Assembly: GCF_010731695.1 (NCBI RefSeq)
Contig: NZ_AP022586.1
Span: 1,240,001 to 1,304,000, forward strand
Origin: Mycolicibacterium litorale
GTDB lineage: Bacteria > Actinomycetota > Actinomycetes > Mycobacteriales > Mycobacteriaceae
Reading direction: 5' to 3'
Length of the DNA: 64,000 bases
Shown: positions 1 through 64,000 of the stretch, piece after piece
Numbering within the stretch: position 1 is the stretch's first letter
Layout: each line of letters opens with the position of its first letter
Notes under the pieces: generated by a model
The model's input: only the letters and a program-made list of their open reading frames with translations
What the model was told of the DNA's origin: nothing
Databases searched by the model: none
Made by a program: the position numbers and the translations under genes

Positions 1-852
1 CACGCCGATCTGATCCATCCGGCGCAACACCTCGGTCAGCGTGGCCACACCGCCGGGTGCGGGCACCGATGCCGTGTTGGCGTCGTAGTCGATCTCCGAC
101 TCGTCGAAATCGGCCAGCGCCACGTCGATCCGGGACAGGTCGTCCGGGTTCATCGGGGTCACCTGGCAGTAGCTGAACCCGACGCGGCGTTTGAGGTCGT
201 CGGCGGTTCCGCTGGCGATGATCTGGCCCGCGTCGAGGATGATGATCGAATCGCTCAGCACGTCGGCCTCTTCGAGGTACTGGGTGGTGAGCAGCACCGT
301 GACGTCCTGGGCCGACAGCGACGCCACCAGCGCCCACACGTCGCGGCGGCTTCGCGGGTCCAGCCCGGTCGTCGGCTCGTCGAGGAACAGCACCTTCGGC
401 GGAACGACCAGCGCGGCGGCGATGTCGATCCGGCGCCGCATACCGCCGGAATAGGTCGACACCGGCCGGTCGGCGGCGTGCGCGAGGTCGAACTGGGTGA
501 TGAGCTCGTCGGCCCGGATACGGGCGTCGCGGCGGCGCAGGCCGCGCAGGCGGCCGAACAGGATCAGGTTCTCCCGGCCGGTCAGCAAAATATCGAGTGA
601 CGCGTCCTGTCCGGTGACGCTGATGTTCTCCCGAACCTTCCCGGGTTGGCGAACCACGTCGTAGCCCGCGACGATCGCCTCCCCGGAGGAGGGCTGGATC
701 AGCGTCGACAGGATCTTGATCGTGGTGGTCTTACCGGCACCGTTGTGACCGAGTAATGCGCAAATCGAGCCGGTGGGAACGGAAAAACTCACATCGCGAA
801 GCGCGGGTACTCCGCCCCCGAATGTTTTTCCGACGTTTCTCAGCTCAATCAC
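1..852 (-). CDS. ABC transporter ATP-binding protein, DrrA type (3' end outside window)
   Basis: ATPase subunit of an ABC exporter, expected to work at the inner face of the membrane with an ABC-2 permease that should lie left of the window. Visible are Walker A GHNGAGKT (residues about 35-42), an ABC signature variant YSGGMRRR (about 132-139), Walker B LFLDEPTTGLD (about 154) and the TTQYLEEAD stretch typical of the daunorubicin-resistance (DrrA) family. About 284 codons are in view and the stop is beyond base 1. The GTG at 852 starts the conserved VIELRNV strand; in-frame codons continue upstream, so a slightly longer protein is possible. The substrate is unknown. The neighbouring glycosyltransferases and fatty-acyl-AMP ligase suggest a lipid or glycolipid (inference). 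Confidence 0.85.
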   Translation of the reverse strand, partial: MIELRNVGKTFGGGVPALRDVSFSVPTGSICALLGHNGAGKTTTIKILSTLIQPSSGEAIVAGYDVVRQPGKVRENISVTGQDASLDILLTGRENLILFGRLRGLRRRDARIRADELITQFDLAHAADRPVSTYSGGMRRRIDIAAALVVPPKVLFLDEPTTGLDPRSRRDVWALVASLSAQDVTVLLTTQYLEEADVLSDSIIILDAGQIIASGTADDLKRRVGFSYCQVTPMNPDDLSRIDVALADFDESEIDYDANTASVPAPGGVATLTEVLRRMDQIGV

Positions 853-1083
853 GGGTTCATACGATACAGCGATTCCGTCGAGCTCAGCGCCAGTGCCGAA
901 TTGCCGCAACGGCTTCTGATCGCGCCATTCGGTGATGTTCCGGCCATACGGATTCTTCGATACGCAATCTTCCAGCAAACTGATGTCACGCGGATTGCGC
1001 CGGTCGGCGCCCCTTGGTGCCGGTCACGGTGAGGATTGCGGCGTTTGCTGTCATCTCATCGGTCCGACGAATTGCGGCCTCTG

Positions 1084-1935
1084 TCAAGCCCGTTCGGCCA
1101 ATGCCCGCAGTCGTTGCACACGGTGCCGTACGGCGGCACCGCCTGGCGACACCGCACGCACGACAGCGCCGACGTTGCGCGGAGTGGGTTGGACACCGAA
1201 TTCCTCGGCGATCGCCTGTGTGACCGGTCTGCCGAATCCCCCCATCCCGTTCCAGGAATGGTTCTCGCCCGTTCCGAGTCGGTAGAGGGCGGCGGGGAAC
1301 GGAATCGGCCGCAGCGGTGTGCCCGCGCGCGCGAGGTCGTCGGCGATGTGCAGGTGCGAGCCGAACACCCGCTCGAGCCGGTCACCGAGCGTGTCCTGCA
1401 GCTGCGCCTGGGTGGACTCCTCGTGGAGATCCGTCAACTCGCCGAACAGATCGGTGCGCACGATATGCGCTGTGCCGCAACGGGTGTGGAACCGCCGCTG
1501 AGGTCGCACCGCCGCGCGTTCGGCGTTGTAACGCCAGCCGCGCTCCACGAACCAGCCGTTGGCGCGCGGATCGCCTGCGACCAGCCCGGACAGCCGCCTG
1601 CTGACGAAATCGTCGGCGTCGACGAACATGACGTGCGAGGCGCCGGCTCTGCGGGCCGCGAGGAGCCCGATCACGAGTTTGGTGCCCTTGTCCAGCAGGA
1701 CCGCCGCCCGGCCGGTGCGCGGACCCGCCTTGGCCGACGGTGGCGGGAACCCGACCTCGACGTAGTGGACCCCGTCGGGCAGGTGAGCGGGTCGGCGATT
1801 GCCGACCACCCATATCCCGAAATCGTCGTGGTCCTGTCGCAGAAGCGATTTCAGCGTGTCATCGAGTAACCGCTCGACGCGGCCGTAATCGCCGCTGTTC
1901 TGCGGATGCCGCAGTGACGTCACAAAAGCCAGCAC
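1084..1935 (-). CDS. Glycosyltransferase-like protein (GT-A fold)
   Basis: Predicted cytosolic sugar transferase of about 283 residues. The N-terminus reads like a GT-A fold (a TSLRHP stretch, then a second strand IWVVGNRRP) and the acidic VDADDF motif near residue 103 is the likely metal/nucleotide-sugar DxD site. I prefer the GTG at 1935 because AAGGGGG sits 5 bases upstream; a GTG at 1956 would add seven residues. The gene is divergent from the family-2 glycosyltransferase at 2067, so the two probably share a promoter region and a pathway. About 230 bases between its stop and the ABC gene hold nothing I can support. The sugar donor and acceptor cannot be read from the sequence. Confidence 0.7.
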   Translation of the reverse strand: MLAFVTSLRHPQNSGDYGRVERLLDDTLKSLLRQDHDDFGIWVVGNRRPAHLPDGVHYVEVGFPPPSAKAGPRTGRAAVLLDKGTKLVIGLLAARRAGASHVMFVDADDFVSRRLSGLVAGDPRANGWFVERGWRYNAERAAVRPQRRFHTRCGTAHIVRTDLFGELTDLHEESTQAQLQDTLGDRLERVFGSHLHIADDLARAGTPLRPIPFPAALYRLGTGENHSWNGMGGFGRPVTQAIAEEFGVQPTPRNVGAVVRAVSPGGAAVRHRVQRLRALAERA

Positions 1936-2066
1936 AACTACCCCCTTGTGGCCCACCTTATTGCAGGCGCACCCGAATCCGGTTGCGGTGTGCGCATATA
2001 TGGTGGCGACGTAACACCGACTGCCAGCGCGCCCGTGGGGGACCCTTGATCATCGACTCCGAGCGG

Positions 2067-2882
2067 ATGCCCGTCGTGGCGGCGATCCCCAACTACAACA
2101 TGGGTGACCACCTCCGGCGGCTGTTACCGCAGGTGCTGGCCCAGGGCTACGACCACGTCTACGTCCTCGACGACGCCTCGACCGACGAGAGCGTCGAGGT
2201 GGTGAGCGGATTCGGCGATGCGGTGACCATGGTGCGCAGCGCCACCAACCAGGGCGCCGGCGCGAACCGCAACCAGATCATCGGCCGGGTCGACGACGCC
2301 ACCGTCATCCACTTCATCGACGCCGACATGGACATCGCCACACCGCAGGCCGCGACGGTGGCCCGGGAGTTGTTCGCCCGCTACGCGCCCGACGGGGTCG
2401 GGGCGATCGGCGGCCTGGTTCGCCGTGCCGACGGCAGCCAGGAGCCTTTCAACTACGGTCCGGTGTTCTCGTTGCGCACCAACGTCACATCGTTTCCCTG
2501 GATGGTCGACCGGATCCGGCACCGCCCGCGCCTGGTCGCGCTGTTCCGGCGGACGGGCATGCCGGGGACCAGACTGTGGCCCAACATCCTGGAGACCCCG
2601 CGCCCGACCGAGACGTACTGGCTGCACGAGGGCAACATGCTCATCCACGCCGGTGCCTTCCGCGCCGTCGGCGGTTACGACCCCGCTTTCCGGTCCCACG
2701 AAGCGCAGGATCTCGCGCTGCGGCTGGACCGGATCGGCGTGAGGCGCCGCTTCGATCCGAGCCTGGAGGTCGTGCACCACTACATCGACGTGCGCGGCAA
2801 GAACCGCAGCAGATACGAACGCGAGGCCGTCCGTCACATGATCCGCAAGCACGGACTGGTCCGCTTCCTCATCGACCACTGA
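2067..2882 (+). CDS. Family 2 glycosyltransferase
   Basis: Inverting GT2-type sugar transferase of 271 residues. Visible are the N-terminal IPNYNMGDHL strand, the nucleotide-binding DDASTDES (about 34-41), the DxD metal site FIDADMDI (about 83) and the acceptor-side EAQDLALRL (about 211), the counterpart of the usual ED motif. There is no membrane helix. The start is taken at ATG 2067; a TTG at 2046 with GGGGGA before it would add seven residues. It converges on the fatty-acyl-AMP ligase gene with a 20-base gap. A role in surface glycolipid assembly fits the context but is inferred. Confidence 0.82.
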   Translation: MPVVAAIPNYNMGDHLRRLLPQVLAQGYDHVYVLDDASTDESVEVVSGFGDAVTMVRSATNQGAGANRNQIIGRVDDATVIHFIDADMDIATPQAATVARELFARYAPDGVGAIGGLVRRADGSQEPFNYGPVFSLRTNVTSFPWMVDRIRHRPRLVALFRRTGMPGTRLWPNILETPRPTETYWLHEGNMLIHAGAFRAVGGYDPAFRSHEAQDLALRLDRIGVRRRFDPSLEVVHHYIDVRGKNRSRYEREAVRHMIRKHGLVRFLIDH

Positions 2883-2902
2883 CGGTGGGGCCTCGGCCCG
2901 GC

Positions 2903-4642
2903 TCAGGCGTCGAGGCGGGTGAAAGCGCCGTCGCGGTAGAGCTCGGCGCAGGAGGCGCGGCGCACCTTGCCGCTCGTGGTGATCGGGATGGACCCGCGGG
3001 GGACCAGCACCAGATCGGCCGCGCTGATGCCGTGCGCGGTCGATATCGCGCTGGTGATGCGGTTCTTCAGATCCGCGAAGTGGGCGGCGACATCCTCCGC
3101 GGTGTCTCCGCGCTTCTTGGCCTCCACGATCGCGACCAGCTGCTCGGTTCGGTCCTGTTCGACGGAGATGGCCGCGACCCGGCCGCCGGAGATCTCCTGG
3201 ATCGTGCCCTCGATGTCGTCCGGATAGTGGTTGCGGCCGCGCACGATCAGCAGATCCTTGAGCCGGCCCATGATGAACAGCTCGTCGTCGGAGATGAACC
3301 CCAGATCGCCGGTGCGCAGCCACGGTCCGCTGTCGGTGCCTGCCGACGGCGAGTCGAGGAACGCGTTGAAGACCTCTTCGGTCTGCTCGGGCTTGCGCCA
3401 GTACCCGAGGCACACGTTCTCACCGCGCACCCAGATCTCGCCGACCGCGCCGGCGGACAGTTCGCGCCTGGTCTGCGGGTCGACGATCCGCACGGCGGGG
3501 GAGTCGGGGGTGCCGTAACTCACCAGCGCGGTGCCGGTTTCGCTCGCGCAGCGTTTGGCGTGCCCGGCAGAGAGCTTCTCGGGCTCGAAACGCACAACGG
3601 TGGGGGGCTTTTCGGGTGCGTCGGTCGCGACGTACAGCGTCGCCTCGGCCAGCCCGTACGCCGGGCGCAGCACCTCTTCGGGCAGGTTGAACTTGCGGAA
3701 GCGCTGTGCGAAGCGCTTGAGCGTGGCGTCGTGCACGCGCTCGCTGCCGCTGATGATGATGCAGGTGCCGCCGAGGTCGTAGCCGGCCATGTCCTCGTCG
3801 GAGGTCTTGCCCGCGGCGAGTTCGAAGGCGAAGTTCGGGCCCGCGGTGATGGCGTGCGGGTTGCTCGCCACCAGCTGCATCCACCGGGCCGGCCGGGCCA
3901 GGAACGACAGCGGGGTGGTGAACACCGTCTGCCAGCCGCCGAGGATCGGCGCGAACACGCCGAGCAGCAACCCCATGTCGTGGTAGAAGGGCAGCCACGT
4001 CACCGCCGTGGTCCCGGGCGGCGCGATACCGCCGTGGTGGGCCAGGAACGACGCCATGATCTGCTCGAAGTTGGCCGACAGGTTGCGGTAGGAGACCATG
4101 ACGCCGGCCGGGGTGCGTGTCGAGCCCGACGTGTACTGCAGGTAGGCGGTCTCGGGGCGTTCCACCCGGCGCGACGCCGATTTGCGCCGGCTCTCCAGGT
4201 CCAGCAGATCCACCTCGATCAGCGCCGCCGCGGTCTCCCCGTCCTCGGGTGCGGCGTATTCGGCGACCATGGCGCCGATCGACGACGTCGTGAGCACGAC
4301 GGTCGGGGCGGAATCGCGCAGCACCGCGCTGATCCGCTCGTCGTGCACTCCGGGCATGGGCGTGGACAGCGGCACCGCGATGAGTCCGGCCTGCAGTGAG
4401 CCGAGGAAGGCGACCAGATAGTCCAGGCCCTGCGGGGCGACGATGACGGCGCGGTCACCCGGCTGTGCGCGCTCGCTGAGCTCATGGGCGAGGTTGACGG
4501 CGCGGCGGTACAGCTGCCCCCAGGTGAGCGTCTCGTGCACGCCTTCGACGGCCTTCTCGTAGTCGACGAACGTGAACGCCGGGTCGTTGGGCTGCAGACT
4601 GGCGCGTTCCCGCAGCACGGTGGGAAGTGATGACGCAGTCAT
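2903..4642 (-). CDS. Fatty-acyl-AMP ligase (FadD family, FAAL)
   Basis: Adenylate-forming enzyme that activates a fatty acid as acyl-AMP, usually for hand-over to a polyketide synthase or carrier protein. Length 579 residues matches mycobacterial FAALs. Visible are the phosphate loop [11 protein letters not shown] (about 169-179), the adenylation motif [10 protein letters not shown] (about 329), TGDLGF (about 444) and the C-terminal GKVRRASC lysine region (about 555). The TSGSTRTP loop and the RASC ending are typical of FAALs rather than acyl-CoA ligases. Start ATG 4642 follows AAGGG. No polyketide synthase or carrier protein is in the window, so the partner is elsewhere or outside. Substrate chain length is unknown. 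Confidence 0.85.
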
Positions 4643-4819
4643 AGCGGGCCCTTCATCCTTGCCATAGCGAACAATGCCTCCGAGCATAAGGCAACGCATG
4701 CGGAAATCGCGTATTCGCCGGTGGCGGCGAAAAGCGGTGTGAGCGTTGCCGATGGGAGGCCCCGGCTTGGCCCGCCTACCTTCTGAAATGCCTGATTTTG
4801 ATTGCTGTCGTCGCGTCCG

Positions 4820-5554
4820 TCAGCGACGTGCGCCGGTGAACCACTTCGTCTTGATCCGCCACGAGTGTGCGGAGGCCAGAGCAAAGCCGGCCCCGCAGAA
4901 GCAGGCGAACACCCAGACCAGCGTCCCGCCCTCGGCGGCCTGCAGCCAGGGCACGAAGGCGGTGGCGATGCGGATCGCGCACGCGATGATGCCGCTCGCC
5001 GAGGCGGCCAGGTAGATGTTCGCGATGCGGCGCGAGCGAGGATCCTTCCGCAGCACCATGAGGGCCCGGGCGCCGTAACCGAGCAGGTAGATCAGCATTC
5101 CGCAGAGCATCAGCCAGTAGGCGCTGAGCCAGAAGTCGGTGGGCGTCTTGAAGAAGTCCGCACGGTAGACGTCGGCGCCGTTGCCCGCGGAGAACGCGGC
5201 GAGCAGCAGGGGGATGCACAGCGTGGCGGGGATCTCGACGAACCGCTTGAACGACGTCTGCATCGCGTGGTCGTCCTGGAGGCGGCCCAATGTGTTGTAG
5301 ACGACGGCCGAGGCCGCCACGATGTAGAGGTCGTGTGCGATGTAGTCCTCGAGGTTCCACTTGCCGGTGAGGTCGTGCAGCACATGGCCGAGAGTCTCGG
5401 AGGCCAGCGGCGACATCAACACCACGGCGCCCAGTTGCAACGCGATGTTGAGGGTGGCGGCGACCTCCCAGCGACAGTTCCACGTCACCCGGCGGATCCA
5501 CAGACTCCACGCCATACACCCGACGGTGATGGCAATGAGTACCGCGAGTGTCAT
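4820..5554 (-). CDS. Seven-helix membrane protein, putative transporter of unknown function
   Basis: Integral membrane protein of 244 residues with about seven hydrophobic helices: residues 2-20, a pair near 32-50, one near 75-90, and four in the C-terminal half around GMLIYLLGYGARALMVL, ASGIIACAIRI and WVFACFCGAGFALA. No catalytic motif is recognisable. It resembles the mycobacterial proteins annotated as MAB_1171c-family putative transporters, which sit beside a small DNA-binding gene. That arrangement is present here: the helix-turn-helix gene at 5600-5959 lies 45 bases upstream on the same strand, so the two are probably one operon. Start ATG 5554 has only a weak ribosome site. Confidence 0.6.
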   Translation of the reverse strand: MTLAVLIAITVGCMAWSLWIRRVTWNCRWEVAATLNIALQLGAVVLMSPLASETLGHVLHDLTGKWNLEDYIAHDLYIVAASAVVYNTLGRLQDDHAMQTSFKRFVEIPATLCIPLLLAAFSAGNGADVYRADFFKTPTDFWLSAYWLMLCGMLIYLLGYGARALMVLRKDPRSRRIANIYLAASASGIIACAIRIATAFVPWLQAAEGGTLVWVFACFCGAGFALASAHSWRIKTKWFTGARR

Positions 5555-5599
5555 CGGAAGTCGCTCTCGTGCTGAAAGAGGTTCAGCAAATTGTACGAC

Positions 5600-5959
5600 C
5601 TACAGCGGCGGCGCGTCGGGGCGCGGTGCCAATTCCGACAGTTTCGGCCGCCGGCGTGTCGTCGGCCTGGCCTCGGCAACCGTGGCGACCGTCAGATTCG
5701 AGGACTCGACGTAGTGCCACACCTCTTGCCGGCTCATGAGACCGAAGCGGATCTGGAGGTCCGGGTAGCTCAGGTCGAACCGGTCCGCGACGCGCCTCAG
5801 CTCTTCGGCGTCGGGATAGTTGTGTTCCTTGATGCGCCGGTAGTACGTGCTGCTGGAGATCCCGAGCGCGTCGTAGATCGTCTTGGCCTCGACATCCCCG
5901 TCGAGCAGGTAGTCGAGCAACGCTTTGAGCTGCCTGCCGTTCTCGTCAGTCCGTGGCAT
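5600..5959 (-). CDS. Small helix-turn-helix DNA-binding protein
   Basis: 119-residue protein with a predicted HTH near residues 18-60 (KTIYDALGISSSTYYRRIK followed by a second helical unit ELRRVADRFDLSYPD). The two-unit layout recalls phage-immunity-repressor or XRE-like regulators. The C-terminus is basic and proline-rich (ARPTTRRRPKL), probably disordered. ATG 5959 is preferred over an upstream in-frame start at 6001. It precedes the seven-helix membrane gene in a likely two-gene operon, which it may autoregulate (inference). It is divergent from the half-condensation-domain gene at 6096. Confidence 0.6.
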   Translation of the reverse strand: MPRTDENGRQLKALLDYLLDGDVEAKTIYDALGISSSTYYRRIKEHNYPDAEELRRVADRFDLSYPDLQIRFGLMSRQEVWHYVESSNLTVATVAEARPTTRRRPKLSELAPRPDAPPL

Positions 5960-6082
5960 CCGTCCACGATAGACGCTGTTCCCGCGAATGGGCAGTGGCA
6001 ACCACTATTCGGACGCCCCTGCCTTTATTGACATGACCGTCACAGTTTTGGCACTGGTCTCCCATTTCTGGGACACACCGCG

Positions 6083-6088
6083 TAGCGT
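6083..6088 (+). promoter_or_regulatory. -10 box, probable leaderless promoter
   Basis: TAGCGT matches TANNNT and ends 7 bases before ATG 6096, so transcription would begin at or next to the start codon. No ribosome site precedes the ATG. Confidence 0.5.
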
Positions 6089-6095
6089 ATTCGCC

Positions 6096-6725
6096 ATGGT
6101 CGCTCCCCACCTGGCTACACCGCACGACTTCGCGGCATCCGCTCTGCGCATGCGCATCACCGACCGCGACGAAGCGCTCGGCACCCAGCTCGGCAACGCC
6201 GACAAGGTGTCGGCGCCGCTGGACACCGTGCTCACCCTCGAACTCGACGGTGCCGCCTTCGCCCTCGGGATGACCGCCGACGAACTGCTGCTCGCAGCGC
6301 TCGGACGTACCGTTGCCCGCACCATGGGCGAAGGCGTGGTCGCCGTCGACGTCGTCCGGGACGGCCGCTCGGCCCCCGCGCTGGTCGAGCTGATCTGCCT
6401 CGGCGAGCGCCAGCTCGACGCCACCGCGATGGTCCACATGGCCCACCGGGTGCTGAGCGAAGCGCCCGCCGATCGCCCGGGCTACTTCGGTGGTGCGGCC
6501 GCGGACGTCCTCTTCAACTACGTCGGCACCACGCCGGCGCACACCGCCACCCCGCCGTTGGTCGGGCACGCCCTCGAACTGCGCGCCTACCGCAACGGCG
6601 GCCTGATGGAGGTGGACTGGTGGTTCGACAGCCACCGATTCGACCGGGCCACCGTGCAGGAGTTCGCCGAGCAGTTCCCGTTCGCGCTGATCGAGCTGAC
6701 CTCGGAAGCGGCACCGTCGGCGTAG
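6096..6725 (+). CDS. Stand-alone protein resembling the C-terminal half of an NRPS condensation/epimerisation domain
   Basis: 209 residues with no signal peptide or membrane helix. The motif DVLFNYVGT (about 145-153), followed by GHALELRAYRNGGLMEVDWWFD and RFDRATVQEFAEQF, follows the order seen in the C-terminal half of condensation/epimerisation domains (the FNYLG motif, then the PCP-side helices). The N-terminal half with the HHxxxDG catalytic histidines is absent, so acyl transfer by the usual mechanism is unlikely. The ATG at 6096 sits 7 bases after TAGCGT; an in-frame ATG at 6033 would add 21 residues. The ileS T-box leader follows directly. A role as a binding or chaperone-like remnant is inference. 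Confidence 0.55.
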   Translation: MVAPHLATPHDFAASALRMRITDRDEALGTQLGNADKVSAPLDTVLTLELDGAAFALGMTADELLLAALGRTVARTMGEGVVAVDVVRDGRSAPALVELICLGERQLDATAMVHMAHRVLSEAPADRPGYFGGAAADVLFNYVGTTPAHTATPPLVGHALELRAYRNGGLMEVDWWFDSHRFDRATVQEFAEQFPFALIELTSEAAPSA

Positions 6726-6729
6726 CCGC

Positions 6730-6975
6730 TAGAATCGCTGTTCAGCGGCACTGATCCGGCCATCACCGGGGAGCCTCCGGAAGAACCGTCACGCGAATAC
6801 TCGCGCGGCCAGTAGAACCGGACGGGTGGGCCCGTCACAGCCTCAATCAAGCGGCGCACACCGTTGTGCGCAAGCGGGGTGGTACCGCGGCGCTCGCCCA
6901 TCGGCGTGACGTCGTCCCCGTGCCGGGACGTTCTGCGGCTTCCGAGGCCGGAGGCCGCAATCAGGCACAGGAGAC
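6730..6975 (+). promoter_or_regulatory. T-box riboswitch of ileS (isoleucine specific, probably translational)
   Basis: The 257-base space between 6725 and ileS holds a T-box leader. The diagnostic T-box core GGGGTGGTACCGCGG is at 6876-6890, where TGG pairs with the NCCA end of uncharged tRNA. Upstream, Stem I lies at roughly 6730-6800 and contains GGCCATCACCGGGG; the ATC at 6762-6764 is the likely isoleucine specifier. A GC-rich hairpin near 6932-6957 follows and the ribosome site (CAGGAG, 6968-6973) is just beyond. There is no U-rich terminator, which fits the known actinobacterial ileS T-boxes that control access to the ribosome site. The exact pairing was not computed. Confidence 0.88.
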
Positions 6976-6982
6976 AACGCGA

Positions 6983-9900
6983 GTGACCGCCTACCCCAAA
7001 CCGGCCAGTGGAGCGCCGAACTTCCCCGAGTTGGAAGCCGACGTCCTGGGTTACTGGGACAGCGACGACACCTTCCGTGCCAGCATCGCCCGCCGTGACG
7101 GCGCCCCCGAGTACGTGTTCTACGACGGGCCCCCGTTCGCCAACGGCCTCCCGCACTACGGACACCTGCTGACCGGCTACGTCAAGGACATCGTTCCCCG
7201 CTACCGCACCATGCGTGGCTACAAGGTGGAACGCCGCTTCGGCTGGGACACCCACGGACTGCCCGCCGAACTCGAGGTGCAGCGCCAGCTCGGGATCACC
7301 GACAAGGCCGACATCGACGCCATGGGCATCGAGAAGTTCAACGACGCCTGCCGCGCCTCGGTGCTCAAGTACACCGACGAATGGCGGTCCTACGTCACCC
7401 GCCAGGCGCGCTGGGTCGACTTCGACAACGACTACAAGACGCTCGACCTCGGGTTCATGGAGTCGGTGATCTGGGCGTTCAAACAACTGTGGGACAAGGG
7501 CCTGGCGTACCAGGGCGTGCGGGTACTGCCGTACTGCTGGAACGACGAGACACCGCTGTCCAGCCACGAACTGCGGATGGATGACGACGTCTATCAGAGC
7601 CGGCAGGATCCGGCGATCACCGTCGGCTTCCAGGTGCTCGACGGCCCACTGGCGGGATCGCATCTGCTGGTGTGGACGACGACGCCGTGGACGCTGCCAT
7701 CGAACCAGGCGGTCGCCGTCAACCCCGATGTGACCTACGTACAGGTCGCCGTCCCGGGTGAGGTGAGCGGCAGGAAGTATGTGCTGGCCGAGGCCCGGCT
7801 GGCCGCCTATGCGCGCGAACTCGGTGAGGAGCCCGAGGTGCTGGCCACGGTCACCGGCAGCGAACTGCTCGGCACCCGCTACCTGCCGCCGTTCCCGTAC
7901 TTCACCGACCGACCCGAGGCGCACAACGCCTTCCAGGTGCTGCGCGGTGAGTTCGTCACCACCGAGGACGGCACCGGCATCGTCCACATGGCACCCGCCT
8001 ACGGCGAGGACGACAAGGCGACCACCGACACCGTGGGCATCACGCCCGTCACCCCGGTCGACAGCAAGGGCCGATTCGACGCCGGCGTGCCGGATTACCA
8101 GGGCCAGCACGTCTTCGACGCCAACCCGCAGATCATCCGCGACCTCAAGAACGGAACGGGCTCGGCGGCCGCCAACGGCGCCGTGCTGGTGCGGCACGAG
8201 ACCTACGAGCACTCGTATCCGCACTGCTGGCGGTGCCGCAATCCGCTGATCTACCGGGCGGTGTCGTCCTGGTTCATCAAGGTCACCGAATTCCGGGACC
8301 GCATGGTCGAACTCAACCAGGAGATCACCTGGTACCCCGAACACGTCAAGGACGGTCAGTTCGGCAAGTGGCTGCAGGGCGCCCGCGACTGGTCGATCTC
8401 GCGAAACCGCTACTGGGGCACGCCGATCCCGGTGTGGATGTCCGACGACCCGGAGTATCCGCGCATCGACGTCTACGGCAGCCTCGACGAACTCGAGCGC
8501 GACTTCGGGGTGCGGCCGACGAACCTGCACCGGCCGTTCATCGACGAGTTGACCCGGCCCAATCCCGATGACCCCACCGGGAAGTCGACGATGCGGCGCA
8601 TCGAGGACGTGCTCGACGTCTGGTTCGACTCCGGCTCGATGCCCTACGCGCAGGTGCACTACCCGTTCGAGAACGCCGAGTGGTTCGCGGGCGGGGGGTC
8701 CGAAGACGCCCACTTCCCAGGCGATTTCATCGTCGAGTACATCGGGCAGACCCGCGGGTGGTTCTATACGCTGCACGTGCTGGCCACCGCGCTGTTCGAC
8801 CGTCCCGCGTTCAAAACCTGTGTCTCCCACGGCATCGTGCTCGGCAACGACGGCCAGAAGATGAGCAAGTCGCTGCGCAACTATCCGGACGTCACCGAGG
8901 TGTTCGACCGCGACGGATCCGATGCGATGCGCTGGTTCCTGATGGCCTCGCCGATCCTGCGCGGCGGCAACCTGGTCGTCACCGAACAGGGCATCCGCGA
9001 AGGGGTCCGCCAAGTGCTGCTGCCGCTCTGGAACGCCTACACGTTCCTGGCGCTCTACGCGCCGCAGAAGGGCACCTGGCGCACCGACTCCACGCACGTG
9101 CTCGACCGGTACATCCTCGCGAAGCTGGCGCAACTGCGCGACGACCTCACCGAGTCGCTGGACGTCTGCGACATCTCCGGGGCGTGTGACGAGCTGCGGC
9201 AGTTCACCGAGGCCTTGACGAACTGGTATGTGCGGCGGTCACGTTCGCGGTTCTGGGAGGAGGACCGCGACGCGATCGACACGCTGCACACCGTGCTGGA
9301 GGTCACCACGCGGTTGGCGGCGCCGCTGCTGCCGCTGGCCACGGAGAAGATCTGGCGCGGTCTCACCGACGGGCGGTCGGTGCATCTGACCGATTGGCCG
9401 GAGGCGGACCTGCTGCCGCACGACCCCGCGCTGGTGGCCGCGATGGATCAGGTCCGCTCGGTGTGCTCGACCGCGTCGTCGCTGCGCAAGGCCAAGAAGC
9501 TACGGGTGCGGTTGCCGCTTCCCAAACTGACTGTCGCCGTGGCAGATCCGGCGCAGCTCGAACCGTTCGCCGACCTCATCGCCGATGAGCTGAACGTCAA
9601 GGCGGTCGAGCTGACCGCCGACATCGACACCTACGGCCGCTTCGAGCTCACGGTCAACGCCCGTGTCGCGGGCCCACGCCTGGGCAAGGACGTGCAGGCC
9701 GCGATCAAGGCGGTCAAGGCGGGCGAGGGTGTGGTCAACCCGGACGGCACGCTCACCGCGGGGCCCGCCGTGCTGCGGCCCGAGGAGTATTCGTCGAAGC
9801 TCGTCGCCGCGGACCCCGAGTACACCGCGGCACTGCCCGACGGTGCCGGGCTGGTGGTGCTCGACGGCACGGTGACCCCGGAACTGGAGGCCGAGGGCTG

Positions 9901-10129
9901 GGCCAAGGACCGCATCCGCGAACTGCAGGAGCTGCGCAAGTCGAGCGGGCTGGACGTCTCGGACCGGATCACCGTGGTCATGTCGGTACCGCAGACCCAC
10001 GAGGACTGGGCGCGCGCCCACCGCGACCTGATCGCCGGGGAGATCCTGGCGACCGCGTTCGAGTTCGGTGAACCCACCGACGGCGCCGAGATCGGCGACG
10101 GCGTGCGGGTGGCGATCGCCAAGGCCTGA
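6983..10129 (+). CDS. ileS: Isoleucyl-tRNA synthetase
   Basis: Charges tRNA-Ile in the cytosol. 1048 residues, full length. Class I motifs are clear: the HIGH-type PHYGH near residue 57 and KMSKS ([11 protein letters not shown]) near 626. Between them is the editing (CP1) domain, with [15 protein letters not shown] near 235. The anticodon-binding and C-terminal regions fill the last 400 residues. GTG 6983 is chosen because CAGGAG lies 9 bases upstream; the in-frame codons before it belong to the T-box leader. Mycobacterial IleRS is of the eukaryote-like, mupirocin-tolerant class (family knowledge). Expression is expected to respond to uncharged tRNA-Ile. Confidence 0.97.
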
Positions 10130-10133
10130 GCGC

Positions 10134-10352
10134 TCAGCCGCGGCTGACCCGGGCCGACTCGTCGCCGAAGGTGACGGTGTCGCCCGGGTGCAGTTGCCGT
10201 CCCCGGCGGAGCTCGACCTCGCCGTTGACGGTCACCAGCCCGTCGGCGATCGCCGATTTGGCGTCCGCCCCGCTGTCGAGCAGTGACGACAGCTTGAGGA
10301 ACTGGCCGAGGCGGATGGTGTCGTCACCGATCGGAACGTCGTGCGCCGCCAT
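10134..10352 (-). CDS. S4-domain RNA-binding protein (YbcJ-like)
   Basis: 72-residue single S4 domain: RLGQFLKLSSLLDSGADAKS, an ADGLVTVNGEVE turn, then RRGRQLHPGDTV. This is the compact fold of YbcJ/YaaA-like proteins, which bind structured RNA, probably on ribosomes (family knowledge). It is tail-to-tail with ileS (4-base gap) and divergent from dinB, with only 32 bases between the starts. No enzymatic domain is attached. Confidence 0.82.
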   Translation of the reverse strand: MAAHDVPIGDDTIRLGQFLKLSSLLDSGADAKSAIADGLVTVNGEVELRRGRQLHPGDTVTFGDESARVSRG

Positions 10353-10371
10353 GCCCGTCAGGCTAACGCCC

Positions 10372-10377
10372 TAGCAT
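10372..10377 (+). promoter_or_regulatory. -10 box of dinB, leaderless
   Basis: TAGCAT lies 7 bases before GTG 10385 in the 32-base divergent gap. I see no SOS (LexA) box in this gap. Confidence 0.5.
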
Positions 10378-10384
10378 CGGCGGG

Positions 10385-11749
10385 GTGGACGTGCGCTGGG
10401 TCCTGCATCTGGACATGGACGCGTTCTTCGCGTCGGTCGAGCAGTTGACCCGGCCCACCCTGCGTGGGCGGCCGGTGCTCGTCGGCGGTCTGGGCGGGCG
10501 CGGCGTGGTGGCCGGCGCGAGTTACGAGGCCCGGGTGCACGGTGCGCGTTCGGCGATGCCCATGCACCAGGCCCGCAGGCTCGTCGGAGCGCCCGCGGTG
10601 GTGCTGCCGCCGCGCGGGGTGGTCTACGGCCTGGCGAGCCGCCGGGTGTTCGACACCGTGCGCAGCCTCGTCCCGGTGCTCGAGCAGTTGTCGTTCGACG
10701 AGGCGTTCGGCGAACCGCAGGAGCTGGCGGGCGCCTCGGCGGACGAGGTGACGGCGTTCTGCGAGCGGCTGCGGGGGCGGGTGCTGGAGGAGACGGGGCT
10801 CGTCGCGTCGGTGGGAGCCGGCTCGGGCAAGCAGATCGCGAAGATCGCCTCTGGGCTGGCCAAACCGGACGGCATCCGGGTGGTGCGGCGCGACGAGGAG
10901 CGCAGGCTGCTCGACGGGCTGCCGGTGCGCAAGCTGTGGGGGATCGGTCCGGTCGCCGAGGAGAAGCTGCACCGGCTCGGCATCGAGACCATCGGTCAGC
11001 TCGCGGCGCTGTCGGAGCCCGAGGTGGCCGACATCCTGGGGGTGGCGGTGGGGCTCGCGCTGCACCGGCTCGCCAAGGGCGTCGACGATCGGCCCGTCGC
11101 CGAACGGGCCGAAGCCAAGCAGATCAGCGCCGAATCGACCTTCCCGGCGGACCTCATCACCCTCGACCAGGTGCGCGAGGCGGTCGGGCCGATCGCCGAG
11201 CACGCCCACCGGCGGTTGGTCAAGGACGGGCGCGGCGCCCGCACGGTCACCGTGAAGCTGAAGAAGTCGGATATGAGCACGCTGACCCGGTCGGCGACGC
11301 TGCCGTCGGCCACCACCGACGCGGCGACGCTCGCCGCCACCGCCCGCCGGCTGCTGGTGGACCCCGTCGAGATCGGCCCGATCCGCCTTGTCGGCGTTGG
11401 CTTTTCGGGTCTGTCGGAGGTGCGGCAGGAATCCCTGTTCCCCGACCTGGAACTGGTCGAGGACGATCCGGCGACGCGTCCGGTGCTGCCGCCGTCGGTG
11501 AGTGAGGCGGCCGCGGTGGCGCCGGCGTGGCAGGTCGGCGACGACGTCGCCCACCCCGAATGGGGGCACGGCTGGATCCAGGGCGCCGGCCACGGCGTCA
11601 TGACCGTCCGGTTCGAGACCCGCAGTACCGGGCCGGGTTCGGCGCGGACGTTCCCGCACGACCTGCCCGAGATCGTCCGGGCCAATCCTGTCGACAGCCT
11701 CGACTGGCCCGAGTACGTGGGGGCGCTCGCTCAGGTCGAGTCGCCCTGA
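10385..11749 (+). CDS. dinB: Y-family translesion DNA polymerase IV (DinB1/DinX)
   Basis: Error-prone polymerase that copies damaged or mispaired templates. 454 residues. Palm motif [12 protein letters not shown] at residues 8-19 and the second acidic motif SFDEAF near 104 supply the metal ligands; helix-hairpin-helix and little-finger regions follow. QESLFP near 347 matches a beta-clamp-binding motif (QxxLF). A further 100 residues after the clamp motif, including [11 protein letters not shown], form the extra C-terminal module seen in mycobacterial DinB1. GTG 10385 sits 7 bases after TAGCAT. The position after ileS matches M. tuberculosis dinX. Confidence 0.93.
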
Positions 11750-11750
11750 G

Positions 11751-12683
11751 TCAGCCCCAGCGCGCCAGCACGTCGGCGACGGGAGCGCCGGCGGCGAGCG
11801 CGGCCATCAGCAGCACGCGCGTCTGCGCGGGCCGCAGCGTCGGGACGACGAGCGCACCCGCTTCGACCAGGTCGTGTCCCGGCCCGTAGGCGGGCCGGAC
11901 CCGCCCGCCCGGCACCCGGGTCGACACCGCGACCACCACCCCGGCCGCGCACAACCGGCGCACACCGTCGATCACCGGCGCGGCCGCGTTCCCGGCGCCC
12001 AGCGCCTCGAGGACGACGGCCCGCGCGCCTGCGGCCGCGCAGGCGTCGAGGGCGGTCGCGTCACCACCGGGATAGGTGGCGACGATGTCCACCCGCGGCG
12101 CGCCCGCCGCCGACAGGTCGCCCAGATACGGACGCTCCTTCGGCCCGGTGCGGGTGAACCGGCCGCCGGCGACGGTGCCGACCGCGGGCCCGTCGAAGCC
12201 GTCGAGGCTGTCGGTCGCGACCTTGCGCACCCCCAGCGGCCGGCGGACGGTCCCGGCGAAGCTGACCAGCACGCCCAGGCCGCGGGCATCGCGGTCGGCG
12301 GCCACCGTCAGCGCGTCACGCAGGTTGGCAGGCCCGTCGGCGTCGGGGGCGTCGGCGCCGCGCTGGGCACCGGTCAGCACCACGGGGATCGCGCCGTCGT
12401 AGGTGAGCTCGAGCCACAGCGCGGTCTCCTCCATGGTGTCGGTGCCGTGGGTGATCACCACTCCGTCGGCGCCGGACGCCGGCACGGCGCCGCGGATGCG
12501 GTCCCAGTCGGCCGGGGTGAGCTGCGAGCTGTCCTTGTTCAGCACGTCGATGACGCGCACGTCGTGGCCCGCGGTGTCGATGCCCGCGGTCAGCTCGGCG
12601 CCGCGGCGCTGCGGGCGGCGGACGCCGTCGGCGTCGGTGCTGGTGGCGATCGTGCCGCCGGTGGTGATCACGACGAGGCTCAC
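11751..12683 (-). CDS. ansA: L-asparaginase, type I/II fold
   Basis: Hydrolyses L-asparagine to aspartate and ammonia. 310 residues. The N-terminal TTGGTIA carries the catalytic threonine (about residue 9), and [10 protein letters not shown] near 75-84 holds the second Thr-Asp pair. No signal peptide is visible, so it is expected in the cytosol. In M. tuberculosis AnsA provides ammonia for nitrogen supply and acid tolerance (established). It is tail-to-tail with dinB (1 base between) and divergent from lspA. The start is GTG 12683, directly before the conserved first strand. Confidence 0.93.
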
Positions 12684-12725
12684 GTGCGGAATTGTTCCGT
12701 ATCGACCGTTTGGGATGATGGTGTG

Positions 12726-13343
12726 GTGACTGACGAAACATCGGGCAAGGCCGAGTCCGCGACCGGCGCCGCCGAGCCCGCGGAGACCGCTGTGACCCCG
12801 CCGCCCCCGGCGCGGCGTCGCCTCGGCCTGCTGTTGTCGGTCGCGGCGGTGATCCTGGTGCTCGACATCGTGACCAAGGTGCTCGCGGTCCGGCTGCTGA
12901 CGCCCGGGCAACCGGTGTCGATCATCGGCGACACGGTGACCTGGACCCTGGTCCGCAACTCCGGGGCGGCGTTCTCGATGGCCACGGGCTACACCTGGGT
13001 GCTCACGCTGGTGGCGACGGGTGTGGTGATCGGCATCGTCTGGATGGGCAGGCGGCTGGTGTCGCCGTGGTGGGCGATCGGGCTGGGCCTCATCCTCGGC
13101 GGCGCGATGGGCAACCTGATCGACCGGTTCTTCCGGTCGCCCGGGCCGCTGCGCGGCCACGTGGTCGACTTCCTGTCCATCGGATGGTGGCCGGTCTTCA
13201 ACGTCGCGGACCCGTCGGTGGTCGGCGGGGCGATCCTGCTGGTGGTGCTGTCGCTGTTCGGCTTCGACTTCGACACCACCGGACGCCGGCGGCCCGAGGA
13301 CGAGACCCCGCCGGCGGCACGTCCCGCCGCCGATCCGTCATAG
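12726..13343 (+). CDS. lspA: Lipoprotein signal peptidase (signal peptidase II)
   Basis: Membrane aspartyl protease that cleaves prolipoprotein signal peptides after diacylglyceryl transfer by Lgt (also encoded in this window). 205 residues with four helices. Both catalytic aspartates are visible: GNLIDRFF near residue 125-132 and [11 protein letters not shown] near 157. The N-terminal 30 residues are a polar Ala/Glu-rich cytosolic tail. GTG 12726 is chosen over the adjacent GTG 12723. It heads a tight operon: its TAG overlaps the next GTG by one base. In mycobacteria lspA is needed for lipoprotein maturation and virulence (established). Confidence 0.96.
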
Positions 13344-14272
13344 TGGCGACCCGGTCGATGCCCGTGCCCGAGGGGCTGGGCGGGATGAGGGTCGACGCCG
13401 GGCTGTCGCGGCTGCTCGGACTGTCGCGCACCGCGGCCGCGGCGATCGCGGAGGACGGCGGCGTCGACCTCGACGGTGCGCCTGCGGGCAAATCGGACCG
13501 GCTCACCGCGGGCGCCTGGCTCGAGGTGCGGCTGCCGGAGGCCCCTGCGCCGGTGGAGAACACCCCGGTCGACATCGAGGGCATGGCGATCCTGTACTCC
13601 GACGACGACATCGTGGCGGTCGACAAACCGCCGGGGGTGGCCGCGCACGCGACCGTCGGCTGGCACGGCCCCACGGTGCTGGGCGGCCTGGCGGCCGCCG
13701 GCTTCCGGATCAGCACCTCCGGGATCCACGAACGCCAGGGCATCGTGCACCGCCTCGACGTCGGCACCTCGGGGGTCATGGTGGTGGCGTTGTCGGAGCG
13801 GGCCTACACGGTGCTCAAACGCGCGTTCAAACAGCGCACCGTCGAGAAGCGGTACCACGCGCTGGTACAGGGCCATCCCGATCCGAGCAGCGGCACGATC
13901 GACGCGCCGATCGGGCGGCACCGGGGTCACGACTGGAAGTTCGCGGTCACCGAGAACGGCAGGCACAGCGTCACCCACTACGACACGCTGGAGGCGTTCC
14001 AGGCGGCGAGCCTGCTCGACATCGAACTCGAGACGGGCCGCACCCACCAGATCCGCGTGCACTTCGCCGCACTGCACCATCCGTGCTGCGGTGACCTCAC
14101 CTACGGCGCCGACCCGACGCTGGCCCGCAAGCTCGGGCTGGAACGCCAGTGGCTGCACGCCCGGTCGCTGGCGTTCGCCCATCCGGCCGACGGGCGCCGC
14201 GTCGAGATCACCAGCCCGTACCCGGCCGACCTGCAACACGCCCTCGACGTGCTGCGCCGTCACGCCCGGTGA
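13343..14272 (+). CDS. RluD-family pseudouridine synthase
   Basis: Converts specific uridines, probably in 23S rRNA, to pseudouridine. 309 residues: an S4-like RNA-binding domain (about 12-70, [17 protein letters not shown]) followed by the RluA/RluD catalytic domain with [12 protein letters not shown], whose aspartate near 138 is the nucleophile, and the RTHQIRVH motif near 234. The GTG start overlaps the lspA stop (TAGTG). The M. tuberculosis counterpart is Rv1540. The target site cannot be told from sequence. Confidence 0.93.
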
Positions 14273-15222
14273 CCGACTCGCGCCGCGACGGCCTGCTGTT
14301 CGGCACTGGCGCCTACGTCTGGTGGGGGCTGTGCCCGGGGTTCTTCCTGCTGCTGCTGCCCGCCGGATCGCTGGAGATCCTGGCGCACCGCATCGTGTGG
14401 AGCGCGGTGTTCCTGCTGCTGGTGCTGGCCGTCGCCCGCCGGGTGGGCGATCTGCGCCGATTGCCGTGGCGCACATGGCTGCAACTGCTGGCGGCTTCAG
14501 CCCTGGTGTCGGCGAACTGGGGGGTCTACATCTACGCGGCCACCCACGGCCACGTCGTCGACGCCGCGCTCGGGTACTTCATCAACCCGCTGATCAGCGT
14601 CGCCCTTGGCGTGCTGGTGTTCCGCGAACGGATCAACCGCTGGCAGCAGGCGGCGCTGGTGCTGGCCGTCGGCGCGGTGGTCCTGCTCACCGTGTCGGTC
14701 GGCGCGCCGCCCTACATCGCGTTGGCGCTCGCGGTGACGTTCGCCTTCTACGGTCTGGTGAAGAAGGTGGTCACCGCGGACCCGAGGGTCAGCGTGGCGG
14801 TCGAGACGCTGATCGCACTGCCGATCGCGGGCGGCTACGTGGTGGCGCTGGAGCTCACCCACCGTGGGCACTTCCTCAGCGAGGGGGCGGGGCACACCGG
14901 TTTGCTGCTGCTGGCCGGTCCGGTCACCGCGATCCCGCTGCTGCTGTTCGCCGCGGCCGCACAGCGGCTGCCCATGGTGACGCTGGGTCTGCTGTTCTAC
15001 ATCAACCCGGGTCTGCAGATGGCCTGGGGTGTGCTGATCGGCCACGAACCGATGCCGGTGGCGCGGTGGATCGGCTTCGCGCTGATCTGGGTGGCGCTGG
15101 CGCTGCAGGCCGCAGACGCAGTGCGCCGCAGGGGACCCCGGCAACGCGGGGCGCGACCCGAACCCGCGCCCCCGGCGCACGTGGCGGACCCGTCGTCGTC
15201 CCGCGAGGCAAATCCGGGCTGA
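14269..15222 (+). CDS. rarD: EamA/RarD-type transporter
   Basis: Ten-helix inner-membrane permease of 317 residues with the RarD subfamily opening ([13 protein letters not shown], then [10 protein letters not shown]) and two EamA repeats (about 8-145 and 150-290). RarD proteins are in the drug/metabolite transporter superfamily, and their substrates are unknown. The GTG start overlaps the preceding stop by four bases (GTGA), so it is cotranslated with the pseudouridine synthase and lspA. A polar Arg/Pro tail follows the last helix. This gene does not sit here in M. tuberculosis, so it may be a rapid-grower addition (inference). Confidence 0.85.
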
Positions 15223-15283
15223 CCGCACACACTTGTCACGACCAGCGAACCTGGAGTTGGCATCGAGGTGTGGCAACGTCGGC

Positions 15284-15310
15284 CCCGCGAACGCGGATTT
15301 CGTTTGCGGG
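15284..15310 (+). terminator. Hairpin after rarD, probable terminator
   Basis: CCCGCGAACG and CGTTTGCGGG flank a 7-base loop, giving a 10-bp stem with one G-U pair, 61 bases after the rarD stop. No U tract follows, as is common in mycobacteria. Confidence 0.45.
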
Positions 15311-15318
15311 ACAGTCGG

Positions 15319-15354
15319 TTGCCTGGCGTAGGGCTATGTCCTAGCGTTTGCTAG
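15319..15354 (+). promoter_or_regulatory. Promoter and palindromic operator of the TetR gene
   Basis: A -35 like TTGCCT (15319-15324), a 17-base spacer and a -10 TAGCGT (15342-15347) stand 7 bases before GTG 15355. The palindrome CTAGC-GTTT-GCTAG (15341-15354) covers the -10 box and ends at the start codon, the expected place for an autorepressor operator. Confidence 0.6.
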
Positions 15355-16080
15355 GTGCAGCGCAAGGGCCGGGGGAAAACGGCGGCACGCGCCCGAGGAC
15401 GCCCGGTGGGCGCCGATTCTGCCCTCACCCGCAGGCAGATCGTCCGGGCCGGCCGCATGGTCGTCATCGAGCGCGGCTATTCCGGTATGACGTTCCAGGC
15501 CATAGCCGAACGGACCGGTCTGAGCCGGCCCACGCTGCACTACTACTTCAACACCCGTGAAGAGGTGTACGCGGGCGTCGTGATGGAGGTGCGGGAGGTC
15601 GTCGTCGACTGCGTCGCGCAGGCGCTGCGCCACGACCGGTTGCTGGACCGGCTCTCGGAGTTCGTGGCCGCGGTGCGCCGGGTGGACGCCCGGGACCCGT
15701 CGCTGGTGCCGTTCCTGATCAGCGCCCGCCTCGAACCGCAGCGCAACCCCGAGCTGTGGGCGATCAGCGATTCCCCGGTGCGGGCGTTCCTGAACCGGCT
15801 GGTCTCCGATGCGATCCAGCGGGGCGAACTGGACGCCGACACGGACATCGAAGGCGTCGCCGACCTGCTGCAGGTCATCCTCTACGGGTTGGCCTTCTAC
15901 TCCGGTTTCACCGACGGCCCGGCCGGTCTCAGCGCGATCGTCACGCCGCTGATCGAGCTGTTCGCGCACGGCCTCGTCACGGCGCCGCAGGGGCTGGAGC
16001 CCGCCGGTGGTGGCGCGCGGGGCGACGCTGCCGAAGACACGCATCACGACACGCCGAAGGGTGTCGGAGGGCGGTCCTAG
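15355..16080 (+). CDS. TetR-family transcriptional regulator
   Basis: 241 residues. An Arg/Lys-rich N-terminal arm ([15 protein letters not shown]) precedes the TetR HTH: TFQAIAERTGLSRPTLHYYF at about residues 43-62. The rest is the helical ligand/dimer domain, with no recognised ligand signature. GTG 15355 starts immediately after a palindrome that overlaps the -10 box, so autorepression is likely. Its stop codon TAG is the first half of the probable dnaE1 -10 box, so the two units are physically interlocked. The effector and other targets are unknown. Confidence 0.85.
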   Translation: MQRKGRGKTAARARGRPVGADSALTRRQIVRAGRMVVIERGYSGMTFQAIAERTGLSRPTLHYYFNTREEVYAGVVMEVREVVVDCVAQALRHDRLLDRLSEFVAAVRRVDARDPSLVPFLISARLEPQRNPELWAISDSPVRAFLNRLVSDAIQRGELDADTDIEGVADLLQVILYGLAFYSGFTDGPAGLSAIVTPLIELFAHGLVTAPQGLEPAGGGARGDAAEDTHHDTPKGVGGRS

Positions 16081-16083
16081 ACT
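16078..16083 (+). promoter_or_regulatory. -10 box of dnaE1
   Basis: TAGACT, 9 bases before ATG 16093. Its TAG is also the stop codon of the upstream TetR gene. No ribosome site precedes the ATG, so the message is leaderless or nearly so. Confidence 0.45.
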
Positions 16084-16092
16084 GGCGACCCT

Positions 16093-19000
16093 ATGAGCGG
16101 TTCAGTCGGGCAGTCCTCGGGGTCTTTTGTTCACCTGCACAACCACACCGAGTACTCGATGCTGGACGGTGCCGCGAAGGTCAAGCCGATGCTCGCCGAG
16201 GCCCAGCGCCTCGAGATGCCCGCGATCGGCATGACCGACCACGGAAACATGTTCGGTGCCAGCGAGTTCTACAACGGGGCCACCGCCGCCGGGATCAAGC
16301 CCATCATCGGCATCGAGGCCTACATCGCACCGGCCTCCCGGTTCGACACCAAACGCGTCCTGTGGGGCGATCCGAGCCAGAAGTCCGACGACGTCTCCGG
16401 CAGCGGGTCCTACACCCACATGACGATGGTCGCCGAGAACGCGACCGGTCTGCGCAACCTGTTCAAGCTGTCCTCGCTGGCCTCGTTCGAAGGGCAGCTC
16501 GGCAAATGGTCCCGGATGGACGCCGAGATCATCGCCGAACACGCCGAGGGCATCATCGCCACCACCGGCTGCCCGTCGGGCGAGGTGCAGACGCGACTTC
16601 GCCTCGGCCACCAGCGGGAGGCGCTCGAGGCGGCCGCCAAGTGGCGCGAGATCTTCGGGCCGGACAACTTCTTCCTCGAGCTGATGGACCACGGCCTCGA
16701 CATCGAACGCCGGGTGCGCGAAGGCCTGCTCGAGATCGGCCAGAAGCTCGGCATCCCGCCGTTGGCCACCAACGACTGTCACTACGTCACCCGCGAGGCC
16801 GCCCAGAACCACGAAGCGCTGCTGTGCATCCAGACCGGCAAGACGCTCTCTGACCCCACCCGGTTCAAATTCGACGGGGACGGTTACTACCTCAAGTCGG
16901 CGGCCGAGATGCGCGCGCTGTGGGACGGTCAGGTGCCCGGCGCCTGCGACTCCACCTTGCTGATCGCCGAGCGCGTCCAGCCCTATACCGAGGTGTGGGA
17001 ACCGCGCGACCGGATGCCGGTGTTCCCGGTGCCCGAGGGGCACGACCAGGCGACGTGGCTGCACCACGAGGTCATGGCGGGGCTGCGGCGGCGCTTCCCG
17101 TCCGGGGTCGGCCAGGACTACATCGAGCGCGCCGAGTACGAGATCAAGGTCATCTGCGACAAGGGCTTCCCGTCCTACTTCCTCATCGTCGCCGACCTCA
17201 TCAACTACGCGAAGTCGGTCGACATCCGCGTGGGGCCGGGGCGTGGTTCGGCCGCCGGTTCGCTGGTGGCCTACGCGCTGGGCATCACGAACATCGACCC
17301 GATCCCGCACGGCCTGCTGTTCGAGCGGTTCCTCAACCCGGAACGCCCGTCGGCGCCCGACATCGACATCGACTTCGACGACCGCCGCCGCGGTGAGATG
17401 CTGCGCTACGCCGCCAACAAGTGGGGCAGCGACCGCGTCGCGCAGGTCATCACCTTCGGCACCATCAAGACCAAAGCGGCACTGAAGGATTCGGCCCGGG
17501 TGCACTACGGTCAGCCCGGCTTCGCGATCGCCGACCGCATCACCAAGGCGCTGCCGCCGCCGATCATGGCCAAGGACATCCCGGTGTCGGGCATCACCGA
17601 TCCCACCCACGAGCGGTACAAGGAAGCCGCCGAGGTCCGCGCCCTGATCGACACCGACCCCGACGTGCGCACCATCTACGAGACCGCCCGCGGCCTCGAA
17701 GGCCTGGTCCGCAACGCCGGTGTGCACGCGTGCGCGGTGATCATGAGCTCCGAACCGCTGATCGACGCGATCCCGCTGTGGCGCCGCCCGCAGGACGGTG
17801 CGGTGATCACCGGCTGGGACTATCCGTCGTGTGAGGCCATCGGCCTGCTGAAGATGGACTTCCTCGGCCTGCGGAACCTGACGATCATCGGGGACTGCAT
17901 CGAGAACATCAAGGCCAACCGCGGCGTCGAGGTGGATCTGGAGACCCTGCCCCTCGACGACCCGAAGGCGTACGAACTGCTGGGCCGCGGCGACACGCTG
18001 GGTGTCTTCCAGCTCGACGGCGGCCCGATGCGGGATCTGCTGCGCCGCATGCAGCCCACCGAGTTCAACGACATCGTCGCCGTGCTCGCGCTGTACCGCC
18101 CCGGTCCGATGGGCATGAACGCCCACAACGACTACGCCGACCGCAAGAACAACCGGCAGGCCATCAAGCCGATCCATCCCGAACTCGAGGAACCGCTCAA
18201 GGAGATCCTCGCCGAGACCTACGGCCTGATCGTCTACCAAGAGCAGATCATGTTCATCGCCCAGAAGGTCGCCTCCTACACGATGGGCAAGGCCGACGCG
18301 CTCCGGAAGGCCATGGGCAAGAAGAAGCTCGAGGTGCTCGAAGCCGAGTACAAGGGCTTCCAGGAGGGCATGACCGCCAACGGGTTCTCGCAGGCCGCGG
18401 TGAAGGCGTTGTGGGACACCATCCTTCCGTTCGCCGGGTACGCGTTCAACAAATCGCACGCCGCCGGCTACGGCCTGGTGTCGTACTGGACGGCGTATTT
18501 GAAGGCCAACTATCCGGCCGAGTACATGGCGGGTCTGCTCACCTCGGTCGGCGACGACAAGGACAAGGCCGCGGTGTACCTGGCCGACTGCCGCCGGCTG
18601 GGGATCACGGTGCTGCCGCCCGACGTCAACGAGTCGGTGCAGAACTTCGCCTCGGTGGGCAACGACATCCGGTTCGGCCTCGGCGCGGTGCGCAACGTGG
18701 GCGCGAATGTGGTTGCCTCGCTGGTCAACACGCGCACGGAGAAGGGCAAGTACACCGACTTCTCGGACTACCTGAACAAGATCGACATCGCCGCCTGCAA
18801 CAAGAAGGTGACGGAGTCGCTGATCAAGGCCGGGGCGTTCGACTCGCTCGGCCATCCCCGCAAGGGCCTGTTCCTGGTGCACACCGACGCCGTCGACTCG
18901 GTGCTGGGCACCAAGAAGGCCGAGGCGATGGGGCAGTTCGACCTGTTCGGCGGGGCCGGTGACGCCGGCGGCGCGGATTCGGTGTTCACGATCAAGGTGC

Positions 19001-19650
19001 CCGAGGAGGAGTGGGAGGACAAACACAAGCTGGCCCTCGAGCGCGAGATGCTCGGGCTGTATGTGTCCGGCCACCCGCTCAACGGCGTCGCCCACCTGCT
19101 GGCCAACCAGGTGGACACCCAGATCCCCGCGATCCTCGACGGCGACGTGGCCAACGACGCGCAGGTGCTCGTCGGCGGTATCCTCGCCTCGGTCAACCGC
19201 CGGGTGAACAAGAATGGATTGCCCTGGGCCTCAGCACAATTGGAAGATCTCACCGGCGGTATCGAGGTGCTGTTCTTCCCGCAGACGTACTCGGTGTTCG
19301 GCGCGGAGATCGCCGACGACGTGGTGGTGCTGGTGAAGGCGAAGGTCGCCGCCCGTGACGACCGCATCGCGCTGATCGCCCACGAACTGGTGGTGCCCGA
19401 CTTCTCGAGCGCTCAGGCGGACCGGCCGCTGGCGGTCAGCCTGCCCACCCGGCAGTGCACGGTCGACAAGGTCAGCGCGCTCAAACAGGTGCTGGCCAAC
19501 CATCCCGGCACTTCCCAGGTCCACCTCCGGCTGATCAGCGGTGAGCGGATCACCACCCTGGAGCTGGATCAGTCGTTGCGGGTGACGCCCTCGTCGGCGC
19601 TGATGGGGGATCTCAAGGCGCTGCTGGGCCCCGGCTGCCTCGGCGGCTAG
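16093..19650 (+). CDS. dnaE1: DNA polymerase III alpha subunit (replicative polymerase)
   Basis: Catalytic subunit of the chromosomal replicase. 1185 residues, the expected size. The N-terminal PHP domain ([15 protein letters not shown] from residue 14) carries the metal-dependent proofreading exonuclease of mycobacterial DnaE1 (established). The polymerase aspartates are in PDIDIDFDD near 421. The finger region and tandem HhH follow, then QFDLFG near 947 as the beta-clamp-binding motif, and an OB fold near 1000-1090. It runs tail-to-tail into the membrane gene at 19647, overlapping by four bases. It is the target of nargenicin-type inhibitors (established). Confidence 0.97.
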
Positions 19651-20426
19651 CGCCGCTGCGGCCACGGTTCTTCGTTGCGGCGGCGCCGGTCGGCTTCGTC
19701 GGCACGGTCCTTGGCCCAGAACTCCTCGAAGCGTTCGCCGTCGCGGGAGCGCACGTTCGGCACGCGGTTCATCATGCGGCTGAGCCAGTCCGGGGGACGG
19801 GCGGGGTCCCACTGCGGCAGAACCAGGCTCAACGAGTACAGGGTCCGCAGTGCGACGAACACCCCGAAGAAGGCGGTGGGCGCGCCGGTCACCGCCACCG
19901 CGAGCATCCCGAGGATCAGCGTCAGATGGACGACGATGACGCGTCCCATCACGCGTTCGGCGGTCTGCTCCACCCGCAGGAACGGCCATGCCCGGATCAG
20001 CGGCAGGTCGACGACGAAGTCGACGACGACGAACACCAGCACGAGCAGGCATCCCGCGCCGGCGCTGCACCAGTCGACGTCGGCCAGTCCGCGGGCGCCG
20101 TTGTGGTTGAGCAACAACAGGATCACCCCGAGGAACAGCCCGTGCGCCCCGCAGAAGGCGAGGCTGACGAGCAGGAAACCGTGCAGGAAGGTGGAGTTCT
20201 GCGCGCCTGTGCGGCCGTTACCGGCCGCCCGGTACCTGAAGTGACCGCGCCGCGGGCTCAGCCGTTGGTGGACGGCGATCCGGATCGCGACGAACAGGCA
20301 TACCGCCACGGTCTCGAACCAGTACACCGCCAGTGTGGTCCCGGCCGACCAGCCCTCGACGAACCATCCCGCCGCCGGAACCGCGGTGACCGCGAGCCCG
20401 AACACGCCGTGAAGGAGTCGATTCAC
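19647..20426 (-). CDS. Conserved membrane protein (DUF6498-like)
   Basis: 259 residues with five or six hydrophobic helices, including a first helix near residues 5-30, [20 protein letters not shown] near 90-110, [13 protein letters not shown] near 130 and two later helices. The C-terminal 50 residues are charged and cytosolic ([16 protein letters not shown]). No catalytic motif is seen. Start GTG 20426 is preferred over upstream in-frame codons because it directly precedes the first helix; it has no clear ribosome site. Function unknown. Divergent from the SRPBCC gene with 30 bases between starts. Confidence 0.65.
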
Positions 20427-20456
20427 GTGCGTCAGTGTGTGCGCCAGGATGGAAAA

Positions 20457-20885
20457 ATGGGCGACGACACGACGAAACGACACCCCGACTCCCGGCACAT
20501 CGCGGTCTGGATCGCCGCGCCGCCCGAGACGGTGTACGACCTCGCCGCCGACCCGCAGACGTGGCCCCGGTGGGCCGCCGGTCTGGCGCAGGGCGGGCTG
20601 CGCCAGTCGGAGCGCGGGTGGGTCGCGGACTCGCCGATGGGCGAGGTGGTCGTCGAGTTCTCACCGGCCAACGCCTTCGGCGTGCTCGACCACCTCGTAC
20701 GGATGCCCTCGGGTGAAGCGGTCTACAACCCGCTGCGCGTGGTGCCGGCCGGGCCGGGGGAGCCGCGATGCGAGGTGGTGTTCAGCCTGCGCCGCCGCGA
20801 CGGGATGAGCGACGAGGAATTCGAACGGGACGCGGCGGCGGTGGCCGCCGATCTCGAGGCGTTACGCGGTCTCGTCGAGGACTAG
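20457..20885 (+). CDS. SRPBCC-family (START-like) protein
   Basis: 142-residue single-domain protein. The opening HIAVWIAAPPETVYDLAADP followed by WPRWAAGL is the typical first strand and helix pair of polyketide-cyclase/START-like folds, which enclose a hydrophobic ligand pocket. The C-terminal helix is DEEFERDAAAVAADLEALRG. ATG 20457 has AGGA seven bases upstream. The ligand and role are unknown. Confidence 0.75.
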   Translation: MGDDTTKRHPDSRHIAVWIAAPPETVYDLAADPQTWPRWAAGLAQGGLRQSERGWVADSPMGEVVVEFSPANAFGVLDHLVRMPSGEAVYNPLRVVPAGPGEPRCEVVFSLRRRDGMSDEEFERDAAAVAADLEALRGLVED

Positions 20886-20889
20886 AGGA

Positions 20890-21120
20890 CTAGCGGCGGT
20901 TCGAGCAGGCGATACCGAACCCCACCCAGCTGACGGTGGCCGCCGCCGCTGCGGACAACACCGCGGGTGCGGCGCTCATCGTCAGCACGCCGACCACCAG
21001 GAAGGCCACGATGCCGACGACGAGCGCGATCACCTTGTAGGCCGGCCAGGGGACACCGGCGACACTGACCTCGCACGCCGCGCGAGCGACGGTCGAGCGA
21101 AAGTTCCCGGCGGTGGTCAT
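20890..21120 (-). CDS. Small hypothetical membrane protein
   Basis: 76 residues with two hydrophobic stretches (about 27-46, VIALVVGIVAFLVVGVLTMS, and 50-70) ending in CSNRR. No motif is recognised. ATG 21120 has GAGAGG about 12 bases upstream. It is convergent with the SRPBCC gene (4-base gap) and divergent from the F420-type gene at 21208. Codon use is like its neighbours, which supports a real gene. Confidence 0.5.
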   Translation of the reverse strand: MTTAGNFRSTVARAACEVSVAGVPWPAYKVIALVVGIVAFLVVGVLTMSAAPAVLSAAAAATVSWVGFGIACSNRR

Positions 21121-21195
21121 GGTGTCAACGATACCTCTCAACAAAGATTTCGGCCAACCGAAACTCCGGATCAGGACGACTCTGTTGTACCCGCC

Positions 21196-21201
21196 TAAGC
21201 T
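21196..21201 (+). promoter_or_regulatory. -10 box, probable leaderless promoter
   Basis: TAAGCT ends 6 bases before ATG 21208. Confidence 0.45.
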
Positions 21202-21207
21202 GGTTTC

Positions 21208-21645
21208 ATGCCACTCATCGGAGAATACGAACCCAGCAGTTCCGATTGGGCCCGTGAACAGGCCGAGAAGTTCATGGAGTCGGGCGGGACGGAGGCCACC
21301 GAGCTCAACGGCAAACCGATCATCCTGCTCACCACCGTCGGCGCGAAGTCCGGCAAGCTGCGCAAGACCCCGCTGATGCGGGTCGAGCACCAGGGCGAGT
21401 ACGCGGTCGTCGCGTCGCTCGGTGGCGCCCCCAAGCATCCGGTCTGGTACCACAACATCAAGAAGAATCCGCGGGTCGAGCTGCAGGACAAGACCGTCAC
21501 CAAGGAGTACGACGCGCGCGAGGTGTTCGGTACCGAGAAGGCCGAATGGTGGGAGCGGGCGGTCGAGGTGTGGCCCGATTACGCCGAGTACCAGAAGAAG
21601 ACCGACCGCGAGATCCCGGTCTTCGTGCTCACTCCGGTCGAGTGA
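21208..21645 (+). CDS. Deazaflavin (F420)-dependent nitroreductase family protein, Ddn-like
   Basis: 145-residue split-barrel protein of the F420H2-dependent oxidoreductase A (Ddn) group. Visible are [20 protein letters not shown] (residues 34-53) and [17 protein letters not shown] near 70-86, which form the F420 phosphate-binding and pocket loops, and the KNPRVELQD turn. Members reduce quinones or nitro compounds with F420H2; Ddn activates pretomanid (established for the family, not for this gene). The position just before ilvA matches M. tuberculosis Rv1558. Confidence 0.88.
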
Positions 21646-21688
21646 AACCGGCTGTACCCTCGAAACCCGTCAGTGGCACCATTGACCG

Positions 21689-22969
21689 GTGTCCGCTGAA
21701 CTGAGCCAACCCGCCCGTACATCGCCGATCACCGCGGCCGATATCGACGCGGCGGCGCAGCGGATTCTGGACGTCGTCGTCCGGACGCCGCTGCAGTACT
21801 CGGAGCGGTTGTCGGAGGTCACCGGCGCCGAGATCTACCTGAAGCGCGAGGACCTGCAGGCCGTGCGGTCCTACAAGCTGCGCGGGGCGTTCAACCTGCT
21901 CTCACAGCTCACCGAGGCGGAGATCGCCGCCGGCGTGGTCTGCTCGTCGGCGGGCAACCATGCCCAGGGCTTCGCCATGGCGTGCCGCACGATGGGCATC
22001 AAGGGCCGGGTCTACGTACCGGCGAAGACGCCCAAGCAGAAGCGCGACCGCATCCGCTACCACGGCCGCGAGTTCATCGAGTTGATCGCCGTCGGGGCGA
22101 CCTACGACCTGGCCGCCGCGGCGGCGATCGACGACGTCGCGCGCACCGGCGCCACACTCGTCCCGCCGTACGACGACGTGCGGACCATGGCGGGGCAGGG
22201 CACGATCGCCCCGGAGATCCTCGACGATCTGGATGCCGAACCCGATCTGGTGATCGTCCCGGTGGGTGGCGGCGGATGTATCGCGGGCATCACCGCCTAT
22301 CTGGCCGAGCGGACTTCGAGCACCGCGGTGCTCGGCGTGGAACCGGCGGGCGCCGCGTCGATGATCGCGGCGCTGACCGCCGGTGAACCGGTGACGCTCG
22401 ACCACGCCGACCAGTTCGTCGACGGCGCCGCGGTCAATCGCGCGGGCCGTCTCCCGTTCGCCGCGCTGCGCGCCGCGGGCGACATGGTGTCGATGATGGC
22501 CGTCGACGAGGGTGCGGTCTGCACAGCGATGCTGGACCTCTACCAGAACGAGGGCATCGTTGCCGAGCCGGCCGGCGCACTGTCGGTGGCGGGACTGCTC
22601 GAGACGACGGTCGAACCGGATTCGACGGTCGTCTGCCTGATCTCCGGCGGCAACAACGACGTGTCCCGCTACGGCGAGATCCTCGAACGCTCGCTGGTGC
22701 ACCTGGGCCTCAAGCACTATTTCCTGGTCGACTTCCCGCAGGAACCCGGCGCACTGCGGCGGTTCCTCGACGACGTGCTCGGACCGAACGACGACATCAC
22801 GCTGTTCGAGTACGTCAAGCGCAACAACCGCGAGACCGGGGCGGCGCTGGTCGGCATCGAACTGGGCTCGGCCGCCGACTTCGACGGTCTGCTCGCCCGG
22901 ATGTCGGCCTCCGACATGCACGTCGAAGCGCTCGAGCCGGGGTCGTCGGCGTACCGCTACCTGCTCTGA
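21689..22969 (+). CDS. ilvA: Threonine dehydratase (threonine ammonia-lyase)
   Basis: PLP enzyme that converts threonine to 2-oxobutanoate, the first step towards isoleucine. 426 residues. The PLP lysine is in VRSYKLRGAFN near residue 62, and the phosphate-binding loop GGGGCIAG is near 193. From about 335 a C-terminal ACT-like regulatory domain begins (KHYFLVDFPQEPGALRRF), expected to bind isoleucine as feedback inhibitor. GTG 21689 is supported by length and family N-terminus. It ends one base from treZ, tail-to-tail. ilvA and the Ile-sensing ileS are both in this window but are not cotranscribed. Confidence 0.96.
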   Translation: MSAELSQPARTSPITAADIDAAAQRILDVVVRTPLQYSERLSEVTGAEIYLKREDLQAVRSYKLRGAFNLLSQLTEAEIAAGVVCSSAGNHAQGFAMACRTMGIKGRVYVPAKTPKQKRDRIRYHGREFIELIAVGATYDLAAAAAIDDVARTGATLVPPYDDVRTMAGQGTIAPEILDDLDAEPDLVIVPVGGGGCIAGITAYLAERTSSTAVLGVEPAGAASMIAALTAGEPVTLDHADQFVDGAAVNRAGRLPFAALRAAGDMVSMMAVDEGAVCTAMLDLYQNEGIVAEPAGALSVAGLLETTVEPDSTVVCLISGGNNDVSRYGEILERSLVHLGLKHYFLVDFPQEPGALRRFLDDVLGPNDDITLFEYVKRNNRETGAALVGIELGSAADFDGLLARMSASDMHVEALEPGSSAYRYLL

Positions 22970-22970
22970 G

Positions 22971-24707
22971 CTACGCGGTCCGCACCACCGCGAACGAATG
23001 CCCGTCGAGGCGCGTGCCGTCGCCGTCGGCGGCCGGTTCGCCCCACGCCAGCACCACGTCACCGGCGACCGGCACCGTCACCGCGTCGGCGCCGAGGTTG
23101 CACGCGATCGACAGGCTGCCGCGGCGCAGTACGATCCAGCGCTGCGCCTCGTCGTAGTCGACCGTCAGGTGATCCAGCCAGGGGTCGGCCATATCGGGTT
23201 CGTCGCGGCGCAGCGCGATGAGGTCCCGGTAGACCTGCCGCAGGCGGGCGTGGTCGCCCTCGTCGACCTCGTCCCACCTCAGCTTGGACCGCAGGAAGGT
23301 CTCCGGATCCTGCGGATCGGGGATCTCGTCGGCGTCCCACCCGTGTTCGGCGAACTCCTTCTTGCGCCCCTCGGCCGTCGCCCGGGCGAGCTCCGGTTCC
23401 GGATGGCTGCTGAAGAACTGGAACGGTGACGACGAGCCCCACTCCTCGCCCATGAACAGCATTGCGGTGTAGGGGGATCCGAGCGCGAGCGCAGCCTTCA
23501 CCGCGAGCTGGCCGGTGTCGAGATTCTCCGACGGCCGGTCGCCGACCGCCCGGTTGCCCACCTGGTCGTGGGTGAGCGTGTAGGCGAGCAGGCGGGTGGC
23601 CGGGATGGTGGAGGTGTCCAGCGGGCGGCCGTGGCGGCGGCGTCGGAACGTCGAGTACGTGCCGGCGTGGAAGTAACCGTTGCGCAGCGTCTGTGCCAGC
23701 GCCTCGACGCTGCCCCAGTCGCCGTAGTAGCCCTGCGTCTCGCCCGACACCGCGGCGTGGATCGCGTGGTGGATGTCGTCGTCCCACTGCGCGGTCATGC
23801 CCAGACCGCCCTGATCCCGCGGGGTGATCAGGCGCGGGTCGTTCATGTCGCTCTCGGCGATCAGCGACAGCGGCCGACCGAGTTCGCTTGCCAGCGCGTC
23901 GGTTTCGGCTGAGAGTTCCTCGAGGATGTGGATCGCGGTGGTGTCGACCAGGGCGTGCACCGCGTCGAGTCGCAGCCCGTCGGCGTGGAAGTCGCGCATC
24001 CACCGCAGCGCGCAGTCCAGGATGTAGCGGCGCACCTCGTCGGCGCCGGCGTCGGCGATGTTGATCGACTCGCCCCACGGGTTGCTGCCCGACGACAGGT
24101 ACGGCCCGAACTTCGGCAGGTAGTTGCCGGACGGGCCGAGGTGGTTGAACACCGCGTCGATGAGCACGCCGAGGCCTCGGCTGTGGCAGGCGTCGATCAG
24201 CCGGATCAGCGCGTCGGGGCCGCCGTACGGTTCGTGGACGGCGTACCAGAGCACACCGTCGTACCCCCAGCCGTGCGTGCCGCCGAAGGCGTTGACGGGC
24301 ATGAGTTCGACGAAGTCGACGCCGAGGTCGACGAGGTAGTCGAGTTTGTCGATGGCGGCGTCGAACGTGCCTTCGGGCGTGAAGGTCCCGGTGTGCAGCT
24401 CATAGATCACCTGACCCGTGTCGGACCCCTCGATACTGCGGCCGGCCCATGAATCGTCGGTCCACGCGTCGGCCGCGGGCGTCCACAGCTGGGAGCGCTC
24501 GTGCACGCCGTCCGGTTGGCGCGGTGAGCGCGGGTCGGGCAGCACCTTCGGGTCGTCGTCGAGGACGAAGCCGTAGCGGGCGTCCGGTGCGGCGTCCACC
24601 TCGGCGCGCCACCAGTCGTCGTCGCCTCGGGTCATCGGGTGCAGCGTTCCGTCGACGTCGAGTTGGACGCGTTCGGGCCGCGGCGCCCACACCGCGAACT
24701 CAGGCAT
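22971..24707 (-). CDS. treZ: Maltooligosyltrehalose trehalohydrolase
   Basis: Releases free trehalose from maltooligosyl-trehalose made by TreY. 578 residues: an N-terminal beta-sandwich (about 1-90, EFAVWAPRPERVQLDVDG), then a GH13 barrel with GLRLDAVHALVD (nucleophile aspartate near 250) and LIAESDMND (acid/base glutamate near 281), then a C-terminal beta domain. ATG 24707 is chosen because GGAG sits 7 bases upstream; a GTG two codons earlier is possible. The start lies inside the end of treY, so the two are translationally coupled. Last gene of the acyltransferase-treX-treY-treZ operon. Confidence 0.96.
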   Translation of the reverse strand: MPEFAVWAPRPERVQLDVDGTLHPMTRGDDDWWRAEVDAAPDARYGFVLDDDPKVLPDPRSPRQPDGVHERSQLWTPAADAWTDDSWAGRSIEGSDTGQVIYELHTGTFTPEGTFDAAIDKLDYLVDLGVDFVELMPVNAFGGTHGWGYDGVLWYAVHEPYGGPDALIRLIDACHSRGLGVLIDAVFNHLGPSGNYLPKFGPYLSSGSNPWGESINIADAGADEVRRYILDCALRWMRDFHADGLRLDAVHALVDTTAIHILEELSAETDALASELGRPLSLIAESDMNDPRLITPRDQGGLGMTAQWDDDIHHAIHAAVSGETQGYYGDWGSVEALAQTLRNGYFHAGTYSTFRRRRHGRPLDTSTIPATRLLAYTLTHDQVGNRAVGDRPSENLDTGQLAVKAALALGSPYTAMLFMGEEWGSSSPFQFFSSHPEPELARATAEGRKKEFAEHGWDADEIPDPQDPETFLRSKLRWDEVDEGDHARLRQVYRDLIALRRDEPDMADPWLDHLTVDYDEAQRWIVLRRGSLSIACNLGADAVTVPVAGDVVLAWGEPAADGDGTRLDGHSFAVVRTA

Positions 24708-27003
24708 GGTCACGCTCCAGGAGGACGGCGGGAAGCTCGGAGAACAGCTCGGCGGCGGTGACGGTGCCGCTGAATCCGGCCCCGGTGACGCGGTCGGTCC
24801 ACTGTCCGTCGGGCAGGACCAGTTCGGTGTTCCCCCAACCGGTTTCGTGCAGCCTCACGGTGTGCCGGCTGACCGCGGTGAGCACGTCGTCGCCCCGCAG
24901 GAACGCCACCACGTGGTCGGCGGCCGCGCCGCGCGCCAGCAGCGGTGTGTACCCGCCCGACAGGAAGGTGTCCGGCCTGTCGCGGCGGGCGTGCAGTGCG
25001 GCACGCACCACGCGCATCTTCGGATGCCGCAGCGCCTGCAGTTCGGTGCGGCGGGAGGCGTAGTCGACCGGTCGGCGGTTGTCCGGGTCGACCAGGCTGT
25101 CCTCCCACAGTTCGGTGCCCTGATAGACGTCGGGGATGCCGGGGCCGGTCAGCGTCAGCAGTTTCTGCCCGAGACTGTCGTTGCGGGCGTGCGGGTCGAG
25201 CTGCTCGACGAGGCGGGTGAGCTCGGTGCCCACCGGACCGTCGATCACGCTGTCGAGCCACGCGTGCACACCGGTCTCGAACGCGGTGTCCGGGTCGTTC
25301 CACGTCGTGTGGGTGGCCGCCTCGCGGATCGCCTTCTCGGCGTAGGCGTGCAACCGCTGGCGCAGTTCGTCGGTCACCACGCCGTCCACCGGCCAGACAC
25401 CGAAGATGTTCTGTAGCAGGAAGAGGCCGGTGCCGGCATCCGGTGACGGGGTGCGCTGCGACCATGCCTCGACGTACTGCGCCCACAGCGAGGGCACCTG
25501 CGACAGCACGCCGATGCGGGCCCGCACGTCCTCGCCGCGTTTGGTGTCGTGGGTCGACAGCGTGGTCATCGCGTGCGGCCACATGGCGGCTCTGGTCGCG
25601 GCGCGCTGGTGGAACTCGGCGATGGACACCCCGAACCATTCGGGCTCACCGCCGACCTCGTTCAGCGAGATCAGGCGGGCGTCCCGGTAGAACAGGCAGT
25701 CCTCCATGGACTTCGCGGTCGCCGCGCCGCACAGCTGCTGGAACCGCACCGCGGTCTCCCGGCTCGCCGACAGCGCCGACGAGAGGATCTGCAGTGCCGA
25801 CGCGAACTGAGGTTGCTCGGTGAGGGTTTCGGCGATCGCGACCGGCAGCACCGTCGACAGTGCCGGATAGTCGGAGCGGTAGACCCCGAGGTGGCTGATC
25901 ACCGCGGCGATCGCGGCGGGCAGGTCGGCATGGTCCTGGCCGGTGGCCGCCGCGATGGTGCGGCACAGCCGGGCCAGTTCGCTGCCCAGCGTGGTGGTCA
26001 CCGCCTCCACCTTCAGCGCCCGGGCGGTCCGGGGTATCGCGGCGTAGTCGACGCCGGTCGACTCGTAGAGCGTGGTGAGCGCTTCGGCGCCGGCGGGGTC
26101 GATGAACACGCCGCCGGCCTCACGCAGCGCGTCGTACCCGGTGGTGCCGGCCACGGGCAGTGTCGGGTCCAGTGGCTCGCCGACGGCGAGGATCTTCTCG
26201 ATGACGATCCACGCCTGTGGGCCGACGAGTTCGCGCAGCCAGGTCAGGTAGCCGGCCGGATCGGACAGCCCGTCGGGGTGGTCGATGCGGATGCCGTCGA
26301 CGAGGTCCTCGGTGAACCACCGCTTGACCTCGCTGTGTGTGGCTTCGAACACGGCGGGGTCCTCCTGGCGCAACCCCGCCAGGGAGGTGATGGAGAAGAA
26401 CCGGCGGTACCCGCAGATGCCGCGCTTCCAGCCGATCAACCGGTAATGCTGACGGTCGTGAACCTCGCTACCGGTGCCCTCGCCGGTGCCCGGTGCGATC
26501 GGGAACACGAGATCGCCGAGTCGCAGCGTGTCGCCGTCGACAGTGAGGTCCGCGACGTCGGAGTCCGATCCCAGTACCGGCAGCAGGATCCGGCCGTCCG
26601 GATCGGCGGTCCAATCGACGTCGAAGAAGTCGGCGTAGGCGGAGTCGCGGCCGTGGGTGAGCAGATCCCACCACCACCGGTTCTGTGTGGGCACGTCGAC
26701 GCCGACGTGGTTGGGCACGATGTCGACGACCAACCCCATACCGCGGGCCTTCGCCGCCGCCGACAGCGACGCGAGGGCCTCCGCACCGCCCAGCGACGAC
26801 GACACGGTGGTCGGGTCGGTGACGTCGTAGCCGTGGGTGGAGCCCTCGACCGCGGTGAGGATCGGGGAGAGGTACAGGTGTGAGACGCCCAGGTCGTCGA
26901 GATACTCGACGAGGGCCTGGGCGTCGGAGAGGGTGAACGCATGCCCACTCTCGGCGCCGCGCATCTGCAGTCGGTAGGTCGACAGCACGGGTCCGACGGT
27001 CAT
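24700..27003 (-). CDS. treY: Maltooligosyltrehalose synthase
   Basis: Isomerises the reducing-end alpha-1,4 bond of a maltodextrin to the alpha,alpha-1,1 bond of trehalose. 767 residues, close to M. tuberculosis TreY. GH13 landmarks: STYRLQM near residue 8, DIVPNHVG near 90, GIRIDHPDGL near 239 (nucleophile) and WIVIEKILAVGE near 267 (acid/base), with the large helical insertions typical of TreY after that. The ATG overlaps the treX stop by one base (TGATG) and the gene end overlaps treZ by eight bases, so the three are cotranslated. Confidence 0.96.
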   Translation of the reverse strand: MTVGPVLSTYRLQMRGAESGHAFTLSDAQALVEYLDDLGVSHLYLSPILTAVEGSTHGYDVTDPTTVSSSLGGAEALASLSAAAKARGMGLVVDIVPNHVGVDVPTQNRWWWDLLTHGRDSAYADFFDVDWTADPDGRILLPVLGSDSDVADLTVDGDTLRLGDLVFPIAPGTGEGTGSEVHDRQHYRLIGWKRGICGYRRFFSITSLAGLRQEDPAVFEATHSEVKRWFTEDLVDGIRIDHPDGLSDPAGYLTWLRELVGPQAWIVIEKILAVGEPLDPTLPVAGTTGYDALREAGGVFIDPAGAEALTTLYESTGVDYAAIPRTARALKVEAVTTTLGSELARLCRTIAAATGQDHADLPAAIAAVISHLGVYRSDYPALSTVLPVAIAETLTEQPQFASALQILSSALSASRETAVRFQQLCGAATAKSMEDCLFYRDARLISLNEVGGEPEWFGVSIAEFHQRAATRAAMWPHAMTTLSTHDTKRGEDVRARIGVLSQVPSLWAQYVEAWSQRTPSPDAGTGLFLLQNIFGVWPVDGVVTDELRQRLHAYAEKAIREAATHTTWNDPDTAFETGVHAWLDSVIDGPVGTELTRLVEQLDPHARNDSLGQKLLTLTGPGIPDVYQGTELWEDSLVDPDNRRPVDYASRRTELQALRHPKMRVVRAALHARRDRPDTFLSGGYTPLLARGAAADHVVAFLRGDDVLTAVSRHTVRLHETGWGNTELVLPDGQWTDRVTGAGFSGTVTAAELFSELPAVLLERDHA

Positions 27004-29141
27004 CACGCGGTCTTCCTCAGCACGAGCAGGGATCTGGGCTGCAGCGAGATCTTCTCGCCGGCCGGGACGACGATGTCGGTGTGACCGGTCGGGTCGGCGG
27101 TGTCGAGGTCGCCGGCCCACAGTTCGGCGTAATCACCGTCGGGGGTGACGAAGTCCTGGACGTGGTCGTGGGCGTTGAAGCACAGCAGGAACGAGTCGTC
27201 GACGACGCGTTCACCACGCGCGTCGGGGGTGGGGATGGCCTCGCCGTTGAGGAACACCGCCACGCATCTGCCCAGGCCGGTACCCCAGTCCTCGGGCGTC
27301 ATCTCCTTGCCTGCTGGGGTCAGCCAGGCGATGTCGCGGACCTGGTCGCCGCTGCGGATCGGTTTGCCCTCGAAGAACCGTCTGCGGCGGAACACCGGGT
27401 GGTTCTTGCGGAAGGCGACCACCTTGCGGGTGAACTCCAGCAGGTCGGCGTTCGTCTCGCACAGCGACCAGTCCATCCACGACAGTTCGGAGTCTTGGCA
27501 GTAGACGTTGTTGTTGCCCAGCTGGGTGCGGCCGATCTCGTCGCCGTGGGCGATCATCGGCGTGCCCTGGCTGCACATGAGGGTCGCCAGCATGTTGCGC
27601 ATCTGCTTGCCGCGCAGCGCCAGGATGTCCGGGTCGTCGGTGGGGCCCTCCACACCGCAGTTCCAGGAGCGGTTGTGGCTCTCGCCGTCGCGGTTGTCCT
27701 CGCCGTTGGCCAGGTTGTGTTTCTCGTTGTAGGACACCAGATCATGCATCGTGAACCCGTCGTGGCAGGTCACGAAGTTGATCGAGGCGCTGGGGCGCCG
27801 GCCGGTGGCCTCGTAGAGGTCTGATGATCCCGTCAGTCGGGAGGCGAATTCGCCGAGGGTCGCGGGTTCTCCCCGCCAGTAGTCGCGCACAGTGTCGCGA
27901 TACTTCCCGTTCCACTCGGTCCACAAACCTGGGAAGTTGCCGACTTGATAACCGCCTTCGCCGACATCCCACGGCTCCGCGATCAGCTTGACCTGGCTGA
28001 CCACCGGATCCTGTTGGACGAGGTCGAAGAACGCGGAGAGCCGGTCCACGTCGTAGAACTCACGCGCGAGGGTGGAGGCCAGATCGAAGCGGAACCCGTC
28101 GACGTGCATCTCGAGCACCCAGTACCGCAGCGAATCCATGATCAGCTGAAGCGTGTGCGGGTGCCGGGCGTTGAGGCTGTTGCCGGTGCCGGTGAAGTCC
28201 TTGTAGTAGCGCAGGTCGCCGTCGAGCAGCCGGTAGTAGGCGGCGTTGTCGATGCCGCGGAAGTTGATCGTCGGCCCGAGGTGGTTGCCCTCGGCGGTGT
28301 GGTTGTAGACGACGTCGAGGATGACCTCGATGCCCGCGGCGTGGAAGGACCGCACCATGGCCTTGAACTCGGCGACCGCACCGCCGGCGTGTTGGTTGGC
28401 GGCGTACTCGTTGTGCGGTGCGAAGAACCCGAAAGTGTTGTAGCCCCAGTAGTTTCGCAGTCCGAGGTCGATCAGCCGATGGTCGTGCATGAACTGGTGC
28501 ACCGGCATGAGTTCGATGGCGGTGACGCCCAGCGACTTGAGGTGGTCGACGATCGCCGGGTGGCACAGCCCGGCGTAGGTGCCGCGCAACTCCGCGGGGA
28601 TCGCCGGATGGCGCTGCGTCATCCCCTTGACGTGCGCCTCGTAGATCACGGTGTCGTGGTACGGCGTGCGCGGCGCGCGGTCGGAACCCCACTGGAAGAA
28701 GGGGTTGATCACGACGCTGGTCATCGTGTGCCCGAGTGAGTCCACGCACGGGGGAGTGCCGCCCGACGCCAGATCGTCGGCGTCGAGGTCGTAGGAGTAC
28801 AGCGCCTGGCCGAAGTCGAAGTCGCCGTGGAACGATTTCCCGTACGGGTCGAGCAGCAGCTTGCTGGGGTCGCAGCGGTGCCCCGCCGCCGGATCCCACG
28901 GTCCGTACACCCGGAAGCCGTAGCGCTGTCCGGGGGAGACGGTGGGCAGGTACGCGTGCCAGACGAACCCGTCGACCTCCTCGAGGTTGATGCGCTCCTC
29001 GCTGCCGTCCTTGCCGATCAGGCACAGCTCGACGTGTTCGGCGACCTCGGAGAACAGTGAGAAGTTGGTGCCCGCCCCGTCGTAGGTGGCACCCAGCGGA
29101 TAGGCCTCACCGGGCCAGACGGTGTGCGGGGGCACCGTCAC
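27003..29141 (-). CDS. treX: Glycogen debranching enzyme (isoamylase type)
   Basis: Removes alpha-1,6 branches of glycogen to give linear maltodextrins for TreY. 712 residues: a CBM48-like N-terminal domain (TNFSLFSEVAEHVELCL near 25-41) then a GH13 barrel with DVVYNHTAEG near 275, HVDGFRFDLAST near 345 (nucleophile) and LIAEPWDVG near 387 (acid/base), and a C-terminal beta domain. Of two adjacent GTGs I prefer 29141 because it makes a GTGA overlap with the acyltransferase stop; 29144 would add one residue. Also called GlgX. Confidence 0.95.
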   Translation of the reverse strand: MTVPPHTVWPGEAYPLGATYDGAGTNFSLFSEVAEHVELCLIGKDGSEERINLEEVDGFVWHAYLPTVSPGQRYGFRVYGPWDPAAGHRCDPSKLLLDPYGKSFHGDFDFGQALYSYDLDADDLASGGTPPCVDSLGHTMTSVVINPFFQWGSDRAPRTPYHDTVIYEAHVKGMTQRHPAIPAELRGTYAGLCHPAIVDHLKSLGVTAIELMPVHQFMHDHRLIDLGLRNYWGYNTFGFFAPHNEYAANQHAGGAVAEFKAMVRSFHAAGIEVILDVVYNHTAEGNHLGPTINFRGIDNAAYYRLLDGDLRYYKDFTGTGNSLNARHPHTLQLIMDSLRYWVLEMHVDGFRFDLASTLAREFYDVDRLSAFFDLVQQDPVVSQVKLIAEPWDVGEGGYQVGNFPGLWTEWNGKYRDTVRDYWRGEPATLGEFASRLTGSSDLYEATGRRPSASINFVTCHDGFTMHDLVSYNEKHNLANGEDNRDGESHNRSWNCGVEGPTDDPDILALRGKQMRNMLATLMCSQGTPMIAHGDEIGRTQLGNNNVYCQDSELSWMDWSLCETNADLLEFTRKVVAFRKNHPVFRRRRFFEGKPIRSGDQVRDIAWLTPAGKEMTPEDWGTGLGRCVAVFLNGEAIPTPDARGERVVDDSFLLCFNAHDHVQDFVTPDGDYAELWAGDLDTADPTGHTDIVVPAGEKISLQPRSLLVLRKTA

Positions 29142-31285
29142 CACCAGCCGGTGGCGGCGGCGATCTGACGTCCCAGTTCGGCGGTCATGGTGCGCATGTA
29201 AGTGGTCGAGATGTGGTGGGCGTCGTGGTACAGCAACACATTTCCCTCCACCACACGGCAGTAGTCCTCACGACACACCGCGTCGCTCATGTCCAACGGC
29301 TTGAGCATCGGGAACTGGGCGACGTAGTCCAGTGTCGGATTGTCGTCGGAGAGTACCTTGGAGCGCTCGATGCCGCAGGAGATCGCGTCGCCGCCGTCGG
29401 CCAGGCAGTCCGCGGGGATGTAGGGTTCCCCGTCGCGGACCAGCCACGGGGTGTCGCGCATGGCGAGGATCGGAATCTTGTTGCGCGACAGCGTCTCCCA
29501 GATACCGAGGTAGGTCGAGGGCATGACGTCGCCGTCCTTGATGTTCCACGGCCGCGTCGACGTGGTGAACACGTAGTCCGGTTTGTCGGCGAGCAGTTTG
29601 GGCATCACCCGCGAATTCCATTGATGGCACTTGGGATACGGGCGGTTGTCACCCATCACCAAGGGCATCTGCTCGGTGGTCAGCGGGCAGCCCATCTTCA
29701 GATACGTGACCACCTTGAAGTGGTGCGTCCGGCCGAGCAGATCGAGCGCGGTGATCCAGTGTTCGGCGTGCGACCCGCCGGCCAGCGCGATGGTGCGCGG
29801 CGCCGTCTTGTCACCGTAGGTGCAGTTGATCACCCCGACGTTGTCGAAATCGCTGATGCACCCGTCGATGGTGCTGGCGGGCAGGTCCTCCTTCGCCTCG
29901 AGCACCGTCGGGCGCATCGGCAGCTTGGGCACCTTCGCGTGGTTCACCAGCGCCGTGGCGCCGGGGTAGTCGCGCAGGGGCAGCCCGGCGAGTTCCTTGC
30001 CGCTGGCCCGCTGCACCGTGACGTGCTCACGCCAGGTGAACGACGTCGCGGTGAGCGCCACGCCCAGCAGTGCGACCACGGAGCCGAGCACGATCGTCGG
30101 CCTGCGCAGCCGCGTCCGCAGGGGTGCGGTGGCCACCATCGGCGCAGGCCCGCGGTAGCGCAGCGGTTCCTCGATGTAACGCATCGTCAGCCACGCCAGC
30201 ACCGCCGAGACCCCGAGCACCCCGGCGCCCTGCCAGAAGTCGACCCTCGTCTGGCCGCTGTAGGACAACCAGAAGATCAGCAGCGGCCAGTGCCACAGGT
30301 ACAGCGAGTAGGCCATCGAGCCGAGCGTCACGAACGGGGTGGTGGCCAGCAGCCGGTTCGGGGCGGGCAGCCGGCTGTCGTCGCGGTTGGCGGCCGAGAG
30401 GATGAACGCGATGGTGGCGCCGACGGGGACCAGCGCCCAGGGACCGGGGAACTCCTTGACGCCGTCGATGAACCACCCGCACGACAGGATCGCGGCGAGC
30501 GCGACGGTGGCGACGATGCCGCGCAGCCACATCGGCCACCGGATGTGGCCGACCAGTGCCCCGGCCAGCGCGCCGAGCAGCAACTCCCAGGCCCGGGCGA
30601 AGCTGTTGTAGTACGCGGTGGCCTGGTCGTCGTTGTGGGCGATGATCGCGTAGACGAACGAGGCGACGGTCAGCGCGGTGAGCAACACCACCAGGGCGGT
30701 CCGCAGGTGACGCCGCAGCACCCGCCGGAACAGCACCGCGAACCCGAAGATCAACACCAGGAAGGCGAGGTAGAACTGCCCCTGCACCGACATCGACCAG
30801 ATGTGCTGCAGCGGGCTGACCGTCTCCTCCGCGCGCAGGTAGTCCGACGCGGTGATCGCCAGTTCCCAGTTCTGGTAGTAGCCGAGGCTCGCCAGGCTCT
30901 GGTCGGCGAAGGTCTCCCACCGCGTCTCCGGCTGGATCAGAATCGTCAGCACCGCGGAGGCGGCCAGCACCACGACCAGCGCGGGCAACAGGCGCCGGAC
31001 AAGGCGGGTCACCTCGGGCACGGGCCGTAGCGACGCGCCCTGGGTCAGCGCCGAACGCAGCAACCGGCCGCCGAAGAAGAAGCCGGACAGCGCGAGGAAG
31101 ACGTCCACACCGCCGGAGACCTTGCCGAACCACACGTGGAAGACCGCGACCAGCGCGATCGCGATGCCCCGCAGTCCGTCCAGATCGTGCCGGTAGAAGC
31201 CCGAACTCCGGATTCCCGTCGCGGAGGGCCGGACGGTACCCGGGTCGGAGCCAGCCGCCGGCCGGTGGGGGGCGAGGGTCATCAT
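29138..31285 (-). CDS. Acyltransferase-3 / SGNH-hydrolase fusion, OafA-YrhL type
   Basis: 715 residues. An N-terminal acyltransferase-3 membrane domain of about ten helices (residues 35-400; [20 protein letters not shown] with the catalytic-type histidine, then [16 protein letters not shown]) is fused to an extracytoplasmic SGNH domain with [11 protein letters not shown] near 500 (serine) and YHDAHHIS near 687 (Asp-His). Such proteins move acyl groups, often acetyl or succinyl, onto surface glycans. The adjacent pair ATG 31285/ATG 31282 are both possible. It is first in the operon with treX, treY and treZ, matching M. tuberculosis Rv1565c. The acceptor is unknown; trehalose or an envelope glycan is a guess from context. 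Confidence 0.9.
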
Positions 31286-31363
31286 GGTCGGCGGCTAATT
31301 TACCGAATTTCTGCGGGCACCTCATGCCGCGCATGGTCTGGCCGCCGCGGCGAGCGAAGAGGT

Positions 31364-31369
31364 TAGTGT
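31364..31369 (+). promoter_or_regulatory. -10 box of bioA, leaderless
   Basis: TAGTGT ends 8 bases before GTG 31378 in the divergent gap with the acyltransferase gene. No BioQ-type box is seen here, unlike before bioF and bioB. Confidence 0.45.
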
Positions 31370-31377
31370 CGATCTCC

Positions 31378-32685
31378 GTGCCCGCGTTGACCCCTGCCCA
31401 GATCAGCGCCGTGGATGCCGCGCACGTCTGGCACCCCTACAGCACCATCGGCGCCGACGCCCTGCCACCGGTGGTGGCGCTGGCCGCCAAGGGTGCGTGG
31501 ATCACCATCGCCGACCCCGCCGACCCGGCCGGCGGTGAGACGCTCGACGTCATCGACGCGATGAGTTCGTGGTGGACGGCGATCCACGGCCACGGCCACC
31601 CGGTGCTCGACGCGGCCATCACCGAGCAGCTGGCCACGATGAACCACGTCATGTTCGGCGGTCTGACCCACGAACCGGCCGCCCGGCTGGCGCAGCTGCT
31701 GGTGGAGATCACCCCGGCGGGTCTGGAGACCGTGTTCTTCTCCGACTCCGGATCGGTCTCGGTCGAGGTCGCGGTGAAGATGGCGCTGCAGTACTGGCGC
31801 GCGGCGGGCCGGCCGGGCAAGACCCGGCTGATGACGTGGCGCGGGGGCTATCACGGCGACACCTTCACCCCGATGAGCGTGTGCGACCCCGACGGCGGCA
31901 TGCACGAGCTGTGGACCGACATCCTGACCCGTCAGGTGTTCGCCCCGCCCGTGCCCGGCGCCTACGAGCCGGAGTATGTGGCGGCGTTCGAGCGACAACT
32001 CGCCGAGCACGCCGACGACGTGGCCGCGGTGATCGTCGAACCGGTGGTCCAGGGCGCCGGCGGGATGCGGTTCCACGATCCCCGTTACCTGACCGACCTG
32101 CGCGCGCTGTGCGACCGCCACGGCGTGTTGTTGATCTTCGACGAGATCGCCACCGGATTCGGCCGCACCGGCGAGTTGTTCGCCGCCGACCACGTCAGGG
32201 TCAGCCCCGACATCATGTGCGTCGGCAAGGGCCTCACCGGCGGCTACCTGACGCTCGCCGCGACGTTGTGCACCACGCAGATCGCCCACACCATCAGCGC
32301 GGGTGAGGCCGGGGCGCTCATGCACGGGCCGACGTTCATGGCCAACGCGCTGGCCTGCGCGGTCGGGGTCGCCGCGGTCGAGCTGCTGCTGGCCGGTGAC
32401 TGGCGCACCACGATCGCGGCCATCGAACGGGGTCTGGCCGACGGGCTGGCGCCGGCGCGCGAGGTGGCCGGCGTGGCCGACGTGCGGGTCCTCGGCGCCA
32501 TCGGCGTCGTGGAGCTGGAGCGCCCGGTGGACATGGCGACGGCGACGGCCGCGGCCCTGGACCACGGTGTGTGGCTGCGTCCGTTCCGCAACCTCGTCTA
32601 CGTCATGCCGCCCTACATCTGCACCGCCGAAGAGATCGCCCAGATCACCTCTGCGGTGGTCGGCGTGGTCCGTGCACTAGCCTGA
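31378..32685 (+). CDS. bioA: 7,8-diaminopelargonic acid synthase
   Basis: PLP aminotransferase that converts KAPA to DAPA in biotin synthesis, using S-adenosylmethionine as amino donor. 435 residues. Class III landmarks: [10 protein letters not shown] near 20, [15 protein letters not shown] near 62-76, [14 protein letters not shown] near 257-270 and the PLP lysine in CVGKGLTGG near 283. GTG 31378 rather than an upstream in-frame ATG is chosen because TALTPAQ-like N-termini start here in the family and a -10 box precedes it. The TGA stop lies inside a BioQ-type box. Confidence 0.96.
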
Positions 32686-32695
32686 ACGGTGTTCA
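32683..32695 (+). promoter_or_regulatory. BioQ-type operator before bioF
   Basis: TGAAC-GGT-GTTCA, a perfect 5-3-5 inverted repeat whose first three bases are the bioA stop codon. The same site occurs twice between bioQ and bioB. It lies 18 bases before bioF GTG 32714, so a repressor bound here would switch bioF-bioD off separately from bioA. Confidence 0.8.
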
Positions 32696-32713
32696 AGTAG
32701 ATCGGAGGCAACC

Positions 32714-33862
32714 GTGACGCGCGCTGGTCTGTCGCCGCTGGCGTGGCTCGACGAGGTCGCCGACCAACGCCGCGCCGCCGGACTGCGCCGGTCGCTGCAG
32801 ACCAGGCCGCCCACCGGCGCCGTCGTGGACCTGGCCTCCAACGACTACCTCGGACTCTCCACGCACCCGCGGGTGGTCGAGGGCGCGGTGCGGGCCCTGC
32901 GTGAGTGGGGCGCCGGGTCGACCGGGTCGCGGCTGGTGACCGGCAACACCGAACTGCACGAGGGCTTCGAGCGGGCACTGGCCGCGTTCACCGGCGCCGA
33001 GTCCGCGCTGGTGTTCTCCTCCGGATACACCGCCAATCTCGGCGCGGTGGTGGCGCTGTCCGGCCCGGGCGCACTGCTGGTGTCCGACGCGCTCACCCAT
33101 GCGTCGCTGGTGGACGCCGCCCGGCTGTCCCGTTCGCGGGTGGTGGTCACCCCGCACCGCGACGTCGCCGCGATCGAGGCGGCGCTGAGCTCCCGCGACG
33201 AACAGCGCGCCGTGGTGGTCACCGATTCGGTGTTCTCCGCCGACGGAGTGCTGGCGCCGCTGCGCGAGATGCACGACGTGTGCCGGCGGTACGGGGCGCT
33301 GCTCGTCGTCGACGAGGCGCACGGGCTCGGGGTCCGCGGCGACGGTGGCCGCGGCCTGCTCGACGAGGTGGGGCTGGCCGGTGCGCCGGACGTCGTCATG
33401 ACCACGACGCTGTCCAAGGCGCTGGGCAGTCAGGGCGGGGTGGTTCTCGGGCCTGCCGCGGTCCGCGAGCACCTCATCGACGCCGCCCGCCCCTTCATCT
33501 TCGACACCGGGCTGGCCCCCGCGGCGGTGGGCGCGGCGAGGGCGGCGCTGGAGGTGCTGACCGACGAACCGTGGCGCGCCCGCGCGGTGCTCGACAACGC
33601 CGCGGCGCTGGCGCAGATGTGCGGTGTGGCCGAGCGGCCGGAGTCCGCGGTCGTCTCGGTGATCCTGGGGGAGCCGGAGACGGCGCTGGCCGCCGCGACC
33701 GCCTGTCTGGACCGCGGGCTGCGGGTGGGGTGCTTCCGGCCCCCCACGGTGCCCGCGGGCACCTCCCGGCTGCGCCTGACGGCGCGGGCGTCGCTGACCG
33801 CGGACGACCTGGGCACCGCCCGGCAGGTGCTGACCGACGTGCTGACGGCGGCCCGCAGATGA
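32714..33862 (+). CDS. bioF: 8-amino-7-oxononanoate (KAPA) synthase
   Basis: Condenses pimeloyl thioester with L-alanine, releasing CO2, in the first ring-building step of biotin synthesis. 382 residues. Visible are [10 protein letters not shown] near 38, [11 protein letters not shown] near 70, [12 protein letters not shown] near 198 and the PLP lysine in [11 protein letters not shown] near 235. GTG 32714 has GGAGG five bases upstream. It overlaps bioD by four bases. The BioQ-type box just upstream gives this operon its own switch. Confidence 0.96.
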
Positions 33863-34548
33863 GCGTGCTCGTGGTGACCGGAACCGACACCGGTGTGGGC
33901 AAGACCGTCGCCACGGCCGCGCTGGCCTGCGCCGCCCGGCTGCACGGCATGGAGGTGGCGGTCTGCAAACCCGTCCAGACCGGCACCGGACCGGACGACG
34001 AATCCGGCGACGACGACCTTCGCGAGATCGGGCGGCTGGCCGGGGTGGACGCGCTGCACCGCGGATGGCGTTATCCGGATCCGCTGGCCCCACTGGCCGC
34101 CGCGCAGCGTGCCGGTGCCACCCTGCCGACGCTAGCGGAGCTGATCGACCTGGTGCGCGGCGCGGATGCGCCGGACCGGCTGACGCTGGTCGAGGGCGCA
34201 GGCGGGCTGCTGGTCGAGATCGGCGAGGGCGGCGTCACCCTTCGTGATGTGGCGACAGAGCTGGGCGCCCCGGTCCTGGTGGTCGTCGCGCCGGGGCTCG
34301 GCACCCTCAACCACACTTCACTCACCCTGGAATCGCTCGCTGCACAAGGGCTTTCGTGCGCCGGCCTGGTGATCGGCGCCTGGCCCGCGCAGCCGGGTGT
34401 CGCCGAGATCGACAACCGCGACGCGCTGGCACGGCTTGCCCCGGTGCGCGCCGCGCTGCCCGCCGGCGCCGGATCGGTCAGCGCCGTCGACTTCGAACGG
34501 ATCAGCGCGACCGCCTTCGACCCGGACTGGCTCGCGGGCCTGCGGTAG
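33859..34548 (+). CDS. bioD: Dethiobiotin synthetase
   Basis: ATP-dependent carboxylation of DAPA to dethiobiotin. 229 residues. The N-terminal P-loop GTDTGVGKT (residues 8-16) is textbook, with [16 protein letters not shown] near 35 contacting substrate and [11 protein letters not shown] near 112 as the second nucleotide motif. ATGA overlap with bioF; the next gene starts on the base after its stop. M. tuberculosis BioD is known to prefer CTP (established for that species). Confidence 0.96.
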
Positions 34549-35070
34549 ATGGTCCATTCGGTCGAGCTGCTCTTCGACCCCGCTACCGACGCGGCGGTGC
34601 GCGGGATCTGGGATGACCTCAGCGCGGCCGGAGTGCGCAGCCAGGCCGCCAACCGGTCACCCAGCAACCGCCCGCACGTGACGCTCACCGTGGCGGAGCG
34701 CATGGCCGACGGGGTGAACGACGCGCTGCGTCCGCTGCTGGCGATGCTGCCGTTCGACGGACTGATCGGAGCGCCGATGCTCTTCGGCGCCCGCACGCTG
34801 ATCCTCGTTCGGCTGCTCGTCCCGTCGACGCCCCTGCTCGACCTGCACCGGGAGGTCGACCGGGTGTGCCGCCCGCACATCGACGGCGACCCGCTCCCGC
34901 ACACCGCGCCCGGTCAGTGGACCCCCCACGTGACGCTGGCGCGGCGGGTGCCACCCGAACAGCTGCCCGCCGCGATGGCGGTGCGCGGCCTGAATGGCGA
35001 CCTGAGCTGCCGGATCGTCGGCCTGCGGCACTGGGACGGCAACGACCGCGTCGAGTATCCGATCAGCTGA
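34549..35070 (+). CDS. 2'-5' RNA ligase / cyclic phosphodiesterase-like (2H superfamily)
   Basis: 173 residues with two HxT motifs, PHVTLTVAE near 41-49 and PHVTLARRV near 124-132, in the symmetric two-lobed fold of 2H phosphoesterases such as LigT/ThpR. These act on 2',3'-cyclic or 2'-5' RNA bonds. It begins on the base right after the bioD stop, so it is translated with the biotin genes; M. tuberculosis Rv1571 holds this place. Its 3' end overlaps bioQ by eight bases, tail to tail. Whether it has a role in biotin metabolism is unknown. Confidence 0.85.
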   Translation: MVHSVELLFDPATDAAVRGIWDDLSAAGVRSQAANRSPSNRPHVTLTVAERMADGVNDALRPLLAMLPFDGLIGAPMLFGARTLILVRLLVPSTPLLDLHREVDRVCRPHIDGDPLPHTAPGQWTPHVTLARRVPPEQLPAAMAVRGLNGDLSCRIVGLRHWDGNDRVEYPIS

Positions 35071-35641
35071 CGGTGGAGATGACGCCGAGGCCGTCGATCA
35101 GCAGCCGCAGCCCGAAGCCGAACCGGCGGTCGTGGTCGATGGCCGCCACCGACTCCTGCGGGTCGAGCACCCCGGCCGAATCCCACTGCAACTTCGACTG
35201 CTCGTCGACGGTGAAGCCCAGCACGTAGTAGATGACGGTGCGCGCGGCGAGTTCGGCCTCGGCCGAGGGCACCCCGGCGTCTTCGGCGGCGGCGGACAGC
35301 GCGGTGAGGATGTCCCCGGCGGCCTGCGACTGTCCGGCGGCGAAGCTGGCCGACACCAGTTCGGCGCCGTCGGTGTGCGACAGCAGCGCATCGCGCAGCG
35401 CCGAGCACACCGCCACGATCCGCTCTCGCCAGTCGGTGACGGCGGGGACGTCGCGCGCGGGCTGCAGGATGCGGTCCGCGATCGCGCCGAGGAGCTGCTG
35501 CTTGTTGGCGAAGTGCCAGTACAGGGCACCGGGGGAGACGTTGAGCTCCTTGGCGAGCCTGCGCATCGTCAGGTCGGCGATCCCGTAAGCGTCCAGGATC
35601 GCCGTCGCCGCTTCGACCACGTCGTATTTGTGCAGTTGCAC
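35063..35641 (-). CDS. bioQ: TetR-family repressor of biotin genes
   Basis: 192 residues. The TetR HTH is at about 20-45 (DLTMRRLAKELNVSPGALYW). BioQ is the known biotin-pathway repressor of M. smegmatis and corynebacteria, binding inverted repeats like TGAAC-N3-GTTCA. Those sites are present here before bioF and twice in the bioQ-bioB gap, which supports the name. GTG 35641 has TAAGCT six bases upstream, so the message is probably leaderless, and the nearer box lies directly upstream of that -10 box, fitting autorepression. No biotin-binding motif is visible, as expected, since BioQ does not itself bind biotin in the reported systems. Confidence 0.87.
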   Translation of the reverse strand: MQLHKYDVVEAATAILDAYGIADLTMRRLAKELNVSPGALYWHFANKQQLLGAIADRILQPARDVPAVTDWRERIVAVCSALRDALLSHTDGAELVSASFAAGQSQAAGDILTALSAAAEDAGVPSAEAELAARTVIYYVLGFTVDEQSKLQWDSAGVLDPQESVAAIDHDRRFGFGLRLLIDGLGVISTVS

Positions 35642-35647
35642 GCGGTT

Positions 35648-35653
35648 AGCTTA
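35648..35653 (-). promoter_or_regulatory. -10 box of bioQ, leaderless
   Basis: Read on the minus strand as TAAGCT, ending 6 bases before GTG 35641. The first BioQ box (35657-35669) is 3 bases further upstream. Confidence 0.5.
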
Positions 35654-35654
35654 A

Positions 35655-36758
<1,104 letters not shown>

Positions 36759-36998
36759 ATGACGGCCGACCTGCCTGCGCCCGTGAGCGCCGGCCGCTAC
36801 AACGTCTACACCGGTGTGTGCAACAGTGAAGCGGCGGGGACAACGGTTCCCACCGCGGCCCAGCTGGGGCTGGAACCGCCCCGGTTCTGCGCCGAGTGCG
36901 GCCGCCGGATGGTGGTGCAGGTGCGCCCGGACGGCTGGTGGGCGAAGTGTTCCCGGCATGGGATCGTCGATTCCAAGGACCTGGAGACGCAGCGTTGA
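36759..36998 (+). CDS. bsaP: Biotin synthase auxiliary protein
   Basis: 79-residue small protein with four cysteines (21, 44, 47, 64), including CAEC and AKCSRHG, suited to metal or cluster binding. It is in the position of M. tuberculosis Rv1590, reported as BsaP, which mycobacterial BioB needs for turnover, probably by protecting its iron-sulfur cluster. Start ATG follows the bioB stop with no gap. The identification rests on position, size and cysteine pattern; no alignment was run. Confidence 0.8.
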
Positions 36999-37675
36999 AC
37001 GAAGTTTCGGTGGACGAAGTCGCGGTGAAGGACCCTGCGCGACCGCGGTTTTCGCGGCGACGGGCCGCGTTGACCACGGTCGGCGGATTGGTGCTGGCCG
37101 GTGCCGTCACCGGCGCACTGTGGTCGGTGCTCGCCCCACCGGTCCACGGCGTCGTCGCGCTGACCCGCGACGGTGAGCGGGTCCGGGCGTATGTCGGCGG
37201 CGATGCCGACCACTTCTTCACCGCGGCGGCCCTGTTCGTCGGGATGCTCGCGGCCGTCGCCGTCGTCGCGGCGGTCTGGCTGTGGCAGTGGCGCGCGCAC
37301 CGTGGCCCCGTCCTCGTCGCCGCGCTCGCGGTCGGCGCGGCCGCCGCCGCGGGAGTCGCGGCGGGTGTGGGTGCGGCGCTGGTGCGGATGCAGTACGGCA
37401 CGGTCGACGTGGCGGCCGCGCCGGTCACCCCGGACAACCGGGTGCACCACGTGATCGAGGCGCCCGCGGTGTTCTTCGGGCACACGCCGCTGCAGATCGC
37501 ATGCACGATCATCGTCCCGGCCGCCATCGGCGCGCTGGTCTACGCCATCTGCGCGGTGGCCGCCCCACGCGACGACCTCGGCGGCTGGCCGCCGCAGGAG
37601 TTCGAACCGCTCAGCGGTCGAAAAACGACAGCGGACGGCGCTCAACCCGTCGGCCCGCCATCACCTTCGCACTGA
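36995..37675 (+). CDS. DUF2567-like membrane protein
   Basis: 226 residues with about four helices: 26-47 ([20 protein letters not shown]), 75-95, 102-130 and a C-terminal helix near 175-198. A soluble stretch between helices 1 and 2 ([16 protein letters not shown]) and another after helix 3 are probably outside. TTG 36995 overlaps the bsaP stop (TTGA) and the family N-terminus continues in frame, so I accept it; GTG 37010 is an alternative. It ends inside the 3' end of the lipase on the other strand (65-base overlap). Counterpart of M. tuberculosis Rv1591. Function unknown. Confidence 0.75.
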
Positions 37676-38963
37676 TCACGGCGAGCCGGAGCATCCCGCG
37701 GTAGGTCGACGGGTTGAGCAGCGTGGGCCACTTGGTGCGCACGAGGTTCTCGCTCAGCGGCCGGTCGGCAAACCGGTCGCGCAGCCACCGCAGCGTCATC
37801 GGCGCCGACATCGGATGCAGCAGCATGTGCTCGCTGAACATGTCGCGGTGGTAGGTGACGTGGGCGCCGCCGCTGCTGTAGGTGTCGATCAGGGCGTCGA
37901 TGTCGTCGACCGAGACGATCTTGTCGTGCACGGCCTGCACGATCAGCACGGGCGGGTTCGGGGTCGCGGTGCCCAGCTTGATGCTGTCGAAGACGTGCTG
38001 CACCTCGGGGGTCTGCAGGATCTCCTCGAGTGGCCGGTCGACCAGCTTGCCCATGTCCATGCGGATCCACCGAAGTACGGCGTGTGCCGTCGTCATCTTC
38101 TCGATGCGCAGCAGCATCGCCTTGCCGGTGTCGGTGGCGTGTTCCTGGATGACGCGGTCCAGTTCGGGGTAGCTGTGCGTCAGCGCTGCCACCACCATCG
38201 CGGGCAATCCCGAGAAGATGCTGCCGTTGAGCCGGCGGAACGCATTGCCCAGGTCGGCCACCGGTGAGCCGAGGACCGCACCGACGACGTTGAGTTCGGG
38301 CGCGTACTCGGCGCAGGTCTCCGCGGCCCATGCGGTGGCCAGCCCGCCCCCGGAGTAGCCCCACAGCCCCACCGGCGCCTGCGCCGACAGGTTGAGGCGG
38401 TCGCAGTTGAGGGCGGCCCGGACGCCGTCGAGCACGTGGTAGCCGGGTTCGAAGGGCGCGCCCCAGATGCCGTGCGGACCTTCGTGGTCGGGAACCGAGA
38501 CGGCCCACCCCTCGGCGAGCGCGGCGGCGATCAGCAGGAACTCGACCTGCGCGAGCGCGCCGACGGCCTTGGCGCCCCGGCGCAGGGCGTAGGACGGGAA
38601 GCACCGCCCGGCGATCGCGTCGATCGCGCACTGGTAGGACACGACCGGGCAGGGTTTGTTCGGGTCGCGTTCCGTGGGGGTGACGACGGTGGTGACGGTG
38701 GCCTGCGGCGCACCGTGGAAGTCGGTCGTGCGGTAGAGCAGCTGGGTGGCGGTGAACTTCTGCGGGACGAGTCCCATGAACGCCAGCTCGACGTCGCGGG
38801 AGCGCAGGACCGTCCCGGGCCGCGCGTGTTCGAAACCGGCGGGCGGTTCGTAGAAGGCGTCCTTGGCCGGTACCGACGGACGGGATCCGCGGGCGATGTC
38901 CTCGTGGTGCGGCTGGCCGATCCACTCGGCGCCGGTCTCCCGCGCCACGCTGCCCAAGTCCAT
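37611..38963 (-). CDS. Secretory-lipase family alpha/beta hydrolase
   Basis: 450 residues in the fungal-type secretory lipase (LIP) family. The nucleophile elbow is GLWGYSGGG near residue 201; the aspartate is probably in [10 protein letters not shown] near 341 and the histidine in FSEHMLLH near 377. No classical signal peptide is visible at the chosen start, so export is uncertain. M. tuberculosis Rv1592c has this place and is reported as a lipase. ATG 38963 sits 7 bases after a TAGCCT -10 box on its strand. Confidence 0.85.
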
Positions 38964-38970
38964 CCGGCCA

Positions 38971-38976
38971 AGGCTA
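38971..38976 (-). promoter_or_regulatory. -10 box of the lipase gene, leaderless
   Basis: Minus-strand TAGCCT ends 7 bases before ATG 38963; it lies in the 42-base gap after nrtR. Confidence 0.45.
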
Positions 38977-39005
38977 CTTAAGAGGTCTATGAGATTCCAC
39001 TCGAC

Positions 39006-39707
39006 TCACCCGGGCGGGCGGAACGCAGCGAATTCGTCGGTCACCCGGTAGCGCGACTCGGTGAAGCGGTACAGGGCCGGCGGCCGGCCTCCCGCCCGTC
39101 CCGAGCGGGCGGTGGAACCCGTCCTGGTGATGACGTTGCGGCGTTCGAGCACTCGCTGCAGATTCGTGGCGTCCACTTGGTACCCGAGTGCCGCGCCGTA
39201 GATGTCCCGCAGCGTCGAAAGCGCGAATTCCGTTGGCGTGAGCGCGAATCCGATGTTGGTGTACGAGAGTTTGGCCGCCAGCCGGGTGTGGGCGTGCTCG
39301 ACCATCGGACCGTGGTCGAACGCCATCTCGGGCAGTTCGGACACCGGGTGCCAGCAGGTGTCGGCCGGCAGCGCGGGGGTGGCGGGGGAGGGCACCAGGC
39401 CGAGGAAGGTCGACGCGATGGTGCGCGTACCGGGAACGCGGGCCGGGTCGGAGAACACCGCGAGTTGCTCGAGGTGAGCCACTTCACGCAAATCCACCTT
39501 CTCGGCCAATTGGCGCCGCACCGAGGTGGTGAGGTCTTCGTCGTGGCCCAGTCGGCCGCCAGGAAGGGACCACCGGCCGCGTTCCGGTTCGAGGGCCCGC
39601 TGCCACAGCAGGACGTGCAGGGCGGGGTGTTCCGGGCCACCGGGGCTCACGCCGCGAATCTGGAACACAACGGCGAGCACTTCGTGCGCGGTGCTAGTAT
39701 GAGCCAT
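39006..39707 (-). CDS. nrtR: NrtR-type regulator of NAD synthesis (Nudix-like sensor plus winged HTH)
   Basis: 233 residues. Residues 1-150 form a Nudix fold with a degenerate Nudix box near 55-77: [18 protein letters not shown] then AEKVDL, where REUxEE has become RQLAEK, losing catalytic glutamates as expected of a sensor. The C-terminal 80 residues are a winged-helix DNA-binding domain ([15 protein letters not shown], then NVITRTGS). NrtR is the known NAD-pathway repressor of M. smegmatis, with nadABC as target and ADP-ribose-type ligand. It is divergent from nadA, and a large palindrome fills the space in front of both genes. Confidence 0.86.
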
Positions 39708-39730
39708 GTTTTCGATTGTAAGTCGAAAAC
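39708..39730 (+). promoter_or_regulatory. NrtR operator overlapping nrtR promoter, before nadA
   Basis: A perfect inverted repeat: GTTTTCGA (39708-39715), 7-base centre TTGTAAG, TCGAAAAC (39723-39730). It begins on the base next to the nrtR start codon. On the minus strand it contains TACAAT (39715-39720), a good -10 box exactly 7 bases before the nrtR ATG, so binding here would block nrtR directly. On the plus strand a TAGTAT (39695-39700) just upstream could serve nadA. Confidence 0.85.
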
Positions 39731-39765
39731 CGGATCGACACCGAGATCGACGCAAGGGAGCCCCC

Positions 39766-40779
39766 GTGACGCTGCTCGACGACACGTCCCAGGCACATTT
39801 CGGCGACGACGTCGCGCCCACCGAGGAGTGGGCCGCCGAAGTCCGTCGGCTGGCCCGGCAGCGCGGGGCGACCGTGCTCGCGCACAACTACCAGTTGCCC
39901 GCGATCCAGGACGTCGCCGACCACGTGGGAGACTCGCTGGCCCTGTCGCGGATCGCGGCCGAGGCGCCCGAGGACACCATCGTGTTCTGCGGCGTGCACT
40001 TCATGGCCGAGACGGCGAAGATCCTCTCGCCGGACAAGACCGTGCTCATCCCCGACGCCCGCGCCGGGTGCTCGCTGGCCGACTCCATCACCGCCGACGA
40101 ACTGCGCGAGTGGAAAGCGGAGTACCCCGACGCGGTCGTGGTGTCGTACGTGAACACCACCGCCGCGGTGAAGGCCGAGACCGACATCTGCTGCACGTCG
40201 TCCAACGCCGTCGACGTCGTGGCCTCGATCCCCGCCGACCGCGAGGTCCTGTTCTGCCCCGACCAGTTCCTCGGCGCCCACGTCCGCCGCGTCACCGGTC
40301 GGACCAACATGCAGATCTGGGCCGGGGAGTGCCACGTGCACGCCGGTATCAACGGCGACGAACTGGCCGAGCAGGCCCGGGCGCATCCGGATGCCGAACT
40401 GTTCGTCCATCCCGAGTGCGGATGCGCCACCTCGGCGCTCTACCTCGCCGGCGAGGGCGCCTTCCCCGAGGACCGGGTGAAGATCCTGTCGACCGGCGGC
40501 ATGCTCGACGCCGCGCGCGAGAGCCGGGCCAGCCAGGTGCTGGTCGCCACCGAGGTCGGCATGCTGCACCAGTTGCGGCGCGCGGCGCCGGAGATCGACT
40601 TCCAGGCGGTCAACGACCGCGCGTCCTGCCGCTACATGAAGATGATCACCCCGGCCGCCCTGCTGCGCTGCCTGACCGACGGCACCGACGAGGTCCACGT
40701 CGATCCCGAGACCGCGCGCCTGGCGCGACGCAGCGTCACGCGAATGATCGAGATCGGGCAGCCCGGCGGCGGGGAATGA
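39766..40779 (+). CDS. nadA: Quinolinate synthase A
   Basis: [4Fe-4S] enzyme that condenses iminoaspartate with dihydroxyacetone phosphate to quinolinate. 337 residues. Conserved blocks: [20 protein letters not shown] near 40-60, the cluster cysteine region [14 protein letters not shown] near 72, [10 protein letters not shown] near 143 and [11 protein letters not shown] near 218. GTG 39766 with GGGAG six bases upstream is chosen; an in-frame ATG at 39706 overlaps the operator and nrtR start and is rejected. nadA-nadB-nadC form one operon under the NrtR operator. Confidence 0.96.
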
Positions 40780-42371
40780 CCGGCTTCTCCGGATGCGGCG
40801 GCTCCACGCACTGGCAACAGCGCGCTGACGTCGTCGTGATCGGCACCGGCGTCGCCGGTCTGGTAGCCGGGCTCGCCGCGCACCGCCGCGGCCGCAAGGT
40901 CATCGTCCTCGACAAGGCCGGCGAGCATGCCGGGGCGACGGCCACCGGATACGCCCAGGGTGGGATCGCGGTGGTGCTGCCCGGCACCGGCGATTCGGTG
41001 GACGCCCACGTCGCCGACACGCTCGCCGCGGGCGGCGGGCTGTGCGACGCCGACGCGGTGCACTCGATCGTCGCCGACGGGTACCGCGCCGTGCGCGACC
41101 TGGTGCACGACGGCGCCTGCTTCGACGAGGCCACACCCGGCCAGTTGGCGCTGACCCGCGAAGGGGGACACTCGCAGCGCCGGATCATCCACGCCGGCGG
41201 CGACGCCACCGGCGCCGAGGTGCAGCGTGCGCTCGACCAGGCGGCGCGGGTGCTCGACATCCGCCACCACCACGTGGCGGTCCGGGTGTTGCGGGACGAC
41301 ACCGCGGTGACGGGCGTGCTGGTGCTCAACGAGGACGGGCCCGGCGTCGTGCACGCGCCCGCGGTGATCCTCGCGACCGGCGGCCTCGGGCACCTCTACG
41401 CGGCGACCACGAACCCCGAGGGTGCCACTGGCGACGGGATCGCACTGGCGCTGTGGGCCGGAGTGCCGGTCGCCGACATCGAATTCGTCCAGTTCCACCC
41501 GACGATGCTGTTCGACGGGCACACCGGGGGCAGACGGCCGCTGGTGAGCGAGGCGCTGCGCGGGGAAGGCGCGAGACTCGTCGACGCCCACGGCGAGCCG
41601 ATCACCGTCGGCGTCCACCCCATGGGTGACCTGGCGCCGCGCGATGTGGTCGCCGGCGCCATCGACGCGCGCCTGAAGGCCACCGGTGACCCGTGCGTCT
41701 ACCTCGACGCCCGCCACGTCAGCGGCATCGCCCACCGCTTCCCGACCGTGACCGCCGCCTGCCGGCGGGTCGGCATCGACCCCGCGCGCCAGCCCATCCC
41801 GGTGGTGCCCGGCGCCCACTACAGCTGCGGCGGCGTGGTCACCGACGTGGACGGCCGGACCGCGCTGCCGGGCCTCTTCGCGGCCGGGGAAGTGGCCCGC
41901 ACCGGCATGCACGGCGCCAATCGGCTGGCATCCAACAGTCTGCTGGAAGGGCTGGTCGTCGGCGGTCGCGCGGGTCGCGGCGCCGCCGAACACGCGGTCG
42001 CCGCAGGCCCGAGTCGTGCCGTCGCGCCCGACCGCCTCGCCGCCGCGTCGCTCGGACGCCGGGACGTGCAGGCCGCGATGAGCCGTGACGCCTCCGTGGT
42101 GCGCGATCGCCACGGGCTGACCCGGCTGCGCGACGTGCTCGCGGCGTCGACGACGCGCCCGCTGCGTCACCGCGCCGACGTCGAGGACGCCGCGCTCACG
42201 CTCACCGCACAGGCGGTGGCCGTCGCGGCGCTGCAGCGTGCGGAGTCGCGGGGCTGTCACCACCGCGGCGACCACCCCGGCGCCGACCCCGCGCAGGCGT
42301 TCAGCGGTGCGGTCGAGCTCGACGAAACTGGACACGTAGGACTGAAGGTGAGGGCCGGCGCGTGCTGCTGA
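40776..42371 (+). CDS. nadB: L-aspartate oxidase
   Basis: FAD enzyme that oxidises aspartate to iminoaspartate for NadA. 531 residues. The dinucleotide fold [20 protein letters not shown] is near 18-37, the substrate-site GYAQGGIAV near 60 and [14 protein letters not shown] near 378, followed by the C-terminal helical domain. ATGA overlap with nadA and a ten-base overlap with nadC make it part of one translated unit. Confidence 0.96.
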
Positions 42372-43228
42372 GTCAACTGTCGAAGACGGAGATCGCCGAG
42401 GCGCGCGCGGTGGTGGCGCGCGCACTGGAGGAGGATCTGCGATACGGCCCGGACGTCACCACGCAGGCGACCGTGCCCGCCGAGGCGGCTACCACCGCGG
42501 CCATGCGCACCCGCGAACCCGGTGTCGCGGCCGGCGTGGACCTGGCGCTGCTCGTGCTCGACGAGGTGATCGGTCCCGACGGCTACCGGGTCACCGACCG
42601 GGTCGAGGACGGCACCCGGCTCGAGCCCGGCGCGGCGCTGCTCACCCTGGAGGCCCCCACCCGCGGCCTGCTCACCGCCGAGCGCACGATGCTGAACCTC
42701 GTCTCCCATCTGTCGGGGATCGCCACCGCGACCGCGGCGTGGGTCGATGCCGTGGCGGGGACGAACGCCAAGATCCGCGACACCCGCAAGACGCTGCCGG
42801 GCCTGCGGGCACTGCAGAAGTACGCGGTGCGGGTGGGCGGCGGGGAGAACCACCGCATGGGTCTTGGTGACGCGGCGCTGATCAAGGACAACCACGTGGC
42901 CGCGGCCGGTTCCGTGGTCGCCGCGCTGCGGGCCGTGCGCACCGCCGCGCCCGGACTGATCTGCGAGGTGGAGGTCGACTCCCTCGAGCAGCTCGACGAG
43001 GTGCTCGCCGAGGACGTCGAGCTGGTGCTGCTGGACAACTTCCCGGTCTGGCAGACCCAGATCGCCGTGCAGCGCCGCGACTCCCGCTCGCCGGCAACCA
43101 AATTGGAGTCCTCGGGCGGGTTGTCGGTCGAGACCGCCGCGGACTACGCGGGCACCGGGGTCGACTACCTCGCGGTCGGGGCGCTCACCCACTCGGTGCG
43201 CGTCCTCGACATCGGCCTCGACGTCTAA
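42362..43228 (+). CDS. nadC: Nicotinate-nucleotide pyrophosphorylase (quinolinate phosphoribosyltransferase)
   Basis: Converts quinolinate and PRPP to nicotinate mononucleotide, completing the de novo branch. 288 residues. Family landmarks: RDTRKTLPGLRALQKYAVR near 140-158, GGGENHRMGLGDAALIKDNH near 160-180 and EVEVDSLEQ near 202, and a C-terminal GVDYLAVGALTHS. Starts at GTG 42362 inside nadB. Tail-to-tail with the LysE gene, overlapping by four bases. Confidence 0.96.
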   Translation: MLLSQLSKTEIAEARAVVARALEEDLRYGPDVTTQATVPAEAATTAAMRTREPGVAAGVDLALLVLDEVIGPDGYRVTDRVEDGTRLEPGAALLTLEAPTRGLLTAERTMLNLVSHLSGIATATAAWVDAVAGTNAKIRDTRKTLPGLRALQKYAVRVGGGENHRMGLGDAALIKDNHVAAAGSVVAALRAVRTAAPGLICEVEVDSLEQLDEVLAEDVELVLLDNFPVWQTQIAVQRRDSRSPATKLESSGGLSVETAADYAGTGVDYLAVGALTHSVRVLDIGLDV

Positions 43229-43863
43229 GCCGTCGCGGGACCGCGCCGCACCAGCGACAGCACCACCGCGGCCGCCGCGAACAGCCCGGAGAACACCCGG
43301 TTGAGGATGGTCTGCTGCCGCGGTGTGTGCAGCCACCGCACCAGCCGGACCGACATCGCAGTGTAGAGACCCATTACGACCAGGTCGACAGCGGTCATCG
43401 TCGCGCCGATCGCGAGGTACTGCGGGAGCAGGGGAGCGGTGGGCACCACGAAGTGCGGCAGTACCGCGAGGAAGAACACGAGGCCCTTGGGGTTGGTGGC
43501 GTTGACCAGGAAGCCGCGCACCAGCAGCGCCGCCCGCCCGCCGTCGACCACCTCGCCGACCTGTTCGCGCAGATCCACCGCCGCGGTACGCCATTGCCGC
43601 AGCGCGAGGTACAGCAGGTACGCCACGCCGAGCCATTTGATGACGTGGAAGGCGACGATCGAGTTCGTCACCACGGCGCCGAGCCCGACCGCGACGAGCG
43701 CGAGCTGAAGCATCAGGCCGACCTCCAGGCCCACAATGCTCCAGTAACCGCGCAGCACACCGTGATTCAGGCCGGTGGCCATCGACTGCACGGCACCGGC
43801 GCCCGGCGACACGCTGATCATGATCGCAGCGCCGAGGAAGGTCAGCCACAGTTCCCACGCCAT
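43225..43863 (-). CDS. LysE/RhtB-family exporter
   Basis: 212 residues with six predicted helices; the opening [23 protein letters not shown] carries the conserved SPGA signature of LysE/RhtB amino-acid exporters, and [24 protein letters not shown] near 120 is the second hallmark. It exports amino acids or similar small molecules; the substrate is unknown. ATG 43863 is 7 bases after CAGACT on its strand, a plausible -10 box. Convergent with nadC. Confidence 0.87.
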
Positions 43864-43893
43864 GAGTCCGAGTCTGACAGGCCGCACACGAGA

Positions 43894-43923
43894 ACGGGCG
43901 CCGACCGTGCGGTCGGCGCCCGT
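43894..43923 (-). terminator. Strong hairpin after the PGRS-like gene
   Basis: Perfect 13-bp stem ACGGGCGCCGACC / GGTCGGCGCCCGT with a 4-base loop, 24 bases past the stop of the glycine-rich gene and just before the LysE start. No U tract follows; it reads equally on both strands but fits termination of the minus-strand gene. Confidence 0.65.
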
Positions 43924-43947
43924 CTCATGTGGTGCGGTCAGGGACGA

Positions 43948-45237
43948 TCAGACGACACCACCGGCCGCGCCGCCGGGATCGCCGTCGTTGCCGTCGTTGC
44001 CGACCACGCCGCCGGAACCGCCTTCGCCGCCGGGACCGGCGTCGTCGTCGTCGACAGCGTCGCCGCCGTCGCCGCCGTTGCCGCCGTTGCCGGCCAGCCC
44101 GGTGTCGCCGCCGTCGCCGCCGGCGCCACCCTCGCCGTCCTCGCCGAGCGGATCGAGGCCCGCATCGCCGCCGTCGCCGCCATTGCCGGCGTTGCCGACC
44201 GTCGCGTCGCCGCCCTCGCCACCGTCGCCGCCGTCACCGATGACGCTGTCGCCGCCGTTGCCGCCGTTGCCGCCGTTGCCGAAGAAACCGCCGCTACCTG
44301 CGTCGCCGCCGTCACCCGCGTCGCCGAGTGGGTTGTCGCCGCCGTTGCCGCCGTTGCCGCCGTTCCCGGCGAAGGCACCGCCGTTACCGCCGTCGCCACC
44401 CTCGCCGCCGGCGCCGCCGTTGCCGCCGTTACCGCCGTTGCCGACACCGAGACCGGCACTACCGCCGTTGCCGCCGTCACCTGCCGCGGAGTCGCCACCG
44501 TTGCCGCCGTAACCCGCCGCCAGGCCGCCGTTGCCGCCGTTGCCGGCGTCACCGAGGGTGGCGTCGCCGCCGCGGCCGCCGTTGCCGAAGCCGCCGGCAT
44601 TGCCGCCGTTGCCGCCATCGCCGACGACGAGGCTCGTGCCGCCGTTACCGCCGCTGCCGAACAGCAGGCCGCCGTTGCCGCCGTTGCCGCCGTCGCCGGC
44701 GAGGAGTGCGTCGCCGCCCTCACCACCGCGGCCGATGAGGCCGGCATTGCCGCCGTTGCCGGCGGTGCCGCCGAGGACTGCCGGGCCGCCGTCGCCGCCG
44801 CTGCCGAAGAACAGGCCGCCGTTTCCGCCGTCCTGGCCCGGCAGCAGTCCGTCGGCGCCGTTACCGATCAGCAGACCGCCGTCCATCCCCGGGAGGAAGC
44901 CGTTGCCGACCAGGCCGCCGCTGAAGACGTACACGAGCGGGTTGCCGAAGAACGGGTTGTCGAGCACCAGGGTGGGATCGAACGCGAACACCGCCGCGGT
45001 GCCGATCGTGGGCGCACCCAGGTCGGGGAGGGCCAGCAGCGACGCGCAATCCGGGGTGGGCGTCGGCAGCGCGCAGGTGTCGGCGGCGGTGTCGGCGGAC
45101 GCGGTGCCCGCACCGAGGCCGATGAACCCGACCGTCACCGCGGCGCCCACCATGGCACCGCCCGCGGCCCGCTTGACGACGACGCCTTTAGCTGGTGTCG
45201 CTGCGCGATGCCGACCTCGTGTAGTTGCAGAACTCAT
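43948..45237 (-). CDS. Secreted glycine-rich PGRS-like repeat protein without a PE domain
   Basis: 429 residues. A basic N-terminus (RGRHRAA, VVVKR) leads into a signal peptide, [19 protein letters not shown] then ASA near residue 43, so export by Sec is likely. A short Ala/Leu stretch with two cysteines follows ([18 protein letters not shown]), then from about 100 to the end come near-continuous GGNGG/GGDGG-type triplets, as in the PGRS part of PE_PGRS proteins, where such repeats are thought to form poly-glycine helices. There is no PE domain. ATG 45237 has AGGAG eight bases upstream. The acidic repeats (D and N between glycines) could bind Ca2+, but that is inference. Confidence 0.8.
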
Positions 45238-45638
45238 TGGATGATCTCCTGTTGTTGCCCGCGCATCATTGCGTCGCAACCTGCGCATATTTGTCATTTG
45301 GACATGCTGAGGGCACATGAGTGGCCGAATTGCCTAGCCGACTGCCCCGAATGCGCGCCTTTGCGGCCCGCGGTGAATCGACAAACCCCCTGATCTTGAT
45401 CCCGCCCCGGCAGATTTGCTCGTCTTTCCGGACAAGCTGAGAGCAAGATAACAAAAGCGGTAGATCACGCATAGAACCCCAGGAAAAAAACTTATGACGA
45501 GTTTCTGGGGCAGATCTTGAATTACAAGATCAATTTGCCAGAATCGCAGTGTTGTTGCAATCGAAACAATTGTCGGAATCGGGATCCGGAATCGCTGAGT
45601 TGGCTCTGGTCGCTTTTATCGCCGCTAGGATCACGTTC
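45238..45638. other. AT-rich 400-bp intergenic region with inverted repeats
   Basis: This is the longest gene-free stretch and is visibly more AT-rich than the window, especially 45421-45600. It has a perfect inverted repeat GATCTTG-AATTA-CAAGATC (45513-45531) and a weaker hairpin, CCCCAGGAA (45477) with TTTCTGGGG (45502-45510). It serves both the PGRS-like gene (minus) and the 45639 gene (plus). I see no convincing ORF in it. Confidence 0.6.
45626..45631 (+). promoter_or_regulatory. -10 box, leaderless
   Basis: TAGGAT ends 7 bases before ATG 45639. Confidence 0.5.
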
Positions 45639-46175
45639 ATGCCGGAAACCTCAGAAAGCCAGCGATCGGTGAGCCACGCCCGTACGGATGCGGCGAAAGA
45701 TCGAGGTAGCGTGCCGATCATCGTCGTTGCCGTGATTGCTGTGGCGGCGCTCGCTCTGGCCGGGTGGGCGTTGCTGCGACCGGCAGGCGGAGGGTCGGAC
45801 GCCGCAGGGGAGTACACCGACGCGCAGCGCGCGGAGGCCAAGACCGCGGTGTGCACCGCGTTCAACACCGTCCGCTCGGGCGTCTCGCTGAACACCAATC
45901 TCCAGGCCCCGGGCGGTCCAGGTGACGTCGCCGGCAGCCTCGCGGTCGCCGCCAACGCCCGGCTCTCCCTCTACGACGGTGGGCAGTACCTGCTCGCGCG
46001 CCTGGCGCCGGCGACGGCTCCGGAGCTGGCGGACGCCGTCCGGACGTTCGGCAACCTCTTGATGGACATCGGCGCGAACGCGACCGCCGGAGCGGTGAAC
46101 ACCGAGCCGCAGCAGGCGGCGCGCTTGAAGGAAGCCGATGCGGCCAATCGCACGATCGAGGGTCTGTGCCGCTGA
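45639..46175 (+). CDS. Single-pass membrane protein of unknown function
   Basis: 178 residues: a polar cytosolic tail (1-22), one TM helix near 24-45 (PIIVVAVIAVAALALAGWAL), then an outside domain of about 130 residues with two cysteines (near 70 and 177) that may pair. The outside part is helical and Ala-rich with NTNLQAPGGPGD and DIGANAT. The layout recalls Mce-associated or other mycobacterial single-pass proteins, but no family is certain. ATG 45639 is supported by TAGGAT 7 bases upstream. Confidence 0.6.
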   Translation: MPETSESQRSVSHARTDAAKDRGSVPIIVVAVIAVAALALAGWALLRPAGGGSDAAGEYTDAQRAEAKTAVCTAFNTVRSGVSLNTNLQAPGGPGDVAGSLAVAANARLSLYDGGQYLLARLAPATAPELADAVRTFGNLLMDIGANATAGAVNTEPQQAARLKEADAANRTIEGLCR

Positions 46176-46200
46176 ACCCGAGCCGCAGGCGGCGGGGTCG

Positions 46201-49712
<3,512 letters not shown>

Positions 49713-49716
<4 letters not shown>

Positions 49717-50330
49717 GCAGGAAAGTTGTCGTCCTCGACTACGGTTCGGGCAATCTGCGCTCGGCGCAGCGTGCCGTCGAACGGACCGGCGCCGATGTCG
49801 AGGTGACCGCCGACGCCGATGCCGCGCTGAACGCCGACGGACTGGTGGTGCCGGGCGTCGGGGCGTTCGAGGCGTGCATGGCCGGACTGCGCGAGATCGG
49901 CGGCGAGAAGATCATCAGCGAGCGGATCGCCGCGAGGCGCCCGGTCCTCGGCGTGTGCGTGGGCATGCAGATCCTGTTCTCGCGCGGTGTCGAATTCGGG
50001 GTCGAGACCGCCGGATGCGGTCAGTGGCCCGGCGCGGTGGTGCGGCTGGACGCCCCGGTGATCCCGCACATGGGCTGGAACGTCGTCGACGCGCCCGCGG
50101 GCAGCACACTGTTTCGCGGCCTCGACGCCGACACCCGCTTCTACTTCGTGCACTCCTATGCCGCACAGCAGTGGGAGGGTGCCCCGTCGGCCCGCCTGAC
50201 CTGGGCGACCCACCATGTGCCGTTCCTCGCCGCGGTCGAGGACGGACCGCTTTCGGCCACCCAGTTCCACCCGGAGAAGAGCGGTGACGCAGGCGCGGCG
50301 CTGCTCCGCAACTGGGTCGAGGGGCTCTGA
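49713..50330 (+). CDS. hisH: Imidazole glycerol phosphate synthase, glutamine amidotransferase subunit
   Basis: 205-residue class I glutaminase that feeds ammonia to HisF. The catalytic cysteine is in [12 protein letters not shown] near 82 and the His-Glu pair in FHPEKSGD near 188. It starts at GTG 49713. HisF lies two genes downstream, so the complex is made from the same cluster. Confidence 0.95.
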
Positions 50331-50332
50331 TC

Positions 50333-50338
50333 TAAGGT
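50333..50338 (+). promoter_or_regulatory. Possible internal promoter before hisA
   Basis: TAAGGT directly after the hisH stop, 8 bases before GTG 50347 and 23 before GTG 50362. It may give a separate transcript for hisA-impA-hisF-hisI. Confidence 0.4.
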
Positions 50339-50361
50339 TGTCCGTCGTGTCTGGAGTGCCC

Positions 50362-51105
50362 GTGTCTGAAAAGCCGTTGATTCTTCTTCCCGCCGTCGAC
50401 GTCGTCGAGGGCCGCGCCGTGCGGCTCGTGCAGGGCAAGGCCGGCAGCGAAACCGAGTACGGGTCGGCGCTCGACGCCGCGCTCGGGTGGCAGCGCGACG
50501 GGGCGGAGTGGATCCACCTCGTGGACCTCGACGCCGCGTTCGGCCGCGGTTCGAACCGCGAACTGCTCGCCGACGTCGTCGGTCGGCTCGACGTGGCGGT
50601 CGAACTGTCCGGAGGCATCCGTGACGACGACTCGCTGAAGGCCGCGCTGGCGACCGGGTGCGCCCGGGTGAACATCGGCACCGCGGCGCTGGAGAACCCG
50701 CAGTGGTGCGCGAAGGTCGTCGCCGAGTACGGCGACAAGGTGGCCGTCGGCCTCGACGTGCTGATCGTCGACGGGCAGCACCGGCTGCGCGGCCGCGGCT
50801 GGGAGACCGACGGCGGGGACCTGTGGGAGGTGCTCGACCGTCTGGACTCCGAAGGATGCTCGCGTTACGTGGTCACCGACGTGACCAAGGACGGGACTCT
50901 CGAGGGACCCAACCTCGACCTGCTCGGCCGTGTCGCCGACCGCACCGACGCGCCGGTGATCGCCTCCGGCGGGGTGTCCAGTCTCGACGACCTGCGCGCG
51001 ATCGGCACGCTGACCGGTCGTGGCGTCGAGGGTTCGATCGTCGGGAAAGCGTTGTACGCCGGGCGTTTCACACTGCCCGAGGCGCTGGCCGCGGTGGGGC
51101 AGTAG
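50362..51105 (+). CDS. hisA: ProFAR isomerase (HisA/PriA, probably bifunctional with TrpF)
   Basis: Beta-alpha barrel of 247 residues with [17 protein letters not shown] at 9-25, [12 protein letters not shown] near 200 and the phosphate loops. In actinobacteria this enzyme is PriA, which also does the TrpF step of tryptophan synthesis (established); no separate trpF gene is in the adjacent trp cluster, which fits. GTG 50362 with GGAG five bases upstream is chosen; GTG 50347 would add five residues and be leaderless after TAAGGT. Confidence 0.92.
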
Positions 51106-51112
51106 GACCTCG

Positions 51113-51928
51113 ATGGCACTGGACGAGACCGACCTGCAGGGTCTGGTCGACGAGGCCGCGGTGATCCTCGACGCCGCGTCCGAACCCTTCATCAGCGGAC
51201 ACCGCGCCGACTCCGCGGTGCAGAAGAAGGGCAACGACTTCGCCACCGAGGTCGACCTGAAGATCGAACGCCAGGTCGTCGAGGCGTTGACGGCGGCCAC
51301 CGGCATCGAGGTGCACGGTGAGGAGTACGGCGGTGCGGACATCGACTCACCGCTGGTGTGGGTGCTCGACCCCATCGACGGCACGTTCAACTACGCCGCC
51401 GGGCTGCCGACCGCCGCGATCCTGCTCGGCCTGCTGCGCGACGGTGAGCCCGTGGCCGGCCTGACCTGGCTGCCGTTCGTCTCCCAGCGCTACACCGCCG
51501 TAGTGGGAAAGCCGTTGTATCTCAACGGGATCGAGCAGCCGCGCCTGCAGGCGGGCGCGCTGTCGGACTGTGTGGTCGGCACCGGCACGTTCAACATCGA
51601 CTCCCGGGGGCGGTTCCCCGGGCGGTGGCGGGTGGCGCTGCTGGAGAACCTGAGCCGCAAGTGCAACCGGATGCGCATGCACGGCGCCACCGGACTCGAC
51701 CTCGCCTACACGGCCGCCGGGGTGCTCGGCGGGGCGATCAGTTTCGGCCACCACATCTGGGACCACGCCGCCGGTGTCGCGCTGGTGCGGGCCGCCGGCG
51801 GTGTCGTCACCGACTTCTCCGGAGCGGACTGGACGCCGGAGTCGAAGTCGGTGCTGGCCGGTTCACCGCAGGTGCACGGCGAGATCCTCGACATCGTCGC
51901 TGCGGTCGGCGCGCCGGAGGAGTTCTGA
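51113..51928 (+). CDS. impA: Inositol-monophosphatase family phosphatase
   Basis: 271 residues. Metal-site motifs of IMPases: VHGEEYGG near 65, [13 protein letters not shown] near 84-96 and WDHAAGV near 217. M. tuberculosis Rv1604 (ImpA) is in the same place between hisA and hisF. Substrate could be inositol phosphate or, given the context, histidinol phosphate (HisN role); the sequence does not decide. AGGA lies six bases before ATG 51113. Confidence 0.88.
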
Positions 51929-51929
51929 C

Positions 51930-52715
51930 ATGGCCGCCGACAGAGGACTCGCCGTCCGGGTGATCCCGTGCCTGGACGTCGACGCGGGCCGGGTGGTCAA
52001 GGGCGTGAACTTCGAGAACCTGCGCGACGCGGGCGATCCCGTCGAACTCGCCGCGGTCTACGACGCGGAGGGCGCCGACGAACTGACGTTCCTCGACGTC
52101 ACCGCCTCGTCGTCCGGTCGCTCGACGATGCTCGAGGTGGTGCGCCGCACCGCCGAACAGGTCTTCATCCCGCTGACCGTCGGCGGCGGGGTCCGGGCGA
52201 TCGCCGACGTCGACGCGTTGCTGCGGGCCGGGGCCGACAAGGTGTCGGTGAACACCGCCGCCATCGCCCGTCCGGACCTGCTCGCCGAACTGGCACGTCA
52301 GTTCGGCTCGCAGTGCATCGTGCTGTCGGTGGATGCCAGGACGGTGCCCGAGGGGGAACCGCCCACCCCGTCCGGCTGGGAGGTGACCACCCACGGCGGG
52401 CGCCGCGGCACCGGGATCGACGCGGTCGAATGGGCCGCGCGCGGAGCCGAACTGGGCGTCGGCGAGATCCTGTTGAACTCCATGGACTTCGACGGCACCA
52501 AAGCCGGGTTCGACCTGCCGATGTTGCGGGCGGTGCGGGGCGCGGTCAGCGTGCCGGTGATCGCCAGCGGTGGTGCGGGCGCGGTCGAGCACTTCGCGCC
52601 CGCGGTGCACGCCGGTGCCGATGCGGTGTTGGCTGCCAGCGTCTTTCACTTCAAGGAACTCACCGTCGGTCAGGTCAAGGCGGCGATGGCGGCCGAAGGG
52701 ATCACGGTGCGATGA
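51930..52715 (+). CDS. hisF: Imidazole glycerol phosphate synthase, cyclase subunit
   Basis: Barrel partner of HisH making imidazole glycerol phosphate and AICAR. 261 residues: [18 protein letters not shown] at 11-28 with the catalytic aspartate near 16, THGGRRGTG near 152 and [11 protein letters not shown] near 212. ATG 51930 has GGAGGAG seven bases upstream, one of the best ribosome sites in the window. ATGA overlap into hisI. Confidence 0.96.
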
Positions 52716-53056
52716 GTTTGGATGCCTCGATCGCGTCGCGGCTGAAACGCGACGCCAACGGCCTGTTCACCGCGGTCGCGCAGGAACGCGGCACCGGACA
52801 GGTGCTGATGGTGGCGTGGATGGACGACATCGCGCTCGACCGCACGTTGCGCACCCGCCGTGCCACCTACTGGTCGCGGTCGCGCGGGGAGCACTGGGTC
52901 AAGGGCGAGACGTCGGGCCACACCCAGTACGTGCACTCGGTGCGGTTGGACTGCGACGGTGACACCGTCCTGCTCGAGGTGGACCAGACCGGTGCGGCCT
53001 GCCACACCGGTGCGCACACCTGCTTCGACGCCGACCTGCTGCTCGGCCCGGAGTAG
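52712..53056 (+). CDS. hisI: Phosphoribosyl-AMP cyclohydrolase
   Basis: 114 residues; hydrolyses PR-AMP to ProFAR. Zinc-binding features [15 protein letters not shown] near 77-91 followed by [10 protein letters not shown] carry the cysteines and histidines; [19 protein letters not shown] near 52-70 is the other family block. HisE (PRA-PH) is a separate gene elsewhere, as in other mycobacteria. Its stop abuts the bcp stop. Confidence 0.95.
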
Positions 53057-53521
53057 TCAGGCGGACTGGCGCTGCCGCAACACGGCCAGCGCCCTGTCCG
53101 CGTGGGCTTCCATGTTGAGCTCGCTGGAGAACACCTCGAGCACCGTGCGGTCGGTGTCGATCACGAACGTGGTTCGCTTGACCGGCAGGAACCTGCCCAG
53201 CAGCCCGCGCTTGACGCCGAACCGTTCGGCGACGACGCCGTCGGCGTCGGAGAGCAGCGGGTAGTCGAAGCGCTGGGTGTCGGCGAAGCGGGCCTGTTTG
53301 TCCACCGCATCGGTGCTGATCCCGACGCGCGTCGCGCCGACGGCGGCGAACTCCGCGGCCAGGTCACGGAAGTGGCAGGCCTCCTTCGTGCAGCCGGGTG
53401 TCATCGCCGCCGGATAGAAGAACAACACCACCGGCCCGTCGGCCAGCAGCGCCGAGAGGCTTCGCACCGTGCCGGTCTGGTCGGGCAGTTCGAAGTCGTC
53501 GACGCGGTCACCACGTTTCAT
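53057..53521 (-). CDS. bcp: Bacterioferritin comigratory protein, thiol peroxidase
   Basis: Peroxiredoxin of 154 residues that reduces peroxides. The peroxidatic cysteine is in [12 protein letters not shown] near 44, and a second cysteine five residues on is in the position of the resolving cysteine of the alpha2-type Bcp group. The [17 protein letters not shown] strands are typical. It sits between the his and trp clusters on the opposite strand, as does M. tuberculosis bcpB. Confidence 0.93.
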
Positions 53522-53571
53522 GTGGCGTCACGCTACGCCGCCTGCGTGCTTCGCGGGTCGCGCCTGTCTGG

Positions 53572-53577
53572 GAGAAT
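53572..53577 (+). promoter_or_regulatory. -10 box of trpE
   Basis: GAGAAT ends 6 bases before GTG 53584. The 62-base gap to bcp leaves no room for a leader peptide or trp attenuator. Confidence 0.4.
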
Positions 53578-53583
53578 TGCGCT

Positions 53584-55119
53584 GTGCAAACGACCGCCAC
53601 CCCCTCGTCGCTCGCGACCACGACCTCCCGCGACGACTTCCGGGCGCTGGCCGCCGAACACCGCGTGGTGCCGGTGACCCGCAAGGTGCTCGCCGACAGC
53701 GAGACACCGCTGTCGGCGTACCGCAAGCTCGCCGCCAACCGGCCGGGAACGTTCCTGCTCGAGTCGGCGGAGAACGGCCGGTCGTGGTCGCGGTGGTCGT
53801 TCATCGGCGCGGGTGCACCCTCGGCGTTGACGGTGCGGGACGGCGAGGCGGTGTGGCTGGGCGTCACGCCCAAGGACGCGCCCAGCGGCGGCGATCCGCT
53901 GCACGCGCTGCGGGAGACGCTGACACTGCTGGAGACCGCGCCGCTGCCGGGGCTGCCGCCGCTGTCGAGCGGTCTGGTCGGGTTCTTCGCCTACGACATG
54001 GTGCGCCGCCTGGAGCGGCTGCCGTCGCTCGCGGTCGACGACCTCGGGCTGCCGGACATGCTGCTGTTGCTGGCCACCGACATCGCCGCCGTCGACCACC
54101 ACGAGGGCACCATCACGCTGATCGCCAACGCGGTGAACTGGAACGGCACCGACGAGCGCGTGGACTGGGCGTACGACGACGCGGTGGCCCGGCTCGACGT
54201 GATGACGCGGGCGCTGGGGCAGTCGTTGCCGTCGGCGGTGGCCACGTTCTCCCGGCCCGCGCCCACGCACCGGGCGCAGCGCACGGTCGAGGAGTACACG
54301 GCGATCGTGGAGAAACTCGTCGGTGACATCGAGGCCGGTGAGGCCTTCCAGGTGGTGCCGTCGCAGCGGTTCGAGATGGACACCCCCGCCGATCCGCTCG
54401 ACGTCTACCGCATGCTGCGGGTCACCAATCCCAGCCCCTACATGTACCTGCTCAACGTGCCCGACGAGGATGGGGGACTTGACTTCTCGGCGGTGGGCTC
54501 CAGCCCGGAGGCCCTGGTGACCGTCACCGACGGGAAGGCGACGACGCATCCGATCGCGGGGACGCGCTGGCGCGGTGACACCGAGGAAGAGGATGTGCTG
54601 CTCGAGAAGGAGCTGCTGGCCGACGAGAAGGAACGCGCCGAGCACCTGATGCTGGTCGATCTGGGCCGCAACGACCTGGGCCGGGTGTGCGAGCCCGGCA
54701 CGGTCCGGGTCGAGGACTACAGCCACATCGAGCGCTACAGCCACGTCATGCACCTGGTGTCGACGGTCACCGGGCGTCTCGCCGAGGGCAGGACCGCGCT
54801 GGACGCGGTCACGGCGTGCTTTCCGGCCGGCACGCTGTCCGGGGCCCCCAAGGTGCGCGCGATGGAGCTCATCGAGGAGGTCGAGAAGACTCGCCGCGGG
54901 CTGTACGGCGGCGTGCTGGGCTACCTCGACTTCGCGGGCAACGCCGATTTCGCGATCGCCATCCGCACCGCGCTGATGCGCGACGGCACCGCCTACGTGC
55001 AGGCCGGTGGCGGCGTGGTCGCCGATTCGAACGGACCCTACGAGTACACCGAGGCGGCGAACAAGGCCCGTGCCGTCCTCAACGCCATCGCCGCCGCCGA
55101 GACGCTGAGCGAACCATGA
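53584..55119 (+). CDS. trpE: Anthranilate synthase component I
   Basis: First committed tryptophan enzyme; makes anthranilate from chorismate with a separate glutaminase. 511 residues. Landmarks: [18 protein letters not shown] near 58-75 (feedback-site LLES), VVPSQRFE near 258, [12 protein letters not shown] near 323, [10 protein letters not shown] near 360 and [15 protein letters not shown] near 415. GTG 53584 follows a GAGAAT -10 box. The glutaminase subunit is not in this cluster. ATGA overlap with the next gene. Confidence 0.95.
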
Positions 55120-55712
55120 CCCGCATCGCCCAGCTCCTGCTCGTCCTCGGCGCCGCCGTGCTGTGGGTGGCGTCGCGGCTGACGTGGGTCGACGTGCAGT
55201 CGTTCGACGGGCTGGGCCAGCCGAAGACGTCGACGCTGACCGGTGCGCAGTGGTCGACGGCGCTGATCCCGCTGGCGCTGCTGGTGCTGGCGGCGGCGGT
55301 CGCGGTGCTCGCGGTCCGGGGGTGGCTGCTGCGGATCCTCGCGGTGCTGATGGCGGCGGCCAGTGCGGCGATGGCCTATCTGGCGATCACGCTGTGGGTC
55401 GTCGTCGACATCGCCCCGCGGGCGGCTGACCTGGCCGAGGTCCGGGTCGCAGACCTGACCGGCACGACCCGCCACTTCACCGGCGCGGTGCTGACGCTGG
55501 TCGCGGCCGTCCTGGCGCTGGTCGGCGCCGTGCTGTTGATGCGGTCGGCGGTGAAGGGGTCCGCCGCCGCGGGCCGGTACGCGGCGCCCTCGGCGCGTCG
55601 CGCCACGGCGGTGAAGCAGGACGAACAGGGGGAGCCGATGTCGGAGAGAATGCTGTGGGACGCCCTCGACGAGGGTCACGATCCCACCGACCGCGACACG
55701 AAGGGGCGGTGA
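55116..55712 (+). CDS. Trp-operon conserved membrane protein (TIGR02234 type)
   Basis: 198 residues with four helices: 5-22, 46-70 ([21 protein letters not shown]), 72-95 and 125-150, then a polar tail of about 45 residues. This is the membrane protein regularly found between trpE and trpC in actinobacteria (Rv1610 position). No enzymatic motif. ATGA overlap with trpE shows coupling. Function unknown. Confidence 0.87.
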
Positions 55713-55796
55713 CAGTCGATGTCCCGACTGCGACTACCCTTCGAGAAGAACCATCCGGCACCCGCCGGCGACGTACCAGAGGGGGATCGACGGGCT

Positions 55797-56615
55797 ATGA
55801 GTTCGGCGACCGTGCTCGACTCCATCATCGAAGGAGTCCGCGCCGACGTTGCCGCCCGTGAAGCCGTTGTCAGCCTCGCCGAGGTCAAGGAGCGGGCGCA
55901 GCAGGCCAGGCCACCGCTGGACGTCATGGCCGCGCTCCGCGAACCCGGCATCGGCGTCATCGCCGAGGTCAAGCGGGCCAGCCCGTCACGTGGTGAACTC
56001 GCCTCGATCGGTGATCCCGCGGACCTGGCCCGGGCCTATCAGAGTGGCGGCGCCCGGGTGATCAGCGTGCTGACCGAGCAACGCCGGTTCAACGGGTCGC
56101 TCGACGACCTCGACGCCGTGCGCGCCGCGGTGTCCATCCCGGTGCTGCGCAAGGACTTCATCGTCCGGCCGTATCAGATTCACGAGGCCCGTGCCCACGG
56201 CGCGGACATGCTGCTGCTGATCGTCGCGGCGCTCGAACAGCCCGCGCTGGAGTCGCTGCTGGAGCGCACCGAATCGCTCGGGATGACGGCGCTGGTGGAG
56301 GTGCACACCGAAGCCGAGGCCGACCGCGCACTGCAGGCGGGCGCCCGGGTGATCGGGGTGAACGCCCGCAACCTCAAGACCCTCGAGGTGGACCGGAACT
56401 GCTTTGCGCGTATCGCCCCGGGACTGCCGTCGAACGTCATCCGCGTCGCCGAATCCGGCGTGCGGGGGCCCGCTGATCTGCTGGCCTACGCCGGTGCGGG
56501 CGCCGACGCCGTGCTCGTCGGCGAGGGTGTCGTCACCAGCCGTGATCCGCGCAGCGCGGTGGCCGATCTGGTGACCGCCGGTACGCACCCGTCCTGCCCG
56601 AAACCGTCCCGGTAG
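55797..56615 (+). CDS. trpC: Indole-3-glycerol phosphate synthase
   Basis: Barrel enzyme of 272 residues forming indole glycerol phosphate. [13 protein letters not shown] near 50-62 holds the catalytic lysine, VLRKDFIV near 115 the second one, and [14 protein letters not shown] near 183 and [11 protein letters not shown] near 217 are classic. ATG 55797 is chosen on family N-terminus ([20 protein letters not shown]); an in-frame ATG at 55719 is less likely. A TACCCT at 55735 may mark a promoter for trpC-B-A. Confidence 0.95.
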
Positions 56616-56616
56616 C

Positions 56617-57879
56617 GTGTCCGAGCTCATCGATTCGGACCTGCCGCGCTCCAGCGCCGCCGTCGCCGAACCCACCAGCCATGACCCGGACGCCCGCGGC
56701 CATTTCGGCCCCTACGGTGGGCGGCTGGTCCCCGAGGCGCTGATGGCCGTCATCGAGGAGGTCACGTCCGCCTACGAGAAGGCGCGCGGGGATCAGACCT
56801 TCCTCGACGAACTCGACCGGCTGCAGCGCCACTACAGCGGCCGGCCGTCGCCGCTCTACGAGGCCACCCGGCTCAGCGACCACGCCGGTGGCGCGCGCAT
56901 CTTCCTGAAGCGAGAAGACCTCAACCACACCGGTTCTCACAAGATCAACAACGTGCTCGGGCAGGCGCTGCTGGCCCGGCAGATGGGCAAGACCCGGGTG
57001 ATCGCCGAGACCGGCGCCGGCCAGCACGGCGTCGCGACCGCGACCGCGTGTGCGCTGCTCGGCCTGGAGTGCGTGATCTACATGGGCGCGGTCGACACGG
57101 CCCGTCAGGCGCTGAACGTGGCGCGTATGCGTCTGCTCGGGGCCGAGGTCGTCTCCGTCGAGGCCGGGTCGAAGACGCTCAAAGACGCCATCAACGAGGC
57201 GTTCCGCGACTGGGTGACCAACGCCGACGCGACCTACTACTGCTTCGGCACGGCGGCCGGGCCGCATCCGTTCCCGTTGATGGTGCGTGACTTCCAGCGC
57301 ATCATCGGCCTCGAAGCGCGGGTGCAGATCCAGGCCCAGGCCGGCCGGCTTCCCGATGCGGTGACGGCCTGCGTCGGCGGGGGATCGAACGCGATCGGCG
57401 TCTTCCACGCGTTCATCGACGATCCCGGCGTGCGGCTGGTCGGCTACGAGGCCGCGGGTGACGGCGTCGAAACCGGCAGGCACGCCGCCACGTTCACGGG
57501 CGGCTCACCCGGCGCGTTCCAGGGGTCGTTCTCGTATCTGCTGCAGGACGAGGACGGCCAGACCGTCGAATCCCATTCCATCTCGGCCGGTCTCGACTAT
57601 CCCGGGGTCGGCCCCGAGCACGCGCTGCTCAAGGACATCGGGCGCGCCGAGTACCGGCCGATCACCGATACCGAAGCGATGGACGCGTTCTCGCTGCTGT
57701 GCCGCACCGAAGGCATCATCCCGGCGATCGAATCCGCGCACGCGGTGGCCGGTGCGCTCAAACTCGGCCGCGAACTCGGGCCCGGCGCGGTGATCCTGGT
57801 GAATCTGTCCGGGCGCGGCGACAAAGACGTCGAGACCGCGGCGCAATGGTTCGGTCTGCTGGACAAAGGCGGTTCATGA
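56617..57879 (+). CDS. trpB: Tryptophan synthase beta chain
   Basis: PLP enzyme that joins indole and serine. 420 residues. The PLP lysine is in [10 protein letters not shown] near 109; [17 protein letters not shown] near 132 and GGGSNAIG near 253 are the cofactor loops. The first 26 residues are a polar lead before [14 protein letters not shown]. Starts two bases after trpC; ATGA overlap with trpA. Confidence 0.96.
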
Positions 57880-58664
57880 GTCGGTTGGGTGGCTTGTTCG
57901 ACGCTTGCCGCGCCGAGCAGCGTGCGGCGCTGATCGGATACCTGCCGACCGGGTTCCCCGACGTGCCGGAGTCGATCTCGGCGATGACGGCGCTGGTCGA
58001 ATCCGGTTGCGACGTCATCGAAGTGGGCATCCCGTATTCCGACCCGGGGATGGACGGCCCAGTCATCGCCGCGGCCGCGGACGCCGCGCTGCAGGGCGGC
58101 GTCCGGGTGCGCGACACATTGGCCGCGGTCGAGGCGATCAGCAACGCCGGCGGCCGCGCCGTGGTCATGACGTACTGGAATCCGGTGCTGCGGTGGGGGA
58201 TCGACGCATTCGCGCGGGACCTCGCGGCCGCCGGTGGGTTGGGCTTGATCACGCCCGATCTGATCCCCGAAGAGGCCGACGAGTGGATGGCCGCCTCGGA
58301 GGCCCATGATCTCGACCGCATCTTCCTGGTGGCACCGGCGTCCACGCCCGAGCGGCTGGCCAAGACCGTCGAGGCGACCCGCGGCTTCGTGTACGCCGCG
58401 TCGACGATGGGTGTCACCGGCGCGCGTGACGCCGTGTCGAGCGCGGCACCCGAACTGGTCGCGCGAGTGAAAGAGGTGTCGGACATCCCGGTCGGCGTCG
58501 GCCTCGGGGTGCGGTCCCGCGAGCAGGCCGCCGAGATCGGCGCGTACGCCGACGGCGTGATCGTCGGGTCGGCGCTGGTGTCGGCGCTCAAGGAGGGGCT
58601 GCCTGCCGTGCGGGCGCTGACCGAGGAACTAGCTGAGGGAGTGCGCCAGAGGGTGACGGCGTGA
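57876..58664 (+). CDS. trpA: Tryptophan synthase alpha chain
   Basis: 262-residue barrel that cleaves indole glycerol phosphate to indole for TrpB. Catalytic glutamate and aspartate are in [18 protein letters not shown] near 46-63; [13 protein letters not shown] opens the first loop and [14 protein letters not shown] near 209 is the phosphate site. GTGA overlap runs into lgt, so lgt is cotranslated with the trp genes. Confidence 0.96.
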
Positions 58665-60457
58665 CGTCCACGCTGGCGTACCTCCCCAGTCCGTCGCAGG
58701 GCGTCTGGCAGCTGGGCCCGTTCCCGTTGCGGGCGTACGCGCTGTGCATCATCGCCGGCATCATCGTGGCGCTGGTGCTCGGTGACCGGCGCTGGGAAGC
58801 GCGCGGCGGTGAGCGCGGGGTCATCTACGACATCGCCCTGTGGGCAGTGCCCTTCGGCCTGATCGGCGGTCGGCTCTATCACGTCTTGACCGACTGGCGG
58901 ACGTACTTCGGACCCGACGGTGCGGGGCTGATCGCCGCCTTCCGAATCTGGGAGGGCGGCCTCGGTATCTGGGGGGCGGTGGCGCTCGGCGGTGTGGGGG
59001 CGTGGATCGCGTGCCGGCGCCGGAACATCCCGCTACCCGCGTTCGGCGACGCGATCGCGCCGGGCATCATCCTGGCGCAGGCGATCGGGCGTCTCGGCAA
59101 CTACTTCAACCAGGAGCTCTACGGCGGACCGACGACGCTGCCGTGGGGGCTGGAGATCTACGAACGCCTCGATGCCAACGGCCAGCGAAACGATCTGATC
59201 GGGGTGTCGACGGGCCGGGTGCTGGAGGTCGTGCACCCCACCTTCCTGTACGAACTGCTGTGGAATCTGCTGGTGTTCGCGGTGCTCATCTGGGCGGACC
59301 GGCGATTCAAACTGGGGCACGGCAGGCTGTTCGCGCTCTACGTCGCGGGGTACTGCCTCGGCCGGTTCTGGATCGAGCTGCTGCGGACCGACATGGCCAC
59401 GCATCTGGCGGGCATCCGGATCAACTCGTTCACGTCGATGTTCGTGTTCATCGGCGCGGTCGTCTATCTGATGGCGGCGCCGCGGGGCCGGGAGGATCCG
59501 GCGACGCTGCGGGAGGCGCCTGAGGAGGACGCCGAGGCCGAGGGTCTCGAAGCCCGAGGCTATGAGCACGGGGGCCGGGAGGACGCCCGGACCGAGGAGT
59601 TCCTCAAGGAGCTTGCGACCGGTGTCGCGGTGACGACGGGTGTCGGGGTGGCGGCGAAGGTCGCGGGAGACGAAGACCCTGACGACGACCCTGATGATGA
59701 GGCCGACGGCAATGCTGAGGATGCCGTCGCCGCAGAGGATCTTGACGCCGTTGCGGACGAGGTGACCGCGGACGACAAAGCGGAGCCGGTGGCTGAGGCT
59801 GAGGCGTTGGCTGAGGATGTGGAGTCGGCGCCGTCGGAGGACATTGCGGAGGCGGTGGCGTTCGCGGAGGCCGGTGAGGCCGCTGATCGTGAGCCGTTGA
59901 CGACGGCGGGTGCGGTTGAGGGCGAGGACGCGGTCGCCGTTGAGGAGGCTGCCGAAGCGGCGCATGAGGCGGCGGTTGAGCGGGCGGAGGAAGCCGAGAC
60001 CGTTGCGGATGACGTGGCCGCGGACGACAAGGCGGCGCCGGTGGCTGAGGCTGAGGCGTTGGCTGAGGACGTGGAGTCGGCGCCGTCGGAGGACATCGCG
60101 GAGGCGGTGGCGTTCGCGGAGGCCGGTGAGGCCGCTGATCGTGAGCCGTTGACGACGGCGGGTGCGGTTGAGGGCGAGGACGCGGTCGCCGTTGAGGAGG
60201 CTGCCGAAGAGGCGCATGAGGCGGCGGTTGAGCGGGCGGAGGAAGCCGAGGCCGTCGCGGACGAGGTGACCGCGGACGACGGGGCTGCTGATCGTGAGCC
60301 GTTGACGACGGCGGGTGCGGTTGAGGGCGAGGACGCCGTCGCCGCTGAGGAGGCTGCCGAAGAGGCGCATGAGGCGGCGGTTGAGCGGGCGGAGGAAGCC
60401 GAGGCCGTTGCGGACGAGGTGACCGCGGACGACGGGCTGCTGATCGTGAGCCGTTGA
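58661..60457 (+). CDS. lgt: Prolipoprotein diacylglyceryl transferase with long Ala/Glu-rich extension (frame broken)
   Basis: Moves diacylglycerol to the cysteine of prolipoproteins, the step before LspA. Core residues 1-275 have seven helices and the Lgt signature GRLGNYFNQELYGG near 144-157, plus VVHPTFLYELLWN near 193 and HGRLFALYVAGYCLGRFWIE near 226. After residue 285 comes an acidic Ala/Glu-rich tail with repeats. As read the protein stops at 60457 (598 residues) with an odd ending LLIVSR. One base is missing at 60434-60436 compared with the sister copy at 60281-60284 (GGG against GGGG). Restoring it would join the next frame to 61587, about 975 residues. The catalytic core is intact either way. 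Confidence 0.9.
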   Translation: MTSTLAYLPSPSQGVWQLGPFPLRAYALCIIAGIIVALVLGDRRWEARGGERGVIYDIALWAVPFGLIGGRLYHVLTDWRTYFGPDGAGLIAAFRIWEGGLGIWGAVALGGVGAWIACRRRNIPLPAFGDAIAPGIILAQAIGRLGNYFNQELYGGPTTLPWGLEIYERLDANGQRNDLIGVSTGRVLEVVHPTFLYELLWNLLVFAVLIWADRRFKLGHGRLFALYVAGYCLGRFWIELLRTDMATHLAGIRINSFTSMFVFIGAVVYLMAAPRGREDPATLREAPEEDAEAEGLEARGYEHGGREDARTEEFLKELATGVAVTTGVGVAAKVAGDEDPDDDPDDEADGNAEDAVAAEDLDAVADEVTADDKAEPVAEAEALAEDVESAPSEDIAEAVAFAEAGEAADREPLTTAGAVEGEDAVAVEEAAEAAHEAAVERAEEAETVADDVAADDKAAPVAEAEALAEDVESAPSEDIAEAVAFAEAGEAADREPLTTAGAVEGEDAVAVEEAAEEAHEAAVERAEEAEAVADEVTADDGAADREPLTTAGAVEGEDAVAAEEAAEEAHEAAVERAEEAEAVADEVTADDGLLIVSR

Positions 60458-61095
60458 CGACGGCAGGTGCGGTTGAGGGCGAGGACGCCGTCGCCGCTGA
60501 GGAGGCTGCCGAAGAGGCGCATGAGGCGGCGGTTGAGCGGGCGGAGGAAGCCGAGGCCGTTGCGGATGAGGTGGCCGCGGACGACAAGGCGGAGCCGGTG
60601 GCTGAGGCTGAGGCGTTGGCTGAGGATGTGGAGTCGGCGCCGTCGGAGGACATTGCGGAGGCGGTGGCGTTCGCGGAGGCCGGTGAGGCTGCTGATCGTG
60701 AGCCGTTGACGACGGCGGGTGCGGTTGAGGGCGAGGAAGCGGTCGCCGTTGAGGAGGCTGCCGAAGCGGCGCATGAGGCGGCGGTTGAGCGGGCGGAGGA
60801 AGCCGAGGCCGTTGCGGACGAGGTGACCGCGGACGAAGGGGCCGCTGATCGTGAGCCGTTGACGACGGCGGGTGCGGTTGAGGGCGAGGAGGCGGTCGCC
60901 GCTGAAGAGGCTGCCGAAGAGGCGCATGAGGCGGCGGTTGAGCGTGCGGAGGAAGCCGAGGCCGTTGCGGACGAGGTGACCGCGGAGGCCGGTGAGGCTG
61001 CTGATCGTGAGCCGTTGACGACGGCGGGTGCGGTTGAGGGCGAGGACGCGGTCGCCGTTGAGGAGGCTGCCGAAGCGGCGCATGAGGCGGCGGTC
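59752..61095 (+). repeat. Coding repeat array in the lgt 3' extension
   Basis: A block encoding ADREPLTTAGAVEGE recurs seven times; its GCTGATCG starts are at 59882, 60134, 60287, 60439, 60691, 60844 and 61000. Spacings are 252, 153, 152, 252, 153 and 156 bases: long and short units of 84 and 51-52 codons, in an order suggesting duplication of a larger block. Only the 152 step breaks the reading frame. Confidence 0.9.
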
Positions 61096-61587
61096 GAGGC
61101 ACACGAGGAGGCCGTCGAGCTCGCGGAGGAAGCCGACGAGGAAGCCGACGAGGATGCCGACGCAGTAGCGGAGGACGACCAGCCGCAGGGCGAGGACCTC
61201 GAAGCGGCCGCGGAAAGGGCCGATGAGGCGGAGGCCGTGGCCGAGGACATCGCCCTCGCTGACGCCGAAGGCCACTTCGCCGACGAGGAGCCCGTCGACG
61301 ACGGGCCCGTGAATGCCGACTCGGACGTCATAGCCGGCGAGGTCGGCGCAGCCGAGGCCGACGCGCTCGAGGATCCGGACACCCAGCGACAGGCTGAGTC
61401 CGACGACGCCGCCGAACCGATCGTCGCGGACGACGAGTTGGCCGCAAGCGTTCAGGACGCAACCGGCACCGACGTCGTAACACCCGATCAGACGCCTGCA
61501 GCCACATCACCCCCAGCGACACCGTTCGCCGCACCGAAGCGCGCCACCCGCGCGCTCCGCGAGATGTTGCGGCGCCGCCGGAAGTAG
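60434..61587 (+). pseudogene. lgt: Frameshifted continuation of the lgt C-terminal extension
   Basis: From 60434 the repeat protein carries on in the +1-shifted frame to the stop at 61587, about 380 codons, with the same codon bias and repeats as the first part. After the last repeat come a unique acidic region (EEADEEADEDADAVAEDDQP) and a strongly basic end, KRATRALREMLRRRRK. No convincing start codon or ribosome site opens this frame, so it is a separated tail of lgt rather than a gene of its own. It may reflect a true mutation, slippage, or an assembly error in repeats. Confidence 0.85.
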
Positions 61588-61622
61588 CGATCCCGACACC
61601 GCGATGTGTCAGACCCCGGCTC

Positions 61623-61628
61623 TACAAT
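61623..61628 (+). promoter_or_regulatory. -10 box of the DUF222/HNH gene, leaderless
   Basis: TACAAT ends 7 bases before ATG 61636. The spacer CGAAAGC differs at one base from that of the nrtR promoter (CGAAAAC). Confidence 0.55.
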
Positions 61629-61635
61629 CGAAAGC

Positions 61636-63078
61636 ATGTTCGAAGAGTCGCAGACGGCAGCACGGTCGCTGGTCGACCGCATCGCCGGGTCAGCCAAGGC
61701 GGCCAACCAGGCGACCGCCCGCATGCTGGTTGCCATCGGCGATCTGTATCGGCTGCGGCTGCGAGAGGTCGGCGATGCCGCCTACGCCGCCTGCGACACC
61801 GTGGACGCGGTCGCCGCCGAAGTAGCTGCCGCGCTGACCATCAGCGCAGACCTGGCCGGCAGCCACCTGCGGCACGCCGTGGCGATGCACGACCGGCTGC
61901 CGCAGGTCGGTTCGGTGTTCGTCGCCGGCGACATCGACTACTTCATGTTCCAGACCATCGTCACCCGCACCAACCTCGTCGTCGATCCCGACGCGCTGGC
62001 CGCAGTCGACGGTCAGATCGCAGCCGCAGCGTCGCGCTGGACCGCCCTGAGCAAAGGCCAGCTCTCCGCGCGCGTGGATCGGATCGTCGCTCGGGTGGAT
62101 CCGGACGCCGTGCGCCGCCGGAAAGAAGCCGCCGAGCGGCGTGAGATCTGGGTCGCTGACCGCCTCGACGGCTTGTCGGACATCGGCGGGACGCTGTTCA
62201 CCACCGCGGCCCACGCCCTCGACCAGCGGCTCAATGCCTTGGCGGCCACCGTCTGCGAGCACGATCCCCGCAATCGAGACCAGCGCCGCGCGGACGCGGT
62301 GGAAGCCATGGTGGCCGGCGCCGACCGGATGGCATGCCGCTGCGACAACCCGGATTGCGCCGCCGGCGGGTTGACCGCGGGTCCGGTCGTCATCCACGTC
62401 ATCGCCGACCAGCCGACCGTCGAGGGGACCAGTGACAACGAGGGGTCGCTGATCGGTGCCGACGGGCTACTGCCTCCGGAAGTCATCGCCGAGCAAGCCC
62501 GGTCTTCCACGCTGCACCCGCTCACCCTGCCCGCCGACGCGCCACCGGAACCGCGGTACGCCCCGTCCCGGGCACTGGCCGAGTACGTCCGTTGCCGCGA
62601 CCTGACGTGCCGATTCCCCGGCTGCGAGCGGCCCGCCGCGCGCACCGACCTCGACCACACGATTCCCCGCGGCTCCGGCGGGCCCACCCAGGCGGCGAAC
62701 CTCAAGTGCCTGTGCCGGATGCACCACATGATCAAGACCTTCGGCGGCTGGAAGGATCAGCAGTTGCCCGACGGCACCGTCATCTGGGTGAGCCCCTCCG
62801 GGCACACGTACGTCACCACCCCGGGCAGCGCCCTGCTGTTCCCCGGCTTGTGCGCACCCACCGCGCCGGTCGCGGGCAAGAAGTTCGACACCGTCGCCGG
62901 TGACCGTAAGGCCAGAATGCCCCAGCGTCGCCGCACCCGGGCGCAGAACCGCGCCGCGGTTGTGGCGAAGGAGCGCGCTCACAACCGGGCGATGCGCCAG
63001 AAGAAGCGCCGGGAGACGCACGCATATCTGTCCGGCAACTCCACACCAGATCCCGGCGACGAGCCTCCGCCGTTCTGA
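61636..63078 (+). CDS. DUF222 / HNH endonuclease-domain protein (13E12 repeat family)
   Basis: 480 residues. The helical DUF222 region fills about 10-300, with the HNH module near 328-372: CRFPGCERP, then DLDHTIPRGSGGPT and CLCRMHHMIKT, which gives the zinc cysteines and the HNH histidines. The C-terminus is very basic (RKARMPQRRRTRAQNRAAV). Such genes are multicopy in mycobacteria, sometimes linked to 13E12 elements; no flanking inverted repeats or transposase are visible here. DNA cleavage is expected from the fold but targets are unknown. ATG 61636 follows a TACAAT -10 box. Confidence 0.88.
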   Translation: MFEESQTAARSLVDRIAGSAKAANQATARMLVAIGDLYRLRLREVGDAAYAACDTVDAVAAEVAAALTISADLAGSHLRHAVAMHDRLPQVGSVFVAGDIDYFMFQTIVTRTNLVVDPDALAAVDGQIAAAASRWTALSKGQLSARVDRIVARVDPDAVRRRKEAAERREIWVADRLDGLSDIGGTLFTTAAHALDQRLNALAATVCEHDPRNRDQRRADAVEAMVAGADRMACRCDNPDCAAGGLTAGPVVIHVIADQPTVEGTSDNEGSLIGADGLLPPEVIAEQARSSTLHPLTLPADAPPEPRYAPSRALAEYVRCRDLTCRFPGCERPAARTDLDHTIPRGSGGPTQAANLKCLCRMHHMIKTFGGWKDQQLPDGTVIWVSPSGHTYVTTPGSALLFPGLCAPTAPVAGKKFDTVAGDRKARMPQRRRTRAQNRAAVVAKERAHNRAMRQKKRRETHAYLSGNSTPDPGDEPPPF

Positions 63079-63151
63079 CGCCGCCGGCGACGGCACACTT
63101 TTCGGGTTTTCCACCCTTATGAGCGCTATGGCGGTCTGGCATGCTGATCAC

Positions 63152-63574
63152 ATGACCGATCCCTCGCAGTTCGGCAACACCCCTGACGGCACACCGCCCC
63201 CTCCGCCGGGAAGTTATCCGCCGCCGCCCGCCGGCACCGGATTCCCACCGTCGTCGTATCCGCCGCCGCCCGGCAATTACCCGCCGCCCTATTACGACCC
63301 GTCTGCGCCCTACGGTCGGCATCCGATGACCGGAGAGCCGTACTCGGACAAGTCGAAGTTCGTCGCCGGGCTTCTCCAGCTGGTCGGCCTGGTGGGCCTG
63401 GTCGGCATCGGCCGCATCTACCTCGGCCAGACCGGACTGGGCGTCGCCCAGCTGGTGGTCGGCCTCGTCACCTGCGGTATCGGTGCGGTCATCTGGGGCA
63501 TCATCGACGCGATCCTCATCTTCACCGACAAGGTCCGCGACCCGAATGGTCTCCCACTGCGTGATGGAACCTGA
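63152..63574 (+). CDS. TM2-domain membrane protein with proline-rich N-terminus
   Basis: 140 residues. The first 65 are Pro/Tyr/Gly-rich (PPPPPGSYPPPP, PPPYYDPS), disordered and probably cytosolic. Then KSKFVAGLLQLVGLVGLVGIG leads into a two-helix TM2 domain with RIYLGQTGLGVAQLVVG and a C-terminal DAILIFTDKVRDPNG. TM2 proteins have unknown roles. The M. tuberculosis counterpart in order is Rv1615. ATG 63152 is chosen over upstream in-frame codons. It overlaps the next gene by 11 bases. Confidence 0.82.
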   Translation: MTDPSQFGNTPDGTPPPPPGSYPPPPAGTGFPPSSYPPPPGNYPPPYYDPSAPYGRHPMTGEPYSDKSKFVAGLLQLVGLVGLVGIGRIYLGQTGLGVAQLVVGLVTCGIGAVIWGIIDAILIFTDKVRDPNGLPLRDGT

Positions 63575-63977
63575 CGCTCCCGCACCCAGTCGCACGCCGC
63601 TGTACCTCACCCTGGGTACCGGCGCACTGTTCGCTGGTGCGCTGGCCTACATCGGGATCGCCGACCCGCACCGGCCGGGCTTCCTCGCCCCGCTCTGCCC
63701 GTTCAAAGCGCTGACGGGGTGGGACTGTCCGGCGTGTGGCGGGCTGCGCATGACGCACGACCTCCTGCACGGCGACCTCGCCGCGGCCGTCGCCGACAAC
63801 GTCTTCCTGCTCGTCGGGCTGCCTTTGCTGGCGATCTGGGCGCTGCTCCGGCGGCGACAGCGCAAACCCGTGATGCCGGTACCTGCCATCGCGGTGCTCG
63901 CGGTGGCGGTGCTGAGTTGGACCGTCGTGCGTAATCTGCCCGGGTTTCCGCTGGTCCCGACTTTGCTCGACGGGTAG
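63564..63977 (+). CDS. DUF2752 membrane protein
   Basis: 137 residues with three helices (about 12-32, 70-90, 98-118). The family hallmark is the loop APLCPFKALTGWDCPACGGL followed by RMTHDLLHGD near 38-66, with three cysteines. ATG 63564 lies within the end of the TM2 gene. M. tuberculosis Rv1616 is in the same place. Function unknown. Confidence 0.82.
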   Translation: MEPDAPAPSRTPLYLTLGTGALFAGALAYIGIADPHRPGFLAPLCPFKALTGWDCPACGGLRMTHDLLHGDLAAAVADNVFLLVGLPLLAIWALLRRRQRKPVMPVPAIAVLAVAVLSWTVVRNLPGFPLVPTLLDG

Positions 63978-63994
63978 CCGGCCACCTGCGCTGA

Positions 63995-64000
63995 TACACT
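63995..64000 (+). promoter_or_regulatory. -10 box at the right edge
   Basis: TACACT is the last hexamer of the window. By conserved order the next gene should be pykA (pyruvate kinase); it is outside and not seen. Confidence 0.4.

What the first reader, a model, noticed from the sequence alone, without database searches (positions are those of the whole stretch)
60281..60457. Single-base deletion breaks the lgt repeat extension
Seven coding repeats are spaced 252, 153, 152, 252, 153, 156 bases. The only spacing not divisible by three is where GGGG (60281-60284) has become GGG (60434-60436). After it, the same repeats and codon bias carry on in the shifted frame for some 380 codons to 61587. 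The read gives a 598-residue Lgt ending LLIVSR instead of about 975 residues. A G run inside long direct repeats is a place where slippage or recombination could switch the tail on and off, but it is also where assemblies fail.
Basis: seen in the sequence. Interest (0 to 1): 0.75.

Follow-up and report, generated by a model that had tools for sequence, protein, structure and literature searches.

The report
Broken reading frame in Lgt tail
A housekeeping lipoprotein-making enzyme of a mycobacterium appears cut short because its repeat-filled tail loses the reading frame; this is most likely a sequencing slip or an isolated mutation, not a genetic switch.

Summary
The lgt gene (58661-60457) carries an acidic, repetitive C-terminal extension, and the repeat spacings are 252, 153, 152, 252, 153 and 156. 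The 152 step moves the reading frame; the extension then continues, open and with the same codon bias, to 61587. Its end aligns with the Lgt tail of one sister genome.

The catalytic core lies far upstream and is intact. Among 187 relatives whose tail ends on the contig, a loose test flagged one other frame break, and that tail contains a run of N. The break sits in a G run of three to four bases; longer G runs in the same gene are in frame. Contigs end inside this tail about four times more often than expected. A protein of what looks like the same species stops inside the repeats and cannot decide the matter. About 400 kb of this genome shows no other convincing frame break, so the assembly seems generally good.

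Best reading: an isolated indel, somewhat more likely a consensus error in the repeat array than a real recent mutation. If real, it would probably be tolerated, because tails of 106 relatives vary from 61 to 755 residues. Phase switching is unsupported.

The parts
58661..60457 (+). lgt ORF as it stands, 598 residues, ending LLIVSR
   Evidence: Pfam LGT PF01790 at residues 15-271, E 5.4e-66
58661..59488 (+). Lgt core (residues 1-276), intact
   Evidence: similar to E. coli Lgt 5azb over residues 2-248
59489..60454 (+). acidic repeat extension, part read in the lgt frame
60385..60454 (+). stretch in which both the lgt frame and the downstream frame are open
   Evidence: stop positions
60434..60436 (+). 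G run at which the frame of the repeats changes
60454..61587 (+). rest of the Lgt extension in the shifted frame, 377 residues from a TTG that overlaps the lgt TGA
   Evidence: last 130 residues align to the tail of sister genome G153
59885..61025 (+). seven anchors (GATCGTGAGCCGTTGACGACGGC) of the repeat array
61549..61584 (+). basic C-terminal end (RALREMLRRRRK) like that of many relatives, out of frame with the Lgt core here
   Evidence: at least 4 R/K in the last 15 residues in 78 of 106 relatives

Best explanation
This is the ordinary mycobacterial Lgt gene with its long, acidic, low-complexity C-terminal extension. Its reading frame is broken once by an isolated single-base length difference in a short G run inside near-identical repeats. 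The most likely cause is a consensus error in the repeat array rather than a feature of the living cell, in which the extension would then be read as one piece. Shown: the frame break, the coding character of both sides, the intact core, the absence of clean breaks in the relatives examined, and the excess of contig ends in this tail. Inferred: that an error is the cause.
For: The break stands alone. Under the strict test 0 of 106 relatives have an acidic frame continuing after the Lgt stop. Under the loose test 1 of 187 does, and that tail holds a run of N. No decay is visible after the break: the distal frame has no stop for 400 codons, and the broken copy differs from its neighbour by two synonymous changes over the 131 bases after the run. 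dN/dS of the last part against sister G153 is 0.35 over 120 codons, one pair only, and it covers the whole time since that split. The tail is a hard place to assemble: contigs end in it in 14 of 120 genomes against 3.34 expected. P0006, a protein with 405 residues identical to this Lgt from another contig of 318,638 bases, stops inside the repeats, presumably at a contig end. Within 80 bases of the run only two bases tell the copy from its neighbour. Deletion errors in one long-read assembly peaked after runs of four to five (PMC12007338, passages only).
Against: The assembly looks clean elsewhere. In about 400 kb compared with G153, 195 genes had an orthologous hit, 177 of them at least 90 percent in one frame; of four split candidates none looked like a real break, three of the four judged from sequence. 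The other 14 partial matches were not examined, and that detector did not flag the lgt break itself. None of 41 relatives with at most 6 contigs was cut off or broken, so such errors are not common in complete genomes. K-mers of 30 to 100 bases over the run are unique in the window, so good short reads could have corrected it. In PMC12007338 errors at G/C runs were about half as many as at A/T runs. How this genome was sequenced is unknown.
Confidence: 0.55

Rival explanations
1. A real, recent and tolerated mutation of this strain. Lgt is made with a shorter acidic tail and without the usual basic end; the catalytic core works as before.
For: The core is complete. Tail length in relatives runs from 61 to 755 residues with 42 of 106 shorter than the 322 residues left here, so a short tail is viable in the genus. 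The compared 400 kb of the assembly look clean. A second, tail-less Lgt-family gene exists at G000:C1:31071-31775. In M. tuberculosis, indels correlate with low-complexity sequence (PMC8339072, passages).
Against: No clean tail break in the other 186 loci with a complete tail, so such mutations are rarely seen. 78 of 106 relatives have a basic end, which this one would lose.
Confidence: 0.38
2. A phase-variable tail: slippage in the G run, or recombination between repeats, switches the distal extension on and off.
For: The break lies in a G run inside near-identical direct repeats, and tail length differs widely between species. Phase variation by homopolymers is known in M. tuberculosis (PMC11898584, passages).
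Against: The run is three to four bases; runs of six and five G in the same gene are in frame. The other repeat spacings are multiples of three, so gain or loss of whole units keeps the frame. No relative shows a clean second state.
Confidence: 0.04
3. The two ORFs are both translated: the ribosome stops at the lgt TGA and restarts at the overlapping TTG, or slips frame, so the distal tail is made as a second chain or as a minor fusion.
For: TTGA overlap at 60454-60457; the same four bases occur in all seven anchors.
Against: No slippery heptamer in the overlap, no unusual RNA structure (z 0.48), no obvious ribosome-binding site directly before the TTG (by eye). The overlap follows from the repeat sequence and needs no selection.
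Confidence: 0.03

Closest known systems
Mycobacterial Lgt (prolipoprotein diacylglyceryl transferase) with C-terminal extension
   Same: Core family match and a long acidic Ala/Glu-rich extension with a basic end as in many relatives. The extension of M. tuberculosis Lgt is described as large and without homology to known proteins (PMC13251419, passages).
   Different: The reading frame of the extension is broken once in this assembly.
Gene-fragmenting indel errors in long-read assemblies (Kastor paper, PMC12007338)
   Same: Single-base deletion next to a short homopolymer that splits a conserved gene (passages).
   Different: Sequencing method of this genome unknown; no general excess of broken genes seen in about 400 kb.
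Homopolymer phase variants of M. tuberculosis (glpK, ESX-1 associated)
   Same: Frame change at a run of one base (PMC11898584, PMC12817950, passages).
   Different: Short run here (the length of those tracts is recalled, not read) and no second state seen in relatives.
lgt of M. ulcerans (MUL_1594), called a conserved pseudogene
   Same: A mycobacterial lgt annotated as broken (PMC3434033, passages).
   Different: Where the lesion lies in that gene was not seen; here only the tail is affected.

Membership tests
Lgt (PF01790 / TIGR00544) | Family profile over its curated cut-off | tested here: met
   PF01790 222.8 bits against 24.9; TIGR00544 143.4 against 118.9
Lgt (PF01790 / TIGR00544) | Core residues of the enzyme in place | tested here: inconclusive
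   Aligned to 5azb over residues 2-248 with conserved blocks; the E. coli H103 position is W, as reported for Actinobacteria; the other residues were not checked one by one
NCBIfam NF009611 (PRK13108, Lgt with extension) | Score over the equivalog cut-off of 636 | tested here: not met
   554.7 bits. All five full-length relatives given (P0002, P0003, P0012, P0101, P0116) also miss it, with 571.6 to 616.7, as does the cut-off P0006 with 554.9, so the miss cannot be put down to the break
Homopolymer phase-variable locus | Long single-base tract (about seven or more, recalled) | tested here: not met
   Run of three here, four in two sister copies; longer runs in the gene are in frame
Homopolymer phase-variable locus | Both frame states seen among strains or relatives | tested here: not met
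   1 of 187 relatives flagged, with a run of N in the tail; strains of the same species were not available
Programmed -1 frameshift | Slippery heptamer in the overlap followed by stable structure | tested here: not met
   none in 60385-60457; fold of 60380-60520 z 0.48
Stop-start translational coupling | Overlapping stop and start codon | tested here: met
   TTGA at 60454-60457, but a by-product of the repeat unit
Assembly error | Reads disagree with the consensus | not testable with these tools
   no reads held

The most novel reading that the evidence does not exclude
Each of the seven repeat anchors carries a TTGA, so a one-base loss upstream of it would stop translation there and could restart it in the original frame. 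This strain would then make the acidic Lgt tail as a separate cytoplasmic polypeptide next to a short-tailed Lgt.
Probability: 0.03. Interest if true: 0.5.

Novelty: not a real feature. Interest (0 to 1): 0.15.

Why it matters
It shows how a repetitive tail can make an intact housekeeping gene look broken. That matters for gene catalogues of mycobacteria, in which lgt has been listed as a pseudogene in at least one species (PMC3434033, passages; the place of that lesion was not seen). The more interesting object is the tail itself: a fast-changing acidic repeat that often ends in a basic, Arg-rich and sometimes Trp-containing end and has no assigned function that I found.

Tried and rejected
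Phase variation and programmed frameshifting were tested and set aside. Promoter and terminator scans of 60000-61700 found none. A search for residues encoded by 61099-61584 in 61 genomes hit only this genome (G153 was not among the 61), so conservation of the end rests on one direct alignment, in which G153 was the only relative whose tail carried the motif used to anchor it.

The first frameshift survey picked ORFs by length and gave 10 split candidates of 115 and 3 of 113, many of them low-identity pairs that look like ORFs in wrong frames. It was replaced by codon-scored gene calls (3 of 122 and 2 of 118; 4 of 195 and 3 of 207). Of the four G000 candidates, q6, q247 and q202 were looked at in sequence: an upstream extension before an ATG, two normal overlapping genes, and a piece that looks like a wrong frame. 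q0 and the three in G153 were judged from coordinates and identity only. Of the 195, 177 were at least 90 percent in one frame; 14 further partial matches were not examined. The detector does not flag the lgt break itself, so it is blind in repeats.

The strict tail test missed L151; the looser one found it, and one search showed a run of N (scaffold gap or masked stretch) in its tail. Literature: five searches. The last, for Lgt with frameshift and acidic in mycobacteria, returned none, but its whole-word setting with a word stem made it uninformative, so I make no claim that this is absent from print. Structure prediction was not used: the core is a known fold and the tail is low complexity.

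Full report
What was checked. The window lies in a one-contig genome of 5,579,510 bases. Its nearest named relatives by Lgt sequence are Mycolicibacterium and Mycobacterium; the species itself is not named. The gene order is trpB, trpA, lgt, then a DUF222 gene (the trp names and the link of the DUF222 gene to the 13E12 family are recalled, and the trpA ORF was not tested). The lgt ORF runs 58661-60457 and gives 598 residues; a second ORF runs 60454-61587 and gives 377 residues.

Seven copies of a 23-bp anchor are spaced 252, 153, 152, 252, 153, 156 (one search finds an eighth, more diverged copy 252 bases upstream). The 152 step moves a 19-bp anchor from position class 0 to class 2 modulo 3. 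The lgt frame is open from 58661 to its stop at 60455, and the other frame is open from 60385 to 61584 with 37 stops before that. Codon-position G+C shifts with the frame.

What the second frame is. It is the continuation of the Lgt extension. It contains the same peptide repeats (DREPLTTAGAVEGE...). Its last 130 residues align with the end of the Lgt of G153, a sister genome with 93 percent identity in the core, with dN/dS 0.35 over 120 codons. G153 was the only relative whose tail carried the motif used to anchor that comparison, and a search of 61 other genomes found no match to this end. The figure covers the whole time since the split from G153, so it shows that the frame was selected, not when it broke. 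The tail ends in a basic stretch, as many relatives do: 78 of 106 have at least four R/K in the last 15 residues.

What the enzyme keeps. The Lgt domain spans residues 15-271 and matches E. coli Lgt, 5azb, so the break lies more than 300 residues beyond the core. Tail length after residue 276 is 61 to 755 in 106 relatives, median 423; 42 of 106 are shorter than the 322 residues left here. A second Lgt-family gene is present elsewhere in the genome. Loss of function is therefore not expected if the break is real. This is inference.

How often tails break. Lgt was found in 197 of 198 genomes of the genus. Stretches from 120 of these were fetched first, and in 106 the tail ends on the contig. None of the 106 has an acidic frame of at least 40 codons after the Lgt stop under the strict criteria. 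With a looser test, 29 more genomes and the 80 loci (22 duplicates dropped), 187 of 207 distinct loci had the stop on the contig; in 20 the contig ended first. One of the 187 was flagged, L151, whose tail holds a run of N. The one search set includes actinobacteria outside the genus; within the genus sample the figure is 1 of 132. No relative examined shows a clean second state. The remaining 48 genomes with Lgt were not fetched.

Is it an error? Contigs end inside the tail in 14 of 120 genomes against 3.34 expected from rounded contig counts and the median tail length. Among drafts with 7 to 300 contigs it is 9 of 67 against 1.66. P0006, identical to this Lgt over its 405 residues and from a contig of 318,638 bases, breaks off inside the repeats, presumably at a contig end. 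No full-length protein of that kind was listed among the best 120 of 7926 hits. The broken copy and its neighbour differ at only two bases within 80 bases on either side of the run. Against an error, about 400 kb of this genome compared with G153 showed no other convincing frame break: 195 genes of G153 had an orthologous hit, 177 of them at least 90 percent in one frame, and the four split candidates did not hold up, one of them judged without its sequence; 14 partial matches were not examined. None of 41 relatives with at most six contigs was cut off or broken, and k-mers of 30 to 100 bases over the run are unique in the window. The sequencing method is unknown. I put error at 0.55 and real mutation at 0.38.

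Why not a switch. The run is three to four bases. Runs of six and five G in the same gene are in frame. The other repeat spacings are multiples of three, so unit gain or loss keeps the frame. There is no slippery heptamer in the overlap, no notable RNA fold and no clean second state in relatives. The TTGA overlap looks like stop-start coupling, but it is present in all seven anchors because of the sequence REPLTT, so it needs no special explanation.

Literature seen. PMC13251419 (passages) notes the large C-terminal extension of M. tuberculosis Lgt without homology to known proteins. PMC3434033 (passages) lists lgt as a conserved pseudogene of M. ulcerans; the place of the lesion was not seen. 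PMC12007338 (passages) reports that deletion errors in a long-read assembly peak after runs of four to five, with G/C runs about half as often hit as A/T runs. PMC8339072 (passages) reports that indels of M. tuberculosis correlate with low-complexity sequence, and also that such places are prone to assembly and alignment errors. PMC11898584 and PMC12817950 (passages) describe homopolymer and repeat variation in M. tuberculosis. A term search found no mention of lgt in these last three papers.

Noticed in passing
58661-61587 and loci L114-L233: Mycobacterial Lgt tails are acidic, repeat-rich and vary from 61 to 755 residues in 106 relatives, yet 78 of 106 have at least four R/K in the last 15 residues, often as an end such as RRRWWRRR. 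This looks like a kept basic end on a fast-changing spacer; function unknown.
   Followed up: partly
lgt tails of draft genomes, loci L114-L233: Contig ends fall inside the lgt tail about four times more often than expected (14 of 120 against 3.34), so gene catalogues of drafts will hold cut-off Lgt proteins.
   Followed up: yes
L253 (G000:C1:31071-31775, minus strand): A second Lgt-family gene in an open frame of 268 codons, without the acidic tail.
   Followed up: no
L151: Lgt tail with a run of N; after it the acidic sequence continues in another frame to a basic end.
   Followed up: yes
59033-61382, minus strand: Three ORFs of 571 to 689 codons lie antisense to lgt and its repeat array; they look like by-products of the repeats and high G+C.
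   Followed up: no
61606-63078: DUF222 gene (13E12/HNH type, recalled) directly after lgt.
   Followed up: no
G153 around 1759627-1761633: Two neighbouring genes that overlap at ATGA in G000 (1524208-1526207) read as one 668-codon ORF in G153, perhaps a frame change there.
   Followed up: partly
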